From Gluconacetobacter johannae (GTDB taxonomy: Bacteria > Pseudomonadota > Alphaproteobacteria > Acetobacterales > Acetobacteraceae), in assembly GCF_014174305.1 (NCBI RefSeq), contig NZ_JABEQH010000007.1, forward strand, positions 62,001 through 126,000: 64,000 nt of DNA. Reading direction: 5' to 3'. The position numbers and the translations under genes were made by a program. Below the pieces are notes generated by a model, which saw nothing but the letters and a program-made list of their open reading frames with translations, did not search any database and was not told the DNA's origin. Positions 1-64,000 of the stretch are shown here, one piece after another (position 1 is the stretch's first letter; each line of letters opens with the position of its first letter).

Positions 1-605
1 TGGCGCCGCTGCTGGTCGATGTCGGCGACCTGTACGAAGCGGTGGCCGAGGAACGGCAGATCCGGCTGGTGCTGCGCCTGCCGCCCAGCCTGCCCTTTTA
101 TGGCGATTCGGCGATGATGCAGCAGGCGGTGGCCAACCTGCTGGACAATGCCATCAAATTCTCGCCCGCCGGCGGAACGGTGACGCTGGCCGCCGCGCTG
201 GGCCCGGCCCTGCCGGGGCTGGCCATGTCCGCGCCGGGCCGCAACGCCGTGTCCATCGCCGTGACCGACGAAGGCATCGGCATGAACGAGGCCGACCTGG
301 CCCGGGCGTCCGAACGCTTCTTCCGCGCCGAGACGGCGCGCAACACGCCGGGCGCCGGCCTGGGCCTGTCGCTGGTGCAGGCGATCGTGCAACTGCATGG
401 CGGCGTGCTGCGCCTGCGGGCGCAGCAGCCGGGACTGTCGGTCCGCATGATCCTGCCCGTGGCGCGCCAGGCCGCCCGCCCCCGCTCCACCCCGCGCCCT
501 CCCATCCCCATCCCGCCCGTGCCGCGGCCGGGCGCCACGCCACTCCCGGCCCCGCCGGGGGGCGTGACGGAGACTTCACAATCACCCAATGGGGGCGACA
601 GATGA
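1..605 (+). CDS. Sensor histidine kinase, C-terminal part (runs off left edge)
   Basis: This is the catalytic (HATPase_c) end of a two-component sensor kinase; the sensor, transmembrane and phospho-His parts lie outside the window. The open frame is continuous from base 3. The N box is visible (QQAVANLLDNAIKFSP), followed by G1 (DEGIGM), an F-box-like ERFFRAE and G2 (GAGLGLSLVQAI), so ATP binding looks intact. After the kinase fold there is a Pro/Arg-rich tail of about 45 residues that is probably disordered. The stop overlaps the next start (ATGA at 602), which suggests translational coupling. The partner regulator is probably upstream and out of view. Confidence 0.9.
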   Translation, partial: APLLVDVGDLYEAVAEERQIRLVLRLPPSLPFYGDSAMMQQAVANLLDNAIKFSPAGGTVTLAAALGPALPGLAMSAPGRNAVSIAVTDEGIGMNEADLARASERFFRAETARNTPGAGLGLSLVQAIVQLHGGVLRLRAQQPGLSVRMILPVARQAARPRSTPRPPIPIPPVPRPGATPLPAPPGGVTETSQSPNGGDR

Positions 606-955
606 CCCGCCCTAGGTTTCGATTCATGATTACACGGCCTCTCGCGGTTCCGGTCCTGATGGCCATGGGCTTGTGCCTGTGCGGCTTCGCGCCGGTGTCC
701 GACGAGGACACGCCGCCGATCCTCGGCAATCGCACCGATTCCGCAACCGGACATCCGGTGGTCATCACCAGCGACAGCCGCGCGTTCTGCGACCGGCTGG
801 TAACGGTCATCGATGCCTATGGGCCACCCCTGACGCATGAGGTCCATGATCTACGCAACCAGGGCGCGCATCTGTGCCGCGAGGGCAAGCTCCGCTCGGG
901 CATCGAGCAGTTGCGCCGCGCGCTGATGGTGCTGAAGGAAGACAATCATTCATGA
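602..955 (+). CDS. Small secreted hypothetical protein
   Basis: The product is a 117-residue protein with a basic start and a hydrophobic segment (LAVPVLMAMGLCLCGFA) that looks like a signal peptide. The first Cys has no proper lipobox, so lipidation is doubtful. The mature part holds two Cys residues (AFCDRL, HLCREG) and a helical C-terminus (GIEQLRRALMVLKED). An in-frame ATG at 626 is an alternative start that would give a tidier signal peptide. It overlaps the kinase stop at its 5' end and the SIMPL gene at its 3' end (ATGA at 952), so the three genes are probably co-translated. I do not recognise a family; a periplasmic role is inferred. Confidence 0.7.
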   Translation: MTRPRFRFMITRPLAVPVLMAMGLCLCGFAPVSDEDTPPILGNRTDSATGHPVVITSDSRAFCDRLVTVIDAYGPPLTHEVHDLRNQGAHLCREGKLRSGIEQLRRALMVLKEDNHS

Positions 956-1704
956 CACGCCGCTCCCCCGTCCCCCACGCCGTGCTGGCCGTTCTGGCGC
1001 TGGCCGCCGCCCCCGCCACGCTGCTTCCGCTGCTGGGCCCGACGCCCGCCCTCGCCCAGGACGTCCCGCCGGACGCGCCCCGGCCCGGCCCGGCCGCAAC
1101 CGAACTGACCCTGTCCGGAACGGGCACGGTCCACGCCGCGCCCGACCGGCTGACGGCGACGCTGTTCGCCGAAAGCACGGCCGCCAATGCCGCGACGGCG
1201 CAGGGAAAGGTCAACGCGCTCGTGCGCCAGACGTTGGACGCCGCCAACGCCGCCGGCGGCCTGACCACCGTCACCGAAGGCTATTTCGTCCAGCGTGACG
1301 ACACCGCCAGGCCGCAATCATCCCAGTGGACGGCGCGCCAGACCATCCGCCTGACCGGCGCCGACGGCGCCGCATTGCTGGACCTGGTGGGGAAACTCCA
1401 GGCACGCGGGCTGGCCCTGTCGGGGCTGGACTGGTCCCTGTCCTCCGACCGGCGTCAGGAGCTGACCAGCCAGGCCGAAGCCGAGGCGCTGAAGGACGTA
1501 CGCCGCCGGGCGGATGCCGCCGCGACGGTGCTGGGGATGAAGGTCGCCACCATCCGCTCGGTCTCGCTGGGCGACCGGACCATGCCACGCCCCATGCCGA
1601 TGATGGCGATGGCCGCCCGCGCCGCCGCCTTCCCCCCTTCTGCCCCCGCGGAGGAACAGGACGTCACGGCATCGGCCACCGCGACGGTCCTGCTGCGGCC
1701 GTAG
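952..1704 (+). CDS. SIMPL domain (DUF541) periplasmic protein
   Basis: The product is a 250-residue exported protein of the SIMPL/DUF541 family, whose members are periplasmic or outer-membrane-associated and linked to oxidative stress or envelope maintenance. The ATG at 952 overlaps the previous stop and begins a clear signal peptide (VLAVLALAAAPATLL, then ALAQD). The family pattern follows: ELTLSGTGTVHAAPDRLTATL, a repeated helical stretch of Ala and Gln, DLVGKLQARGLALSGLDWSLS, and EAEALKDVRRRADAAATVLGM. It ends in a beta strand typical of the family (TASATATVLLRP). An upstream in-frame start at 874 would place coding sequence inside the preceding gene and is not preferred. Confidence 0.85.
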   Translation: MTRRSPVPHAVLAVLALAAAPATLLPLLGPTPALAQDVPPDAPRPGPAATELTLSGTGTVHAAPDRLTATLFAESTAANAATAQGKVNALVRQTLDAANAAGGLTTVTEGYFVQRDDTARPQSSQWTARQTIRLTGADGAALLDLVGKLQARGLALSGLDWSLSSDRRQELTSQAEAEALKDVRRRADAAATVLGMKVATIRSVSLGDRTMPRPMPMMAMAARAAAFPPSAPAEEQDVTASATATVLLRP

Positions 1705-1719
1705 GCGGGCGATTCCGTC

Positions 1720-3147
1720 TCATCCGTTCCGGAGGGCCGTCCACACGGCAAGCGCGCGTGCCCGCGCCTGCCGGTGATCCACGATCGGCGCCGGGTAATC
1801 CCGCCCCAGGACCACGCCATGCGCCCCCAGCGCCCCCGCACCGGCCACCCAGGGGGCATGAATCAGGTTCGCCGGCACGGCCGCCAGTTCCGGAACCCAA
1901 CGACGGATATAATCGCCCCCCGGATCGAATTTCTCTGACTGCGTGACCGGATTCATGATCCGGAAGAACGGGGCCGCATCCACGCCCGTACCCGCACTCC
2001 ACTGCCAGTTCATCGGATTGCTCGCCGGATCGTGGTCCACAAGCGTGTCGGCAAACCAGGCCTCGCCGTGCCGCCAGTCGATCAGCAGATGTTTCACGAG
2101 AAACGACGCCACAACCATCCTGACCCGGTTGTGCATCCAGCCCGTCCGCCAGAGCTGCCGCATACCGGCGTCCACCAGCGGGTACCCCGTCCGCCCCGTC
2201 TGCCAGGCCCGCAGCCCCTCGGGGTCTGTCCGCCAGGGCAATCCGTCGAACACGCCGCGAAGATTCCGCCGCGCCAGATCCTCGTGCTGGAACAGCAGCG
2301 ACCAGGCGAACTCGCGCCAGCCAAGTTCGGTCAGAAATTTCGTGGCCTCCTGTCCCGAATCCGCAACGGCCTGCCAGATCTGGGCCGGCGTGACATGGCC
2401 GAACCTCAGATAGGGCGACAGTCGGGACGTTCCCTCCGCCGCCGGAGTATCCCGCTCGCGCCCGTACGCCGCCAGATCCTCCGCCAGGAATCGCGTCAGG
2501 CATTCCTGTGCCGCCGCTTCGCCCGGCTCCCATTCCTCGCGCAGGCCGGCCGCCCAGTCCGGAGTCGCAGGCAACAGCCCGAAGCCTGCCGGCGCCACAC
2601 GGCTTTCCTCGAACGTCTCGGGCAATTGTGCGAATGACAGGTCCGCCGGAGCCGGCAGGGGCGGTCGCGGCCCCCCGAACGCACAGGCCGCACGCCAGAA
2701 AGGCGTGAACATCTGGAATGGCGCGCCACCACGGGTACGGATCGTCCAGGGTTCATGCAGCAACGCGCCCGCGAAGCTGTGACCCGCAACGCCGATCTGC
2801 CGCAGCGCCACCTTGAGCGCGGCATCCACGCCACGCCCGGCCGGATCGTACCGACGGTTCCAATGGACGGCGACGGCCCTGCTGCCTCGCGCCAGTTCGG
2901 GAATCAGATGGCCGGCCGCCCCGCGCAGCACATGCAACGCACCGCCATGCGCGCGCAAGGCGGCGTCCAACGCGCGTAAGGCCCCGGCCAGCCACCAGCG
3001 CGCCGCCCCTCCGGGAAATGTGGCGGCATCCAGCACGAACACACACAGCACCGGGCGCCCCGTTCCGACGGCCGCCGACAGGGCCGCATTATCGGCCAGC
3101 CGGAAATCCTCGCGAAACCAGACGAGTACGGGATTGGATCGCGTCAT
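1720..3147 (-). CDS. phrB: Deoxyribodipyrimidine photolyase
   Basis: This is a blue-light DNA repair enzyme that splits cyclobutane pyrimidine dimers using reduced FAD. Its 475 residues match class I CPD photolyases in length. The N-terminal Rossmann-like antenna domain starts with LVWFREDFRLADNAAL. The FAD-binding helical domain carries the hallmarks SRLSPYLRFGHVTP (about residue 240), WREFAWSLLF, TGYPLVDAGMRQLWRTGWMHNR and DHDPASNPMNWQWSAGTG. The gene lies downstream of infC on the same strand but is separated from it by an intrinsic terminator, so it probably has its own promoter in the short gap between 3147 and the hairpin. Confidence 0.96.
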   Translation of the reverse strand: MTRSNPVLVWFREDFRLADNAALSAAVGTGRPVLCVFVLDAATFPGGAARWWLAGALRALDAALRAHGGALHVLRGAAGHLIPELARGSRAVAVHWNRRYDPAGRGVDAALKVALRQIGVAGHSFAGALLHEPWTIRTRGGAPFQMFTPFWRAACAFGGPRPPLPAPADLSFAQLPETFEESRVAPAGFGLLPATPDWAAGLREEWEPGEAAAQECLTRFLAEDLAAYGRERDTPAAEGTSRLSPYLRFGHVTPAQIWQAVADSGQEATKFLTELGWREFAWSLLFQHEDLARRNLRGVFDGLPWRTDPEGLRAWQTGRTGYPLVDAGMRQLWRTGWMHNRVRMVVASFLVKHLLIDWRHGEAWFADTLVDHDPASNPMNWQWSAGTGVDAAPFFRIMNPVTQSEKFDPGGDYIRRWVPELAAVPANLIHAPWVAGAGALGAHGVVLGRDYPAPIVDHRQARARALAVWTALRNG

Positions 3148-3170
3148 GATGGAAAACGTGCTCCCGGAAC

Positions 3171-3198
3171 GAAAAAAGCCCGGACGAACTGTCCGGGC
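3171..3198 (-). terminator. Intrinsic terminator of infC
   Basis: Read on the minus strand, an 8-bp GC-rich stem (GCCCGGAC with GTCCGGGC, 5-nt loop) is followed by six T residues. It ends infC transcription just before the photolyase gene. On the plus strand only four T residues follow the stem. Confidence 0.85.
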
Positions 3199-3230
3199 CT
3201 TTTCTGATCTTCGGTTCCTCGGATCCCGGT

Positions 3231-3767
3231 TCAGCGGGGCGAGAGGACCATAATCATCTGGCGGTTTTCCAGCTTCGGCATCTGCTCGACCTTCGCCTGT
3301 TCGTCCATTTCCGAACGAATCCGCTCCAGCACCTTGATGCCCAGGTCCTGATGCGCCATCTCGCGGCCGCGGAAACGCAGGGTCACCTTGACCTTGTCGC
3401 CTTCCCCGATGAACGACTTCATGGCGCGCATCTTCACCTGATAGTCGTTTTCATCGATGTTGGGGCGGACCTTGACCTCCTTGATCTCGATGACCTTCTG
3501 CTTCTTGCGGGCCTCGTTGCGCTTCTTCTGCTGCTCGTACTTGAACTTGCCGTAATCCAGGATCTTGGCGACCGGCGGTTCGGCGTTCGGACTGATTTCC
3601 AGCAGGTCGAGACCCACGGCATAGGCACGCATCAGCGCGTCGCGCGTGGGCATGACACCCAGCATCTCGCCGTCCGCGTCGATCAGACGCACCTGCGGGA
3701 CGCGGATTTCCTCGTTGACGCGTGGGCCCTCGCGGTTAGGCGGAGTGGGCATCGGAGGTCTGGCTAT
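3231..3767 (-). CDS. infC: Translation initiation factor IF-3, proposed AUA start
   Basis: IF-3 binds the 30S subunit, prevents premature 50S joining and checks initiator tRNA and start codon. The N-domain ([17 protein letters not shown]) and C-domain ([38 protein letters not shown]) are complete. The nearest ATG (3752) has no ribosome binding site. An in-frame ATA at 3767 sits 6 nt after a perfect AGGAG (3774-3778) and extends the protein by five residues to 178. Rare initiators at infC are known in other bacteria, where IF-3 uses them to limit its own synthesis. The gene follows thrS, but rpmI and rplT are not downstream as they usually are. Confidence 0.95.
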
Positions 3768-3962
3768 GGTCGGCTCCTGTCTTCATTTCGGTACGGAGGA
3801 CACGCCGCCCTGGACCTGCACCCAGGGGCCAGGCGAGCGGGTTGGCGTGAAAAACCTCCGGTTAGGCCGCTATGTGGCGCAATCTGGCCACTCAGATCAA
3901 GTATTCTCGGCGCATGGAGGACGAAGCCAGCCATGCGCCGCAAGCAGACGCCGCCTGAAAGG

Positions 3963-5894
3963 TCAGCGCGTACGGCGCAAGTCGGGCGGCAGGGCCTCGT
4001 CCGCCAGCGCCCGCGCCGCGTCGTCCAGCGACACGACCTCCTGCGCCGCGCCGCCCAGCCGGCGGATGGCGACGGTACCCTGCTCGGCCTCCTTGCGGCC
4101 CACGACCAGGATCACGGGCACGCGCGCCAGGCTGTGCTCGCGGATCTTGGCGTTGATCTTCTCGTTGCGGGTGTCGGTCTCGACCACCAGTCCCGCCGCC
4201 TTCAACGTGTCGGCCACCTGCTGGGCATAGGGGGCGGCATCGGTGACGATCGAGGCCACCACCACCTGCACCGGGGCCAGCCACAGCGGGAAACGGCCGG
4301 CATGCTGTTCGATCAGGATGCCCAGGAAGCGCTCGAACGAGCCCAGGATCGCGCGATGCAGCATCACCGGGCGGTGGCGGGCGCTGTCCTCGCCGATATA
4401 GGATGCATCCAGCCGTTCCGGCAGCACGTAATCGACCTGCAGCGTGCCGCACTGCCAGTCGCGGCCGATGGCGTCGCGCAGCACGAATTCCAGCTTCGGC
4501 CCGTAGAACGCGCCCTCGCCGGGATTATGCTCGTACGAAACCCCCGCCAGGCGGCAGGCCTCGATCAGCGCGCCCTCGGCCCGGTCCCAGGTCTCATCGG
4601 TACCCGCGCGCTGGTCGGGCCGGTCGGCGAACTTCACCCGGAAGCTCTCGAACCCCAGGTCGGCATAGACGTCGGCCAGCATGCGTACGAATCGCGCGGT
4701 CTCGGCCGCGATCTGGTCCTCGGTGCAGAAGATGTGCGCGTCGTCCTGGGTGAACGAGCGCACGCGCATGATCCCGTGCAGCGCGCCCGACGGTTCATAG
4801 CGATGGCAGGCGCCGAATTCCGCCATCCGCAGCGGCAGTTCGCGGTACGAACGCAGGCCGTGGCGGAAGATCTGCACATGGCACGGGCAGTTCATCGGCT
4901 TGAGGGCGAGGGTCTTGTCCTCGTCCTCGACGGTCGCGACGAACATGTGCTCGCGATATTTGTCCCAGTGGCCCGAGGCCTCCCACAGCGCGCGATCGAC
5001 CAGCTGGGGGGTGCGGACCTCCTCGTACCCGCCGCGCGTCTGCGCCCGGCGCATGTAGTCCTGCAACACCGTATAGAGGCGCCAGCCCTTGGCGTGCCAG
5101 AAGATCGACCCCACGGCCTCCTCCTGGATGTGGAACAGATCCATCTCGCGCCCGATGCGGCGATGGTCGCGGCGCTCGGCTTCCTCAAGCTGGTGCAGGT
5201 GGGCGTCCAGTTCCTTCTGGTCGCGCCACGCGGTGCCGTAGATGCGCGTCAGCATCGGGTTGCGGTGGTCGCCGCGCCAGTATGCCCCGGCCACCTTCAT
5301 CAGCTTGAAGGCATTGCCCACGTCGGCCGTGCCGCGCAGATGCGGCCCCCGGCACAGGTCCAGCCATTCGCCCTGGCGGTAGATCGAGATCTGCTCGTCC
5401 TCGGGCAGGTCGCGGATCAGCTCGGCCTTGAAGCGTTCGCCCCGGTCCTCGAAGAAACGGATCGCCGCGTCACGCGGCCAGACCTCGCGCGCGAAGGCGG
5501 CGTTCGCGGCCACGATCTCGCGCATGCGGGCCTCGATCGCCGGGAAATCCTCGGGCGTGAAGGGCTCGTTGCGGTAGAAATCGTAATAGAAGCCGTTTTC
5601 GATCGACGGGCCGATCGTCACCTGCGTGCCGGGCCACAGCGACTGCACCGCCTCGGCCAGCACATGGGCGGCGTCGTGGCGGATCATCTCCAGCGCCGCT
5701 TCGTCCTTGCGGGTGACGAAGCGCACCGACGCATCGTCCGAAATCTCGCGCGACAGATCGACCAGCCGGCCGTCGATTTCCATCGCCAGGGCGGCGCGGG
5801 CCAGTCCGGGGCCGATGGCCTCCGCCACCGTAGTGCCCGTCACCGGACCGTCAAAGCGGCGAACGGATCCGTCAGGCAGGGTGATGGCAGGCAT
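3963..5894 (-). CDS. thrS: Threonyl-tRNA synthetase
   Basis: The enzyme charges tRNA-Thr in the cytoplasm. Its 643 residues are the full class II bacterial length. It has an N-terminal TGS domain ([13 protein letters not shown]), an editing domain with [11 protein letters not shown] and [13 protein letters not shown], and a catalytic core with the zinc ligands Cys in [10 protein letters not shown], His in [11 protein letters not shown] and His in [15 protein letters not shown]. The C-terminal anticodon-binding domain begins near [14 protein letters not shown]. The gene lies about 195 bp upstream of infC on the same strand, the conserved thrS-infC arrangement. Confidence 0.98.
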
Positions 5895-5956
5895 GGATGG
5901 ATGCTCCGGGCAAAAAGAACAGGCGGAAAAAACAGGGAAACGTCGCTGTAATGGCC

Positions 5957-6859
5957 TCAGCCGAGCGACGCCGCAACCCTCTCGACGCTCAGGGTGGCCA
6001 GATCGTCCACGCGGATGACCCGCACCTGCCCCGGCACGTGGCCCAGCGGGGCGGTCAACGACGGGTCGCTGTCGCGCGAAAACAGGACCGTCGCCGGGCA
6101 GCCCATGGCCGCGGCCAGATGCATCGGCCCGGTGTCGTTGCCCACCGCCAGCCGCGCCCGCGCGGCCAGGCCCGCCAGCTCGGCCAGGCTGGTCCGTCCG
6201 GTCAGGTCGCGGGCCTCGGGACAGGCGGCCAGGATCACGGCCGCCAGCGGGGCCTCGGCCTGCGTGCCGACCACCACCGGCGTCACGCCCGCATCCCGCA
6301 GGCGGCGGGCCAGCCCCCCGAACCGTTCGGCGGGCCAGCGTTTCGCCGGGCGATGCGGGGCAGCCCCCGGCACCAGCAGGGCGTAGGGATCAGGCAGCAC
6401 CGGTCCGCCCGTCGCCAGCCATGACAAATCGGCGTCCGGGACGTCGGCAATGCCGGCGCGGCGCAGCTGGTCGCGCTGGCGCGCGCGGGTGTGCATGTAA
6501 TTGCGCTGCGGATTGTCGTGCGGCCGGGACGCGCCCGCCGCGATGCCCGACCAGGCGGGACGCCCCGCCAGGCGGAAATAGCGCGACGACCGGCCGGAGG
6601 TCTGCAGGTCATAGACCATGTCGTGGCCCGACAGCACCCGCCGCAGCGCCACGAGTGCCGCCAGGTTCCACCACGGCGGCCGCGCGTCCACCACCACGCG
6701 GTCGAACCACGGCGCGGCGCGCATCAGCCCGGCGAACGGCGCGGTCGTCAGCAGCGTCACCTCGGCGGTGGGATGATGGGCGCGGATTGCGGCGAAAGGG
6801 GCGAAAGCCTGGACCAGATCGCCCAGCGCACCCAGCTTAATCACGAGAATACGCGTCAT
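5957..6859 (-). CDS. Glycosyltransferase family 9 (heptosyltransferase-like)
   Basis: The 300-residue protein has the GT9 fold used to add heptose or related sugars to the lipopolysaccharide core at the inner face of the cytoplasmic membrane. The N-terminus shows [19 protein letters not shown], the family nucleotide-sugar domain start. The C-terminal donor-binding signature is [22 protein letters not shown]. It is slightly shorter than E. coli WaaC/WaaF (about 320-350 residues) but has both halves. The gene ends about 60 bp upstream of thrS. Which sugar is transferred cannot be told from the sequence; a lipopolysaccharide or cell-surface glycan role is inferred. Confidence 0.88.
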
Positions 6860-7187
6860 GCGTCCTCGTTAATCCAGAACCCCCCGCAAGAAAACAGCGG
6901 GGCCGCATGAAGGAACGGAAACCCGGATAAACCGGCGTCGCCCCCGGAACGGAGCGCTGACGCGCCGCGATCGGGGGCAACGCCGGAGAAAAGAGGAGAC
7001 AGCAGACGCGCCGCCCATCTTCATGGAGGTTTCCGTTTCTTCTTGCTTCTTCTTGTTCTTCTATCTTCTTGGAGGTGATGGCCCACCCCATGACATGATC
7101 TGTAGCACATGCCGGGGCCCTGTCCATGTTACACGGTCACATATGACGCGAACGTGACCCCTGCGCCCCAAGCATACCTCGAATGCA
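6860..7187. other. Intergenic region with a purine-rich AAGAAG tract
   Basis: This 328-bp gap lies upstream of the GT9 gene and downstream of the TPR gene, both on the minus strand. From 7035 to 7072 the minus strand is a nearly pure purine run built from AAGAAG units. A short inverted repeat, GGTCAC (7134-7139) and GTGACC (7153-7158), lies farther upstream. The region probably contains the promoter and leader for the GT9 gene. I see no credible gene; the 96-codon open frame across it has no family-like sequence. Confidence 0.5.
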
Positions 7188-7970
7188 TCACGGCGCGTCG
7201 GGGTCGGCCTCCAGCACCGCCAGGTCCTGCCGCGCCATGTCGGCCTGCCGGGAATCCGGGGCAAGGGCCTTCACCTGCTCCCAGTCGCTGCGCGCGCCCG
7301 TCAGGTCGCCCTGCCGCTGCCGCACGATGCCCCGTTCCAGCAGGGCCGCGACGTCCTGCGGCGCACGGCCCACGGCCGCGTCGATATCCGCCCGCGCCAG
7401 GTCGATCCGCCCCAGCCTCCGGTAGGCCGACGCCCGGACCACCAGGGCCTGGGCCAGCATGTCGGCGCGCGCCGGCAGCGGCGACAGGTCGGCGACCGCC
7501 TGCGCGGCATGGCCGCTTTCCACCCCCGCCCGCGCCCGGACCATCCGCAGGCCCGGATCGTCCGGACGCAGGGTCAGGCCGTATCCGGCGCTGTCGAACG
7601 CCCGCGCGGGGTCGCCGTCCTCCTGCCAGGCGCGCGCCGCCTCGCCCGCGATGTCGGCGCGCGCCGCCGGGTCGCCGGGGGCGTGCGCCAGACTGTCCAG
7701 TTCGATCGCCGCGTCACGCGGATCGCCCAGGGCGACCAGCGCCAGCGCCCCGCAGCGCGCGGCCTGGGCGCCGCCGCCCCGCGCCCGCCACGCGGTGGCG
7801 TAGTCGCGCGCGCCATCGGGGTCGTCGGGCAGCCGCGCAAGGCATGCGGCCAGGTCCGGCGCGCGGGCCCGGCCGTCCCCGGGCGCCGCCGCGACGAACC
7901 ACCCGGCCAGCAGCGCCGGGGCCGACCCATGCCGCACGGCCCGGAGAAAGGAGGATGTCATGCCACGCAT
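7188..7970 (-). CDS. TPR-repeat protein, probably exported
   Basis: The product is an Ala-rich helical protein of about 260 residues whose second half consists of tetratricopeptide-like repeats (for example ALVVRASAYRRLGRIDLARADID and ALLERGIVRQRQGDLTGARSDWEQV). Such repeats normally scaffold protein-protein contacts. The start is either ATG 7970 or ATG 7961 (MTSSFLRAV); neither has a strong ribosome binding site. The first 40 residues include a hydrophobic stretch (SAPALLAGWFVAAAPG) that could be a signal peptide. The gene is divergent from the GT4 gene at 8061. The longer frame to 8336 would overlap that gene and is rejected. Confidence 0.75.
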   Translation of the reverse strand: MRGMTSSFLRAVRHGSAPALLAGWFVAAAPGDGRARAPDLAACLARLPDDPDGARDYATAWRARGGGAQAARCGALALVALGDPRDAAIELDSLAHAPGDPAARADIAGEAARAWQEDGDPARAFDSAGYGLTLRPDDPGLRMVRARAGVESGHAAQAVADLSPLPARADMLAQALVVRASAYRRLGRIDLARADIDAAVGRAPQDVAALLERGIVRQRQGDLTGARSDWEQVKALAPDSRQADMARQDLAVLEADPDAP

Positions 7971-8060
7971 TGGGACCCGTGGCGGGAGGGCGGTCAAGGC
8001 CGCGCCTTCCCTTCCGGCAGGACGATGCGTTTCCGGTCCGTTCATGCTAAGGCAGCCCGC

Positions 8061-9287
8061 ATGGAGTCGCCGCATCGTCCCGTCATTCTTCAGGTCCTGC
8101 CCGCGCTGGATGCCGGCGGCATCGAACAGGGCACCATCGAGATGGCCGACGCCATCGTCCGGGCCGGCGGCGCCGCCCTGGTGGCCAGCGCCCATGGCCG
8201 GCTGGTGCCGCGCCTGCGCCATGTCGGCGCGACGCACCTGCCACTCGACCTGCGGTCCAAGAACCCACTGACGATCCTGGCCAACGCGCGGCGGCTGGCG
8301 CGCCTGATCGCCGAGCACGGGGTGACGCTGGTCCATGCCCGCTCACGCGCGCCCGGCTGGTCGGCGGCGCTGGCCTGCCGGCGCACCGGCGTCCCGCTGG
8401 TGACCACCTGGCATGGCGTGTATCGCGAGAACGTGCCGGGCAAGCGCCGGTACAACGCCGTCATGGCGTCGGGCCGCCGGGTCATCGCCATCAGCGCCTT
8501 CATCGCCCGGCGGCTGGCGCGCGATTACGGGGTCGGCCCCGACCGCCTGCGGCTGATCCCGCGCGGCGCGGACACCGCGTGGTTCGATCCCGATGCGGTC
8601 CAGGGCCCGCGCATGCAGGCCCTGGCCGAGCAATGGGGCCTGCCGGACGACGCGGCGATCATCATGCTGCCCGGACGGATCACCCCCTGGAAGGGCCAGG
8701 CCCTGCTGCTGGACGCCCTGGCGCGCATGGAGGCCGCCGGCGGATGCGGCCGCGCGTGGGCCTGCGTCTTCGTCGGGCCGGCCCGCGCGCGCGACCGCCA
8801 CGGCCAGGCCCTGCTGCGCGCCGTCGCGGCGCACCCGGCGCTGCACGGGCGGGTGCATTTCGCCGGCCATTGCGCCGACATGCCGGCGGCCTTCGCGCTG
8901 GCCGACATCGTCGTCGTGCCGTCCCTGCACCCCGAACCGTTCGGCCGCGTGGTGGTCGAGGCCCAGGCCATGGCCCGCCCGGTGATCGTCGCCGCCCACG
9001 GCGCGGCGATGGAAACCGTGACGGACGGCGAAACCGGCCTGACCGTCCCGCCGGGCGACGCCCACGCCCTGGCCCTGGCGATCCGCCGCATCCTGTGCAT
9101 GCCCCCGCAGGACAGCGCGGCCCTGGGCCAGGCGGCGCGCGCCAACGTCCTGGCGCACTACACCACCGCCGCCATGCAGCAGGCCACGCTGGCGGTCTAT
9201 GACGAAGTGCTGGGCTCCACCCTGGCCTGGCACTTCGCCGCCACGGCCGACCTCCCCGACACGACAGGTCCCGACCATGCAGAATGA
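8061..9287 (+). CDS. Glycosyltransferase family 4
   Basis: The 408-residue retaining GT-B glycosyltransferase probably acts in cell-surface polysaccharide or lipopolysaccharide synthesis at the cytoplasmic face of the membrane. The N-terminal acceptor domain begins ILQVLPALDAGGIEQGTIEMA. The donor domain begins near IIMLPGRITPWKGQALLLDAL. It ends with the E-x7-E motif (PEPFGRVVVEAQAMARPVI), which contacts the nucleotide sugar. The ATG at 8061 was chosen because upstream coding would collide with the divergent TPR gene. The 3' end overlaps the next small gene by 11 bp. The sugar and acceptor are unknown. Confidence 0.9.
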   Translation: MESPHRPVILQVLPALDAGGIEQGTIEMADAIVRAGGAALVASAHGRLVPRLRHVGATHLPLDLRSKNPLTILANARRLARLIAEHGVTLVHARSRAPGWSAALACRRTGVPLVTTWHGVYRENVPGKRRYNAVMASGRRVIAISAFIARRLARDYGVGPDRLRLIPRGADTAWFDPDAVQGPRMQALAEQWGLPDDAAIIMLPGRITPWKGQALLLDALARMEAAGGCGRAWACVFVGPARARDRHGQALLRAVAAHPALHGRVHFAGHCADMPAAFALADIVVVPSLHPEPFGRVVVEAQAMARPVIVAAHGAAMETVTDGETGLTVPPGDAHALALAIRRILCMPPQDSAALGQAARANVLAHYTTAAMQQATLAVYDEVLGSTLAWHFAATADLPDTTGPDHAE

Positions 9288-9504
9288 TCCCTTCCGCTCT
9301 CCCCGCCCCGCTCCCCGCGTGGTGTCCTGGACACAAAGCATCGCGCTGTTCTGCTTCGGCGCCAGCATCCTGCTGGAAATCGGCCAGGCCCAGTGGCGCT
9401 GGCCGGTCATCGGGCGAGGCTGGCCCATCCTGGGGCTGGACGTCGCGGGGGCCGTGCTGATGGCGACGTCGCTGGGCCTGCTCTGGGCGGCCCGTCGCCG
9501 ATAG
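9277..9504 (+). CDS. Small two-helix membrane protein
   Basis: This 75-residue protein starts at ATG 9277, inside the last codons of the GT4 gene, which suggests translational coupling. It has two hydrophobic segments (SIALFCFGASILLEIG and LDVAGAVLMATSLGLLWA) joined by a short loop, and an Arg-rich C-terminus (AARRR) consistent with an inner-membrane hairpin. I do not recognise a family. Its tie to the glycosyltransferase suggests a helper role, which is inference from position only. Confidence 0.65.
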   Translation: MQNDPFRSPRPAPRVVSWTQSIALFCFGASILLEIGQAQWRWPVIGRGWPILGLDVAGAVLMATSLGLLWAARRR

Positions 9505-9572
9505 AACGAAGGTCGGGCGCCTCCGGAACCCCTTCTCGCCCGGCACAGCCTGCTGCTAGACTGTCACGCACC

Positions 9573-9773
9573 ATGACCCGCCCTCCCACACCGCCCTCCG
9601 CGACCGCCGCCGAACGGGCCGAGGCCGCGCGGCAGGAACGCCATGCCCGCGCGGCGGCGGCCCTGCGCGAGAATCTGCGTCGGCGCAAGCAGCAGTCGCG
9701 CGCCCGCGCCGACGCGGACCCGGCCGGAAAAGACGGCGCGACCGGCAAGCCGGGCGACGACGCAAACGCGTGA
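9573..9773 (+). CDS. Small charged hypothetical protein
   Basis: The 66-residue protein is rich in Arg, Ala, Asp and Lys and predicted to be helical then disordered ([29 protein letters not shown]). It has no hydrophobic core, so it may be a nucleic-acid-binding or accessory peptide. It precedes dcd by 85 bp on the same strand. No specific function can be assigned. Confidence 0.6.
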
Positions 9774-9858
9774 TTGCGGTTCGCCTCGCCCTTCGCTAGT
9801 GGTCGGGCTGGCACAGGGGGAGGATCGTTTCCCTCCACGCGACGGAGGCCGAAGACAC

Positions 9859-10413
9859 ATGCCCATCATGCCCGACACCTGGATTCGCACCATGGCCCGC
9901 GAGGCCGGGATGATCGAACCCTTCGTGGAGCATCAGACGCGCGAGGGCGTGATTTCCTACGGCCTGTCCTCCTACGGCTACGACGCGCGCGTGGCGTCGG
10001 AATTCAAGATCTTCACCGACGTCGACAACGCCATCGTCGACCCCAAGAATTTCGCGGCCAACAGCTTCGTCACGCGCGAAGGGCCGGTCTGCATCATCCC
10101 GCCCAACAGCTTCGCGCTGGCGCACACGGTGGAATATTTCCGCATCCCGCGCGACACGCTGGTGGTCTGCCTGGGCAAATCGACCTACGCGCGCTGCGGC
10201 ATCATCGTGAACGTCACCCCGCTGGAACCGGAATGGGAAGGCCAGGTGACGATCGAAATCAGCAACACCACCCCCCTGCCGGCGCGGATCTACGCCAACG
10301 AAGGCATCTGCCAGTTCCTGTTCTTCCAGGGCGCCTCGCCCTGCGAGGTCAGCTATGCCGACCGGGCGGGAAAATACATGGGGCAGCGCGGCGTCGCCAC
10401 GCCCCGGATGTAG
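9859..10413 (+). CDS. dcd: dCTP deaminase
   Basis: The enzyme deaminates dCTP to dUTP, feeding dTMP synthesis. At 184 residues it has the normal length of a homotrimeric Dcd. The nucleotide-binding and catalytic features are present: [10 protein letters not shown] (Ser and Arg in the active site) and [14 protein letters not shown] (catalytic Glu), plus the C-terminal lid [15 protein letters not shown]. The ATG at 9859 gives the standard Dcd N-terminus ([12 protein letters not shown] a few residues in). The stop overlaps the AGGAG that serves murA, so the two genes are probably one transcript. Confidence 0.97.
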
Positions 10414-10423
10414 GAGCCGGCGC

Positions 10424-11686
<1,263 letters not shown>

Positions 11687-11725
11687 GACCGTCAAAGGGT
11701 ATAGCCCGGCCTCCCCTGCCCCGCG

Positions 11726-11759
11726 TCACATACCCTTCCTGCGACAGGGCAGAATGTGA
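11726..11759 (+). promoter_or_regulatory. Inverted repeat upstream of hisG
   Basis: TCACAT (11726-11731) pairs with ATGTGA (11754-11759), and inside it CCCT (11733-11736) pairs with AGGG (11746-11749). It lies in the only gap between murA and hisG. It could be an operator for the his genes or a weak terminator for murA; there is no T run. Confidence 0.35.
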
Positions 11760-11792
11760 TAAGGCGCAGCGCGCTTTGTACCTGGAGAACGC

Positions 11793-12488
11793 ATGACCGC
11801 CCCGACCCCGGACACGCCGCTGGTTCTCGCCCTGCCCAAGGGGCGTATCCTGAAGGCCGCGGCCCCCCTGCTGGCCGGGGCCGGTATCACCCCCGCCGCC
11901 GACTGCCTGGACGAGGGCAGCCGCCGCCTGCGCTTTCCCACCGACGACCCGATGCTGGACGTCGTGCGCGTCCGCTCGTTCGATGTCGCGACCTTCGTCG
12001 CGTTCGGCGGCGCGCAACTGGGCATCTGCGGCGCGGACGTGCTGATGGAATTCGACTATCCCGAGATCTACGCCCCGCTGGACCTGCGGATCGGTGCCTG
12101 CCGGGTCTCGGTCGCCCGCCCGGTCGGGCATGGGGCGGCCGACATCCCCGCCCACTGGTCGCGGGTGCGGGTCGCCACGAAATATCCCGCGCTGACCCGC
12201 CGCCATTTCGCCGCACGCGGCATCAACGCCGACATCGTGCATCTGCATGGCGCGATGGAACTGGCCCCGGTGCTGGACCTGTCGCAGTTGATCGTCGATC
12301 TGGTGGATACCGGATCGACCCTGCGCGCCAACGGGCTGGAGGAGACCGAGACGATCGCCAGCGTCACCAGCCGGCTGATCGTCAACCGCACGGCGCTGAA
12401 GACCCAGCCGGAACGGATCGGCGCGCTGATCGCCCGCTTCCGCCATGCGCTGTCCGCCACCCCCGAGCACGAGGCCGCGACGGCATGA
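11793..12488 (+). CDS. hisG: ATP phosphoribosyltransferase, short form
   Basis: HisG condenses ATP and PRPP in the first step of histidine synthesis. At 231 residues this is the short form, which lacks the C-terminal regulatory domain of enteric HisG. Family features include LVLALPKGRILKAAAPLL, FGGAQLGICGADVLMEF, and the PRPP loop LVDTGSTLRANGLEE. Short HisG normally needs the HisZ regulatory subunit, which is not in this window. The stop overlaps the hisD start (ATGA). Confidence 0.96.
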   Translation: MTAPTPDTPLVLALPKGRILKAAAPLLAGAGITPAADCLDEGSRRLRFPTDDPMLDVVRVRSFDVATFVAFGGAQLGICGADVLMEFDYPEIYAPLDLRIGACRVSVARPVGHGAADIPAHWSRVRVATKYPALTRRHFAARGINADIVHLHGAMELAPVLDLSQLIVDLVDTGSTLRANGLEETETIASVTSRLIVNRTALKTQPERIGALIARFRHALSATPEHEAATA

Positions 12489-13798
12489 AGCGCCTGGACA
12501 CCACCCAGCCCGATTTCCGGGCCGCGTTCACCCGCCTGCTGGCCGACCGCGAGGGCGACACCGCCCGCGTCGACACCCTGGTGGCCGAGATCCTGGCCGA
12601 CGTGCGCGCCCGGGGCGACGAGGCCCTGTGCGCCTACACCGCGCGGTTCGACCGGATGACGGTGACGCCGGACGGCCTGCGCGTCACCGAAGCCGAGATC
12701 GAAGCCGCCTGCGCCGCGGTCCCCGCCCCCCTGCTGGCGGCGCTGGACCTGGCCGCCGAGCGGATCGAGGCCTTCCACCGCGCCCAGATGCCGTCCGACC
12801 TGCGCTATGTCGATGCGGACGGCGTCAGCCTGGGCATGCGCTGGACGGCGCTGGATGCCGTGGGGCTGTATGTGCCGGGCGGCACGGCGGCCTATCCGTC
12901 ATCGGTGCTGATGAACGCGCTGCCCGCCCGGGTCGCCGGAGTCGAGCGGCTGGCGATGTGCGTGCCCACGCCCGACGGCGTGCTGAACCCGCTGGTGCTG
13001 GCGGCAGCCCGCCGCGCCGGCGTCAGCGAAATCTACCGTATCGGCGGCGCGCAGGCCGTCGGCGCCATGGCCTACGGCACCGCGACCATCCGCCCGGTCG
13101 ATCGCGTGGTCGGCCCCGGCAACGCCTATGTCGCCGAGGCCAAGCGCCAGGTGTTCGGCCGGGTGGGCATCGACAGCATCGCCGGCCCGTCCGAGGTCGT
13201 GGTCGTGGCCGACGGCGGCAACGACCCGCGCATCGTGGCGCTGGACCTGCTGGCGCAGGCCGAGCATGACGCCCTGGCGCAATCCATCCTGATTACGACC
13301 GACCCCGACCTGGCCGAGCGTGTGGCGGCGGCGGTGGCGACCGAGCTACGCACCCTGCCCCGCGCCGCCATCGCCGGGGCAAGCTGGTCGGGCCACGGCG
13401 CCATCGTCACCGTCCGCGACGAGGACGAGGCCGCCGCCCTGATCGACGAGATCGCGCCGGAACATCTGGAACTGCTGCTGGCCGACCCCGAACCCCTGTT
13501 CGCCAAGGTGCGGCATGCCGGGGCGGTGTTCCTGGGCCGCTATTGCGCCGAGGCCATCGGCGATTATGTCGGCGGCCCGAACCATGTCCTGCCGACCAGC
13601 CGCACGGCGCGATTCGCCTCCGGCCTGTCGGTGTTCGACTTCCTCAAGCGCACGACCTTCATCGGCGCGGGGCCGGACGCGCTGCGCCGGATCGGGCCGG
13701 CCGCCGTCGCCCTGGCCCGCGCCGAAGGGCTGGACGCGCATGCGCTGAGCGTGTCGGCGCGGCTGGACGCGCTGGGCCCGGATTCGGACAGAACTTGA
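12485..13798 (+). CDS. hisD: Histidinol dehydrogenase
   Basis: HisD carries out the last two oxidations of histidine synthesis, L-histidinol to L-histidine, using NAD and zinc. The 437-residue protein is complete. The core is visible as VPGGTAAYPSSVLMNALPA, GPGNAYVAEAKRQVFG, IDSIAGPSEVVV and the zinc/catalytic segments AEHD, PEHLELL and GGPNHVLPTS. It is translationally coupled to hisG by a 4-bp overlap. Other his genes must lie elsewhere. Confidence 0.97.
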   Translation: MKRLDTTQPDFRAAFTRLLADREGDTARVDTLVAEILADVRARGDEALCAYTARFDRMTVTPDGLRVTEAEIEAACAAVPAPLLAALDLAAERIEAFHRAQMPSDLRYVDADGVSLGMRWTALDAVGLYVPGGTAAYPSSVLMNALPARVAGVERLAMCVPTPDGVLNPLVLAAARRAGVSEIYRIGGAQAVGAMAYGTATIRPVDRVVGPGNAYVAEAKRQVFGRVGIDSIAGPSEVVVVADGGNDPRIVALDLLAQAEHDALAQSILITTDPDLAERVAAAVATELRTLPRAAIAGASWSGHGAIVTVRDEDEAAALIDEIAPEHLELLLADPEPLFAKVRHAGAVFLGRYCAEAIGDYVGGPNHVLPTSRTARFASGLSVFDFLKRTTFIGAGPDALRRIGPAAVALARAEGLDAHALSVSARLDALGPDSDRT

Positions 13799-13941
13799 CC
13801 GCGACGCCTACAATCCGCACATATCCGCCTGCAATCCATTTCCAGGGCCACCGGGCATCCCCCAAAAGGGGACGCTCCGGCGGTTTCGCCCGCCCATGAC
13901 CGCCGAACGGACGACGGCCAACAAGATGATCGAAGGACACG

Positions 13942-14160
13942 ATGTCTAAGGAAGACATGATCGAATTCAGCGGCACGGTGACCGAGCTGCTTCCCAACGC
14001 CATGTTCCGCGTCAAGCTGGACAACGAACACATGATCCTGGCGCACACCAGCGGCAAAATGCGCAAGAACCGCATCCGCGTGCTGGCCGGCGACCGGGTG
14101 AATGTCGAAATGACGCCCTACGATCTGAGCAAGGGTCGCATCACCTTCCGCTTCAAGTAA
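13942..14160 (+). CDS. infA: Translation initiation factor IF-1
   Basis: IF-1 is a 72-residue OB-fold protein that occupies the ribosomal A site during initiation. The sequence is complete and typical ([48 protein letters not shown]). It is preceded by a 143-bp gap likely to hold its promoter and is followed after 13 bp by maf, as in many alphaproteobacteria. Confidence 0.98.
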
Positions 14161-14173
14161 GGCCGCGCGCCCC

Positions 14174-14818
14174 GTGACCGGACAGCCCCCCGGGTCGGCC
14201 GCCCGCCCGGATGCCGAGGGGCCGGGGCCCGGCCTCGTCCTTGCCTCCGCCTCGCCCCGCCGGCGCGACCTGCTGGCGCAGATCGGCCTCGTGCCCCGGC
14301 ATGTCATCGCCGCCGACATCGACGAACGCCCCGGCCCGGCCGAACTGCCGCGCCCGTATGCCCTGCGGCTGGCGCGCGACAAGGCGGCGGCGGTTGCCGC
14401 CGGCCTGGCGGAGCCCGCCCTGGTGCTGGGCGCCGATACCGTGGTCGCGGTCGGCCGGCGCATCCTGCCCAAGGCCGGCGATCGCGACACCGCGCGGCGC
14501 TGCCTGACCCTGCTGTCGGGGCGGCGCCATACGGTGCTGACCGCCGTCGTCCTGCGTCCCACCACCGCCTGGGCCGACGGCCGCCCGGCCGAACGGCTGG
14601 TCGAAAGCACGGTGACCTTCTCGCGCCTGACGGCGCGGCAGATCGACGCGCTGCTGGATGCCGGCGACTGGGACGGCAAGGCCGGCGGCTATGCCATCCA
14701 GGGCCACGCCGCCGCCTTCATCCGCTTCCTGTCCGGCAGCCATTCCAACGTGGTCGGCCTGCCGCTGTTCGAGGTCGCGCAGATGCTGCGCGGCCAGAAA
14801 GGGGACTGGATCCGGTGA
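14174..14818 (+). CDS. maf: Maf-like nucleotide pyrophosphatase
   Basis: Maf proteins hydrolyse non-canonical or modified nucleoside triphosphates and have been linked to division arrest. The 214-residue protein starts at GTG 14174. The signature LVLASASPRRRDLLAQIGLVP is followed by ALVLGADTVVAVGRRILPK and GDWDGKAGGYAIQGHAAAFI, all family hallmarks. It overlaps the RNase gene by 4 bp (GTGA), placing it in the infA-maf-RNase-yacG operon. Confidence 0.93.
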   Translation: MTGQPPGSAARPDAEGPGPGLVLASASPRRRDLLAQIGLVPRHVIAADIDERPGPAELPRPYALRLARDKAAAVAAGLAEPALVLGADTVVAVGRRILPKAGDRDTARRCLTLLSGRRHTVLTAVVLRPTTAWADGRPAERLVESTVTFSRLTARQIDALLDAGDWDGKAGGYAIQGHAAAFIRFLSGSHSNVVGLPLFEVAQMLRGQKGDWIR

Positions 14819-15966
14819 CCGTCCGGATCCGGGCCGCCAGCGCACCGGGCGAAATCCGCATCGCCGTCACCGACGACGCCCGCATGGATGACACCGAAGG
14901 CGCGGGCCTGATCGAGTACGCGCTGTGGCGGCCGGGGGCGCCGGACGGCATCGGCGATGTGCATCGCGGCCGCGTCGCCGCCCGCATGCCGGCCATGGGC
15001 GGGGCGTTCGTCGATCTGGCCGACGGCGCCAGCGGCTTCCTGCCCGATTCCGCCGGGGCCGCCGGCCTGACCGAGGGCGACGCCACCCTGGTCCGCGTCA
15101 CCCGCAGCGCCCAGGGCGGCAAGGGCGCGCGCCTGGCCGCCTGCCCTGCCGACACCGTTCCCGCACCCGACCGCACCGGCCCCCCGGCCCTGCTGGCGCG
15201 CGGCCCCTCCCCGCTGGAGGTGTTGGCGGCCGCCTGGCCCGACGCGCCGATCCTGATCGACGACGCATCGGTCGGCGCGCGCCTCCCGCCCGCGCTGCGC
15301 GAGCGCGTGGAGCGCGTGCCCAATGCCTTCGACCCGGAGACCGAGGCCGCGTCCGACGCCCTCGACGATCCGGCCGTCGCCCTGCCGGGCGGGTTGCGCG
15401 CCACCATCACGCCCACCCCGGCGCTGGTGGCGATCGACATGGACGGCGGCGCGGCCAGCGCCGACCGCCGCGCCAAGCAGACCGCGCAATTCGCCGCCAA
15501 CCGCGACGCGCTGCCGGCGTTGCTGCATCAGATCCGCCTGCGTAACCTGTCGGGCGCCATCGTGCTGGACGTCGCCGGGCTGGCCATCCGCAAGCGCCAG
15601 GCCCTGCGCCCGGTCTTCGAGGAATCGCTGGCGCGCGACCCACTGCGCCCGCGCTTCCTGGGCTTCACGGCGCTGGGCCTGGCCGAGATCCTGCGGCCGC
15701 GCATCCGCCCGCCGCTGCACGAACTGGTGTCGGGCCCGCACGGCCAGGCGCTGCGCGCCCTGCGCCACTGGGTCCGCGCCACGCACGGCACGCCGGGCAC
15801 CGCCGCCCCGCTGCGGGTCGGCACCGATATCGCCCGCGCGCTGGACCGCGACCCCGGCGCCGTGGCCGATGCCGCGCGCCTGTCGGGCCATGTGCCGACC
15901 CGGCAGTTCGACCCCTCCCTGCCGCCCCTGGGCTGGAGCCTGTCGGGGCCGGAGAACCGACCATGA
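14815..15966 (+). CDS. Ribonuclease E/G family protein, short form
   Basis: This is a 383-residue member of the RNase E/G family, which cuts single-stranded RNA in decay and rRNA processing. An S1-like region ([23 protein letters not shown]) precedes a catalytic-domain-like part. The two acidic active-site positions seem kept (LVAIDMDGG and AIVLDVAGL), but the usual IDVNSG is changed to IDMDGG. The zinc-link Cys motif needed for RNase E/G tetramers is absent, and the protein is about 100 residues shorter than E. coli RNase G. The start is GTG 14815, coupled to maf. It may have weak or altered activity. Confidence 0.85.
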
Positions 15967-16187
15967 CCGACCCCACCACGCCGCCGTCCACATCCCTCCC
16001 TCCGTGCCCGACCTGCGGCCGCCCGGCCGTGGCGGCGTTCCGCCCGTTCTGCTCGAAACGCTGCGCCGACGTCGATCTGGGCCGCTGGTTTTCGGAACAG
16101 TACCGCGTCCCGGTCCGGGACGAAGACACACAAATCTTCGAGGAAAACGACCCGAGACGGGTTGATCCCGACGATGAGGTGGGATAG
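15963..16187 (+). CDS. yacG: YacG zinc-ribbon protein (DUF329)
   Basis: The 74-residue protein has a four-Cys zinc site (CPTCGRP and [21 protein letters not shown]) typical of YacG, reported in E. coli to bind GyrB and inhibit DNA gyrase. The acidic C-terminus ([15 protein letters not shown]) is also family-like. It is the last gene of the infA operon and overlaps the RNase stop by 4 bp. Confidence 0.92.
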
Positions 16188-16245
16188 ATCACACCCCCAA
16201 CGGCGGCCCGCCCAGGCGGACCGCCCGCGCCGGAGACGGCCCGGT

Positions 16246-16321
16246 GCCCAAGTAGCTCAGTTGGTAGAGCATGCGACTGAAAATCGCAGTGTCGGTGGTT
16301 CGAATCCGCCCTTGGGCACCA
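16246..16321 (+). tRNA. tRNA-Phe (GAA)
   Basis: The 76-nt cloverleaf has acceptor stem GCCCAAG/CTTGGGC, D arm GCTC/GAGC, anticodon stem TGCGA/TCGCA with loop CTGAAAA (anticodon GAA), T arm GGTGG/CCGCC with TTCGAAT loop, and an encoded CCA end. It lies 58 bp after yacG on the same strand. Confidence 0.97.
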
Positions 16322-16446
16322 TTTCCACAAGAAATATCCATATAAAAATACCCCTCTGGCCAGCTTGTCAGCATCGTCCGGGCACACCGGAGAGCGCCGG
16401 ATCAACGCCTGGACCTGACGGGGGCCACCCGGACGCGCCGTCACGC

Positions 16447-16677
16447 TCAGCCGGGGCGCGTGGCCGAACCGGTAGCGCCGTTCACAATCCCGCCGGGCAC
16501 CAGATAGAGGCGGCGATAGGCGTCGTCGACATGCGGATGTTCGGCCCGCCAGGCGGCGGCCAGATCGACCAGGCCGCACAGCAGGCCGAATGCCGCCAGG
16601 CCCAGCAGCCGGCGCCGGCCCGCGCGTCGCGCGACGGCCCCCGGTTCCCGCGCGTCAGACAAGGAACCGTCTTCCAT
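16447..16677 (-). CDS. Small membrane protein coupled to the PIG-V-like gene
   Basis: This 76-residue open frame starts at ATG 16677, overlapping the end of the preceding membrane-protein gene by 23 bp. It has a basic segment, one hydrophobic helix (RRLLGLAAFGLLCGLVDLAAAW) and a short C-terminal region (HPHVDDAYRRLYLVPGG). The overlap and membrane character suggest a coupled accessory protein. I do not recognise a family, and it could still be a chance frame. Confidence 0.45.
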   Translation of the reverse strand: MEDGSLSDAREPGAVARRAGRRRLLGLAAFGLLCGLVDLAAAWRAEHPHVDDAYRRLYLVPGGIVNGATGSATRPG

Positions 16678-17803
16678 GCAGCCAACTGTCCGCGAACACG
16701 ACATCCAGCCCCAGGCATAGCACCACCACCCAGGGCCGCCAGCGTCGCGGCAGCCGGCAGGCCAGGATCGCGATCAGCATGTTGGCGAACGGGTTGGCCA
16801 GGACGTAGCGATGGATGGAGACCAGGCCCGTGCTGCTGGCCAGCAGGAACGTCACCAGCAGGATGCTGCTTTCCATGACCCAGCGGATGCGGAATCCCCA
16901 CCAGATCAGCGCGATTTCCCCAATGGCGGCGATGGCGAGGTCCAGCGTCCTGCGATGGGTGAACCCCTCGTAGATCCATACCACCGGCGTCAGGAAGCGA
17001 TGTCCCCACGCCACCTGCACATGCCCGAAGGCCAGCCCGTCGCCCACCAGCCGGTCCAGGAAGAAGATGAACAGGGCCAGCCCGACCGCGCCGGCCAGGA
17101 CCAGGACTGCCCCCTCGACCCACCGGGTCAGGCGATCCGGCGGCGTCCGTTCCGTCGGCCCGGCCAGCCGGGGGGCGAACATGTGGAACAGGGCGATCGT
17201 GACAATGCAGAACAGGCCCGTCGGACGTGTCAGGCACAGGCCGGCGGCCAGCAGGGCGGCCGCCATCGTCCATCCCCGCGCCATCGCCATGGTGGTGGAC
17301 AGCAGCAGCACGCCATACAGGCTTTCGGTATAGGGCAGCCTGTACCAGAACCCGGTGGGCAGGATCACGAACAGCACAACGCGGAACAGCCCGTCGGCGC
17401 CGCTCTCGTCCTTCTGCCGCATATAGGCGGCGGCCAGCAGGGCCAGGACGGGAAACAGCGCCACATTGATGGCGAAGCCCGCGCCATCGGCCCCCATGCC
17501 GGTCGCCGCCATCACCGCGCGGACCAGCAACGGATAAAGCGGAAAGAACGCCCAGGACGCCTGGCCGAAATCCGCCGGATTCGTCACCGGATGGGGCGCG
17601 TAGCCGCCCACGGCGATGCGTTCGTACCAGGCGCAATCCCAATGGCATACCGCGTGGGGAAGCCCTCCCAGCGGCCAGGCCTGCACGGCCAGCAGCACCA
17701 GCAGCGACAGATGCAGCAGGGCGACGCAACCCGCCGTCCGGGCCATGCTGCCGGGCATCGGGGTCGGGACCCGATCAACGGCGCCCGCGGTCACAAGCTG
17801 CAC
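16655..17803 (-). CDS. PIG-V-like multi-pass mannosyltransferase-type membrane protein
   Basis: The protein (up to 382 residues) has about nine to ten hydrophobic segments. An early loop, CHWDCAWYERIAVGGYAPHP, and then FFPLYPLLVRAVM match the pattern of bacterial PIG-V-like (GT76-related) polyprenyl-sugar-dependent glycosyltransferases, which act on the outer face of the inner membrane. The start is either GTG 17803 or ATG 17758; neither has a strong ribosome binding site. A specific donor or acceptor cannot be named. A small membrane ORF overlaps its 3' end. Confidence 0.75.
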   Translation of the reverse strand: MQLVTAGAVDRVPTPMPGSMARTAGCVALLHLSLLVLLAVQAWPLGGLPHAVCHWDCAWYERIAVGGYAPHPVTNPADFGQASWAFFPLYPLLVRAVMAATGMGADGAGFAINVALFPVLALLAAAYMRQKDESGADGLFRVVLFVILPTGFWYRLPYTESLYGVLLLSTTMAMARGWTMAAALLAAGLCLTRPTGLFCIVTIALFHMFAPRLAGPTERTPPDRLTRWVEGAVLVLAGAVGLALFIFFLDRLVGDGLAFGHVQVAWGHRFLTPVVWIYEGFTHRRTLDLAIAAIGEIALIWWGFRIRWVMESSILLVTFLLASSTGLVSIHRYVLANPFANMLIAILACRLPRRWRPWVVVLCLGLDVVFADSWLHGRRFLV

Positions 17804-17875
17804 CCGCTCACGCGAAGCTCCCTATCGTGAAACGGCCCCCGGCCGCGCCTCCGGCGGCCGGCCCCCCACCTCCTC

Positions 17876-18039
17876 AGAGCCTGTTTGAAAATGTGGGCTG
17901 GCGAGCGAGAGCGGAACGCAGTGAAGCGCCCGGCGTGTGTTTTCGCGCACCGAAGCGGAGCGGCCTTGTCGGCCGTGAGCATCGGAGCACAGAAAACGCG
18001 CGTCGGATCGCCGCCAGCCCACATTTTCAAACAGGCTCT
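17876..18039. mobile_element. MITE-like palindromic element with 28-bp perfect terminal inverted repeats
   Basis: A 164-bp segment is bounded by perfect 28-bp inverted repeats: left 17876-17903 (begins AGAGCCTGTTTGAAAATG) and right 18012-18039. There is no transposase inside. The interior is partly palindromic and centred on CGGCC-ttgtc-GGCCG (17961-17975). The ends resemble those of IS5-type insertion sequences, whose targets are often TNA; here the flanks are TCA on the left and TAA on the right, so no exact target duplication is seen. The right end abuts the stop codon of the lipoprotein gene. It is probably a non-autonomous element moved by a transposase elsewhere. Confidence 0.85.
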
Positions 18040-18259
18040 AATAGCCATGGCCCTCGAAGCCATAGCTGCCGCGGGCGTATCCGACATTGCCGTAGCCGTC
18101 ACCCCGGAATTTGCGTGTCCCGCGATCGCCGTAATCCGGCCCACAGGCCGCCAGAAGCAGCACCGCGGCCAGCGGCAGCAGCATCAGCATCCGCCGTGGT
18201 CCGCGTGCCGTTACCGGCGCCGCGCCCTTGGCCCTATCCGTATCCGTGCCCATCACCAT
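18038..18259 (-). CDS. Small lipoprotein, possibly shortened by the adjacent MITE
   Basis: The frame encodes a lipoprotein precursor with a clear lipobox (LPLAAVLLLAACG) and a Gly/Tyr/Arg-rich mature tail (GDRGTRKFRGDGYGNVGYARG). Start candidates are ATG 18259, 18253 or 18190; the last would begin right at the hydrophobic core (MLMLLPLAAV). No clear ribosome binding site was seen. The stop codon TAG (18040-18038) shares its last two bases with the terminal repeat of the MITE-like element, so the natural C-terminus may have been replaced. Function unknown. Confidence 0.6.
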   Translation of the reverse strand: MVMGTDTDRAKGAAPVTARGPRRMLMLLPLAAVLLLAACGPDYGDRGTRKFRGDGYGNVGYARGSYGFEGHGY

Positions 18260-18328
18260 GCCCCTATCGTCCGGAGTCGGGGTACCCCCAGGCGTGGCAG
18301 GCCGCAAGACCGCGCGTGGCGGCCCCGA

Positions 18329-18928
18329 TCACGAACCGCGCATCTCTGTCCGGAACGTCGGGCTTCGCCCGGCACGCGGCCACAGGACATGGGTCATTCC
18401 CATGTCCAGCTCATGCCAGCGCGCCATGGCGCCCAGGCATCCCGCACCGACAATGTGCGGGCGCGGCGCGGGGGCCGTCACGGGCGGGGCCTCGCGCCGC
18501 CTGGGCAGCCAGTGCCCGGCGACGGCCAGGCAGGCGCCCAGCAACGTGACCGCGGCGGCAAAGCGCGACTGGACGTAGCGATGAGGAAACACGGGCCGCA
18601 ATGCCCCGCGCACGCCGGCGTCATCCTCGTTCTGGGCGGCGGCGATGGCCTCGAGGAACCGCCCTTCGGTCCGGCTGACGGCCTGCTGCCCCGTCATGCC
18701 GACATCGAGACCGCCGATGCCCGTGTCGGCCATGCGGGCGACCCCTTTGCGAAAAGCGCGCGCGACGCCGTCGAATTCCCGCCGCAAGCCAGGCACATAC
18801 AGCCCGCGCGCGTCGGCCGGGCCGTGCGGACAGGCCGGCGCCTGCCGCCCGGCGAGACGACGGACCGTCCAGACCGCCAGCTTCTCGCTACAGGAAAAAT
18901 CGTTGAGGAAAAGCACTGCCTGGGTCAT
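18329..18928 (-). CDS. Hypothetical protein with one membrane segment, Fur-like box upstream
   Basis: The 199-residue protein begins MTQAVLFLNDFSCSEKL; ATG 18928 follows AGGAG by 6-7 nt, so the start is well supported. The first half is soluble, and one hydrophobic helix lies near residue 130 (FAAAVTLLGACLAVAGHWL). I do not recognise the family. A 25-bp motif almost identical to one near dps lies about 50 bp upstream (18980-19004), suggesting the same regulator. An iron- or stress-linked role is inference from that motif. Confidence 0.65.
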   Translation of the reverse strand: MTQAVLFLNDFSCSEKLAVWTVRRLAGRQAPACPHGPADARGLYVPGLRREFDGVARAFRKGVARMADTGIGGLDVGMTGQQAVSRTEGRFLEAIAAAQNEDDAGVRGALRPVFPHRYVQSRFAAAVTLLGACLAVAGHWLPRRREAPPVTAPAPRPHIVGAGCLGAMARWHELDMGMTHVLWPRAGRSPTFRTEMRGS

Positions 18929-18979
18929 GGGCACTCCTGACCGGCGATTCCACCGCTCTGTTGCTGTCACCTCACCCTA

Positions 18980-19004
18980 ATTGCGATCGACTCGCACTTT
19001 CAAT
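18980..19004 (-). promoter_or_regulatory. Fur-like box, copy 1
   Basis: The plus strand reads ATTGCGATCGACTC then GCACTTTCAAT. It matches the element at 19850-19874 (opposite orientation) in 22 of 25 positions, and lies about 50 bp upstream of the 18928 start, a natural place for a repressor. Confidence 0.5.
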
Positions 19005-19074
19005 ACGAAAATAATCACCCCACCGTTATCGTCGGATGCCCCCACGCCATGCGCGTGATCTTCCCCATCGCATC

Positions 19075-19106
19075 AAAAAAGGGCGGATCGTCTTCACGAT
19101 CCGCCC
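19075..19106 (-). terminator. Intrinsic terminator of dps
   Basis: On the minus strand an 11-bp perfect stem (GGGCGGATCGT with ACGATCCGCCC, loop of 4) is followed by six T residues, 35 bp after the dps stop. Confidence 0.92.
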
Positions 19107-19140
19107 CTGGCGCGAAATATGCCGATTCGGCCGGTGCGGC

Positions 19141-19686
19141 CTAGCTATTGCTGCCGAAGGCCGGCCGGGTGGATTCGAACAGGAACCAGGTGCGGCGTTC
19201 GGTTTCGTCGATCCAGTTTTCCAGCAGGCTGGCCGTGGCGATGTCGCCGCCCTCGTCGCACACGCCATGCACCTGGCGCATCCGCGCCGTCAGCGCCAGA
19301 TTGTCCTCGCGCAGTTCGGACAGCATGTCCTCCGGCGTCACATACAGCGCGTCATTGTCGGCCACCTTGGTCAGGCGGGCGATTTCACCCACCGAATGCA
19401 GGGTCGTGCCGCCGATCTTGCGCGCCCGTTCGGCCAGCGGATCGGTCATCGCGAAGATCTGCTCGCCCTGCTCGTCCAGCAGCAGATGGTAATCGCGGAA
19501 ATGCCGGCCGCTCATGTGCCAGTGGAAATTCTTCGTTTTGATATACAGCGCGAAGACATCCGCCAGGACCGCGCGAAGCCCGGCCGAAATCTCGTGCACC
19601 GCCGTCTGCTTCAGGTCCGTCGGCGTCCCCAGATGCGACCGCACCTCTGCCTCGCCTGCGGCACTCGCATTCGCTTTCGTGGTCAT
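19141..19686 (-). CDS. dps: Dps ferritin-like DNA-protection protein
   Basis: Dps forms 12-subunit cages that oxidise and store iron using hydrogen peroxide and shield DNA in starvation. The 181-residue protein starts at ATG 19686, 6-7 nt after AGGAGG. The ferroxidase residues are visible in KNFHWHMSGRHFRDYHLLLDEQ, with conserved DPLAERARKIGGTTL and a C-terminal WFLFES. The N-terminal tail is short with one Lys. A terminator follows the gene. A Fur-like palindrome lies about 165 bp upstream (19850-19874). Confidence 0.95.
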   Translation of the reverse strand: MTTKANASAAGEAEVRSHLGTPTDLKQTAVHEISAGLRAVLADVFALYIKTKNFHWHMSGRHFRDYHLLLDEQGEQIFAMTDPLAERARKIGGTTLHSVGEIARLTKVADNDALYVTPEDMLSELREDNLALTARMRQVHGVCDEGGDIATASLLENWIDETERRTWFLFESTRPAFGSNS

Positions 19687-20030
19687 GATGAACCTCCTGA
19701 ATACCATCCGTTCGATCCACGGACAGTCCTATTGACGGATCAGGACTGGGCACCATGCCCTGCGGCCCGGCCATGATCCATCTCAACATCACCCCGCATG
19801 ACGCTGTCCCGCAAGGGGTGACAGGGCCGGCATCCCTCCCTTTTTTGACATTGCAATTGAGAGTCGATCGCAATATGAAGAAGGAACCCACAGGCCGCGA
19901 CAGATAGCCGAGCGTCGATTTCCCAACCCGTCCCGTGGCCCCTTCAGGCGGCATCGGAAGGATTCCGGCCCTCCGATGCCGCCGCCTTCTTTCGATCCAC
20001 CCGGGACGTTGCCCCAGGAGGTTACCGACG
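19687..20030. other. Divergent intergenic region, dps / broken ORF
   Basis: This 344-bp gap carries the Fur-like box (19850-19874), a TTGACA hexamer (19845-19850) overlapping it, and an AGGAGG (20015-20020) before the ATG at 20031. A candidate promoter for either direction fits here. No additional gene is seen. Confidence 0.5.
19850..19874. promoter_or_regulatory. Fur-like palindrome, copy 2
   Basis: The core TTGCAATTGAG then AGTCGATCGCAA is an imperfect dyad (TTGC/GCAA ends, GA/TC inner pairs) of the kind bound by Fur-family regulators. It overlaps TTGACA and lies between dps and the 20031 ORF. It matches the 18980 element in 22 of 25 positions. Confidence 0.55.
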
Positions 20031-20648
20031 ATGACTGAGACAATCGGCTGCGACGTCCCCTGGCACCTTGCCCATTCGCGGCCCGCCGATCTGCTTGATT
20101 AACGCGCTGGCCTTCCATCTGGTGAAGATGTCCCGGTGGTGGGGGTTCGATTTTGCCCGCGCGGCCTGACGGGTGTACGCAATCCGCTGTTTCTGGGTTA
20201 CGTGAAGGCGCACGCCGCCCGCGTGCCCGAGGATGAATCGTTCTTCGATCTGTTCACCCTGCAGCGTCACATGCATGCCAACGATGCCGGCCATATCCTG
20301 GTCCTGGGCCGGGATGGCGCGGCGCCCCGCACCCGGCCGGCGGTCCAGCTCTATGCCGAAGCCTGTGCACAGCTTTCGGTCTGCCAGTCGTCGTTCGGAC
20401 GGTCGGAATTCGAGACCATCGTGAACGACCTGGTCTTCAAGATCGCAAGAACCGCCTTCGCGCGCGCCATGAGCATCGCCGACATGATCGCGGAAGGCGG
20501 GATGGCCGACATGAGCCTGCATGTCGCCGACACCATCAGGCAGCGCGCCCGCACCTTCGTCGCCACCTGCGTCGATCCCTGCCGGCAGCCCGAACTGGAT
20601 ACCCTGCTGGACCGGACGACGGCCTGTCGGCCTCGCCGCTGTTCATGA
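20031..20648 (+). pseudogene. Hypothetical ORF interrupted by an in-frame TAA
   Basis: An ATG at 20031 with AGGAGG upstream opens a frame of 23 codons that ends at TAA (20100-20102). The same frame then runs open to 20648. The downstream part reads like a real soluble protein (DESFFDLFTLQRHMHAND, SEFETIVNDLVFKIARTAFARAMSIADMIAEGG) but has only a weak GTG start at 20136. This fits one gene of about 205 codons broken by a nonsense change. Alternatives are reinitiation at 20136 or a sequencing error. No family recognised. Confidence 0.45.
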
Positions 20649-20700
20649 CGATGTGTCGCGGCTTCGGATCGCCGGTAGAGGCCGGTAGATTACGCGGCTT

Positions 20701-21267
20701 TCAGCCCCACATGCGGCGCAGAACGCCGTCCCGCAGCACCAGGGCGTGATAGAGCGCCGCCAGCCCGTGGCCGGTGGCCAGCACGATGATGCCCCAGGCC
20801 AGCCAGCTATGCGCCTGGCCCAGCAGATGATGCGTCGCATGGTCGAACGGGCCGAAAGGCGAGTTGATGGGGACGCCGAACGCCACCACCGGCCGCCCGC
20901 CCGACCAGCGCGCCAGATACCCCAGCGCCAGTTCCACCCCGATCATGACATAAAGCAGCCCGTGCACGGCATGCGTCACCCGGTCGGCCGCCGCGCCCGC
21001 CGAGGCGAAGCGGATGGCCCGCCCACCGGTGACCCGCCACGCCACCCGCGCCACGAACACCGCCGCCAGCAGCACGCCCAACGACAGATGCGCCGACACC
21101 AGCGGCGCGCGATCGGCACGCGGCAGGCGGATCCAGATCTCGCCCAGCGCGAACTGCGCCACGATCAGCAGCGCGGTGGCCCAATGCAGCCAGCGGGTCT
21201 CGCGGCTGTAGTGGACAGGGGGGGCGACCCGCCCCCCGTCGATGTCGATCACGCCCGCGCCGTCCAT
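20701..21267 (-). CDS. Cytochrome b561
   Basis: The 188-residue inner-membrane protein has four hydrophobic helices with His residues placed as heme b ligands (ETRWLHWATALLIVAQF, SAHLSLGVLLAAVF, VTHAVHGLLYVMIG, HSWLAWGIIVLATGHGLAALYHAL). Bacterial b561 proteins shuttle electrons between quinol and redox partners or superoxide. The protein is complete and starts at ATG 21267. It stands alone, with no obvious operon partner; the convergent broken ORF lies 50 bp away. Confidence 0.92.
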   Translation of the reverse strand: MDGAGVIDIDGGRVAPPVHYSRETRWLHWATALLIVAQFALGEIWIRLPRADRAPLVSAHLSLGVLLAAVFVARVAWRVTGGRAIRFASAGAAADRVTHAVHGLLYVMIGVELALGYLARWSGGRPVVAFGVPINSPFGPFDHATHHLLGQAHSWLAWGIIVLATGHGLAALYHALVLRDGVLRRMWG

Positions 21268-21428
21268 GTCCCGCCCCTTCGCTCTGCTGCCTTCGCCGAT
21301 ACGCCAGCGGACCGGACGAATGCAAGAGTCGCCGCAGGAAACAGGGCACGGGGCTTCTGGAACGCGCGCCCGGCAGCTAGGAAAGATGCGGACGCATCGC
21401 GCGGGCAGCCAGGGGGGAAGCGGATCGG

Positions 21429-22895
21429 ATGAACGGGATCGGATGGGCAGGCGGTCTGGGGTTTCTGGCGCTGCTGGCGGTCACGGGCGGCGGCGCGCGG
21501 GCGGCGGGCTGCACCATGACGGCCGGCGGCCCGGAAACGGTGATCGAGGCCGTCATCCTGACCGACACCGCCGATCCGCGCCCGGGGCGGGTGGTCGTGG
21601 ATGCACGGGGAATGATCGCCTGCGTCGGCGCGACCTGCCAGGCGCGGATGGCGCATCCGCGCGTGATCCGCTGTCCGGCGGACAGCCTGTCGCCGGGGCT
21701 CATCAACCCGCACGACCATATCGCCTATACCGGTGACGCCCCCCGGCCCGACACCGGCGAACGTTTCGTCCACCGGCATGACTGGCGCAAGGGGCTGGAG
21801 GGGCACGCGATGCGCGACCCCGCGCCGGATCACGACCCGGAGGTCATCGCCTGGGGCGAACTGCGTTTCCTCATCAGTGGAATCACCGCCATGGTCGGCG
21901 GCGACATGGCGCCCGGCCTGGTCCGCAACATGGATTTCGGCACGGGCCTGGACGGGCTGCCGATGCGGCCGGTGACCTATCGCATCTTCCCGCTGGACGA
22001 CGCGTCGGGGGTCATGCGGACCCGGGATTGCAATTACGGCCCCCACCCCGCCGACCCGGCGGACGTGGCCTCAAGCACCGCCTTCCTGGCCCATGTCGCC
22101 GAGGGAACGGGCGACGCCGCGCGCAACGAGTTCCGGTGCCTGAGTTCCACGACCTACGACCGCGTGCCGCAGCCGGGCGGCGGCGGGGTCAGCCAGGACC
22201 TGATGCAACCGAACATGACGATCCTGCACGGCGTGGGGCTGACGACGGCGAACCTGGAGACGGTGCGCCGGCAGGGCGGGGCCATCGTCTGGTCGCCCCG
22301 CAGCAACCTGTCGCTCTACGGCCGGACCCTGGATGTGATGACGGCGCGGCGCATGGGCATTCCCCTGGCGCTGGGCACCGACTGGCTGCCGTCCGGATCA
22401 ATGAACATGAGCCGCGAATTCGCCTGCGCCATGCGGTACAACCGGCGGCACCTGGGCGCGGCGCTGAGCGCGCGCGACCTGTGGCGCATGGCCACCGGCG
22501 GCGGCGCGCGGGCGGTCCATGCCGAAACGATGCTGGGGGCGATCGCGCCGGGGCATGTCGCGGACCTGGCGCTGTTCCGCCCGGCGGGGGACGACCCGTT
22601 CGACGCCGTGGTGCGCGGCCGCCCGGCGGCCATCGACATGGTGATGCGCGGCGGGCGCATCCTGTATGGCGACGCGGCGCTGGTCGCGGGGCTGGACCTG
22701 CCGGGATGCGAGGCGCTGGACGTGACCGGGCAGCGCAAGGCCCTGTGCATCCGCACCGATCAGCCCTTCGCCTTCGCGATGTTGCGCGCGGACATGGCCC
22801 GCAAACGGCTCTATCCGGTGGTCGCCGACGGGACACCGCCGGACGAACCGCCCTGCGACACGCTGGACGACACGGCAGCCCGGACCCGTCCGTAG
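21429..22895 (+). CDS. Periplasmic amidohydrolase
   Basis: The 488-residue metal-dependent hydrolase of the amidohydrolase superfamily has a signal peptide (GLGFLALLAVTGGGARAAG), so it is probably periplasmic. The metal-binding start of the TIM barrel is seen as SPGLINPHDHIAY. Later conserved segments are NMTILHGVGLT, IVWSPRSNLSLYG and LALGTDWLPSGSMNMSREF (metal-binding Asp). The C-terminus returns to the composite beta domain (GAIAPGHVADLALFR). Superfamily members deaminate or hydrolyse imidazole, purine and other cyclic amides; this substrate is not deducible. Several Cys residues in the mature part could form disulfides. Confidence 0.87.
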   Translation: MNGIGWAGGLGFLALLAVTGGGARAAGCTMTAGGPETVIEAVILTDTADPRPGRVVVDARGMIACVGATCQARMAHPRVIRCPADSLSPGLINPHDHIAYTGDAPRPDTGERFVHRHDWRKGLEGHAMRDPAPDHDPEVIAWGELRFLISGITAMVGGDMAPGLVRNMDFGTGLDGLPMRPVTYRIFPLDDASGVMRTRDCNYGPHPADPADVASSTAFLAHVAEGTGDAARNEFRCLSSTTYDRVPQPGGGGVSQDLMQPNMTILHGVGLTTANLETVRRQGGAIVWSPRSNLSLYGRTLDVMTARRMGIPLALGTDWLPSGSMNMSREFACAMRYNRRHLGAALSARDLWRMATGGGARAVHAETMLGAIAPGHVADLALFRPAGDDPFDAVVRGRPAAIDMVMRGGRILYGDAALVAGLDLPGCEALDVTGQRKALCIRTDQPFAFAMLRADMARKRLYPVVADGTPPDEPPCDTLDDTAARTRP

Positions 22896-22936
22896 CCACC
22901 GGCCAGGGCGGCGTTACCGCATCGGCCCCCGCGCCA

Positions 22937-23638
22937 TCAGCCTTCCCCCGCGCGACGACGGTGCAGCACGTCCACCGAAATCGTGGCGGCATCCAGGATG
23001 TGCTGGCGGGTCAGGCGGGCGACGGCGTCGGCGTCGCGGCGGCGGCAGGCGTCCAGCAGGGCCAGATGTTCGGTGTCCGTCACCTGCTTGCGGCCGGCGA
23101 TTTCCAGATGGCCGCGAATATAGCGATCGACCCGGCGATGCAGGGCCTCGATCATCTCCAGCAGACGGGGGCGGCCGGCCGCCGCGTAGATCGCGCCATG
23201 GAAGGCCCAGTTCAGCGGCCCGGAGCGCGCCATGCCGTCCGGGGCGTCGCTGGTGCCGGCGACGAAGGCGTCGTACGCGTCCTCGATGCGGGCCAGGTCA
23301 AGGCGCGTCATGCGCGCGACCGCCTGGGCGGCGGCCCGTTCTTCCAGCATCGCGCGGATCTCGGAAAATTCGATGATGTCGGCCTCGGACAGGCCCGTCA
23401 CCATCGCGCCGCGATTCGCCTGGAAGGCGACCAGCCCTTCGGCCTCCAACTGCTTCAGCGCCTCGCGCACCGGGATGGTGCTGACGCCGAAGCCGCCGGC
23501 CAGTTCGGACTGTGGCAGGGCCTGCCCCTCGGTCAGCAGCCCGTCCAGGATCGCATCGCGCAGCGCATTGCCCACCGCCTCGGACGCGATGCCGCGCGGT
23601 TCGGCGCCCGCGCGTGTGTAGATGCTCGCCGGCAGCAT
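22937..23638 (-). CDS. GntR family regulator, FCD (FadR-type) domain
   Basis: The 233-residue protein has an N-terminal winged helix-turn-helix (ALRDAILDGLLTEGQALPQSELAGGFGVSTIPVREALKQLEAEGLV) and an all-helical FCD ligand domain with metal-binding His/Asp pattern (MIEALHRRVDRYIRGH, DTEHLALLDACRRRDADAVA). ATG 23638 follows GAGGGGG by 7 nt. It is divergent from putA, with a perfect 10-bp inverted repeat in between, so it very likely controls putA and itself, probably in response to proline or a catabolite. Start at 23797 is rejected because it would read through the operator. Confidence 0.92.
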   Translation of the reverse strand: MLPASIYTRAGAEPRGIASEAVGNALRDAILDGLLTEGQALPQSELAGGFGVSTIPVREALKQLEAEGLVAFQANRGAMVTGLSEADIIEFSEIRAMLEERAAAQAVARMTRLDLARIEDAYDAFVAGTSDAPDGMARSGPLNWAFHGAIYAAAGRPRLLEMIEALHRRVDRYIRGHLEIAGRKQVTDTEHLALLDACRRRDADAVARLTRQHILDAATISVDVLHRRRAGEG

Positions 23639-23669
23639 GGCTGTCCCCCTCGGTTCGCCGTTGGCACGG

Positions 23670-23700
23670 ATCATATACGCTCTTGTGAATCGTATATGAT
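23670..23700. promoter_or_regulatory. Operator palindrome between gntR and putA
   Basis: ATCATATACG (23670-23679) and CGTATATGAT (23691-23700) are perfect inverted arms 11 bp apart. This lies 31 bp upstream of the regulator start and 60 bp upstream of putA, in a stretch clearly more AT-rich than its surroundings. Confidence 0.8.
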
Positions 23701-23760
23701 ATGATAGGGGATCGGTCCAGAGCGACTTCCTTTCCCCCATGGCCAGCGGACCCCAAGACC

Positions 23761-26700
23761 ATGACCCCCACCTCGCCGACCGCCGCCGTTCCCACATCGG
23801 CCCTGGCCGCCGCCCTGCCCGCGCGCGACGGCCGGCGCGCGCGGATCGCCGCCGCCCTGCGCCGGGCCGAGCCCGCCTGCATCGCGGCCCTGATCGACGA
23901 CGCCACCCTGTCGCCGGCGCAGGAGGCCCAGGCCGACGCCACCGCCCGCCGGCTGACCCAGGCGCTACGCACCGGGCGGCGCCCCGGCGGGGTCGAGGCG
24001 CTGGTGCAGGAATTTTCCCTGTCGTCGCGCGAGGGCGTGGCGCTGATGTGCCTGGCCGAGGCGCTGCTACGCATCCCCGACATGGCGACGCGCGACGCGC
24101 TGATCCGCGACCGCATCGGCACCGGCGACTGGCTGGCGCATGTCGGCCGGGGGCGGCCCCTGTTCGTCAATGCCGCCGCCTGGGGGCTGGTCGTCACCGG
24201 CCGGCTGGTCGGGCCGGAACGCCAGCACGGGCTGGGCGGGGCGCTGCTGCGGCTGGTCGCGCGCGGGGGCGAACCGCTGATCCGCCGGGCGGTGGACGTG
24301 GCCATGCGTATGATGGGCGAGCAGTTCGTCTGCGGCGAGACCATCGAAAGCGCGCTGGCGGCCAGCCGCGCCCGCCACGACAAGGGCTTCCGCTATTCCT
24401 TCGACATGCTGGGCGAGGCCGCGCTGACCGAGGCCGACGCCGTGCGCTATTTCCGCGACTACGAGACCGCGCTGCACGCCATCGGCCAGGCGGCGCGCGA
24501 CGGGCGCGACGTCTATGATCGCAACGGCCTGTCGATCAAGCTGTCGGCCCTGCATCCGCGCTACGCCCGCGCCCAGCGCGAACGGGTGATCGAGGAACTG
24601 CTGCCGCTGCTGGCGCGCCTGGCGCGGCTGGCGCGGCGGTACGACATCGGCCTGAACATCGACGCCGAGGAAAGCGAGCGGCTGGACCTGTCGCTGGACC
24701 TGCTGGAAGGGCTGTGCCTGCACCCCGACCTGGCGGGCTGGAACGGCATCGGCTTCGTCGTGCAGGCTTACGGCAAGCGCGCGCCCGCGGTGCTGGACTG
24801 GATCATCGACCTGGGCCGGCGCAGCGGCCATCGCATCATGGTGCGGCTGGTCAAGGGCGCCTATTGGGACAGCGAGATCCAGAAGGCGCAGGTCGACGGC
24901 ATGGAAGACTTCCCGGTCTTCACCCGCAAATGCCACACCGACATCAGCTACGTCGCCTGCGCGCGCCTGCTGCTGGGTGCGCCCGATGCGGTGTTCCCGC
25001 AGTTCGCCACCCACAACGCCCGCACCCTGGCCAGCATCCACGCGCTGGCCGGCCCGGACTTCACCCACGGGCAATATGAATTCCAGTGCCTGCACGGCAT
25101 GGGCGAGGGGCTGTACGACGCCGTGGTGGGGCCGCGCAACATGGACCGGCCCTGCCGGATCTATGCCCCCGTGGGCTCGCACGAGACGCTGCTGGCCTAT
25201 CTGGTGCGGCGCCTGCTGGAAAACGGGGCCAATTCGTCCTTCGTCAACCAGATCGGCGACGACTCCGTGCCCGTCGAGACCCTGGTCGCCGACCCGGTAC
25301 GCACCGCGCGGGCGCTGGCCGCCACCGACGGCGTCGTGCTGGGCGCGCCGCATCCCGCAATCGCCCTGCCCCGCGCGCTGTTCGGAGGCGAACGGCGCAA
25401 TTCCGCCGGGCTGGACCTGGCCGACGAGCCCAGCCTGCACGCCCTGGCCCAGGGCATGGACGACGGCCCCGGCACCTGGCAGGCCGCGCCGATGCTGGCC
25501 GATGGCGCGCCGTCGGACGCCCCGATGCGCGACGTGCCCAACCCGGCGCGACCCGACGACCGCCCCGGCGCCGTGCGCTTCGCAACCCCCGACGACGCCG
25601 CGCGCGCCGTGGGCCTGGCGGCCGACGCCATGACCACCGACACCCTGGCCGGCTGGTCCGCCCGCCCGCCCGCCGACCGCGCCGCCTGCCTGGACCGCGC
25701 GGCCGCGCTGCTGGAGGCCCGACAGGCGGAACTGATCGGGCTGATCGTGCGCGAGGCCGGGAAATCCTATCCCAACGCGGTGGCCGAGATCCGCGAGGCG
25801 GTCGATTTCCTGCGCTATTACGCCGCCACCATCCGCCGCGATTTCGACAATGCCACGCATGTTCCGCTGGGGCCGGTGGTGTGCATCAGCCCGTGGAACT
25901 TCCCGCTGGCGATCTTCCTGGGCCAGGTGTCCGCGGCCCTGGCCGCCGGCAATGTGGTGCTGGCCAAGCCCGCCGAGGAAACGCCGCTGGTCGCCGCCTG
26001 CGCGGTACGCATCCTGCACGAGGCCGGGGTGCCGCTGGGCGCTCTGCAATTCCTGCCGGGCGCGGGCGACGTGGGGGCGGCGCTGGTGGCCGACCGGCGC
26101 ATCGGCGCGGTCATGTTCACCGGCTCGACCGAGGTGGCGCGCCTCATCGCGCGGCAGCTTGCCGGGCGCATCGGCGCGGGTGGGCAACCGGTGCCGCTGG
26201 TGGCGGAAACCGGCGGGCAGAACGCGATGATCGTCGATTCCTCGGCGCTGGCGGAACAGGTGGTGGCCGATGTCATCGCCTCGGCCTTCGACAGCGCGGG
26301 GCAGCGCTGTTCGGCCCTTCGCATCCTGTGCGTGCAGGACGATTGCGCCGAGCATGTGCTGGCGATGCTGCGCGGCGCGATGGCCGAACTGCGGGTCGGC
26401 GACCCGGCGCAACTCCGCACCGACATCGGCCCGGTCATCACCGCCGAGGCCCGCGACGGCATCGCCGCCCACATCGCGCGGATGCGCGCGAACGGCGCCC
26501 GCGTGTGGGCGCCGGCCACGCCGCACGCGGTGCCCGGCGGCCATTTCCTGCCGCCCACCCTGGTCGAGATCGACAGCATCGCCGAAATCGGGCGCGAGGT
26601 GTTCGGCCCGGTGCTGCATGTGCTGCGCTGGCGGCGGCCGGATCTGGACGCGCTGATCGACGCGATCGACGCCACCGGATACGGCCTGACCTTCGGCCTG

Positions 26701-27447
26701 CACACCCGCATCGCCGAAACGGTGGACCATGTGACCGGCCGCATCGCGGCGGGCAATTTGTATGTCAACCGCAACACCATCGGCGCGGTGGTGGGCGTGC
26801 AGCCCTTCGGCGGGCGGGGCCTGTCGGGCACCGGGCCGAAGGCCGGCGGGCCGCTGACCCTGCGGCGGCTGCTGGCAGCCTGCCCGGCTTTCATCCCGCC
26901 CGCCCCGGCCGCCCTGCCCGAGGCCGCGCGGGAATGGCAGGCCTGGTCGGCAGGCAGCGGCCTGCCCGACGGCGTGACCGGCCCGGCCCTGCACGGGCTG
27001 TCCGTCGCGCTGCCGGGGCCGGTGGGCGAGACCAATATCTGGTCGCTGGCCCCGCGCGGTACGGTGCTGTGCCTGGCGCGGAGCGTGGACGGGGCGCGGC
27101 GGGCCACCGGCATGGCGCTGGCGGCGGGCAACGACGTGGCGCTGCTGGCCGACGATGCGGCGGCGGGCTGGGTCGCCGACCTGCCCCCCGCCCTGCGCGC
27201 ACGGGTCCGCCGCGTCGCCGGCGCGGCGCAGGCGGTGGCAGCCCGCCCGGCGGTGGTGCTGGCCGAAGGCGACGCGCCCGAACTGGACGCCGTGCTGGCG
27301 GCGCTGGGCGAAGGCGATGGGCCCGTGGTGCCGGCGCATGTGCTGACCGCGACCGGCCCCCTGCCGGAATGGCTGCTGGAGGAACGGCTGGTCAGCACCA
27401 ACACCACCGCCGCCGGGGGCAATGCGTCGCTGATGGCGATCGGCTGA
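23761..27447 (+). CDS. putA: Bifunctional proline dehydrogenase / P5C dehydrogenase
   Basis: PutA oxidises proline to glutamate in two steps. The 1228-residue protein has a proline dehydrogenase barrel (NIDAEESERLDLSLDLLEG, VRLVKGAYWDSEIQKAQVDG, EFQCLHGMGEGLYD) and an aldehyde dehydrogenase domain from about residue 530 with PWNFPLAIFLGQVSAALAAG, LVAETGGQNAMIVD (Glu) and GQRCSALRIL (catalytic Cys). A C-terminal ALDH-like extension follows. There is no N-terminal ribbon-helix-helix DNA-binding domain, so it cannot repress itself as enteric PutA does; the divergent GntR protein probably does that job. Confidence 0.97.
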   Translation: MTPTSPTAAVPTSALAAALPARDGRRARIAAALRRAEPACIAALIDDATLSPAQEAQADATARRLTQALRTGRRPGGVEALVQEFSLSSREGVALMCLAEALLRIPDMATRDALIRDRIGTGDWLAHVGRGRPLFVNAAAWGLVVTGRLVGPERQHGLGGALLRLVARGGEPLIRRAVDVAMRMMGEQFVCGETIESALAASRARHDKGFRYSFDMLGEAALTEADAVRYFRDYETALHAIGQAARDGRDVYDRNGLSIKLSALHPRYARAQRERVIEELLPLLARLARLARRYDIGLNIDAEESERLDLSLDLLEGLCLHPDLAGWNGIGFVVQAYGKRAPAVLDWIIDLGRRSGHRIMVRLVKGAYWDSEIQKAQVDGMEDFPVFTRKCHTDISYVACARLLLGAPDAVFPQFATHNARTLASIHALAGPDFTHGQYEFQCLHGMGEGLYDAVVGPRNMDRPCRIYAPVGSHETLLAYLVRRLLENGANSSFVNQIGDDSVPVETLVADPVRTARALAATDGVVLGAPHPAIALPRALFGGERRNSAGLDLADEPSLHALAQGMDDGPGTWQAAPMLADGAPSDAPMRDVPNPARPDDRPGAVRFATPDDAARAVGLAADAMTTDTLAGWSARPPADRAACLDRAAALLEARQAELIGLIVREAGKSYPNAVAEIREAVDFLRYYAATIRRDFDNATHVPLGPVVCISPWNFPLAIFLGQVSAALAAGNVVLAKPAEETPLVAACAVRILHEAGVPLGALQFLPGAGDVGAALVADRRIGAVMFTGSTEVARLIARQLAGRIGAGGQPVPLVAETGGQNAMIVDSSALAEQVVADVIASAFDSAGQRCSALRILCVQDDCAEHVLAMLRGAMAELRVGDPAQLRTDIGPVITAEARDGIAAHIARMRANGARVWAPATPHAVPGGHFLPPTLVEIDSIAEIGREVFGPVLHVLRWRRPDLDALIDAIDATGYGLTFGLHTRIAETVDHVTGRIAAGNLYVNRNTIGAVVGVQPFGGRGLSGTGPKAGGPLTLRRLLAACPAFIPPAPAALPEAAREWQAWSAGSGLPDGVTGPALHGLSVALPGPVGETNIWSLAPRGTVLCLARSVDGARRATGMALAAGNDVALLADDAAAGWVADLPPALRARVRRVAGAAQAVAARPAVVLAEGDAPELDAVLAALGEGDGPVVPAHVLTATGPLPEWLLEERLVSTNTTAAGGNASLMAIG

Positions 27448-27527
27448 TCGCCGAACGGAGGGATCCCGCGCGCCTCGGCCGTGTTATGCTGGTTCTGGTC
27501 CGCCCATGACCGCTGACGGGAGGCGCC

Positions 27528-28400
27528 ATGGCCCTGCCCCATCTCTTTCCCCGCCTGCCCGCGCCACCGGGCAGCGCCTGGCTGAAGCGCCGGCTCGCCG
27601 CGCGCGTTTCGGACGTCTTCAATGATCGGGCGCGGGGCGAAACGCCGGTCGTCCGCCAGGCCGACGGGCTGTTCGCCCCGGACAGCGTGGTCCGCCAGGT
27701 GCATGGTGACGTCGTCGCCATGCTGGCCGGCGGGATCGCGGCCCTGCTGCTGCAGATGCTGCATCCCGCGGTGCTGGCCGGCGTCTGGGACCATTCCCGC
27801 TTCCGCGACGACATGCACGGGCGGCTGCGGCGCACGGCGCGCTTCATCGCCCAGACCACCTACGGACATCGCGACGATGCCATGGCCGCGATCGCACGGG
27901 TCCGGCGGATCCACGACGGGGTCAGCGGCCTGCTGCCGGACGGCACGCCCTACCACGCCAACGACCCGTCGCTGCTGGCCTGGGTTCATCTGGCCGAGAC
28001 GACCAGCTTCCTCGCCGGCTGGAGACGCTTCGCCGAACCGCTGATGCCGGAACACCGGCGCAACCAGTATTTCGACGAGATGGCGCAGATCGGCGCGGCG
28101 CTCGGCGCGGAGCCGGTGCCCCACACCGAATATGCGGCCTACCGCCAGATGGAGGCGATGCGCGGCGCGCTGGCCGTCAGCGAACGCACGCGCGAGATAT
28201 GCGAGATCCTGCTGACGCGCCCGGCGGCCTTCCCGGGCGGCAGGCACGCCCACCGCCTGGTGACGCAGGCCGGCATCGACCTGCTGCCACCCTGGGCGCG
28301 ACAGATGCACGGGTTTGCAGCACCCGGTCCGGCGACGCCGCTGGTGCACGCCACCACCTTCGGACTGGCCGAAACCGTCCGCTGGGCGTTCCGCGCGTGA
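27528..28400 (+). CDS. DUF2236 (MpaB-like) oxygenase family protein
   Basis: The 290-residue protein belongs to the DUF2236 family, which includes heme oxygenases such as latex-clearing protein and MpaB. The conserved stretches are VRQVHGDVVAMLAGGIAALLLQMLHPAVLAGVWDHSRF, TYGHRDDAMAAIARVRRIHDGVSG, YHANDPSLLAWVHLAETTSFL. The His residues in these match the family heme-ligand pattern. Reaction and substrate are unknown for most members. It follows putA on the same strand with an 80-bp gap. Confidence 0.85.
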   Translation: MALPHLFPRLPAPPGSAWLKRRLAARVSDVFNDRARGETPVVRQADGLFAPDSVVRQVHGDVVAMLAGGIAALLLQMLHPAVLAGVWDHSRFRDDMHGRLRRTARFIAQTTYGHRDDAMAAIARVRRIHDGVSGLLPDGTPYHANDPSLLAWVHLAETTSFLAGWRRFAEPLMPEHRRNQYFDEMAQIGAALGAEPVPHTEYAAYRQMEAMRGALAVSERTREICEILLTRPAAFPGGRHAHRLVTQAGIDLLPPWARQMHGFAAPGPATPLVHATTFGLAETVRWAFRA

Positions 28401-28431
28401 TGGGGCCCGGCGGGACAGGACGCCGGGCCTG

Positions 28432-28899
28432 TCAGAAATGCAGATACGTCCGCTGGACGACCTCCTTCATCGAGAAGAACGTCCGGGTCAGGCGGATGCC
28501 CGGCAACGACACCAGCCAGTCGCCATAGATCGCGTTGAATTCGTCGATCGAAGCCGCACGGATCATGACCAGGTAATCGAACTCGCCGGAGACGAGGTAG
28601 CACGAGACGACCAGCGGGTGGTCGCGGATCGCAGCCTCGAATTCCGCGAAGGCCTGCTTGTTCAGCCGGTCCAGGCAGACCCCCATGACGATGATCGCGC
28701 TGCGTCCGACCGATGCCGGGGCGATATCGGCACGGAAGCCGGTGATGACGCCGTCCTCGGTCAGGCGCTGTACGCGCCGGAAACAGGTCGCGGTGCTGGT
28801 CGCCGCCTGACGCGCCAGGTCCGTGATGGATATGCGCCCGTCAACGCTGAGAACCCGCAGGATTCGCCGGTCGACGGCATCTATGTCAAACTGTGTCAC
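28432..28899 (-). CDS. Lrp/AsnC family regulator
   Basis: The protein has a helix-turn-helix domain (VDRRILRVLSVDGRISITDLARQAATSTATCFRRVQRL) and a C-terminal RAM ligand domain (VVSCYLVSGEFDYLVMIRAAS). A GTG at 28899 gives 155 residues, the usual Lrp length. The longer frame from 28992 adds 31 residues unlike any Lrp and runs into an inverted repeat that looks like an operator, so GTG is preferred though it lacks a clear ribosome binding site. It is divergent from the TonB receptor gene at 29043 and may regulate it. Confidence 0.88.
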   Translation of the reverse strand: MTQFDIDAVDRRILRVLSVDGRISITDLARQAATSTATCFRRVQRLTEDGVITGFRADIAPASVGRSAIIVMGVCLDRLNKQAFAEFEAAIRDHPLVVSCYLVSGEFDYLVMIRAASIDEFNAIYGDWLVSLPGIRLTRTFFSMKEVVQRTYLHF

Positions 28900-28984
28900 T
28901 TTTCGGTGATGCAGGGAAAAATGAAAGGATCGTTCATTTCTGTCTCCATACTGATGCCATTCCCCTTCATTTTGATTGAAGAAC

Positions 28985-29008
28985 GAATGCACCGATCATA
29001 ACGCATTC
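28985..29008. promoter_or_regulatory. Inverted repeat between lrp and the TonB receptor
   Basis: GAATGC (28985-28990) and GCATTC (29003-29008) are perfect arms 12 bp apart in the divergent promoter region. This is a candidate site for the adjacent Lrp protein or another regulator. Confidence 0.45.
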
Positions 29009-29019
29009 AGTATGTTTTG

Positions 29020-29036
29020 CCCTCGGATTTTGAGGG
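29020..29036 (+). promoter_or_regulatory. Hairpin covering the ribosome binding site of the TonB receptor gene
   Basis: CCCTC (29020-29024) can pair with GAGGG (29032-29036), which is the Shine-Dalgarno before ATG 29043. The stem would hide the ribosome binding site. Confidence 0.4.
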
Positions 29037-29042
29037 GCAGAT

Positions 29043-31505
29043 ATGCAAAAACGTAATAATTCCCGTCCGGATGCCGCCGCGTTCGTTCGGACATCGGGGG
29101 ATATGCGTCCCATCGGCCGCCGTCGCCGGCTGACGCTGGCAACGGCCCTGGGCGCGCTGGGGGCAACGGTTCTGGCGCCCCTGGCCAGCCAGGATGCCCG
29201 CGCGCAGGCCGCTCAGGACGGCAGCACACCCGGGGGGCGGCCGGTGCCGGGCCATGCCACCCACGCGCCGGTGCGGCACACGGCCGCCCGGCCCGCCCCC
29301 GCGCGTCGCGCGCCGGCCACCGAGTCCCGCACGGCCGAGACGTTTTCGGTCGTGGGATCGCACGAGACCTCGCACGGCATGGAACAGACCATCACGCGCA
29401 AGACGCTCGATCGCTTCGTGGCGGGGACCAGCCCGCTTCAGGTGCTGGGGGCGACGACGCCCGGCGTCAGCTTCGCCACGGCGGATGCGCTGGGCCTCGA
29501 TACCTATGCCAATTCCCTGTATATCCGCGGCTATAACCAAAGCCAGCTGGGCGTCACGCTGGACGGCATCCCCCTGGGCGACCAGGGATTCATCAACACC
29601 AACGGCCTGGATATCAACGAGGCCGTCACACCCGACAATATCGCGCGCATCGACATGTCGCAGGGCGGCGGCGCGCTGGATGTCGCGTCGACCGCGAATC
29701 TGGGGGGCGCCCTGCAATATTACACCCAGGACCCGCGGGACAGGCTGGGCGCCGACGTCTCGCAGACCTTCGGCAGCAACAGCACCTATCGCACCTTCGG
29801 GCGGTTCCACAGCGGCGTGCTGAATCGGACCGGCACGAAATTCATGGCGTCCTACGCGCGCACCGACGCGCAGAAATGGAAGGGCCATGGCAACCAGTAC
29901 GAGCAGCAGGCCAATTTCAAGTTCGTCCAGCCTCTGGGCGACCGGGGGCGGCTGACCGGATTTTTCGATTATTCTGAATTCAATCAGTATAACTATGGAA
30001 ACATCAGCCTGGAGATCAAACAGAAGCTGGGGTCGAGGACCGACTATTTCTACCCCGATTACAAGGGGGCCTACCTGGCCGCGCAGGGGATCTTCCCCGC
30101 CGGCTGGGACCAGGTGTCCAGCCCCACGGACATCGCGTACTACGACGCCGCACAGGACCAGAGGAACTATCTGACCGGGCTGAACGGCAATTACGATCTG
30201 ACGTCGCGGCTGCGGGTGAAAAGCGTGCTGTACGCGCAGGTATCGGGCGGAGATTACGAATTCACCAACCCGTACGTGTCGTCACCCAATGGCGCACCGA
30301 TGATCCAGCAGGCCGATCACCAGTGGTTCCGCCGCGTCGGCGGCACGCTGGCGCTGCAATACACGCTGGGCCATCACGACCTGGAATCCGGCGTCTGGTA
30401 CGAAAACAACGATTTCACCTATTCGCAGCGGCTGTACAGCCAGCCCCTGCTGGGCGAGGGCGCGCCGCGCAAGGGTACCGGCCCCTACGAGAATTCGTTC
30501 GCCACGCGCTATGGCGTGCAGATGAACACCAACGCCTTCCAGTACTATCTTCAGGATGCCTGGCACATCCTGCCCAACCTGCGCCTGCATGCCGGCTTCA
30601 AGTCGCTGCTGGTCACGACGGCGGGCGGCGCGTTCGAGAACAACGAGACCTATACCGGCCAGAGCGCGCTGCCCAGCGGCAGCCTGACGACGGCGGGCGC
30701 CTTCCTGCCGCATGTCAGCCTGAACTGGACGTTCCTGCGGCATCATGAACTGTTCTTCGACGTGTCGCGCGACATGCGCGCCTATTCCTATGGCGGATGG
30801 AATTCGCCGGTCGCCTGGGGCGTCGACAATCAGGCCATATTCTCGGACCTACGCAAGACGCTGAAGCCCGAAAGCACCTGGAACTACCTGGTCGGCTACC
30901 GCTACAACGCGAAATATGTCACCGGCGTGCTGAACCTGTATCATTCGGATTATTCGAACCGCCTGGCGCCGATCACCAGCGGCACGCTGGTCAATGCGAA
31001 CCAGACCTTCCTGAATGTCGGGTCGATGGCGATGTGGGGCGTCGATGCCGGCGTAACCGTCCGGCCGCTGCCGCACCTCGAGATCTTCAACAGCATCAGC
31101 TACAATCATTCGACCTACGGTCAGGGAATCTACAACGCCGGCACCTATTACGACCTGAAGGGCAAGATGGAGGTCAATTACCCCTCTGTCATGTACAAGT
31201 CGAACGTGGCCTATACCTATGGGAACGCGACGCTGAACTTCAACGTATATTACATGGGGCGGCGGTACCTGTCGTACATGAACGACACGTCGGTCGATCC
31301 CTACTGGAACGCGAACCTGACGGCATCGTACGATTTCAAGCATGTTCCGCACGTCGCGAACCTGAATTTCTCGCTTGGCATCTACAATCTGTTCAATCAG
31401 GAATATATCAGCTCGATCGGCGCCAACCCGATTTCGGGCGACCGCCAGTCCATGTTCGCAGGCGCGCCGCGCCAGTTCTTCGGAACGCTGCGCGCACGCT
31501 TCTGA
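29043..31505 (+). CDS. TonB-dependent outer-membrane receptor
   Basis: The 820-residue protein has an N-terminal signal region (LTLATALGALGATVLAPLA then ARAQA), a linker rich in Pro/Ala/His, a plug domain (GVSFATADALGLDTYANSLYIRG, DGIPLGDQGF, STANLGGALQYYTQ) and a long beta-barrel with aromatic-rich strands ending in Phe (FFGTLRARF). It imports a ligand using TonB energy. The pattern fits iron-complex or carbohydrate receptors; the ligand is unknown. It is divergent from an Lrp regulator and converges on the quinoprotein dehydrogenase gene. Confidence 0.93.
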   Translation: MQKRNNSRPDAAAFVRTSGDMRPIGRRRRLTLATALGALGATVLAPLASQDARAQAAQDGSTPGGRPVPGHATHAPVRHTAARPAPARRAPATESRTAETFSVVGSHETSHGMEQTITRKTLDRFVAGTSPLQVLGATTPGVSFATADALGLDTYANSLYIRGYNQSQLGVTLDGIPLGDQGFINTNGLDINEAVTPDNIARIDMSQGGGALDVASTANLGGALQYYTQDPRDRLGADVSQTFGSNSTYRTFGRFHSGVLNRTGTKFMASYARTDAQKWKGHGNQYEQQANFKFVQPLGDRGRLTGFFDYSEFNQYNYGNISLEIKQKLGSRTDYFYPDYKGAYLAAQGIFPAGWDQVSSPTDIAYYDAAQDQRNYLTGLNGNYDLTSRLRVKSVLYAQVSGGDYEFTNPYVSSPNGAPMIQQADHQWFRRVGGTLALQYTLGHHDLESGVWYENNDFTYSQRLYSQPLLGEGAPRKGTGPYENSFATRYGVQMNTNAFQYYLQDAWHILPNLRLHAGFKSLLVTTAGGAFENNETYTGQSALPSGSLTTAGAFLPHVSLNWTFLRHHELFFDVSRDMRAYSYGGWNSPVAWGVDNQAIFSDLRKTLKPESTWNYLVGYRYNAKYVTGVLNLYHSDYSNRLAPITSGTLVNANQTFLNVGSMAMWGVDAGVTVRPLPHLEIFNSISYNHSTYGQGIYNAGTYYDLKGKMEVNYPSVMYKSNVAYTYGNATLNFNVYYMGRRYLSYMNDTSVDPYWNANLTASYDFKHVPHVANLNFSLGIYNLFNQEYISSIGANPISGDRQSMFAGAPRQFFGTLRARF

Positions 31506-31515
31506 GGACGCTGCG

Positions 31516-31545
31516 CCGGGGCCGCCTACGGCGTGGCGGCCCCGG
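31516..31545. terminator. GC stem-loop between convergent genes
   Basis: An 11-bp perfect stem (CCGGGGCCGCC with GGCGGCCCCGG, loop of 8) lies just after the TonB receptor stop and across the end of the dehydrogenase gene. It lacks a T run, so its role as a terminator is uncertain. Confidence 0.4.
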
Positions 31546-32863
31546 TGACCCGCCAGATGGTATCGCCCACGTCGTCGGCGACCAGCAGCGCGCCTTTGCC
31601 GTCCAGGGCCAGCCCGACAGGGCGGCCGTGGACATGCTTCTGGTCGTCGGCCAGGAAGCCGGTCAGCACGTCCTGCGGCGGGCCGGAAGGACGGCCGTCG
31701 GTGAAGGGCACGTAGATCACGCGATAGCCGCTCTTGGGCCGGCGGTTCCATGATCCGTGCTGGGCGACGAACAGGCCGTGCCGCCAGGCGTCGGGCAGGC
31801 TGCTGGCGTAGGAAAAGGCGATGCCCAGCGACGCGGTATGCGGCCCCAGCGCGTAATCGGGCGCGATCGCCTGCGCGACCAGGTTGGGCCGGGGCGGCTG
31901 GACGCGGACATCGACATGCTGGCCATAATAGCTGTAGGGCCAGCCATAGAACGCGCCCTCGCGCACCGCCGTGATATAGTCGGGCACCAGGTCGCTGCCG
32001 ATTTCGTCGCGTTCGTTCACCGCCGTCCACAACGCGCCGGTCTGCGGTTCCCACGCCAGGCCGTTGGGATTGCGCAGTCCGGTGGCGAAGGGACGCAGCG
32101 TCCCGCCGGCGATGTCGTAGCGGTCGATCCGCGCGCGTCCTTCCTCGACCGCCATGCCCTGCTCGGCGACATTGCTGTTCGACCCCACGGTGACGTACAG
32201 CGCGGTGCCGTCGGGGCTGGCCAGGATGTTCTTGGTCCAGTGGTGGTTGTAGCCGGCCGGCAGGTCGATCAGCCTGGTCCCCGGATCGTCGATGCGGGTC
32301 TGCCCGTCATGATAGGGAAAGCGCATCAGCGCATTGGCGTTCGCGACGTACAGCCCGTCGCCGATCAGCGCCATGCCGAACGGCGAATACAGATGATCGA
32401 GAAAGACCGTGCGCTGGTCGGCGACGCCATCGCCGTCGGTATCGCGCAGCAGGGTGATGCGGTTCGGGCTCTTCTCGCCCGCGCCGACGGCCCCCATAAT
32501 CAGGCCGGCGACCCAGTTCTTGAAGGTCTGGATATCGGTGCCCGGCGAATTCGATTCCGCAACCAGGACGTCGCCATTGGGCAGTTTGTAAAGCCAGCGC
32601 GGATGGTCCAGGCCGGAGGCATACGCCCTGACCACCAGCCCGGCGGCGGCACGCGGGGCCTCGGCCCCCTTCCAGCCGATCGGGGTGGCGATATTGACCG
32701 TCGGCATGAACGTCTTGTTGGGCGGCGGCAGAACGGGGTGCGTGCCCGTCCCGGCCGCGACCGGCAGCGTCGCCTGTTCCGGCTCCAGCAACCCGTAGCA
32801 TCCGGCGGTCAGCGCCACGATGGCGGCCGCCCCGCCCAGCAGCCAGAGACGAGAATGTTTCAT
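31526..32863 (-). CDS. L-sorbosone dehydrogenase-type PQQ enzyme (lipoprotein)
   Basis: The 445-residue protein belongs to the soluble quinoprotein glucose/sorbosone dehydrogenase family, six-bladed propellers that oxidise aldoses or sorbosone with PQQ. It has a lipoprotein signal ([15 protein letters not shown]), so it is probably anchored in the periplasm. Family segments include [62 protein letters not shown] and GDTIWRVTG. Enzymes of this type occur in acetic acid bacteria as part of periplasmic sugar oxidation. Sorbosone as the substrate is family inference. Confidence 0.87.
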
Positions 32864-33075
32864 GTCGCGACCCCTGTCCCGCAGCCCGAACCGGGCCGGA
32901 TGGGGCGCGGCAGTACACGCGGCCCCGAAATAGAAGGACGCCGATCACACCCCAATTCACCCCGGCGTGCAAGCCGGGCGGGGCCGCCGGCACATTCCGA
33001 ATCGCAGGCGGCCACGAACGCCTCCTTGCGCTTCGCGCGAAGCTGAAACACTTGACGCAACGAACCCGAAAAAGG
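32864..33075. other. Intergenic region upstream of the dehydrogenase gene and of the structured RNA
   Basis: This 212-bp gap holds the presumed promoter of the minus-strand dehydrogenase gene and, at 33053-33058, a TTGACG hexamer that could be the -35 of a plus-strand promoter reading into the structured region. No good -10 was recognised. No gene seen. Confidence 0.4.
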
Positions 33076-33262
33076 CAGTCTGACCGGGCAATGTGCCAGA
33101 CCCGGGACAACGCCGACCGACGCCGACGCCGCAGCAATCGCGGCGGGTTCGTCGTGTCTGCCGGACTCCGGCCAGGCTGGTGAAGGGTAAAACCGTCACC
33201 TGAGCCACGGTTCGTTCGAGACACGCTTCACCCCCCGCGACACCCGTCGCGGGGGGTTTTTG
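33076..33262 (+). ncRNA. Candidate structured leader RNA or small RNA ending in an intrinsic terminator
   Basis: The plus strand folds into several helices. A closing stem CGTGTCT (33153-33159) with AGACACG (33219-33225) encloses GCCGG-act-CCGGC (33160-33172) and a hairpin with GGTGA/TCACC (33179-33183, 33196-33200) extended by GGC/GCC. Upstream are GCCGC/GCGGC (33128-33144) and GTCT/AGAC around GGCA/TGCC (33078-33101). Competing pairings exist (CCGGG/CCCGG; ACCGT/ACGGT). It ends in a terminator 20 nt before an ATG. It does not match a riboswitch consensus I know. Confidence 0.5.
33231..33261 (+). terminator. Intrinsic terminator just upstream of the NTF2-GNAT gene
   Basis: An 11-bp perfect stem (CCCCCCGCGAC with GTCGCGGGGGG, loop of 4) is followed by TTTTT. 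It lies 20 nt before the coding start at 33281, so it either ends a small RNA or controls readthrough into the gene. Confidence 0.9.
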
Positions 33263-33280
33263 CATTTGGAGAGACACATC

Positions 33281-34123
33281 ATGGATATCAGCGGCATCCC
33301 CGACATCGCCCGTCCGGTGCAGAAACAGCTCGACGCCTACAACGCGCGCGATATCGACGCCTTCATGCGATACTGGGCCGAGGACTGCCGGTATTACGAA
33401 TTTCCCGACCGCCTGCTGGCCCGCGGCGCAGCCGAAATCCGCGCACGCCACATGGCCCGGTTTCAGGAGCCGAACCTGCACGGGCGGCTGGTCAACCGCA
33501 TGGTCGTCGCCGACATGGTGGTCGATCACGAGACGGTCACGCGCACCTTCCCCGACGGCGCCGGCGAAATCGACGTCGTGGCCATCTACGAGGTGAAAAA
33601 CGGCGTGATCGCCCGAGCCTGGTTCAAGATCGGGCCGCCACGGCTGTTGACCGACGCGGTCCTCCGGCGCGCCCTTCCGTCCGACGCCGCCGCCATCCGG
33701 GACCTGACGCACGCGGCCTATGCCAAATGGGTTCCCGTCATCGGCCGCGCGCCCAAACCGATGACGGCCGACTATCACGCCAGGGCGCGGGACCACATCA
33801 TCGACCTGCTGCACGCCGAAGGCCGCCTGGCCGCATTGATCGAGATGGTTCCCCAAACCGACCATCTCCTGATCGAGAACGTGGCCGTCCTGCCGGCATT
33901 CCAGGGACGTGGATACGGGCGCCGGTTGCTGGCGCACGCCGAAGCGGTTGCCGCCACGCGCGGCCTGGGCGAGGTCCGCCTCTACACCAACAGGCTTTTT
34001 GCCGAAAACATCGCCCTCTATGCCCGGCTGGGCTATCGCGTGGACCGCGAGGAACCCTTCATGGGCGGCTTTACCGTCTACATGAGCAAGCCGCTCCATG
34101 AGGCGCCCCCGGCTTCGGGTTGA
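33281..34123 (+). CDS. NTF2/SnoaL-like domain fused to a GNAT acetyltransferase
   Basis: The 280-residue protein has two parts. Residues 1-125 are an NTF2-like fold of the SnoaL type (QKQLDAYNARDIDAFMRYWAEDCRYYEFPDRLLARGAAEIRARH, VVAIYEVKNGVIARAWF). From about residue 130 there is a GNAT N-acetyltransferase (LRRALPSDAAAIRDLTHAAY, with acetyl-CoA loop FQGRGYGRRLLAHAE, then RLYTNRLFAENIALYARLGYR). ATG 33281 follows GGAG by 9 nt. Each half exists alone in many bacteria; substrate unknown. It stands alone behind a terminator and a structured leader. Confidence 0.85.
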   Translation: MDISGIPDIARPVQKQLDAYNARDIDAFMRYWAEDCRYYEFPDRLLARGAAEIRARHMARFQEPNLHGRLVNRMVVADMVVDHETVTRTFPDGAGEIDVVAIYEVKNGVIARAWFKIGPPRLLTDAVLRRALPSDAAAIRDLTHAAYAKWVPVIGRAPKPMTADYHARARDHIIDLLHAEGRLAALIEMVPQTDHLLIENVAVLPAFQGRGYGRRLLAHAEAVAATRGLGEVRLYTNRLFAENIALYARLGYRVDREEPFMGGFTVYMSKPLHEAPPASG

Positions 34124-34136
34124 CGCCTTCCGGGCC

Positions 34137-36521
34137 TCAGAACTCCGCCGTCAGGCTGAGGCCGACCGTCGCCGGCGGGGCCGAGTTGATGACCAGCGGC
34201 TGGACCGAGTTCAGGCGGCCCGAAACGCGGGTCTGCCGGTTCAGGATATTGTTGGCATAGATCTGCGCGCTGTAGCGTCCGATCTTGGTCCCGACATTGA
34301 GGTTGGCCAGGAACCAGCCCCCGATATAGGTATAGTTCGGGCTGGCGCGGTTGAACGCCGTGGTGCGGCCGCTTTGATAGGCGACATCGCCGCGCACCCA
34401 GCTTGGCAGGCCCAGCACGTCGAAGCTGTAGGTCGCGTTCGCGTTCAGGGTCCAGCGGGGCACGTAGGGCAGGTCGTCGCCAGACTGCGTCTGGTTGACC
34501 GGCAGGGGCTGGTAGGGCTGCCTTCCGACCAGATGAGCGTCGGTGTAGTTGACGCCCATCCCCAGTTGCAGCGGGCGGATGGGCCGTACCGCCACTTCGG
34601 CCTCAACCCCCGTGGCGGTCGCCGAGCCCGCATTGGTGATGAAATCGAACGCGCCCGACGGGTCGGTGCCCTGCTGCTGGATGTTCGACCAGTTCATGCG
34701 GTAGACCGCGCCGTTGAACGTCAGGCGGTTGTTCAGCCACCCGGTCTTCCAGCCGAATTCGTAATCCCACACCGTGTCGGGGGCGTACGGGGCCGGGGTG
34801 GTGACGGTGAAGCCGACCGGCAGGTTCGGCCCGCCGATCCGGTAGCCTTCCGCCGCCTGGACATAGACCATGGCGTGCGGCGTGATGTCATACGACAGCA
34901 GCGCCTTGCCGGTGGCCGATGTCTCGTTCGACGACGAGCCCGGATAGAAGGTCGGGATGGCGTTCTTCTCGCCGAACGGCATGATGGCCAGCGAGGTCAG
35001 GCTGCGGTCGGCGGTAAAGACCCGCACGCCGCCAGTCAGTTTCAGGTTCTTCAGGATCGGGTACGTGGCCTCGCCGAAGCCCGCGATCTGTTCCGTCCGA
35101 TCCCAGTTGGCGCGGGCGAACATGGTGGTCGGCGCGTAGCCGTTGGAATCGTAGTCGAAGAACCCCGCCGAATCCACGCCACCGTAATAGAGCTGGAACG
35201 TGTTTTTCCGGATCTGGTAGAAGCTGCCGACCGTCCACTGGATTTTGCTCTGCGCCGGTGAGGACAGGCGCACCTCGGCCGTCCAGGCGCTCACCCGCTG
35301 GCGGTCGTCCACCGCGTTGATCTGGCCGGCGGCCAGGCGCTGCTGGAACACGTCCAGCGGATAGCAGCTCGCGAAATCACCACTGCTGCAATCGACGCCG
35401 TAATTGAACGACGTGTCATGGGTATAATGCATCTTGCGCTGCTGCCACGACGCGATGGCCGTCAGCGTCGCCCAGGACATGCGATAGGCCGAAATCAGGT
35501 TATAGGCCTGGAATTCGTCGCGCATCGGCTGGCGCACGAAGCTGGCCGCCGCCCATTTGCTGTGCGCCACGCTGTCGAAGATGGGGTTGAGGTTCGACAG
35601 GTCGTTGGTGTTCGCGTTCTGGTAATAGCCGATGAAATCGATCGTCCAGTTGTCCATCGGGCGATAGCGGATGTTCAGGCGGCCGCCGTAATCGTCGGTG
35701 CTGTTGGTGCCGTTCTGCTGCAGGTAATATTGCTTGATCCAGCCGGCATTGCTGTCGCGATAGGCGCTGAGGCGGACCGACAGCTTGTCCTTGACGATGG
35801 GGACATTGACGGTGCCGCTCTGCGAATTGTTGAAACCGCCGGTGGCGTAGGTCGATATCGAACTGTTCACCGTGCCGCCCAGCTTGGTCATGTTCGGCCG
35901 TTCCGAGATGATGCGGATGGTGCCGCCCTCCGACCCCGATCCGTACAGCGTGCCCTGTGGGCCCTTCAGGACCTCGACCCGCTGCATGTCCCACAATTTC
36001 ACGTCCGGCTGCGCGGACCCGGAATCGGTGTTTTCCCCGGTGAAGCCGGCGATGGGGATTTCGTCCAGATACAGCCCGACCTGCGGTTCGCCCGCCGCCG
36101 TCAGGTTGCGGATGGCATAGCGTTTCTGCCCCGGCCCCTGGTCCTGCATGCTCAGGCCCGGAACCTGGATGAAGTAATCGGCGATCGTCTGGGCATGGGT
36201 CTGCTGCAACGTCTTGGCGCTGATGGCGGTGATGGCCATGGGCGTGTGCTGGACGTCCGTGCTGCGTCGCGTGGCGGACACCGTAACCTGTTCTATTCCG
36301 TCATTTTCCTTTTGAGCAGACGATTTTTTGGAAACAACGCGCTTGGCGTCCTTCGTGCCGGTGGTTCCGGCGCCGGCCGTGGGGGCCGCGTCCGCCTGGG
36401 GGGGCGTGGTCCCGGCCGCCCCAGCCGCCAGCGCGGGGGACATCAGGAACACCGGAGACACCGTCAGCAACAAGGCAAGCCGCAATCCGAAACCACGTGA
36501 GCCATTTCCGATGGGGGGCAT
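34137..36521 (-). CDS. TonB-dependent receptor of the catabolic island
   Basis: The 794-residue outer-membrane receptor has a signal peptide (LRLALLLTVSPVFLMSPALAAG), a TonB-box-like start of the mature part (GIEQVTVSATRR), a plug (VPGLSMQDQGPGQKRYAIRNL, EVLKGPQGTLYGSGSEGGTIRI) and a barrel ending in Phe (VGLSLTAEF). The plug sequence is of the catabolite-uptake type common in sphingomonads and acetic acid bacteria rather than a classic siderophore receptor. ATG 36521 follows AAGGA by 8 nt. It likely brings in the substrate for the genes at 36.9-47 kb (inference from proximity). Confidence 0.9.
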   Translation of the reverse strand: MPPIGNGSRGFGLRLALLLTVSPVFLMSPALAAGAAGTTPPQADAAPTAGAGTTGTKDAKRVVSKKSSAQKENDGIEQVTVSATRRSTDVQHTPMAITAISAKTLQQTHAQTIADYFIQVPGLSMQDQGPGQKRYAIRNLTAAGEPQVGLYLDEIPIAGFTGENTDSGSAQPDVKLWDMQRVEVLKGPQGTLYGSGSEGGTIRIISERPNMTKLGGTVNSSISTYATGGFNNSQSGTVNVPIVKDKLSVRLSAYRDSNAGWIKQYYLQQNGTNSTDDYGGRLNIRYRPMDNWTIDFIGYYQNANTNDLSNLNPIFDSVAHSKWAAASFVRQPMRDEFQAYNLISAYRMSWATLTAIASWQQRKMHYTHDTSFNYGVDCSSGDFASCYPLDVFQQRLAAGQINAVDDRQRVSAWTAEVRLSSPAQSKIQWTVGSFYQIRKNTFQLYYGGVDSAGFFDYDSNGYAPTTMFARANWDRTEQIAGFGEATYPILKNLKLTGGVRVFTADRSLTSLAIMPFGEKNAIPTFYPGSSSNETSATGKALLSYDITPHAMVYVQAAEGYRIGGPNLPVGFTVTTPAPYAPDTVWDYEFGWKTGWLNNRLTFNGAVYRMNWSNIQQQGTDPSGAFDFITNAGSATATGVEAEVAVRPIRPLQLGMGVNYTDAHLVGRQPYQPLPVNQTQSGDDLPYVPRWTLNANATYSFDVLGLPSWVRGDVAYQSGRTTAFNRASPNYTYIGGWFLANLNVGTKIGRYSAQIYANNILNRQTRVSGRLNSVQPLVINSAPPATVGLSLTAEF

Positions 36522-36638
36522 CCCAGAAATCCTTTTTTGAATGTGATGGGAGTGTGTCGAATCTTGAGTCGATTTGTCGATATTATTTTGAATGTGTCAC
36601 GAGTTTTTTTTAACGAAAATGTATGAATATGGTTTCCT

Positions 36639-36655
36639 GTGTGCACAGAGCACAC
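36639..36655. promoter_or_regulatory. GTGTGC-ACAGA-GCACAC operator candidate
   Basis: Perfect 6-bp inverted arms 5 bp apart lie about 120 bp upstream of the TonB receptor. The same arms, farther apart, recur at 40665-40692 upstream of the VOC gene, suggesting one regulator. Confidence 0.45.
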
Positions 36656-36841
36656 TTTTGACATACGGACAGGCGCCGGCCTGCGCGGCGGCGGCCGGGT
36701 GAAGCAGGTCGTGGCGCGATGCCACGTCAGCCAATGAAATTCACCGATCGGATCACGATGTTCGCCAAACACGGGTCCGGACTATCGTCGGCGGGGCGAT
36801 CCGCGCGAACAACGCCCCGCCCGCCCGTCTTCAACCGCGCA

Positions 36842-36882
36842 TCGTCATCCGATCAGCCAGGTTCCGTCCGATCGGATGACGA
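36842..36882. repeat. 13-bp perfect inverted repeat downstream of the MFS gene
   Basis: TCGTCATCCGATC (36842-36854) and GATCGGATGACGA (36870-36882) are perfect arms around a 15-nt loop, 55 bp past the MFS stop. There is no T run in either direction. It may stabilise the 3' end of the MFS mRNA or bind a protein. Confidence 0.6.
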
Positions 36883-36936
36883 GCAGGCAGCCCGATTTCG
36901 AAATCCGCCTGCGGATTTCCGGCGACAGGCGGCCCG

Positions 36937-38268
36937 CTAGCGCAGCCCGCGCCCACGGGTCTCGGGCAACAGCACAGTCGCCACCAGCACCAGAACGTAG
37001 CTGAGCACGCAGACCGCGAGCAGGGCCGGGCCGATGCCGTAGCCATGGGCCAGCACGCCGACGAAGGCGACGCCCGACGCCGCCCCCAGCCGGCCGGCGC
37101 TATAGGCGAAGCTGGTGCCGCTGGCGCGCACCGCCGTGGGAAACAGTTCGGAAAAGAACGTGCCCATTCCGCCATACAACCCCTGCGAGAAGAACCCCAG
37201 CGGCGCCCCTGCGACCAGCAGCAGCCAGGGCGGCATGGGCAGGCACAGATAGGCCAGCAGCGTCACCAGGCTGCCGGTCACGTAAAACAGGAAGTTCGGA
37301 CGCCGCCCCCGCGCGTCGGCCAGGTACGCGCTGGCGATATAGCCCAGGAAGGCCCCGGCGGTCAGCACGATCACATACAGCCCCGCCGCCCCGTGGGACA
37401 GATGCCGCGACATCGTCAGGTACGCCGGCAGCCAGGTGGAAATGCCCAGGCCGCTGCTTTGCACCCCCAGCGCCAGCAGGGTGGTCAGAAAGGTGGTCCG
37501 CATGACGCCGGGGCGGAAGATGTCGTGGATCTTCATCCGCGCGGCATGGGTGATCGCCTGTTCGCGCTGTTCCTTGTAGATTTCCGGCTCATCGACATAG
37601 CGACGGATGGCGATCAGCAGCAGGCCCGGTGCGATCCCCGACCAGAACACCGCGCGCCAGGCGACCCAGTCCGGCAGCCAGGCCAGCGCCAGGCTGGCGA
37701 TGATCGCGGCCAGCGCCCATCCGGCGGCGACGCCGCTTTGCAGGCAGCCGACCGCCTTGCCCCGGCTGCGATCACCGACGATTTCCGCCATCAGCACCAC
37801 GCCTGCGGTGATTTCGCCGCCGAAGCCGAAGCCCTGGATGGTGCGGCAGACGAACAGCTGGTCGTACGAGGTGGCGAAGCCGCTGAGGAAGGTGAACAGC
37901 GAATAGATGACGATGGTGAACTGCATCGCCTTGACCCGCCCGAACCAGTCGCCCAGCAGGCCGGTGATCCAGCCCCCGGCGGCGGCGGCATACAGCGCGG
38001 CGCTGCCCAGGAAGCCGACCTGGGCGGGCGAAACATGCCACGCCTTCATCAGCGCGGGCATCAGGAAGCTGAAGATCCGCAGGTCCATCGCGTCCAGCGC
38101 GACCCCGCCGTAGCAGCTCCAGAACGTAATCTTCTCGACCCGCGACAGGGCGCGGAACCAGGCGAACGGCGCGGCCGGCGCGCGCAGGGGGGCGCGGGCC
38201 GGCCCATCGGCGACCATGTTGGCCGCCAGATCGGCGCGGGAGGAATCGACATCTGCGGCGGGGGGCAT
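36937..38268 (-). CDS. MFS transporter, aromatic-acid/H+ symporter type
   Basis: The 443-residue protein has 12 predicted membrane helices. A short N-terminal cytoplasmic tail leads to FWSCYGGVALDAMDLRIFSFLMP, and the MFS loop motif is GDWFGRVKAM with a later ADARGRRPN. The acidic residues in helix 1 (ALDAMDL) fit the AAHS family (4-hydroxybenzoate and related acids). ATG 38268 follows AAGGA by 8 nt; the frame continues upstream inside the previous gene but that is not coding. It probably imports the pathway substrate across the inner membrane. Confidence 0.9.
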   Translation of the reverse strand: MPPAADVDSSRADLAANMVADGPARAPLRAPAAPFAWFRALSRVEKITFWSCYGGVALDAMDLRIFSFLMPALMKAWHVSPAQVGFLGSAALYAAAAGGWITGLLGDWFGRVKAMQFTIVIYSLFTFLSGFATSYDQLFVCRTIQGFGFGGEITAGVVLMAEIVGDRSRGKAVGCLQSGVAAGWALAAIIASLALAWLPDWVAWRAVFWSGIAPGLLLIAIRRYVDEPEIYKEQREQAITHAARMKIHDIFRPGVMRTTFLTTLLALGVQSSGLGISTWLPAYLTMSRHLSHGAAGLYVIVLTAGAFLGYIASAYLADARGRRPNFLFYVTGSLVTLLAYLCLPMPPWLLLVAGAPLGFFSQGLYGGMGTFFSELFPTAVRASGTSFAYSAGRLGAASGVAFVGVLAHGYGIGPALLAVCVLSYVLVLVATVLLPETRGRGLR

Positions 38269-38294
38269 CGCGCGGTCCTTCTGGCGGGGGGGGG

Positions 38295-39506
38295 TTACGT
38301 GACGCTTTGCGCGTCGTTCAGGCTGTCTTGCAACGAGGCGCGGCGCATGAACGCGCGGGCGCGTTCGGGGTCGGCGGCGGTGGCGCGCAACTGGCTCAGA
38401 TGGGCCGCGCGCACGGCGGGGTCGCCTTCTTCCAGCAGGCGCTTGTTCTGGATGCTCTGGGCCTGCACGAAGGCGGTCGCCGCGTGGCGGCGCTGGCGGC
38501 TGTACAGGTCCAGCACCGCATCGGGCTGCTCGCCCCGCAGGACGGCGCCCAGCTTGCCGCACAGGTTGACCGCGTCATGGATGCCGCCGTTCATGCCCAT
38601 GCCGCCGATGGGGTTGTTCACATGCGCCGAATCACCGGCCAGCAGCACGCGGCCGCGCCGGAAGGTCGCGGCGACGCGCTGGTTGACGGCGTACATGTTG
38701 GAATAGGCGATGTCGTACTCCCCCGCTTTCGGAAAGAATTTCTGCAGCCTGGCCTGCAGGCCGGCATGGCTCAGGGCCTCGTCCTCGGTCTCGCCCAGGC
38801 GGGTGGGGAAGATGGCGCGCCACAGCCCGCGACCGTCCGCACCCCGGACCTTGAACAGGTTGCACCATTCCGTGGGGTCCGAGAAATAGTTCCGGAACGC
38901 ATAGTCGGTCTTTTCGGCGCCGAAATCGAACGGCGTTGCGATCTTCACGAAGCATTCGTCGTAGGTGAAGCCCTCGAAGGCGATGTCCTGCGATTTGCGT
39001 ACCGTGCTGCGCCCGCCGTCGGCGCCGATCAGGTAATCGACGCGCATCGTCTCGACCTCGTCGCCATGGCGCAGGGTCACCAGCACATGGTCGTCCTTCT
39101 GGACGATGTCCGTGGCCTCGGTCGAGAACCGGACGGCGAAGCCGATCTCGTCCGCGTAGCGGGTGCTGACATCGTCGGTCAGCTTGTACTGTTCGTATTG
39201 CAGCACGAAGGGGTAGCGGAATTCGTCCTTCATCAGCCCCAGGTCGAATTCGGCCACGATCTCGCCCGCGACGCGGTCATGGTACTGGAAATTCGGGGCG
39301 ATCAGCCCCTTGGCGATGATCGTGTCGGCGATGCCCAGATCGGCCAGCATGGCGATGGTGGGGGGATGCAGCGAGGCCGCGCGCTGGTCCATCACCGGCG
39401 CGGGTTCGCGTTCGACCACCGTGACGGGAATGCCCTGCCGGCCCAGCGCCAGGGCGCAGACCATGCCCACGGGCCCCGCGCCGACGATCATGACGTGCTG
39501 TGACAT
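38295..39506 (-). CDS. FAD-dependent aromatic monooxygenase
   Basis: The 403-residue protein belongs to the group A flavoprotein hydroxylases. It has the FAD dinucleotide fold (VMIVGAGPVGMVCALALGRQG), the DG motif (YLIGADGGRSTVRK) and the GD motif (VLLAGDSAHVNNPIGGMGMNGGIHDAVNL). Such enzymes add one oxygen to activated rings, such as phenols or hydroxypyridines, using NAD(P)H. It lies 6 bp from the hydrolase gene and 26 bp from the MFS gene on the same strand, so the three form an operon. Confidence 0.92.
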   Translation of the reverse strand: MSQHVMIVGAGPVGMVCALALGRQGIPVTVVEREPAPVMDQRAASLHPPTIAMLADLGIADTIIAKGLIAPNFQYHDRVAGEIVAEFDLGLMKDEFRYPFVLQYEQYKLTDDVSTRYADEIGFAVRFSTEATDIVQKDDHVLVTLRHGDEVETMRVDYLIGADGGRSTVRKSQDIAFEGFTYDECFVKIATPFDFGAEKTDYAFRNYFSDPTEWCNLFKVRGADGRGLWRAIFPTRLGETEDEALSHAGLQARLQKFFPKAGEYDIAYSNMYAVNQRVAATFRRGRVLLAGDSAHVNNPIGGMGMNGGIHDAVNLCGKLGAVLRGEQPDAVLDLYSRQRRHAATAFVQAQSIQNKRLLEEGDPAVRAAHLSQLRATAADPERARAFMRRASLQDSLNDAQSVT

Positions 39507-39512
39507 CGGATT

Positions 39513-40508
39513 CTACTCTGCTCCTGCTTGGGGCGACCCGTCATGGTCGCGAAAGAAGACGTCCAGCGCGCGCGCCAGACGGTCCTCGCCTGAATTGATA
39601 TGGGCGACGATCGACGTGTGGTTGTGGCCGGCCAGGCGCAGGAAGCGGACCGGCACCCGCCCCGCCGCCCGCACATCTTCGGCGAATTCCGCGCCGTAGA
39701 CGTCCAGATGCCGGTTTTCATATTCCGCCACCGCCACCAGCACCGGCAGGGGGCAGCGCGCGGCATGGGTGACGGGCGAGCGTTCGGCATACAGCCCGGC
39801 GTCGTCCCCGCAATAGGCCGCGACATGGCGGGCGTTGGGGTTGTCGGGCAGGCCGTCGATCCGCAGCCGGCCGCTGACCAGCGCCAGCGTCCGCACCCCC
39901 GGCGGCATCGCCCGCCCCACCGCCGGGTCCACCGCCAGCGACGCGACATGGGTGCCGCCGGCCGAATGGCCGATGACATGCATGCGCGCCGCATCCCCGC
40001 CCCAGTCGGCGATATGCGCCGCCACCCATTCCAGCGCCAGGGCGACGTCGCGCGCGCCGTCGGGATAGAGGATGTCCGGCGCCAGGCGGTATTCGACATT
40101 CACCCCGACATAGCCATGCCGGGCGAACCAGTGCAGCACATTGTCATAGACCTGCCCGTTGGCGCTCTTGCCGCCCCGGGTGAAGGCGCCGCCATGGACG
40201 AACACCACCACCGGGGCGGGCGAGGCAGTGGGCGCGGGCGTGAAGATGTCCAGCACCTGGCGCGGCGCGGCGCCATAGGGCAGGTCGCGCGCCACGCCGC
40301 CGGGGGCCTGGTCCATGCCCGCCAGGATAGCGGTGTAGCAACGCACGGTTTCGGCCCGATGGCCGACGATATCGTCATTCCAGACCGGCCCCAGCGCCAG
40401 CAACCGTGCGCGGTCGGCCGGCGGCAGGCCGCTGAACGGGGCCTCGTCCGCCAGGGGGTCGGCAGCGGACGGCACGGGGGGGACGACGGCGAGATGGCGC
40501 GCGGTCAT
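39513..40508 (-). CDS. Alpha/beta hydrolase, HSL (HGG) family
   Basis: The 331-residue esterase-like protein has the oxyanion motif VVFVHGGAFTRGG and nucleophile motif VIGHSAGGTHV. The catalytic Asp and His are likely in the C-terminal part (YGAEFAEDVRAAG, LAGHNHTSIV). Members hydrolyse esters or amides; in ring-degradation clusters such enzymes often hydrolyse the ring-opened intermediate. It is the first gene of the minus-strand operon, with a 208-bp divergent promoter region shared with the VOC gene. Confidence 0.9.
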   Translation of the reverse strand: MTARHLAVVPPVPSAADPLADEAPFSGLPPADRARLLALGPVWNDDIVGHRAETVRCYTAILAGMDQAPGGVARDLPYGAAPRQVLDIFTPAPTASPAPVVVFVHGGAFTRGGKSANGQVYDNVLHWFARHGYVGVNVEYRLAPDILYPDGARDVALALEWVAAHIADWGGDAARMHVIGHSAGGTHVASLAVDPAVGRAMPPGVRTLALVSGRLRIDGLPDNPNARHVAAYCGDDAGLYAERSPVTHAARCPLPVLVAVAEYENRHLDVYGAEFAEDVRAAGRVPVRFLRLAGHNHTSIVAHINSGEDRLARALDVFFRDHDGSPQAGAE

Positions 40509-40648
40509 CGGTGAATCGTGCCTATTTTGCAGTCACAATGATGCATATGCGGTCATCCATGACGGGGGCGATGGGGGTTGCGCCTGCCGTGCACAGAAAC
40601 TCATCATAAATACAATCCAAAGTCAAAGTATTTTGTAGCGTTCTTGTG

Positions 40649-40692
40649 TATGCATGTGCATAGTGTGTGCACGCTGTGCGGCAGGAGCACAC
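40649..40692. promoter_or_regulatory. Operator cluster upstream of the VOC gene
   Basis: TATGCA-tg-TGCATA (40649-40662) is followed by GTGTGC (40665-40670) and GCACAC (40687-40692). They lie in the divergent region between the hydrolase and VOC genes, just before the VOC start. The GTGTGC/GCACAC arms match those at 36639. Confidence 0.45.
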
Positions 40693-40716
40693 GCGATGCA
40701 AACGGAGAGCCATCAC

Positions 40717-41139
40717 ATGAGCAAACTGCGACACATTGCCCTGTCCGTGCCGGACCCCGAGGCGGCCGCGACCTTCTTCGAACAGGCGTTCGGCATGACG
40801 CGCGCCGGCCGCGCCATGCGCGGCGTGTACATGTCCGACGGGACGGTGAACGTCGCCCTGCTGAATTTCGGCGACGAGCCGGTGCCGGGCTTCGAGGACA
40901 AGAAGAATTATTACGGCATCATCCATTTCGGCGTCTGGGTGGACGATCTGGAGAAGGCCGGCGCGCAGGTGATCGAGGCCGGCGGGGCCTATGTCACCGG
41001 CCGCAAGGAGACCGATCCCAACGTCTTCTATGAAGTGAAGTACAGCACGCCCGAGGGCATCGTCTTCGACATGACCGAAAGCGGCTGGCGCGGCGCGGTC
41101 AAGAACGTGACCCCGGCAGGCGACGGCGCCCCCGCATGA
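40717..41139 (+). CDS. VOC (glyoxalase/dioxygenase fold) protein 1
   Basis: The 140-residue protein has a complete vicinal-oxygen-chelate module: LRHIALSVPDPEAAATFFEQAFGM, a second beta-alpha unit with IIHFGVWVDDLEKAGAQVIEAGG, and STPEGIVFDMTESGW. His and Glu residues in these segments could bind a divalent metal. Fold members include glyoxalases, epimerases and extradiol dioxygenases, so ring cleavage is possible but not shown. ATG 40717 follows GGAGA by 8 nt. Its stop overlaps the next gene by 4 bp (ATGA). Confidence 0.88.
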   Translation: MSKLRHIALSVPDPEAAATFFEQAFGMTRAGRAMRGVYMSDGTVNVALLNFGDEPVPGFEDKKNYYGIIHFGVWVDDLEKAGAQVIEAGGAYVTGRKETDPNVFYEVKYSTPEGIVFDMTESGWRGAVKNVTPAGDGAPA

Positions 41140-42113
41140 CGCCCGCCCCCGTCCCCGGCCGGGCAGGCGACATCCTGCTGCGTGCGCCGCTGCCCGCCGA
41201 CAGCGTGGCGGCGCTGGCGCACCTGGCGCGCCTGCACGACCTGTCCGGTCCGGGAAACGGGGCAATCCCGCAGGATGCCGCCGCCTGCCGGGCCATCGGC
41301 ATCGTCGTCACCAACGGGTCGATCGGGCTGGACGCGGCGGCGATGGCGGCCCTGCCGGCGCTGGGCCTGGTGCTGTGCACCGGGGCCGGGTACGAAGGGG
41401 TGGACCTGGCCGCCGCCCGCGCCCGGGGCATTATCGTCGCCAACGCCCCCGGCACCAACGACCGCACGGTGGCCGACCATGCGCTGGCGCTGATGCTGGC
41501 CATCACGCGGGACCTGGTGTTCCTGGACCGCGCGGTGCGCGACGGACTGTGGGATTCGGTGCGCCAGGCGCGCCCGACGCCCAGCGGCGCGACCCTGGGC
41601 CTGCTGGGCTATGGCCGGATCGGCCAGGCCATCGCGGCGCGGGCCAGGGCGTTCGACATGACGATTCTCTATCACACCCGCACGCCGCACCCCGACCCCG
41701 ACGCGCGGCATGTGCCCGACCTGGCCGACATGGCGCGCCAGGCCGACTACCTGGTGGTGGCCTGCCCCGGCGGGCCGCGAACGCGGCACCTGGTGAATGC
41801 CACGGTACTGCGCGCGCTGGGGCCGGGCGGGTTTGTGGTCAATGTCGGGCGGGGCAGCGTCGTCGATACCGACGCCCTGGCCGCCGCCCTGCTGCGCGGC
41901 GATATCGCGGGTGCGGCGCTGGACGTGGTGGAAGGCGAGCCCGCGATCCCCCCCGCCCTGCTGGAAACGGGACGCGTGATCCTGACCCCGCATCTGGCCG
42001 GACGGTCGCCGCAGGCGCGCCTGGCCCAGAAAGCGTTGCTCGAAAATTATGTCGCTACGTATATTCAGGGGGGCGTTCTGCCTAATCTGGCGGAACAAAA
42101 AGCGGCTACCTGA
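41136..42113 (+). CDS. D-2-hydroxyacid dehydrogenase
   Basis: The 325-residue NAD(P)-dependent enzyme reduces 2-oxoacids to D-2-hydroxyacids or the reverse. The NAD-binding loop is LGLLGYGRIGQAIAARARAF. Catalytic-region features are VNVGRGSVVDTDAL (Arg) and VILTPHLAGRSPQARLAQ (His), with Glu in ALDVVEGEP. It overlaps the VOC gene by 4 bp and precedes the GntR gene by 17 bp, all in one operon. It could reduce or oxidise an oxoacid made late in the pathway. Confidence 0.92.
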   Translation: MTPAPVPGRAGDILLRAPLPADSVAALAHLARLHDLSGPGNGAIPQDAAACRAIGIVVTNGSIGLDAAAMAALPALGLVLCTGAGYEGVDLAAARARGIIVANAPGTNDRTVADHALALMLAITRDLVFLDRAVRDGLWDSVRQARPTPSGATLGLLGYGRIGQAIAARARAFDMTILYHTRTPHPDPDARHVPDLADMARQADYLVVACPGGPRTRHLVNATVLRALGPGGFVVNVGRGSVVDTDALAAALLRGDIAGAALDVVEGEPAIPPALLETGRVILTPHLAGRSPQARLAQKALLENYVATYIQGGVLPNLAEQKAAT

Positions 42114-42130
42114 ATGCAAGGAGACCCTGC

Positions 42131-42814
42131 GTGTCGACCTACGCCGAAGACATATATAATAACCTCGCCGAACAGATTCTGCACGGCAAGCTGCGCCCCG
42201 GCCAGCGCCTGGACGAGCAGAGCCTGGCCGCGACCTTCAACGTGTCCCGCACCCCGGTGCGCGAGGCGCTGAAGGAACTGGCGACGCGCGGGCTGATCGA
42301 CTTCGTGCCGCGGCGTGGGGCGATCGTCACGCAGATCAGCCTGGAGCAGCTGGCCGACATGCTGGACGCCGAATGCGAGATCGAGGCCCTGTGCGCCCGC
42401 CTGGCGTCGCAGAAGATGAACGCGCTGGAAAAGAGCATGCTCCAGGGCCTGTACGAACAGGGCAAGGACGCGGCCCAGCGCGGCGACCAGACCGCGTACT
42501 GGGCGATCAACCGCAGCTTCCACGAGCTGATCGGCCGTGGCGCGCATAACGAGACGCTGGCCGGGCTGATGCAGGACCTCCGCACCCGTCTGGCCCCGTT
42601 CCGCCAGGCGCAGCCGCTGGCCCACGGCGAGCGGCTGAACCGGTCGCGCGACGACCATGGCGCGGTGGTGCGCGCCATCGTCGCCGGCGACCCCGAGTCC
42701 GCCTACACCGTCATGCGCGACCATAACGCGCGCCTGGCCGCCGGCGTGCTGCAACTGCTGCGCTCGCACCATGACAGCCAGGCCCGGCAGCCCGAATTCA
42801 TGCCCACCCCCTGA
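42131..42814 (+). CDS. GntR family regulator, FCD domain, of the catabolic island
   Basis: The 227-residue protein starts at GTG 42131 after AAGGAG. It has a GntR winged helix (NLAEQILHGKLRPGQRLDEQSLAATFNVSRTPVREALKEL) and an FCD ligand domain (AINRSFHELIGRGAHNETLAGLMQDL). Being inside the operon, it is the best candidate to sense a pathway intermediate and control the island. A CGTATATT element lies about 70 bp upstream, and related GTATAT elements occur before the VOC gene at 45599. Confidence 0.92.
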   Translation: MSTYAEDIYNNLAEQILHGKLRPGQRLDEQSLAATFNVSRTPVREALKELATRGLIDFVPRRGAIVTQISLEQLADMLDAECEIEALCARLASQKMNALEKSMLQGLYEQGKDAAQRGDQTAYWAINRSFHELIGRGAHNETLAGLMQDLRTRLAPFRQAQPLAHGERLNRSRDDHGAVVRAIVAGDPESAYTVMRDHNARLAAGVLQLLRSHHDSQARQPEFMPTP

Positions 42815-42870
42815 CCACCGCCCGCCGGCCCCCGGCCGGGCCGGTCCGTCGTGAAGGAGAGTCCGGACCC

Positions 42871-43329
42871 ATGTCGATTCCGTTTCAGCTCAACGGCCGA
42901 CCCGTCAGTTTCGACGGGCCTGAGGACACCCCCCTGCTGTGGGTGGTGCGCGAGCATTTCGGCCTGACCGGCAGCAAGTTCGGCTGCGGCATCGGCATGT
43001 GCGGCGCCTGCACCATGCATGTCGACGGCGCGGCCAGCCGCACCTGCGTGCTGGCGGTGGGCAATGTGCGCGGCCGCGCGATCCGCACCATCGAGGGCGT
43101 GGCCGCCGAGGCGGACAACGCCGTGCGAAAGGCGTGGAACGATCTGGACGTGCCGCAATGCGGCTATTGCCAGTCGGGGATGATTATGACCGCAACGGCG
43201 ATGCTGGCCGACACCCCGTCCCCCACCGACCAGGACATCGACCGCTGGATGACCAACCTGTGCCGCTGCGCGACCTATGTCCGTATCCGCCAGGCGATCC
43301 ACGCCGCCGCCCGGTCGCTCAAATCATGA
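42871..43329 (+). CDS. Molybdenum hydroxylase, 2Fe-2S subunit (isoquinoline 1-oxidoreductase alpha type)
   Basis: The 152-residue subunit carries two 2Fe-2S clusters of a xanthine-oxidase-family hydroxylase. The plant-type cluster motif is GCGIGMCGACTMHVDG with a further Cys in RTCVLAVG. The C-terminal cluster uses CGYCQSGM and LCRCATYVRIRQAI. There is no Tat signal, so it must travel with the large subunit if the complex is exported. The next gene overlaps by 4 bp (ATGA at 43326). ATG 42871 follows AAGGAGAG. Confidence 0.94.
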   Translation: MSIPFQLNGRPVSFDGPEDTPLLWVVREHFGLTGSKFGCGIGMCGACTMHVDGAASRTCVLAVGNVRGRAIRTIEGVAAEADNAVRKAWNDLDVPQCGYCQSGMIMTATAMLADTPSPTDQDIDRWMTNLCRCATYVRIRQAIHAAARSLKS

Positions 43330-45530
43330 AGGGCGTGACCCGGTCCGTGGGGCCATCCCTCGGGCGACGCCGTTTCCTGGAGGTCGCGGCCGCGTTCGGG
43401 GCGCTGCTGGCGGTGCCGCTGGACCCGGCGGTGGCGGCGAAAGGCGACGCGGATGCGGACATCGAACTGACGGACTGGATCTTCATCGACGCGCAGGGCG
43501 GCGTGACCCTGGGCCTGTGCCAGCCCGAGGTCGGCCAGGGGTCGTACACCGCGCTGCCGGCGATCCTGGCCGAGGAGCTGGATGCCGACTGGCCGGCGGT
43601 GAAAGTGCGCTGGGTCATGGGCCGCGACGCCTATAAAATCCAGTTCCGCAACGAAAAGCCGTCGCAGAAGGAAGGGGCTTCGACCTCGACCACCAAATTC
43701 TATGCCCGCCTGCGCGTCGCCGGCGCCGCGGCGCGCGAGGTGCTGGTGCGCGCCGCCGCCGCGCGCTGGCAGGTGCCGGTCAGCGACTGCGCCACGGAAT
43801 CGGGCACGGTACGCAACATCCGCACCGGCGCCACCCTGCCCTATGGCGCGCTGGCGGCCGAGGCCGCGCGCCTGCCGCTGTCGTCCACGCCCCGGCTGAA
43901 GACGCCCGCCGAATTCCGCCTGATCGGCAAGGCGCTGCCGCGCCGCGACACGGCGGCCAAGACCGACGGGTCGGCGAAGTACGGGCTGGATGCCGATGTG
44001 CCGGGCATGCTCAACGCCGCCATCGCCCTGTCGCCGACCATCGGCGGCTGGCTGGTGCGGATCAACAACGAGGCCGAGATCCGCCAGCAGCCGGGGGTGC
44101 GGGCCATCGTCCGGCTGGATGACGGGGTCATCGTGGTGGCCGACCGCTTCTGGCAGGCGCTGCGGGCGGTGCAGATGCTCGATGCGACCTTCTCGCCCGG
44201 CGAGAACGGCGGGCTGTCCACCGAACTGATCGACCGGCTGGCCGAGGCAGGGCTGGACGCGGAAATCGGCGTGACGGCGCTGGCGCGCGGCGACGCCCCG
44301 CGCATCCTGGGCCAGAACCCGGACCAGGTGATCGAAAGCCGCTTCAGCGTCCCGCACCTGGCCCATGCGGCGATGGAGCCGATGAACGCCACCGTGCATG
44401 TCCAGCCCGACCGGGTGGACGTGTGGGGGTCGATCCAGAGCACCGACGCCTCGGTCGCCGTCATCTCCAAGATCTCGGGCGTGCCCGAGGACAAGGTGCA
44501 TCTGCATATCGGCTTTCTGGGCGGCAGCTTCGGCGGCAAGATCGCCCCGGATTTCGTCGCCCAGGCCGTCCGCGCGGCGATGGCGGTCGGCCGCCCGGTC
44601 AAGCTGATCCGCACGCGCGAGATGGATATCCAGCACGATCATTTCCGCCCCAACAACAAGGGGCGGCTGCGCGCGGTGGTGGACAAGGACGGCTACCCCG
44701 TCGCGGTGCACGCGCGCGTCTGCGGGCAGTCGCTGTTCGCCACCACGCGGCCGAACTGGCTGACCAAGACCCCGCTGGGCGATTACGACGAGAGCATGGT
44801 CGATGGAATCTATAACCAGAGTTACGAGATTCCGAATTTCCATGTCGACGTGATCCAGACGCCACTGCCGATTCCGGTCTATTTCATGCGTTCGGTCGGC
44901 TCCAGCGCCGGGGTGCTGTTCTGGGAGAGCTTCATCACCGACCTGGCGCACAAGGCCGGGATCGACCAGTACCACTACCGCCGTCACCTGCTCCGCAACA
45001 ACCCCGCCGCGCTGAAGGTGCTGGACGCCGTGGCCGCCGCCGCGTCGTGGGACACGCCGCCGCCCGCCGGCACCGCGCGCGGCATTGCCTTCGACACCTA
45101 CCACGGACGCGGCGGATCGTTCGTCACCCATGTCGCGGAAGTCGTCGAACTGGTCCGCAAGGGCGACGGCTGGAAGGTGGCGCGGGTGTTCTGCGCGATC
45201 GACGCCGGTCTGGTCGTCAACCACAACACCTTCGTCGCGCAGATTCAGGGCGGGATCGGATTTTCCCTGACCTCGGCATTGAAAAGCGAGATCACCTTCA
45301 GTCGCGGCGGGGCCGAGCAATCGAACTTCACCGATTATCCGCTGCTGTCGATCGGAGAAATGCCCGAGGTGGTGCCGATCGTCGTCGAAAGCGACCGGCC
45401 GCCGCAGGGCGTGGGCGAAATCATGGTCGCCCCGCTGGCGCCAGCCATTTCGCAGGCGCTGCTGCACGCCACCGGCCGGCGGCCCGACCGCATGCCGTTC
45501 CGTCCGGACGTCTTCAAGGCGACGGCGTGA
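43326..45530 (+). CDS. Molybdenum hydroxylase, molybdopterin subunit (isoquinoline 1-oxidoreductase beta type)
   Basis: The 734-residue catalytic subunit binds the molybdenum cofactor. A Tat signal is clear (LGRRRFLEVAAAFGALLAVP), implying export to the periplasm with cofactor bound. Conserved regions include VGQGSYTALPAILAEEL, LPRRDTAAKTDGSAKYGLD, HAAMEPMNATVHV, FLGGSFGGKIAPDFVAQA and the catalytic Glu in PPQGVGEIMVAPLAPAIS. Family members hydroxylate the carbon next to a ring nitrogen, or oxidise aldehydes. No FAD subunit, cytochrome c subunit or maturation factor lies beside it. Confidence 0.93.
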   Translation: MKGVTRSVGPSLGRRRFLEVAAAFGALLAVPLDPAVAAKGDADADIELTDWIFIDAQGGVTLGLCQPEVGQGSYTALPAILAEELDADWPAVKVRWVMGRDAYKIQFRNEKPSQKEGASTSTTKFYARLRVAGAAAREVLVRAAAARWQVPVSDCATESGTVRNIRTGATLPYGALAAEAARLPLSSTPRLKTPAEFRLIGKALPRRDTAAKTDGSAKYGLDADVPGMLNAAIALSPTIGGWLVRINNEAEIRQQPGVRAIVRLDDGVIVVADRFWQALRAVQMLDATFSPGENGGLSTELIDRLAEAGLDAEIGVTALARGDAPRILGQNPDQVIESRFSVPHLAHAAMEPMNATVHVQPDRVDVWGSIQSTDASVAVISKISGVPEDKVHLHIGFLGGSFGGKIAPDFVAQAVRAAMAVGRPVKLIRTREMDIQHDHFRPNNKGRLRAVVDKDGYPVAVHARVCGQSLFATTRPNWLTKTPLGDYDESMVDGIYNQSYEIPNFHVDVIQTPLPIPVYFMRSVGSSAGVLFWESFITDLAHKAGIDQYHYRRHLLRNNPAALKVLDAVAAAASWDTPPPAGTARGIAFDTYHGRGGSFVTHVAEVVELVRKGDGWKVARVFCAIDAGLVVNHNTFVAQIQGGIGFSLTSALKSEITFSRGGAEQSNFTDYPLLSIGEMPEVVPIVVESDRPPQGVGEIMVAPLAPAISQALLHATGRRPDRMPFRPDVFKATA

Positions 45531-45558
45531 CAGGTAGTGGACTTCCAGACCTCATTAA

Positions 45559-45587
45559 TGTATATTTATAACTAAATTTGTATATAC
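45559..45587 (+). promoter_or_regulatory. AT-rich promoter/operator before VOC protein 2
   Basis: TGTATAT (45559-45565) and TTGTATATAC (45578-45587) flank TTATAACTAAAT in otherwise GC-rich DNA. The GTATAT core is shared with the element upstream of the island GntR gene (42059-42064). Confidence 0.45.
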
Positions 45588-45598
45588 GGAGACGTGAC

Positions 45599-46021
45599 GT
45601 GCCCTCGCCCTTCCATCTTGCCTTTCCGGTTGACGACCTCGATGCCGCCCGCACGTTCTACGGCACCGTCATGGGGTGCCCCGAGGGACGCAGTTCCGAA
45701 AGCTGGATCGATTTCGACCTGTTCGGCCACCAGATCGTCACCCATCTGACCCACGCGCCCCAGGCCCCTTCGAGCTGCATGGGCGCGGTCGATGGACATG
45801 CCGTGCCGATCCCGCATTTCGGCGTCGTGCTGGACATGGAAAGCTGGACCAGCCTGGCGGACCGCCTGCGTAGCCATGGGGTAACGTTCGTGATGGAACC
45901 CCAGATCCGCTTCAAGGGCCTGCCCGGCGAGCAGGCGACGATGTTCTTCCTCGACCCGGCGGGCAACGCGCTGGAATTCAAGGCGCTCCGCGACATGGGG
46001 CTGCTGTTCGCCAAGCAGTAG
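45599..46021 (+). CDS. VOC (glyoxalase/dioxygenase fold) protein 2
   Basis: The 140-residue protein starts at GTG 45599, 8 nt after GGAGA. It has a VOC fold: [58 protein letters not shown] and [17 protein letters not shown]. The two His and one Glu positions (HLAF, PHFG, LEFK) fit a mononuclear metal site, so dioxygenase or lyase activity is possible. It differs from VOC protein 1 in sequence. An AT-rich promoter with repeated GTATAT precedes it. Confidence 0.87.
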
Positions 46022-46054
46022 GCGGGGCGAAGGCTTTATAAAACGAATGGGATG

Positions 46055-46102
46055 CAAGGGCCGAAGCCCTTGCCGGGTTCGGACAGAGCCCGAAAAGCCT
46101 GA
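46055..46102 (+). repeat. REP-like double hairpin
   Basis: CAAGGGC-cgaa-GCCCTTG (46055-46072) is followed by CGGG...CCCG around TTCGGACAGAG. This tandem hairpin style resembles dispersed intergenic repeats of Acetobacteraceae; I recall the pattern but cannot confirm copies. It lies between VOC protein 2 and the aspartate-dehydrogenase-like gene. Confidence 0.45.
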
Positions 46103-46120
46103 CACAGGAAGGACGACCGG

Positions 46121-46951
46121 ATGCATTTCGGGGCAACGATGCGGCAGAGGCCCCTGCGGATCGGGCTGGCGGGCCTGGGGTCGATCGGGCAACAGGTCGC
46201 GCGCCAGCTCGATGCCGGGATCGACGGGCTGGAACTGACGGCGGTGGCGGCCGCGGATGTGGAAAAGGCCCGCCAAAACCTGGCAGGTTTCCGCGCCCTG
46301 CCGCGCATCGGCACGCTGGCCGACCTGTCGGACACCGACGTGGTGGTCGAGATGCTGCCGGCCCGCATCTTCGCCGACATCGCCCGGCCGACACTGGAGC
46401 GTGGCGCCACCCTGGTGGTGGCGTCGGCCGGGGCGCTGCTGTCGCATATGGATCTGGTCGAGGTCGCGCGCCGCACCGGCGGGCGGATCATCGTCCCCAG
46501 CGGCGCGATCCTGGGGCTGGATGCCGTCCGCGCGGCGTGCGAGGCCCCGGTGGCGTCGATCACCATCGAAACCCGCAAATCCCCCGCCAGCCTGGCCGGC
46601 GCGCCGTACCTGGCGCAGCAGGGCATCGACGTGCACGCCCTGCGCGCCGCCACGACCATCTTCAGCGGCACCGCCGAGGAAGCCGCCCTGGCCTTCCCCG
46701 CCAACACCAACGTCGCGGCGGCGCTGGCCCTGGCGGGGCTGGGGCCGCGCAGGACCGAAATCCGGGTGATCGCCGACCCGGCGGTGGACCGCAACATTCA
46801 TACCATCACGGTCGAGTCCGCCGTCGCGCGCTTCACCTGCCATATCGACATCGTTCCCAATCCGGAAAACCCACGCAGTGGTCAGTTGACATCCCGATCC
46901 ATCATCGCCTGCCTGCGCGACATGGTCTCGCCGGTGCGGATCGGCACATAA
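46121..46951 (+). CDS. Aspartate dehydrogenase family (NadX-like) enzyme
   Basis: The 276-residue protein has an N-terminal Rossmann fold (LRIGLAGLGSIGQQVARQLD) and the NadX-type catalytic domain (FPANTNVAAALALAGLG, VIADPAVDRNIHTITVES, PNPENPRSGQLTSRSI). The conserved His in RNIHTI is the proposed catalytic residue. Family members oxidise L-aspartate to iminoaspartate or deaminate it to oxaloacetate. Here it may release nitrogen from a pathway product; a role in NAD synthesis is less likely because nadA and nadC are not nearby. Confidence 0.85.
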   Translation: MHFGATMRQRPLRIGLAGLGSIGQQVARQLDAGIDGLELTAVAAADVEKARQNLAGFRALPRIGTLADLSDTDVVVEMLPARIFADIARPTLERGATLVVASAGALLSHMDLVEVARRTGGRIIVPSGAILGLDAVRAACEAPVASITIETRKSPASLAGAPYLAQQGIDVHALRAATTIFSGTAEEAALAFPANTNVAAALALAGLGPRRTEIRVIADPAVDRNIHTITVESAVARFTCHIDIVPNPENPRSGQLTSRSIIACLRDMVSPVRIGT

Positions 46952-46966
46952 GGCCAGTTCGCGCCC

Positions 46967-47875
46967 TCAGGGGGAACAAAGCCCGGTGGCCTGTGCGGCG
47001 AACAATTTCGCAAGCCAGTCGATGAACACGCGCACGCGCGGCGATAACTGCCGGTTGCGCGGGTAAAGCAGCGAAACCGGCGTCGGCGACGGGGGGCAAT
47101 CGGGCAGGACAACCACCAGCGTCCCCTGTTCCAGATCCCGCGCGACGTGATAGCGCGGCACCTGGATCAGCCCCAGCCCCAGTCTGGCCGCCGCGACGAA
47201 ACTCTCCGCCCCGTTCACCGCCACCGGGCTGGGCAGGGTGACGTGGCGCAGCACGTCCCCGACCATGAATTCCAGCGGCAGCAGCCCGCCGGTCGCCGAC
47301 GATCGAAACCCGACCATGCGATGCCCGTCCAGCGCCGCGATGTCCCCAGGCATGCCGAACCGCGCGACATAGGACGGGGCCGCGCAGGTCACTTCCTCCA
47401 GCATCGTCACCCGTCGCGCCACCATGTCGCTGTCCTGCAAATCGCCCACGCGCAGCACGCAATCGATCCCCTCGCGGATCAGGTCCACCAGCCGGTCGCC
47501 CTCGCTCATGGTCAGTTCGATCTCGGGATAGGCGGCCAGGAAGTCCGGCAGGCGCGGCAGCACGAAATGGCGGGCCAGCGTGCCATGCACATCGACCCTC
47601 AGCATGCCGCGCGGCTTCGCGCCGCCGAAGGCGGCCTCGGCATCCTCCAGATCGGCAATGAGCGCAAGACAGCGACGATGATAGGCCTCGCCATCCAGCG
47701 TCGGACTCACATGCCGCGTGGTGCGTTGCAGCAGCCGGACGCCCAGCCGCGCCTCGAGTTGCTTGATCGCATCCGTCACCGTCGAGCGCGGCAGGCCGAG
47801 GTCGCCCGCTGCGAGCGTGAAGCTGCGACGCTCCACCACCCGCGTGAACACCCGCATGGCGTCAAATCGGTCCAT
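46967..47875 (-). CDS. LysR family regulator
   Basis: The 302-residue protein has a LysR helix-turn-helix (AMRVFTRVVERRSFTLAAGDLGLPRSTVTDAIKQLEARLGVRLLQRTTR) and a periplasmic-binding-like effector domain (MLRVDVHGTLARHFVLPRLPDFLAAYPEIELTMSEGDR). It is divergent from an SDR gene, a standard arrangement in which LysR activates its neighbour. The start is ATG 47875. It converges on the aspartate-dehydrogenase-like gene. Confidence 0.94.
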   Translation of the reverse strand: MDRFDAMRVFTRVVERRSFTLAAGDLGLPRSTVTDAIKQLEARLGVRLLQRTTRHVSPTLDGEAYHRRCLALIADLEDAEAAFGGAKPRGMLRVDVHGTLARHFVLPRLPDFLAAYPEIELTMSEGDRLVDLIREGIDCVLRVGDLQDSDMVARRVTMLEEVTCAAPSYVARFGMPGDIAALDGHRMVGFRSSATGGLLPLEFMVGDVLRHVTLPSPVAVNGAESFVAAARLGLGLIQVPRYHVARDLEQGTLVVVLPDCPPSPTPVSLLYPRNRQLSPRVRVFIDWLAKLFAAQATGLCSP

Positions 47876-47988
47876 TGATTTGTTCGTTTATCCCGGATTG
47901 TGATGCCGGATCATGACTGATTATCCGACCAGAGAAAAGGTTCATGGTCCCTTCATCCCCAGCGGATACCCCAGACAGGAGACCGACC

Positions 47989-48729
47989 ATGACCCGGAAC
48001 ACCAACACAGTCGCCCTCGTCACCGGCGCCTCGCGCGGCATCGGCGCGGCCATCGCCGAACGGCTGGCGCGGGACGGCTTTACCGTCGTCATCAACTATT
48101 CCGGCAACGCCGCCCCGGCCGAAGCCCTGGCGCGCACGATCGAAGAACAGGGCGGCCGCGCGCTCACCGCCCAGGCCGATGTCAGCGACCCCCAGGCCGT
48201 GCGCGGCATGTTCGATGCGGCCGAGGCCGCGTTCGGCGGCGTCGACGTGCTGGTCAACAACGCCGGCATCATGACGCTGTCGCCCATCGCCGACACCGAC
48301 GACGCCACGTTCGATCGCCAGATCGCCGTCAACCTCAAGGGCACGTTCAACACGCTGCGCGAGGCCGCCGGGCGGCTGCGCGACGGCGGGCGGATCATCA
48401 ATTTCTCGTCCAGCGTCACGGGCCTGCTGCAACCGGGGTACGGCGTCTATGCCGCCACCAAGGCCGCCGTCGAGGCGATGACCCCCATCCTGGCGAAGGA
48501 ACTGCGCGGCCGCGCCATCACCGTCAACGCGGTGGCCCCCGGCCCGACCGCGACCGACCTGTTCCTGAACGGAAAATCACCCGAACTGGTCGAGCGCCTG
48601 TCGAAGCTGGCGCCACTGGAACGGCTGGGCCAGCCCGAGGACATCGCCGCCAGCGTCGCCTTCCTCGCCGGGCCCGATGGCGCGTGGATCAACGGCCAGA
48701 CGCTGCGCGCCAATGGCGGCATCATCTGA
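47989..48729 (+). CDS. Short-chain dehydrogenase/reductase, LysR-linked
   Basis: The 246-residue SDR has the cofactor motif TGASRGIGAAIAERLA, NNAG (VLVNNAGIM) and the catalytic YxxxK (YGVYAATKAAVEAM). A basic residue in the first loop suggests NADP preference. ATG 47989 follows AGGAG by 8 nt. The substrate is unknown; LysR-linked SDRs of this type often reduce quinones, ketones or sugars. The divergent LysR gene is the likely regulator. Confidence 0.93.
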   Translation: MTRNTNTVALVTGASRGIGAAIAERLARDGFTVVINYSGNAAPAEALARTIEEQGGRALTAQADVSDPQAVRGMFDAAEAAFGGVDVLVNNAGIMTLSPIADTDDATFDRQIAVNLKGTFNTLREAAGRLRDGGRIINFSSSVTGLLQPGYGVYAATKAAVEAMTPILAKELRGRAITVNAVAPGPTATDLFLNGKSPELVERLSKLAPLERLGQPEDIAASVAFLAGPDGAWINGQTLRANGGII

Positions 48730-48745
48730 ACCAGCCCCGGACGGG

Positions 48746-48943
48746 TCATGATACGCGCTTCGGATCTTCCTCAAGAAAATACTGCACCGTTTCCAGTATC
48801 GCATTCCAATAGGCCGTCAACGCCGCGTCGTCGGCCTCCTGCGCTTCATCCCGATGCATGCGGGCCACGTGTACGGCCGCGTCGCCATGACGGTCCACCA
48901 ATTCCATGGCCGCTTCCGGAACCGGTTTCGGGGGCGGTTTCAT
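48746..48943 (-). CDS. Small acidic hypothetical protein
   Basis: The 65-residue protein starts at ATG 48943 after GGGAGAG. It is helical and acidic (VPEAAMELVDRHGDAAVHVARMHRDEAQEADDAALTAYWNAILETVQYFLEED). The segment AVHVARMHRDEAQEADDA resembles small uncharacterised alphaproteobacterial proteins. No function can be given. The longer frame to 49066 lacks a ribosome binding site. Confidence 0.7.
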   Translation of the reverse strand: MKPPPKPVPEAAMELVDRHGDAAVHVARMHRDEAQEADDAALTAYWNAILETVQYFLEEDPKRVS

Positions 48944-49260
48944 CGTCGCTCTCCCATCAGGACGGCAATGGAAGCTGGGGATGCGGGCGGGCGTTTCAAT
49001 CGCCTGCGCGAGAACGTGATGCGGCTGTAATTTTGGATGGAACAAGTCCAGCTCAAGAAATCTCACAATGAACTTTTAATTCCGCTCCTTTCAGAACCGG
49101 GTTTCCGCCCCATGTGGTGGGAAAAGGGAGGGTGGAATGTCGTCTAAAACTCCGCCGACACCACGTGGCAGCAGAACATCACGCGCGACGCGCGGTCCTG
49201 CGGCCGGGCACGATCCCGGCCCCGCCGGACAGGAACCTTCCGCCAACCCGGATCGACCGC
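48944..49260. other. Intergenic region upstream of the APH-fold gene
   Basis: This 317-bp stretch is upstream of the ATG chosen at 49261. The frame stays open back to 49114, but that part has no family-like sequence. It probably holds divergent promoters; no clear motif was recognised. Confidence 0.4.
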
Positions 49261-50403
49261 ATGGCGGCCCCGAGCCGCAAGAGGCGGAAGGAGACGAGGC
49301 AGAGCAGCAGCCCGCTTCCGCCCGGACACCCGGGCAAGGCGGCATTTGCCGCTAGCGTCCCGGCGCCCGTCTCGCTGGAGCGCAAGGTCCAGTTTCTGTC
49401 CCGGCCGCAAAGCTATGCCGGTTCCATAAAGACGGTCATCGCGCGTGAGACGCATATGTCCTGGGTCTTCCTGGCCGGACCGCGCGTCTACAAGCTCAAG
49501 AAGCCGGTGCGCTTTCCCTATCTGGATTTTTCCACCCTGGACCGTCGGGCCGACGCCTGCCGTACCGAAGACCGCCTGAACCGCCGGCTGGCGCCGGATG
49601 TCTATCTGGGCGTCGTCCCTCTGGTCGAGGGGGCGTCGGGCCTGGCCATCGGCGGGGCGGGGCAGGTCGTGGACTGGCTGGTCGTCATGCGCCGCCTCGA
49701 CGACGCCGGCTTTCTCCAGTCGGCATTGCTGGCGCATGCGGTGCAGTCGTCGCAGCTCGACCGGCTGGCCGCCGTCCTGGCGTCGTTCTACGCGCATGCG
49801 CCCCCGCTTTCGGTCCGGGGGCCGGCGGCCGCCTTGCGGGTGTCGTGGCGGAGGGCATTGTCCCACAACCGCCGCGTGTTGCTCGACCCCCGCTTCCATC
49901 TGCCGCGCGGACTGGTGGCGCGGGTCGATCGGATCCAGACGCGCTTTCTGGACCGGCGGTTCGGGGTGATCGTGGCGCGCGCGCGTGCCGGCCGCATCGT
50001 CGACGCGCATGGGGACCTGCGCCCGGAACATATCTGGCTGGACGGGCGCGTGAGCATCATAGATCGCCTGGAATTCGACCCGGCCCTGCGGGCGCTCGAT
50101 CCGCTGGACGAAATCGCCTTCCTGCAGCTCGAATGCACGCGCCTGGGCGCAGCCTGGGCGGGCGAGAGGATCGGCCGGCATCTGCGGCCGATCCTGCATG
50201 GGCGGCATGTCGGCGGATTGCCGCTGTTCTATCGCAGCTATCGCGCCATGCTGCGGGCCCGGCTGGCGATCATGCATCTGTGCGACAGTTCGCCGCGCAC
50301 GCCCGAAAAATGGCCGCGCCAGGCGCGCCTGTATCTGCGCCTGGCCCTGTTCGACGCGCTGAAGCTGGACCGGCTTGAAAATGCCGCCCTACCCGCCCCC
50401 TGA
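49261..50403 (+). CDS. Aminoglycoside-phosphotransferase-fold protein (COG2187 type)
   Basis: The protein of about 380 residues resembles the COG2187 kinase-like family, in which an APH fold (sometimes with a separate P-loop kinase domain) is found. The core is TVIARETHMSWVFLAGPRVYKLKKPVRFPYLDFSTL and the catalytic loop is IVDAHGDLRPEHIWLDGRVSIIDRLEFDPALRALDPLDEIAFL. The second P-loop domain is absent. The substrate is unknown. It heads the phosphotransfer cassette and converges on the PRPP-synthetase-like gene, with 2 bp between their stops. Confidence 0.8.
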   Translation: MAAPSRKRRKETRQSSSPLPPGHPGKAAFAASVPAPVSLERKVQFLSRPQSYAGSIKTVIARETHMSWVFLAGPRVYKLKKPVRFPYLDFSTLDRRADACRTEDRLNRRLAPDVYLGVVPLVEGASGLAIGGAGQVVDWLVVMRRLDDAGFLQSALLAHAVQSSQLDRLAAVLASFYAHAPPLSVRGPAAALRVSWRRALSHNRRVLLDPRFHLPRGLVARVDRIQTRFLDRRFGVIVARARAGRIVDAHGDLRPEHIWLDGRVSIIDRLEFDPALRALDPLDEIAFLQLECTRLGAAWAGERIGRHLRPILHGRHVGGLPLFYRSYRAMLRARLAIMHLCDSSPRTPEKWPRQARLYLRLALFDALKLDRLENAALPAP

Positions 50404-50405
50404 CC

Positions 50406-51437
50406 TCAGAATACGAACAGGTCCGACAGCGGCACGTTGCGATGCAGCCTGCGGATGGCTTCGGCAAGCAGCGGCGCCGCGGACACGACCTCCAGCTTGC
50501 GCCGGACCGGCCCGTCCGGCAACCGGATGGGCTGGACCGTGTCGGTCGTCAGGATACGGTCGATGGCCGGTTCGGCCAGGACGGTGTCCGCCCCGGCCGC
50601 GAACAGCCCATGCGTGACGCAGGCCACGACCTGCCGCGCCCCGCCGTCGCGCGCCGCGCGGGCCGCGCGGGCGAGCGTCCCGCCGGTGCTGACTAGGTCG
50701 TCGATGACGATACAGGTCGCGCCCTGGACATCGCCGACGAACAGGTCGCCGGAGACCTGCCCGCCGCTGCGGTGCTTCTCGGCGAAGGCCGTCCCGACCG
50801 GGCGTCCGGTCGCCTCCTCCAGCGCCCCGCGCAGGCGTTCGGCCCGCTTGCCGCCGCCAAGGTCCGGCGAAACGACGCACAGGCGCCCGGCGTCGGCGGT
50901 CAGGCTACGGATGGAGGCCACCAGCAGGGGAACGGCCGTCAGCGCCACCGTCCGCCGGCGGAAGGCGTTTTCGAACGCCGCCTCGTCATGCACGTCCATC
51001 GTGACCAGACGGTCGGTTCCCACGGCTTCGAACAGCGTGGCGACATAGCGCGTCGTCACCGGGTCGTTCGGCTTGGTCCGCCGGTCCTTGCGCCCATAGC
51101 ACAGATAGGGCGCGATGGCGGTCACGCGCGCGGCCCCCGCGTCCTTGCAGGCGCCGATAAAGAACAGCAGCCGGCACAGCCGGTCGTTGGCGCTGCCCGC
51201 CGCATCGCCATGCAGACTGTGCAGCAGATAGACATCCGCGCCGCACACCGGGTCCAGCGCGCGGGTCTTGTGTTCCCCGTCCTCGAAATCGCGTTCCTCG
51301 TGCCGGCTCAGCGCCAGGTCCAGGTGCCGGGCAATCGCCTGCCCCAGCACGTCGGTGCCGGCCAGGGCGAAAAGGCGGATGTCGCCTTCCGCCAGGGGGT
51401 CAGCCTGCCGGCCGGGTCGTGCCTGTCGCGGGTCCAC
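50406..51437 (-). CDS. Ribose-phosphate pyrophosphokinase-like protein
   Basis: The 343-residue protein is a PRPP-synthetase-type enzyme. The ATP and ribose-phosphate regions are visible (YLCYGRKDRRTKPNDPVTTRYVATLFEAVG, VVSPDLGGGKRAERL) and the PRPP loop is CIVIDDLVSTGGTL. It differs from housekeeping Prs by an extended N-terminus and the context. It overlaps the pfkB stop by 38 bp, so the two are probably coupled. It may make or recycle PRPP, or act in a degradative direction. Confidence 0.86.
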   Translation of the reverse strand: MDPRQARPGRQADPLAEGDIRLFALAGTDVLGQAIARHLDLALSRHEERDFEDGEHKTRALDPVCGADVYLLHSLHGDAAGSANDRLCRLLFFIGACKDAGAARVTAIAPYLCYGRKDRRTKPNDPVTTRYVATLFEAVGTDRLVTMDVHDEAAFENAFRRRTVALTAVPLLVASIRSLTADAGRLCVVSPDLGGGKRAERLRGALEEATGRPVGTAFAEKHRSGGQVSGDLFVGDVQGATCIVIDDLVSTGGTLARAARAARDGGARQVVACVTHGLFAAGADTVLAEPAIDRILTTDTVQPIRLPDGPVRRKLEVVSAAPLLAEAIRRLHRNVPLSDLFVF

Positions 51438-52392
51438 TGGTCGGTCCCTTTACGCTGGGCGGGGCGCTTGCCCCGATCTGCCGGAACAGGGCCTCGACCG
51501 TCTCGCGCCGGGCCTGGGCCGTGCCATAGAATTCGACGCTCGCGGACCCGGCGGCGACGGCCAGGGCCAGCGCCTCGTCGGGGGACATGCCGCGTGTCAG
51601 GCCCAGCACCAGGCCCGCCATGAAACTGTCGCCCGCGCCCACGGCGCCGCGCGCCTGCACCGGCGGGGCGGCCAGGTACGTCAGGCCGGCGGCGGACCCC
51701 AGCCATGCCCCGTCCGGCCCAAGGCTGACGGCGACCATCCGGGCCGCGCCGGCACGCAGCACCCGCTCGATCTCCGCCGCCAGGGCGTCCTGTCCCTCGA
51801 CCGGATGGCCGACCAGGGATTCGAACTCCCCATGGCTGAGTTTCAGCAGATCCACCCCCTGCCCCACGACCGCGCGCAGGGCCGCGCCGGATGTATCGAC
51901 GGCAAAGCGCCAGCCCCGCCGCGCCCCGACGGCGGCCGCCCGGGCATAGAAATCCTCGGGCACCCCGCGCGGCAGGCTGCCGCTTGCGACGACCCAGCCG
52001 GCGTCAAGGCCCTCGAGGATCGCCAGGCTGTTCCGCCATTCCGCCGCCTCGATCAGGGGGCCCTCGGACACGAAACGGTATTCCAGGTGGCTCGCGCGCT
52101 CCTGCACGTTCAGGCAGATGCGGGTCCGCCCCCCGATCGGCAGGCTTTTCCAGGGCACGCCGGCCTGGTCGAGCAATTCCTCGACCAGGCGCCCGGTCAC
52201 CCCGCCGGTCATGATGACGGCCAGGGTCTCGCCGCCCAGCTCGTGGATGACGCGGGCGACGTTGATCCCCCCGCCGCCGGGGTCCAGCCGCTCGTCCGCC
52301 GTGCGGATCTTCTGCGTCGGGCGCACCTCCGCCGCGACGCAGGCGACGTCCACGGCGGGGTTGAGCGTCAATGTCGCAATGGTCTGGGACAT
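51400..52392 (-). CDS. PfkB family sugar kinase (phosphofructokinase-2 like)
   Basis: The 330-residue ribokinase-family enzyme has PfkB signatures: GGGGINVARVIHELGG near the start, GRTRICLNVQE, and the anion hole/catalytic base GAVGAGDSFMAGLVLGL. The substrate is probably fructose-6-phosphate or another phosphosugar (family inference). Acetic acid bacteria usually lack a complete glycolysis, so a PfkB enzyme here is notable. The gene lies 38 bp downstream of ppsA on the same strand. Confidence 0.88.
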   Translation of the reverse strand: MSQTIATLTLNPAVDVACVAAEVRPTQKIRTADERLDPGGGGINVARVIHELGGETLAVIMTGGVTGRLVEELLDQAGVPWKSLPIGGRTRICLNVQERASHLEYRFVSEGPLIEAAEWRNSLAILEGLDAGWVVASGSLPRGVPEDFYARAAAVGARRGWRFAVDTSGAALRAVVGQGVDLLKLSHGEFESLVGHPVEGQDALAAEIERVLRAGAARMVAVSLGPDGAWLGSAAGLTYLAAPPVQARGAVGAGDSFMAGLVLGLTRGMSPDEALALAVAAGSASVEFYGTAQARRETVEALFRQIGASAPPSVKGPTSGPATGTTRPAG

Positions 52393-52430
52393 GTCTGGGG
52401 ATCCCGCGCAAGGGGGCGGTGGCGCGCCGC

Positions 52431-54836
52431 TCAGGCCATGGCGTCCTCGGCCCGGCGGACGACGTCCATGGTGCGAAGCAGGCTGGACGGATTGACGCTG
52501 ATCGAATCAATCCCGATCGCGACCAGGAAGCGGGCGATGTCCGGATCGTTCGCCGGGGCCTCGCCACAGATCCCGATCTTGCGTTCGTTGCGCCGGGCGC
52601 CGGTCACGGCCAGGCGCAGCATCTCGCGCATGCCCGGATCGCCTTCGTCGAAATCGAACGCGACGATTTCGGAATCGCGGTCCACGCCCAGCGTAAGCTG
52701 GGTCAGATCATTCGAGCCGATCGAGAATCCGTCGAATTCCGCGGCAAAGGAATCGATCTGGATGACGTTGTTGGGGATTTCGCACATCATGTAGACCTCC
52801 AGCCCATCCTTGCCGCGCGCCAGGCCGTTCCGGCCCATCGCGGCCAGGACCTGTTCGGCCTCCACCACCCGGCGGCAGAACGGCACCATGACGATCAGGT
52901 TGGTCAGCCCCATGTCCCCGCGCACCCGCGACAGCGCCGCGCATTCCAGCGCGAAGCCGTCGGCATAGGCCGGATGGGCATAGCGCGACGCGCCGCGAAA
53001 GCCGATCATGGGGTTGGCCTCCCGCGGCTCGAACGTCGCGCCGCCGATCAGGGCCGCATATTCGTTGGTCTTGAAATCCGACAGCCGCACGATGACCGGC
53101 CTGGGATGGAAGGCGGCGGCGATCGTGCCGATCCCTTCCGACAGGGTGCGGATGAAATAGTCGCCGGGCGACGGGTTCCCGGCCGTGCGTTCGGCGACCC
53201 GCCGCCGATCGTCGGGCGACAGGCGTTCGGGGTGCGCCAGCGCCATCGGATGGATACCGATGGATTCGCTGATGATGAATTCCATGCGCGCCAGCCCCAC
53301 CCCCGCGCAGGGCATCATCGCCGTCCTGAAGGCCAGTTCCGGATTGCCCAGATTGACCATGACCGGGGTGCGCGGGCGCGGCAGGTTGCCGACGTCGGTC
53401 CGGGTGACCGCGAAGGGGACCTCGCCGTCATAGATCTCTCCGCTCTCGCCCCCCGCGCACGAGACCGTGACACGCTGTCCCGAGCGCAGGACCCGCGTCG
53501 CATCGCCGGTTCCGACGACCGCCGGAACCCCCAGCTCGCGCGCGATGATGGCGGCGTGGCAGGTACGGCCGCCATGGTCGGTCACGATGGCGGCCGCGGT
53601 CTTCATGACCGCCTCCCAGTCGGGATTGGTGGACGGCGCGACCAGCACCTCGCCCGGCTGGAAGGACCCGAGTTCGTCACGGGTGGAAATCACGCGGACC
53701 GGACCGCCCCCGATCTTCTCGCCCACGGCCCGGCCGCGCGCCAGCACGGCCCCCTCTCCCGTCAGGGCATAGGTTTCCAGCAGGGCGGCGCCCCTGCGCG
53801 AGGCCACGGTCTCGGGCCGCGCCTGAACGATATAGAGCCGGCCGTCATCGGCATCCTTGGCCCATTCGATGTCCATCGGCACCGGGTGGCCGGCCTGTCG
53901 CGAATAATGATCCTCGATCAGCAGCGCCTGGTCGGCCAGGGACAGGGCTTCGGCATCGCTGATGCAGAACTGCCGCTGCCGGTCCGGCGGGGTCGGCGCG
54001 TTGCGGGTGCGCGATCCGCCGGGCCCCGGCTCCAGGCCCATCGTCAGTTGCTTCCGTCCCAGGACATGCCGCAGCACGATACGGTGTCCCTGGCGAAAGG
54101 TCGGCTTGTGGACATAGAATTCGTCCGGGTCGATGGCGCCCTGGACGATGTTTTCGCCCAGCCCGTAGGCCCCGGTAATCAGGACGACGTCGCGGAAGCC
54201 GGATTCGGTATCCAGGGTGAAGATGACGCCGCTGGACGCGCGATCGGCATGGACCAGCTTCATGACCCCGACGGACAGGCTGACCTTGAAATGGTCGAAG
54301 CCGTTATTGGCGCGATACACGATGGCCCGGTCCGTGAAAAGCGAGGCAAAGCAGTGGCGGCATGCCTCGAAGATCGCCTCGACCCCGCTGACGTTCAGGT
54401 AGGATTCGTGCTGGCCCGCGAAACTGGCCGTGGGAAGATCCTCCGCCGTGGCGGAACTGCGGACCGCGACGGCGACATCCGGACCATATTGCGCTTCGAG
54501 AAGACGATAGGCATCGCCGACAAGCCGGTGCAGCGCCCCGGTGCCGGTGGCGGCATAGACCAGCTCGCGCGCCCTGGCTGCCTGGCGCGCCAGCAGGGCG
54601 ATGTCGGTCGGGTCCAGAGGGTCCAGCAGGGCATGCAGGGCCGGCCAGGCGTCGGCTTCGTCCAGCGCGTCGCGATAGGCGCGCGCCGTCAGGACGAACC
54701 CGTTGGGCACCAGAATGCCCTGCGCCGCCAGCCCCCGGTACATCTCGCCCAGCGAGGCATTCTTGCCGCCGACCAGGGGCACATCCCCAAGCCCGATCTC
54801 CTCGAACCATCGCAGGGACTCTGAAGACTCCGTCAT
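52431..54836 (-). CDS. ppsA: Phosphoenolpyruvate synthase
   Basis: PpsA converts pyruvate and ATP to PEP, AMP and phosphate. The 801-residue protein has the ATP-grasp domain (GLGDVPLVGGKNASLGEMYRGL), the mobile phospho-His domain (GGRTCHAAIIARELGVPAVVG) and the PEP/pyruvate-binding barrel (MCEIPNNVIQID, IGSNDLTQLTLGVDRDS, ICGEAPANDP). All three domains are present. Two ATGs (54839, 54836) lie after AGGAG; the second has better spacing. It is the anabolic entry to PEP, in an operon with pfkB and the PRPP-synthetase-like gene. Confidence 0.96.
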   Translation of the reverse strand: MTESSESLRWFEEIGLGDVPLVGGKNASLGEMYRGLAAQGILVPNGFVLTARAYRDALDEADAWPALHALLDPLDPTDIALLARQAARARELVYAATGTGALHRLVGDAYRLLEAQYGPDVAVAVRSSATAEDLPTASFAGQHESYLNVSGVEAIFEACRHCFASLFTDRAIVYRANNGFDHFKVSLSVGVMKLVHADRASSGVIFTLDTESGFRDVVLITGAYGLGENIVQGAIDPDEFYVHKPTFRQGHRIVLRHVLGRKQLTMGLEPGPGGSRTRNAPTPPDRQRQFCISDAEALSLADQALLIEDHYSRQAGHPVPMDIEWAKDADDGRLYIVQARPETVASRRGAALLETYALTGEGAVLARGRAVGEKIGGGPVRVISTRDELGSFQPGEVLVAPSTNPDWEAVMKTAAAIVTDHGGRTCHAAIIARELGVPAVVGTGDATRVLRSGQRVTVSCAGGESGEIYDGEVPFAVTRTDVGNLPRPRTPVMVNLGNPELAFRTAMMPCAGVGLARMEFIISESIGIHPMALAHPERLSPDDRRRVAERTAGNPSPGDYFIRTLSEGIGTIAAAFHPRPVIVRLSDFKTNEYAALIGGATFEPREANPMIGFRGASRYAHPAYADGFALECAALSRVRGDMGLTNLIVMVPFCRRVVEAEQVLAAMGRNGLARGKDGLEVYMMCEIPNNVIQIDSFAAEFDGFSIGSNDLTQLTLGVDRDSEIVAFDFDEGDPGMREMLRLAVTGARRNERKIGICGEAPANDPDIARFLVAIGIDSISVNPSSLLRTMDVVRRAEDAMA

Positions 54837-54877
54837 CATGTCGCTCCTGCTGTCTGGCCGCGAAACGCCGCGATGCC

Positions 54878-55588
54878 TTACGGCAAGGGGGGCGGTGGGA
54901 TGGTGACGCCCGCGAACGGGTCGACGCATATGATGTGGTCCACGACGGAAACGACCCCCTTCGCGTTTTCCGCCGCCACACGGGCCGCGGTACGCAACCG
55001 GTCGTCCGTGACGGTACCGCCAAGGTCCACCACCCCGTTCCTGACATCGACGCTGATGGTATTGCGCCCGCCCAGGTGCAATTCCGCCTGGTATTCCTCC
55101 AGGATGGACTGCCTGATGCTCTGGTCATCGGATACCGCAGGCGCGCCGGACATCAGCGGCAGCAACGCGCGCAGCACGTCGGCGCGCGACAGCACGCCCA
55201 CAAGCTGATCGTTCTTGACGACCGGCAGGCGCCTGACATGCTGCAGGATCAATGTGGCGACAGCGTCGCGCAACGGCGTCTCCGGCCCGACGGACATGGG
55301 GCGGTCCGACATGATATCGGCAACCTTGCGGCCATGACTATGGACATAGTCCTCGGCCTGCCGCCCCGACGACCGGAACAGGTCTCCGAACCACGAATGC
55401 CCGGCCGTCTCCAGCTCGCTCCGGCGCATGAGGTCGCCTTCGGTCAGAATGCCGACCAGGTGCCCCTTCTCGGTTATGACCGGCAGCCCGCTGACTTTGT
55501 GCGCCACCATCAGCCGGATGGCGTCCGCGATGGATTGCGTCGGCGCGACACAGATTGCCGGCGAGGTCATGACGTCCTTGACCTGCAT
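54878..55588 (-). CDS. CBS-pair and BON domain protein
   Basis: The 236-residue protein has two CBS motifs (MQVKDVMTSPAICVAP, HKVSGLPVITEKGHLVGILTEGDL; VADIMSDRPMSVGPETPL, RRLPVVKNDQLVGVLSRADVL), which usually bind adenosyl nucleotides, and a C-terminal BON domain (TISVDVRNGVVDLGGTVTDDRL). Such proteins sense energy charge or stress. ATG 55588 is chosen from the CBS start; the frame is open back to 55696. It precedes ppsA by about 40 bp on the same strand. Confidence 0.9.
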   Translation of the reverse strand: MQVKDVMTSPAICVAPTQSIADAIRLMVAHKVSGLPVITEKGHLVGILTEGDLMRRSELETAGHSWFGDLFRSSGRQAEDYVHSHGRKVADIMSDRPMSVGPETPLRDAVATLILQHVRRLPVVKNDQLVGVLSRADVLRALLPLMSGAPAVSDDQSIRQSILEEYQAELHLGGRNTISVDVRNGVVDLGGTVTDDRLRTAARVAAENAKGVVSVVDHIICVDPFAGVTIPPPPLP

Positions 55589-55858
55589 GACACGCGGTCC
55601 CCGATGCGTAGCGCCCCGCCGCCGGAATTCATGGGCGAATACCGGATATCGGCAGGACACTGCATGAATGTTCTGGGTGTCCACCCTTCGGGACACCCGG
55701 TGACCCTAGATGCGCGCGCGCCGGCCCTCCTGCAATCGCACTCCGGGATTCGTGATGATGCAACCGGACACCGCGACGGCGTTTAGGGACCATGTTCCCC
55801 GCCATCCCGCGCCCGACATGGTCAATGGCCCGGCCGGCCCCCTGGGAGGGAAAACAGA

Positions 55859-57790
55859 ATGCCCATTCAGAAGGAGGCCATGGTTGCCGAGCTCGCGCAG
55901 GGCGCGCTGCTTCTGCCCAACCTGATTGCGGACGGGCTGGCCGCGAATGGCCGCATAAAATTCGCGCTGAGCTGGCTGCAGGCCGTCGAGGCGGCGTCGG
56001 GCCGGGACGATCGTACGCCTTTTGCCGACCTGGTGGCCGAACGGACGCTGGCCGGGCTGGACCATAACCCGCTTTATGACCCTCCCGCCCCGCTGGAGCG
56101 AACCGGCGACGGCGTCCGGGTGCCGCAGATCGGCGCGATGATGTCGCGCCTGCTGGACGATCTGTCGCACATGCGCGCGGCCGTGGAGGCAGGCGCGGCC
56201 GCGGGCCTTTTCGACCCCGCGGCGGCAGCCGCCTTCCGCGGACGCGAGGAGGCGCTTCGCACGTCCCTTCATCTCGACGGCGACATCCTGCCGGCCGGCC
56301 TGGTCTCGCGGTTGTCGCGCCTTTCAGGCGGCGACGAGGCATCGTTCCACGGCCTGGTGATGGAGATGCACAAGGCCATCAACGAGATCGCCGCTGGCCT
56401 GGCGGAAACGGACGTTGCCGGCGCCCGCGCCTACCTTCTGGGCCAGGCGGACAGGGACCGCCTGGCCGCATTCATGCATGGGCTGAATCGCACGGCGCCA
56501 TTGAAATTCAATCATCCGGGGCTGGCCACCAACGCGATGCGCGACGGCACCCACATGACCATCCAGAACGATCTGGGCACGACCGACGCGCATGTGCTGA
56601 TCGCCCAGGTCGAAGACCGTCGCCTGACCATCATCCACAGCGATATTCACAAGCAACGTCTCGATTTTTTCCAAAGACACCTGCCCCGGTTTTCCTGGAC
56701 CGTCTCCAACCGGCACGCGCAGGGCATGGAGGACGATATTTTCCTTGTCACGGTTGGAACGTTCGAAGCCCCCGACCTTGCCACCCTCGATACCGCGCTG
56801 GAGGAGCTGGGCGCGTCACTCGTCTTTCTCATCGACTGGAACAAGGCGCGAAAAAGCCTTGGCCGTTTCGTCCCGCGACGGGAAGCCGTCGCCATTCTGG
56901 ACTGGGCCGCCGATCACGAATACGGCCACCGCGCCTATCTGGAAATCGGCGGCGAGGCCGTGATCGACGATCTGCTGGAAACCGTGTCGCGGATCACCGG
57001 CGTATCCTACACGTCCCTGCAACGCGCGCTGGGCAAGGACGACACGACGATATTCCTGCGTGAGACATTACGCATCGCCAGCGAGACCCTGCGCGACGGC
57101 CGATCGCCCTTCGTCATCCGCGATCTGTTGCAGGCGGAACTGATGATGCGCGTCGGATCCGTGGCCGATCGCATTCTTGATGAGGCCGTGGACCATGCCG
57201 CGCTGATCCTTGACCTCGGCAACCTGGTGCAGGCCACGCTGCTGGACACTGTCGCCGACCCCGGCGGGGCCGCCACGCGGGCCAAGCTCTGGGAAGCCCT
57301 TGCCGACCGGCAGGTGGGACGCATATGCGACCTGTCCCGCGACGGCAAGGTACGCGCCTGGCGCGTGATCGCCTCGGAAGCCGACGACGCCGCCGACAAA
57401 TTCGAAGAGGTGGCGTTTCTCCTGCAATTTCTGCCCCGCGACCTGCCGGCCGAGCTGCACGAGCGGTTCCTGCTTCTGGTCGAAGGCGCCATCATGGCGG
57501 TCAGGGACTATGTCCGCCTGCTGTGCGCGCTACGCAACGAACACCAGACCATCGCACGGCGGGACATGCGCGCGTTCATGGCGTTGCTCGACCGGCTGCA
57601 CGAGCATGAACACGCAACGGACGACATCCAGCGCGACCTGTTCACGAATCTGATGCACGCGGATGTCGACGCCAGGGTGTTCCATGTCACGACCGCCGTC
57701 GCCGGCGGCCTGGAGGAAGTGGCGGACGCGTTGCTGAATGCGGGTCGCCTCGTGTCGGATCATGCCGTGGGAGAGTGGTTTGCAACCTGA
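55859..57790 (+). CDS. Large protein with C-terminal DUF47/PhoU-like domain
   Basis: The 643-residue protein starts at ATG 55859 after GGGAGG. The first 430 residues are of no family I recognise (for example NDLGTTDAHVLIAQVEDRRLTIIHSD, RHAQGMEDDIFLVTVGTFEAPD). The last 200 residues form a helical bundle like DUF47/PhoU (KFEEVAFLLQFLPRDLPAELHERFLLLVEGAIMAVRDYV, LHEHEHATDDIQRDL). PhoU-like domains bind metals and regulate phosphate uptake. It overlaps the PPDK-like gene by 11 bp, so the products probably work together. Confidence 0.7.
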   Translation: MPIQKEAMVAELAQGALLLPNLIADGLAANGRIKFALSWLQAVEAASGRDDRTPFADLVAERTLAGLDHNPLYDPPAPLERTGDGVRVPQIGAMMSRLLDDLSHMRAAVEAGAAAGLFDPAAAAAFRGREEALRTSLHLDGDILPAGLVSRLSRLSGGDEASFHGLVMEMHKAINEIAAGLAETDVAGARAYLLGQADRDRLAAFMHGLNRTAPLKFNHPGLATNAMRDGTHMTIQNDLGTTDAHVLIAQVEDRRLTIIHSDIHKQRLDFFQRHLPRFSWTVSNRHAQGMEDDIFLVTVGTFEAPDLATLDTALEELGASLVFLIDWNKARKSLGRFVPRREAVAILDWAADHEYGHRAYLEIGGEAVIDDLLETVSRITGVSYTSLQRALGKDDTTIFLRETLRIASETLRDGRSPFVIRDLLQAELMMRVGSVADRILDEAVDHAALILDLGNLVQATLLDTVADPGGAATRAKLWEALADRQVGRICDLSRDGKVRAWRVIASEADDAADKFEEVAFLLQFLPRDLPAELHERFLLLVEGAIMAVRDYVRLLCALRNEHQTIARRDMRAFMALLDRLHEHEHATDDIQRDLFTNLMHADVDARVFHVTTAVAGGLEEVADALLNAGRLVSDHAVGEWFAT

Positions 57791-59405
57791 CCCCATCCAG
57801 ATCATCGAAGCGGGCGTACTGCCGCCCCCGGCGGGCGCCCTGTCCCTGCTTGGCGGGAAAGCCTTCAATCTCGTGGTCCTGGCCGCGATGGGCCTGCCCG
57901 TACCACCCGGTTTCGTCCTGCCGACCTCGCTCTGCGCCCAATGGATCGCCAACGGCCCGCCGCCGATGGACGAGTTCCGGGCGCGCGTCGCCGGCCCGTT
58001 GAGCCGTCTGGAGCAGGCGACCGGCCTGGCGTTCGGCGATGCGCGGCGGCCATTGCTGGTCGCGGTCCGCTCGGGTCCCCCGATCTCGATGCCCGGCATG
58101 CTCGATACCATCCTGAATGTCGGGCTGACGCGCACGACCCTGCCGGGGATGATGGCGCTGACGGGCGATCCCCGTCTTGTCTGGGACTGCTATGCCCGAC
58201 TGGTCAGCTCGTACGGGCAGGTCGTGCACGGCCTGGACCCGACGCCATTCGAGGACGCATCGGCAAGCGCCCTGCTGGCCGGGCAGGCCGGGGCCCTGTC
58301 CGACCTCGATACCTTGTCCCTGCGCGGCCTGGCCTTGCGATATCTCGATATTTTCGAGGAGATGTCCGGACGGACCTTTCCCGACACGCCCATGGAGCAG
58401 CTTCTGCAGTCGGTGGACGCGGTGTTCCGGTCATGGGAGTCGGATCGCGCGAAAACCTATCGGCGGATCCGGAATCTGACCGACCTTCCTGGGACGGCGG
58501 TGACCGTGCAGCGCATGGTCTATGGCAATTCGGGGCCGAAATCGGGATCGGGCGTCGGCTTCACGCGCGACCCTGCGACGGGCGAGAAACGGCTCTATCT
58601 GGATTTTTCCTTCAACGCCCAGGGCGACGACGTAGTGTCCGGCCGCAGGCGCGTCACCCCCGCCGTCACGCTCTCCCGCATCATGCCGCAGGTCGCACAG
58701 AGCCTGGAGCACTTCGCCAGGCAGATCGAAGACAAATTCCACGATATGCAGGATTTCGAATTCACGGTCGAGGACGGACGGCTTTTCCTGCTGCAGACCC
58801 GCGCGGGCAAACGATCCGCCTGGGCGCGCCTGAAGATCGCCGTCGATATGGTGCGCGAGGGCCTGATCGGCGTCGATGAGGCGCTGCGGCGCCTGGAAGG
58901 GTTGAATTATACCGCGATCGCGCGCCGGCGCGTGGTGGGCGCGCACGGTGACGCGATCGCCCGAGGCACGCCGGCCGGGATAGGCGCCGCAACGGGCGCC
59001 ATCGTCATGAGCGCGGACGTCGCACAACAATTTGCCCGGCAGGGGCGGCCGGCCATCCTGGTCAGCAATGACGTCCTGACCGAGGATATCGAAGGGATCG
59101 CCAGTGCCGAGGGACTGCTTGCGGCGCATGGCGGCCGTACCAGCCACGCGGCGGTCGTGGCGCGCGAACTCGGCAAGGTCGCCATTGTCGGATGCGCCGA
59201 TCTTGTGGTCGCGCCCGACAGGAAAAGCTGCCTGATCGCAGGACGGCGTTTCGACAGCGGCGCGGACATCACGCTCGATGGGGAAAGCGGCTGCGTCTAT
59301 GAGGGACGCATCACCGTCGATGAAGTACGCCCCCATGATGAACTGGCGACCGTGGAAGCCTGGATGCGGGCGCGCGGCGCAGACGCAGGCGACAGCCTTC
59401 CATGA
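57780..59405 (+). CDS. PPDK-like protein lacking the PEP/pyruvate-binding domain
   Basis: The protein of about 541 residues matches pyruvate, phosphate dikinase over the ATP-grasp part (LSLLGGKAFNLVVLAAMGLPVPPGFVLP, GPPISMPGMLDTILNVGLT, VYGNSGPKSGSGVGFTRDPATGEK) and the phospho-His domain (LAAHGGRTSHAAVVARELGKVAIVG). It ends about 90 residues later, before the TIM barrel that binds PEP in 880-residue PPDKs. TTG 57780 after GGGAG is the likely start; ATG 57762 is the alternative. It could autophosphorylate and need a partner in trans. Confidence 0.85.
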   Translation: MQPDPIQIIEAGVLPPPAGALSLLGGKAFNLVVLAAMGLPVPPGFVLPTSLCAQWIANGPPPMDEFRARVAGPLSRLEQATGLAFGDARRPLLVAVRSGPPISMPGMLDTILNVGLTRTTLPGMMALTGDPRLVWDCYARLVSSYGQVVHGLDPTPFEDASASALLAGQAGALSDLDTLSLRGLALRYLDIFEEMSGRTFPDTPMEQLLQSVDAVFRSWESDRAKTYRRIRNLTDLPGTAVTVQRMVYGNSGPKSGSGVGFTRDPATGEKRLYLDFSFNAQGDDVVSGRRRVTPAVTLSRIMPQVAQSLEHFARQIEDKFHDMQDFEFTVEDGRLFLLQTRAGKRSAWARLKIAVDMVREGLIGVDEALRRLEGLNYTAIARRRVVGAHGDAIARGTPAGIGAATGAIVMSADVAQQFARQGRPAILVSNDVLTEDIEGIASAEGLLAAHGGRTSHAAVVARELGKVAIVGCADLVVAPDRKSCLIAGRRFDSGADITLDGESGCVYEGRITVDEVRPHDELATVEAWMRARGADAGDSLP

Positions 59406-59459
59406 AAATCCCCGGATTTCACGTCCCCTCCCTTCGGGGAGCATCCAGAGGGCAACGCC

Positions 59460-60260
59460 ATGGCATCCCACGATCGGTCCCGTTTCGCCGGCCGGCGCGT
59501 GTTCCTCACGGGGGGCGGCCAGGGCATCGGCGCCGCCACCGCGCGCGCCTTCGCGTGCGAGGGCGCGCGTATCGCCCTGAACGACCTCAGCCCCGAAACG
59601 CTGCGGCAGACCATGGCCGGCCTGCCCCCGGTCGGCGCGGGTCCCCACCTGGCCCGGCCGGGCGATATCGCCCGGGAGGAGACGGTCGATGATCTGGTGG
59701 GGACCGCGATCGCGGAGATGGGCGGCCTGGACATCGTGGTGTGCAACGCCGGAATCCAGATCCCGAGCCCGTCGGAGGCCGTCACGACCGAGGATTTCGC
59801 CAAGGTCCTGGCGGTCAATGTGACGGGTGTCATGCTCTGCGTCCGCGCGGCCCTGCACCATTGGCTGAACGCCGGCGCGCCGGGGATCGTCGTGGTGACC
59901 AGTTCGGTGCACCAGGTCATCCCCAAGCCGGGTTACCTGGGCTATGCCGCCAGCAAGGGGGCGATCGGGAACATGGTGCGGACATGGGCGCTGGAATATG
60001 CCGCGCGCGGCATCCGCGTGAACGCGGTCGCGCCGGGCGCCATCGAAACGCCGATGAACAGGGCCTGGATCGACGACCCGCGCGGGCGCGCGGCGGTATC
60101 GCGCCATATCCCGATGCGCCGCCCCGGCGGCGCCGGCGAGGTGGCGGATGCGATCCTGTTCCTGTCGTCCGATCAGGCCAGCTATGTGACCGGCCAGACG
60201 CTGTTCGTCGATGGCGGGCTGACGCTCTATGGGGATTTCCAGGAAAACTGGGCGTCCTGA
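59460..60260 (+). CDS. Short-chain dehydrogenase/reductase, sugar-type
   Basis: The 266-residue SDR has TGGGQGIGAATARAFA, NAG (VVCNAGIQ), and catalytic YAASKGAIGNM. The C-terminal VTGQTLFVDGGLTLYGDFQENW is typical of glucose- or polyol-dehydrogenase-like SDRs. It converges on the ribose-type ABC transporter genes, so the substrate may be the imported sugar or polyol. The start is ATG 59460. Confidence 0.92.
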   Translation: MASHDRSRFAGRRVFLTGGGQGIGAATARAFACEGARIALNDLSPETLRQTMAGLPPVGAGPHLARPGDIAREETVDDLVGTAIAEMGGLDIVVCNAGIQIPSPSEAVTTEDFAKVLAVNVTGVMLCVRAALHHWLNAGAPGIVVVTSSVHQVIPKPGYLGYAASKGAIGNMVRTWALEYAARGIRVNAVAPGAIETPMNRAWIDDPRGRAAVSRHIPMRRPGGAGEVADAILFLSSDQASYVTGQTLFVDGGLTLYGDFQENWAS

Positions 60261-60271
60261 GGGGGGATCGA

Positions 60272-60294
60272 CCGGGGCGCGCGACGCGCCCCGG
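60272..60294. terminator. GC stem-loop between convergent SDR and rbsB-type genes
   Basis: A 10-bp perfect stem (CCGGGGCGCG with CGCGCCCCGG, loop of 3) lies midway between the two stops. It has no T run; it probably acts as a two-way transcription barrier or RNA end. Confidence 0.45.
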
Positions 60295-60315
60295 CCGCCG
60301 GCCCGTGGCGAAAGG

Positions 60316-61263
60316 TCAGTGGCTGGTCCAGCCCTGGTAGCTTGCGACGTTGTCGCGGGTAATCAGCTTGGGCGTAATCAACTGAACCGTGCCGTCCTTC
60401 ATCTTGCCGTCCAGCAGGCTCTGCCCCGCGGTCACCGCGTCGATGCCCATCTGATACGGGTCCTGGCTGGAGGACGCGAGGATCGACGAGGTCTTGTCCT
60501 TCAGCGCGGCGACGATTTCCGGCGCGCCGTCGACCGAGGTGATGACCAGGCCCGAACGATGCGCCTGCCTGGCGGCAAGGTCGCTGCCGACGGCCTGCGG
60601 GTCGTTGATGGTGAACACGCCGTTGAGGTCGGGGAACCGCACAAGGTATCCCTGCATGACGGCGAAGCCGGCGTCGCGCGACCCCTGGCCGTTCTGGTCG
60701 TCGGACACGATCCTGATGCCGGGGTTCTTGGCCAGCACTTCCTTGCAGCCATTGACGCGATCGATGACCGAGGACACCTGCGGGCCGTTCTGGATGGCCA
60801 CGTTGCCCTTGCCGCCCAGTTGCTGCGCCAGGAACGCGCAGGACAGGCGGCCGGCCTCGACATTGTCGGTCTGGACGATGGCGCTGGCGCCGACCGCGCC
60901 GACATCGACCACCACCACCACGGCGCCCGCATGCCGCGCGCGCCGGATGGCCGGCAGGATGGCCTGCGGATCGACCGCGTTGACCAGGATGAGATTGTCG
61001 CCCGAGGCGATGAAATTGTCGATCTGCGAGAACTGCTTGTTCAGGTCGTAATCGGCCGAGACCGAGGTGATGCGCGCCCCCGGCGCCAGCTTCGCCGCCT
61101 GGGCGGTGGCGCCTTTGACCAGCGCCACGAAATAGGGGTTGCCCAATGTGCCGAGCGAGATGCCGATGCCCGTGATCGCCTTGGCCTGTGCCGTGGCGCC
61201 GCCCGAAGCCCCACTCAGAGCGAGGAAAGCCAGACCGGCGAAAAGCGCGGATTTGAACGTCAT
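60316..61263 (-). CDS. Sugar ABC transporter periplasmic binding protein (RbsB type)
   Basis: The 315-residue protein has a signal peptide (ALFAGLAFLALSGASGGATAQ) and a type I periplasmic-binding fold (GIGISLGTLGNPYFVALVKGA, INDPQAVGSDLAARQAH, GIDAVTAGQSLLDGK). It captures a monosaccharide or polyol and hands it to the permease. It is the last gene of the operon, 45 bp after the permease. Ligand unknown. Confidence 0.93.
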   Translation of the reverse strand: MTFKSALFAGLAFLALSGASGGATAQAKAITGIGISLGTLGNPYFVALVKGATAQAAKLAPGARITSVSADYDLNKQFSQIDNFIASGDNLILVNAVDPQAILPAIRRARHAGAVVVVVDVGAVGASAIVQTDNVEAGRLSCAFLAQQLGGKGNVAIQNGPQVSSVIDRVNGCKEVLAKNPGIRIVSDDQNGQGSRDAGFAVMQGYLVRFPDLNGVFTINDPQAVGSDLAARQAHRSGLVITSVDGAPEIVAALKDKTSSILASSSQDPYQMGIDAVTAGQSLLDGKMKDGTVQLITPKLITRDNVASYQGWTSH

Positions 61264-61308
61264 GATGACAGGTCCGATGAGAGGGAGGGAGGGAAGATGA
61301 GGCGGAGT

Positions 61309-62331
61309 TCAGGTCCGCGCGGCGGGCTGGCGGAAGCGGTCGAGCGCCACGGCGATGATGATGACGAGGCCCTTGATGATGAACTGCCAGATATCGGACA
61401 CCCCGATCAGGATCAGGCCGTTAGACAGCACGGCGATCATCAGCCCGCCCACCAGCGTGCCCCAGACCGAGCCGATGCCGCCGACGAAGGACGTGCCGCC
61501 CAGGATGACCGCCGCGATGGCGTCCAGTTCGTAGGACTGGCCGAGTTGCAGCCCGTTGGCGGCATAGAGGCGGGCCGAGGACATGACGCCGCCCAGCCCC
61601 GCCAGCAGGCCGGACAGCGCATAGACGAACATCAGCACGGCGGGCACGTTGATGCCCGCCAGCCGCGCGGCGGCGGGGTTGCCGCCCACCGCGTAGATAT
61701 GCACGCCCAGCACCGTGCGCCGCAGGACGAACCAGCAGGCGACGATGACGACCAGCGCGATGACCGCCAGCCACGGGATGACCAGCGTCGAGGTCACGGG
61801 AATGCCGTCGTTGCCGATCCAGGCATAGGACAGGGACGGGTTGAAGATGGTGCGGTCCTCGCCCATCAGCCGGGCCAGGCCCCGTACGGCGGTCAGGGTG
61901 CCCAGGGTGACGATGAAGGGCGGGATCTTCAGCCCCGCGATCAGCGAGCCGTTCAGCAGGCCGATCAGCAGCCCGGCGCCCAGGCAGGCCGGGATGGCCA
62001 GCCAGCCCAGGCCGGGCACCAGCGAGACCATCAGCCCCCCCATGGCCGAGAACGCCAGGGTGGAGCCCACGGACAGGTCGATGCCGCCCGTCAGGATGAC
62101 GAACGTCATCCCCGCCGACAGCACCACGTTGATCGCGGCCTGCTGGGCGACGATCGACAGGTTCTGGCCGCTGAGGAAGCGGTGGCCGCCGAAGACATGA
62201 AAGCCGATGGCCAGCAGGACCAGCACCGGCAGCATGCCGGCCGCCTGCATGACGCTGCGAAGCCGTTCGGATGTGCGGGCGGACGACGGGATTTCCGCCG
62301 GGCCGGCAGGGGGGACGAGTGCGCTGGACAT
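61309..62331 (-). CDS. Sugar ABC transporter permease (RbsC type)
   Basis: The 340-residue inner-membrane protein has 8-10 predicted helices and the RbsC signature GMTFVILTGGIDLSVGSTLAF, with AGLGGVMSSARLYAANG and GTSFVGGIGSVWGTLVGGL. ATG 62331 lies 13 bp after the ATPase stop, with AGGAA upstream; earlier in-frame starts overlap the ATPase gene. Confidence 0.93.
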   Translation of the reverse strand: MSSALVPPAGPAEIPSSARTSERLRSVMQAAGMLPVLVLLAIGFHVFGGHRFLSGQNLSIVAQQAAINVVLSAGMTFVILTGGIDLSVGSTLAFSAMGGLMVSLVPGLGWLAIPACLGAGLLIGLLNGSLIAGLKIPPFIVTLGTLTAVRGLARLMGEDRTIFNPSLSYAWIGNDGIPVTSTLVIPWLAVIALVVIVACWFVLRRTVLGVHIYAVGGNPAAARLAGINVPAVLMFVYALSGLLAGLGGVMSSARLYAANGLQLGQSYELDAIAAVILGGTSFVGGIGSVWGTLVGGLMIAVLSNGLILIGVSDIWQFIIKGLVIIIAVALDRFRQPAART

Positions 62332-62344
62332 GCTCTGATGTTCC

Positions 62345-63919
62345 TCAGGCCGCGACGCCGGCGGCATAGGCCATGATGGCTTCCTGGGTGATGTCGGGCC
62401 GGTCCGGCCCGCCGACCTCTCCGGTGATGACGCCCTCGCGCATCACCAGCACGCGGTCGCAGATGCCGACGATCTCGGCCATTTCGCTGGAGATCACGAT
62501 GATTCCCAGGCCCTTCGCCGCCAGGTCGCCGATCAGGCGGTAGATTTCGGATTTGGCGCCGATATCGACGCCGCGTGTCGGCTCGTCCAGGATCAGCACC
62601 TTCGGACCCGTCTCCAGCAGGCGGCCCAGCAGCACCTTCTGCTGGTTACCGCCCGACAGGCCGCCGACCGACACCAGCGTGCTGGCCGCACGGACCTTGA
62701 GCATCGCGAACGCGCTGCTGGCGCGCGAGCGGCCGCGACGGCTGTCGAGCACGCCGCCATGGGCATCGCGCCCGATGACGCCCATGTTGATGTTCCCGGC
62801 GCAGGACATGTCCAGGAACAGGCCCAGCGCCTTGCGGTCCTCCGTCAGGTAGGCGATGCCGGCATCCAGCGCCTCGCGCGGGGAACGGATCTCGATCGTC
62901 TTGCCGTTCAGCCTGATCCGTCCGCTGGGATGGGGGTCGGCGCCGAAGATCAGCCGCGCCAGCTCGGTCCGTCCCGCGCCCACCAGGCCCGCGATCCCCA
63001 GCACCTCGCCTTGGTGCAGCGTGAAGCTGCTGGGCTGCACGCGCGCGCCGTCCGTCAACCCGTCGACTTCCAGCACCGGCGGCCCGAAGACCGGCCTGCC
63101 CCCGCGCTGCTTGACGTAGAAGCCGGACAGGTCGCGACCGACCATCATCCGCACGATGGCGGCGGAACTGATCTCCTGCTTCTCCAGCATGCCGACATAG
63201 GTGCCGTCGCGCAGGACCGCCACGCGGTCGGCCAGCTCGTCGATCTCGGCCATGCGGTGGCTGATATAGATCAGCGCGATGCCCTCGGCGCGCAACTGGC
63301 GGATCAGCGCGAAAAGCCGGTCGGTCTCGCGGGCCGACAGCGCCGTGGTGGGTTCGTCCAGCACCAGGATGCGGGCCTGGCGGTGCAGCGCGCGTGCGAT
63401 CTCGACCAGCTGCTGCTCGGCGACCGACAGGGTGGCGACCAGGGTCTCGGGCCGGAAGGGCGTGCCCAGCCGTTCGAGAAGCGGGCGGCAGGCCTCGTTC
63501 ATCGCGACACGGTCGATCAATCCGGCCCGGCCCAGTTCCGCGCCCAGATGGATGTTCTCGGCCACCGTCAGGTTCGGCGCCAGCGCCAGTTCCTGATAGA
63601 TGATGGCGATGCCGGCCGCGCGCGCCGCCGCCGGATTGCCGAGCTTGACCGGCCGCCCGTCGATCCGGATCTCGCCGCCCGGATCGGCGACATAGGCGCC
63701 CGACAGGATCTTCATCAGCGTCGATTTTCCGGCGCCGTTCTCGCCCATCAGCGCCAGCACCTCGCCGGCATAGGCGGCAAGCTGCACATTCTGCAGGGCC
63801 TTGACCCCAGGAAAACTTTTGGAAATTCCAAACATTTCCAGAACCGGCCTGGCATGTCCGGCGGAATTTGCACGTGCGGCGCCATCGGCGGCCACGGGTT
63901 GAAACGTTGCGGAATTCAT
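62345..63919 (-). CDS. Sugar ABC transporter ATPase, tandem (RbsA type)
   Basis: The 524-residue protein has two ATP-binding halves: first Walker [15 protein letters not shown] with [15 protein letters not shown] and Walker [12 protein letters not shown]; the second half has [31 protein letters not shown] and [12 protein letters not shown], the usual RbsA pattern of a degenerate second P-loop. ATG 63919 is preferred over GTG 63925. It is the first gene of the transporter operon; its promoter lies in the last 80 bases of the window. Confidence 0.94.
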
Positions 63920-64000
63920 GAGCACACCATTTTCGAGCCGTGGGGCAGCTCTTGTTTTTCTGAGGTGTCCGGCCGTCGGTAACGCAAACTGTCATCGCGG

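Follow-up and report, generated by a model that had tools for sequence, protein, structure and literature searches.

The window, i.e., the whole stretch of 64,000 nucleotides of Gluconacetobacter johannae DNA analyzed here, carries a gene whose product joins a SnoaL/NTF2-like domain (residues 13–112) to a GNAT acetyltransferase part (approximately residues 125–270). An initial annotation, made from the sequence alone, had described this gene as NTF2-GNAT, an identity confirmed by the Pfam matches to SnoaL_2 (7.2e-13) and Acetyltransf_1 (1.3e-13); the nearest solved chain for the SnoaL half is 2k54 (Atu0742). Two TonB-dependent receptor genes lie on either side (29043–31505, forward strand, and 34137–36521, reverse strand), and a glucose/sorbosone-dehydrogenase-like gene (31526–32863, reverse strand) is divergent from the candidate attenuator described below. 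The features recognized upstream of the SnoaL-GNAT gene are collected in Table 1.

Table 1. Features of the candidate attenuator and its downstream gene (positions refer to the window).
Feature	Position	Strand	Evidence
Predicted promoter: −35 TTGACG (33052–33057), 18-nt spacer, −10-like CAGTCT (33076–33081)	33052–33081	+	Conserved TTGAC spacing
Leader ORF, 30 codons plus TGA, predicted peptide MCQTRDNADRRRRRSNRGGFVVSAGLRPGW	33091–33183	+	Sequence; start, Arg run and stop recur in related leaders
Putative arginine sensor, a run of five Arg codons (CGA CGC CGA CGC CGC)	33118–33132	+	Arg run in related leaders
1:2 hairpin over the Arg codons, 33127–33132 with 33140–33145	33127–33145	+	12 class A sequences
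Region 2, antiterminator 5′ strand	33139–33162	+	RNAalifold consensus, pair counts, stalled-ribosome fold
Predicted middle hairpin, enclosed by the antiterminator and overlapping the leader stop	33175–33206	+	MFE and stalled fold
Region 3, antiterminator 3′ strand, which shares sequence with the 5′ arm of the terminator	33219–33240	+	Stalled fold, RNAalifold, pair counts
Intrinsic terminator ACCCCCCGCGAC-ACCC-GUCGCGGGGGGU plus U tract	33230–33261	+	Scan, conservation, covariation
Shine-Dalgarno-like GGAGA of the structural gene	33268–33272	+	Sequence
Putatively regulated gene, SnoaL/NTF2-like domain fused to GNAT acetyltransferase, 280 aa	33281–34123	+	Pfam

The folding energy of the region 33053–33281 is −106.5 kcal/mol, compared with an average of −86.7 for shuffled versions (z = −4.24), and none of 200 shuffles is as good, in agreement with the highly structured RNA that had been proposed in front of the gene. 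The GC-rich terminator expected about 20 nt before the coding start is indeed present: its hairpin (33230–33257) has 12 pairs, 10 of them G-C, is followed by a T run, and the element ends approximately 20 nt upstream of the ATG at 33281. Since the terminator scan found two sites over 2 kb and shuffled sequences gave 1.4 on average, a single match is not significant alone, and conservation and covariation constitute the stronger evidence for the terminator. Competing pairings before it had also been foreseen and were recovered, helix 33153–33225 being the antiterminator core, in which CGUGUCU (33153–33159) pairs with AGACACG (33219–33225), and helix 33128–33144 being the 1:2 hairpin. Besides AGACACG, region 3 comprises ACCC (33230–33233) and CCGCGA (33235–33240). 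The further 5′ helix of the initial annotation (33054–33067 with 33145–33158) was put aside: it lies in the −35 region of the predicted promoter, upstream of the likely transcript start, and is probably incidental, being still possible by eye in two near-identical congeners and having no counterpart in two other loci (L002 and L168).

A leader ORF with five arginine codons, closing with the stop codon at 33181–33183, is the key feature and had been missed in the initial annotation. The window holds 39 runs of five arginine codons on its two strands, and that of the leader is the only one that has a start codon upstream and is followed by a stop codon within 180 nt and by a terminator; in 20 random windows generated with a Markov-3 model, one of 674 such runs had start, stop and terminator. 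In the 38 leaders compiled from related loci and the window (two later ones, from a Roseomonas mucosa plasmid and from genome G240, are outside the counts) the longest arginine run comprises four or five codons in 33 cases and two or three in the other five. The 166 codons of these runs are CGC (90), CGA (65) and CGT (11), with CGG, AGA and AGG at 0/166, while a comparison set of 148 arginine codons from four window genes contains 41 CGG and three CGA; the run count is biased, as many leaders came from a search for the exact pattern CCGACGCCGACGCCGC, with the leaders found through proteins in agreement, and the codon choice is also partly forced by the 1:2 hairpin. CGA, CGC and CGT are all decoded by a single inosine-bearing tRNA-Arg, and the five codons of the window leader are probably read by one tRNA. 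CGA, rare in the four window genes (3/148), is the first codon of the run in 37 of the 38 compiled leaders, and slow decoding at this codon may fix the position of a stall.

Outside the run, the peptide shows no synonymous excess in class A (0.29 vs. 0.27 expected, six leaders; the sequence classes are defined below), whereas class B has a slight excess (0.37 vs. 0.28 expected, ten leaders). Because of this little synonymous excess, the case for translation of the leader rests on the architecture of the ORF together with the arginine run, and conservation of the class A leader as a protein found no support beyond the run in the synonymous-change test. Sensing of cysteine, considered on account of an MC start in some class A leaders and of a Cys beside the run in class B, was rejected, as Cys is not kept across the classes.

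Upstream of the leader start codon, a TTGAC box is found at 34–39 nt in 37 of the 38 leaders, the exception being G017. As this is the usual distance between a −35 box and the transcription start, the leader mRNA is probably leaderless, with the start codon located at, or adjoining, the predicted start of the transcript. A sigma-70 scan of 32500–34500 returned no promoter-like site, missing also the promoter proposed here.

All 38 leaders, which fall into three sequence classes, have a T run preceded by a hairpin at least as stable as −13.6 kcal/mol. Class A (n = 13) is followed by SnoaL or SnoaL-GNAT genes, whereas class B (n = 21) is followed by argC in 16 cases (nine obtained via protein search and seven assigned via the first residues of the downstream protein), by GNAT-argC and SnoaL-argC in one case each, and by GNAT in three. 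The arginine biosynthesis gene argC hence lies within the downstream unit of 18 of the 38 leaders, and in two of these 18 units a relative of the window gene is placed between leader and argC, namely a GNAT gene in G024 (67% identical to the GNAT half of the window protein) and a SnoaL gene in Neoroseomonas oryzicola. Several of the leaders found by pattern precede MSIRVGIVGISGFGG... proteins, one of which is ArgC according to TIGR01850 (281.2 bits, cut-off 233.6). Class C (n = 4; L129, L153, L144, and L253) comprises arginine-rich leaders that stand in front of GNAT genes and whose terminator differs from those of A and B, and suggests separate origins or a fast drift of one logic. In G001 (L128) and G017 (L124) the leader is intact and the SnoaL frame ends after 29 and 68 residues, respectively, the SnoaL gene being broken or cut short in both. 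As to the two later leaders, the first precedes an NTF2-family gene (L286:2501-2678) on the Roseomonas mucosa plasmid, which was typed as non-mobilizable and carries genes annotated as DotC, DotD/TraH and TadA near the leader, and the second is another class B leader of G240 (L287) in front of a GNAT gene.

These leaders were collected through several routes. A DNA search of 150 genomes of the family gave matches in 31, with clear copies in G057 (79% identity), G017 (74%), and G003 (71%), each upstream of an NTF2-type gene; two near-identical congeners also carry the leader. Three weaker matches of this search, L008, L023, and L026, also proved to be leaders, and the other loci among L002–L030 did not. 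The pattern search, which combined the arginine-codon core with a returning GCGG, matched 36 of 397 family genomes and yielded 18 distinct places with a leader and terminator, the rest not being leaders; six extra places that were fetched included one leader (L287 of G240). With stricter filters (search R1, E ≤ 1e-3) 29 of 299 genomes were matched, seven of them at E < 1e-20. Among the weaker matches, L253, L255, L256, and L260 are leaders, L251, L257, L264, and L272 are leaders already known from the pattern search, and 14 others showed no arginine-run leader with terminator. The place L262, within L161, has a terminator-like hairpin before an NTF2 gene, with no arginine run noticed. Within the genus, search R1 matched 7 of 14 genomes, three matches being strong and real and four weak and not leaders. 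Search R2, run with the class B model alone on 289 genomes of the taxonomic class, returned eight places in seven genomes, of which the one strong match is real, a leader before argC in G673, which belongs to a family other than that of the window (1/289); the remaining places are no leaders.

Protein queries led to the same element. ArgC was matched at E ≤ 1e-40 in 13 of 150 family genomes, and, one locus beginning at a contig end, 10 of the remaining 12 have both leader and terminator ahead of argC or of the operon that contains it; the two argC genes with no leader are those of G007, where an ORF with RRRR has no terminator, and of G123. A query with the SnoaL-GNAT alignment over species genomes gave 476 relatives, the best 80 of which were examined; 10 of these 80 carry the leader (L165–L168, L170–L172, L175, L220, and L235), eight recognized by script and two (L171 and L235) by eye. 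Leader-bearing loci among the best 80 belong to Gluconacetobacter, Roseomonas, Neoroseomonas, Acidisphaera, Stella, and metagenome bins, and the script found no leader within 450 nt in the loci of Rhizobium, Agrobacterium, Burkholderia and similar bacteria. L209, flagged by the script for a 69-aa ORF and a weak hairpin far upstream, was not counted as a leader. Where both the SnoaL and the GNAT half were matched in these 80, the leader is present at 7 of 10 loci and absent from L169, L183, and L191. On the contig of L169, which is shared with G018, the region L169:2200-2500 shows, by eye, an imperfect terminator-like hairpin and no arginine run before a 64% identical SnoaL-GNAT gene, and looks like an attenuator that has decayed or been lost.

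For an alignment that took in 12 leaders of class A (13 in all), began with region 2 and stopped after the terminator 5′ arm, omitting the 3′ arm, RNAalifold returned the antiterminator unprompted as its consensus. In this alignment, 9 of the 19 antiterminator pairs changed on both sides against 4.3 in shuffled alignments (1/500), and 16 cells carried double changes against 5.6 (0/500), bearing in mind that relatedness alone can make sequences beat shuffles without any structure. Paired cells amounted to 89.7%, against 35–51% in slid controls, a comparison that favors the antiterminator since it was counted on the sequences from which it was derived. Roseomonas rosea and the plasmid copy, the latter outside the alignment, both show the change of GCGGCGG to GCGGAGG together with that of CCCCCGC to CCTCCGC. 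The terminator and the 1:2 hairpin of class A, taken as one set, were paired in 97.5% of cells with eight double-change cells against 1.9 shuffled (0/500), all of them in the terminator, which by itself was paired in 97.0% of cells with double changes at three pairs; the 1:2 hairpin (98.6% of cells, 12 sequences) showed G-U changes only and no double change. Of the two helices that the initial annotation had singled out for covariation, 33153–33225 does covary in the 12 class A sequences, while 33128–33144 is kept but offers no double changes. In class B the elements are nearly invariant: terminator and 1:2 hairpin were 96.9% paired with weak covariation, the antiterminator was 99.2% paired with no covariation, and the consensus fold had a local hairpin in place of the antiterminator.

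A stalled ribosome was simulated by blocking the first 20 nt of each segment in an RNA that stops with the terminator 5′ arm; the block reaches the second arginine codon plus 11 in 29 of 30 leaders, the segment of GC11 starting elsewhere. Under this condition the 5′ arm of the terminator paired with region 2 in all 12 class A leaders (14–25 pairs) and in 17 of the 18 of class B with at least 15 pairs, G253 having 5. In the ribosome-free fold the antiterminator (at least 15 pairs) still formed in 9 of 12 class A leaders, and termination must therefore depend on the passage of the ribosome or on kinetics. When each sequence was taken singly, the region 2–region 3 duplex outdid shuffles at p ≤ 0.05 in no more than 7 of the 12 class A leaders and 6 of the 18 of class B.

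The leader ORF with its arginine run, the promoter spacing, the covarying antiterminator and terminator and the recurrence of the same layout before argC point to attenuation of transcription by the translating ribosome, with charged tRNA-Arg as the signal for arginine, a reading that, judged from sequence comparison, we consider very likely. Transcription would start at, or next to, the leader AUG at 33091, and a ribosome would load on the leaderless ORF. When arginine is short, the ribosome would stall on CGA CGC CGA CGC CGC and cover region 1, freeing region 2 to pair with region 3; as the latter holds the 5′ arm of the terminator, no terminator would form and RNA polymerase would enter the SnoaL-GNAT gene, which is thus probably switched on at arginine shortage. 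When arginine is plentiful, the ribosome would reach the stop codon, the 1:2 hairpin would re-form behind it, and, with region 3 free, the terminator would end transcription as an RNA of approximately 170 nt. The run of codons for one amino acid in a short ORF, the intrinsic terminator and the antiterminator favored by a stall are all found in the window, and a downstream gene that makes the sensed amino acid is found with argC in the related loci; the SnoaL-GNAT gene of the window is tied to arginine synthesis through guilt by association, and its product may act in arginine metabolism. The initial annotation had read the competing pairings as the layout of a riboswitch or an attenuator, and it is the attenuator that fits best, with terminator and antiterminator covarying across loci. 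Counting against it are the argC and SnoaL-GNAT genes that lack the leader, the class B antiterminator, which does not covary, the modest results for single duplexes, and the class A peptide, which shows no synonymous excess beyond its arginine run.

The arginine run could also act through the nascent chain, by stalling of polyarginine or as a sensor of general translation stress or antibiotics with GNAT as its target, instead of reporting on the arginine supply. Ribosomes slow down on CGA codons and when the nascent chain is polybasic, the target in the window is indeed a GNAT, and the run is the sole conserved part of the peptide as a protein; nonetheless, the leader stands directly before argC in 16 of the 38 cases and before an argC-containing unit in two more, as fits a response to arginine supply, and the class A peptide is not conserved as a protein outside the run, so that we regard this explanation as improbable. 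A small-molecule riboswitch, binding for instance arginine or an acetylated intermediate, with an aptamer that happens to contain a short ORF, would share with the preferred attenuator the structured 5′ RNA and the mutually exclusive terminator and antiterminator. Rfam covariance models, however, gave chance-level matches only, both in the window region (SNORA77, 20.4 bits of the 42 required, with cmscan) and in six related loci (toga_FSE, 25.6 of 40, in L172 and outside the leader). Moreover, the interval between regions 2 and 3 is by eye the least conserved part of both alignments, with no aptamer-like core, and what is conserved is the arginine run in an open leader frame at a nearly fixed distance from TTGAC; a riboswitch is for these reasons not favored and appears very unlikely. 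An ordinary promoter and intrinsic terminator making an independent small RNA, with the gene relying on another promoter, would suit a strong terminator placed some 20 nt upstream of the gene and the capacity of attenuators to release short RNAs able to act in trans, as described for rnTrpL in passages of PMC7298713, but is hardly credible given the mere 19 nt between terminator and gene, the lack of a promoter-like site in the sigma-70 scan (which also missed the proposed promoter), the occurrence of the element before the same few gene types across many genera, and the antiterminator covariation that it leaves unexplained. Within the attenuator reading, the small RNA that the initial annotation offered as its alternative is compatible as a by-product, i.e., the short terminated RNA expected when arginine is plentiful.

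Leader-peptide attenuation is known for the biosynthesis of Trp, His, Leu, Thr, Ile/Val, and Phe, and the element of the window looks like an arginine member of this known mechanism. What is new is its specificity for arginine, the connection that it makes between argC and the SnoaL and GNAT genes, and its spread among gene contexts. We tentatively suggest, as a possibility short of an even chance, that Acetobacteraceae and some relatives have an arginine regulon controlled by one attenuator design in three sequence classes, before argC and SnoaL/GNAT genes, that the SnoaL-GNAT protein is an unrecognised enzyme of the arginine pathway, acting for instance on an N-acetylated intermediate, and that arginine joins the amino acids whose biosynthesis is attenuated. 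If true, this would add arginine to the leader-peptide attenuation of a biosynthetic gene, in a compact design with a leaderless leader, five arginine codons and overlapping hairpins. It would also give a physiological context to the little-studied SnoaL-GNAT protein, for which a role in arginine metabolism is a lead, and the leader could serve as a marker with which to find genes under arginine control in acetic acid bacteria and the relatives of Roseomonas.

The amino-acid attenuators of Proteobacteria include those of his, thr, phe, leu, and ilv. As in the window leader, the regulatory codons of such attenuators are, in the passages of PMC1183508 and PMC1262725 concerned, cognate to the amino acid of the pathway; those of PMC1262725 report that histidine, threonine and phenylalanine are under attenuator control in other species, give T-boxes for tyrosine and arginine, and name no arginine attenuator. 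Among the literature matches listed, from a search mainly of open literature, there was no leader-peptide attenuator of arginine biosynthesis. Pseudomonas carA is similar in that it belongs to the arginine pathway and has been reported to have a leader peptide and perhaps to be attenuated, but the relevant part of PMC4997734 attributes the attenuation to pyrimidines, with arginine acting at the transcriptional level, and states that in P. syringae no start codon of the carA leader peptide was found. The nearest arginine case among the matches listed is orf34 of Salmonella speF, where, according to excerpts of PMC6386406, two consecutive arginine codons lie in an upstream ORF and, when arginine is low, a pausing ribosome leads the mRNA into an alternative structure. 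There, however, an ornithine decarboxylase is controlled via Rho, masking of the ribosome binding site and RNase G, with no intrinsic terminator and a target that is not an arginine-biosynthesis gene, and the likeness to the window leader is one of logic. The leader trpL/rnTrpL of Sinorhizobium meliloti, also an alphaproteobacterium, differs in sensing tryptophan with a 14-aa peptide before trpE(G), where the window leader would sense arginine with a 30-aa peptide and related leaders precede SnoaL-GNAT or argC genes. As portrayed in the sections of PMC7298713 and PMC10117765 on this leader, it nonetheless shares with the element of the window the consecutive regulatory codons in a leader ORF, the mutually exclusive antiterminator and terminator, and a transcript that begins with the leader AUG, a start that is predicted for the window leader.
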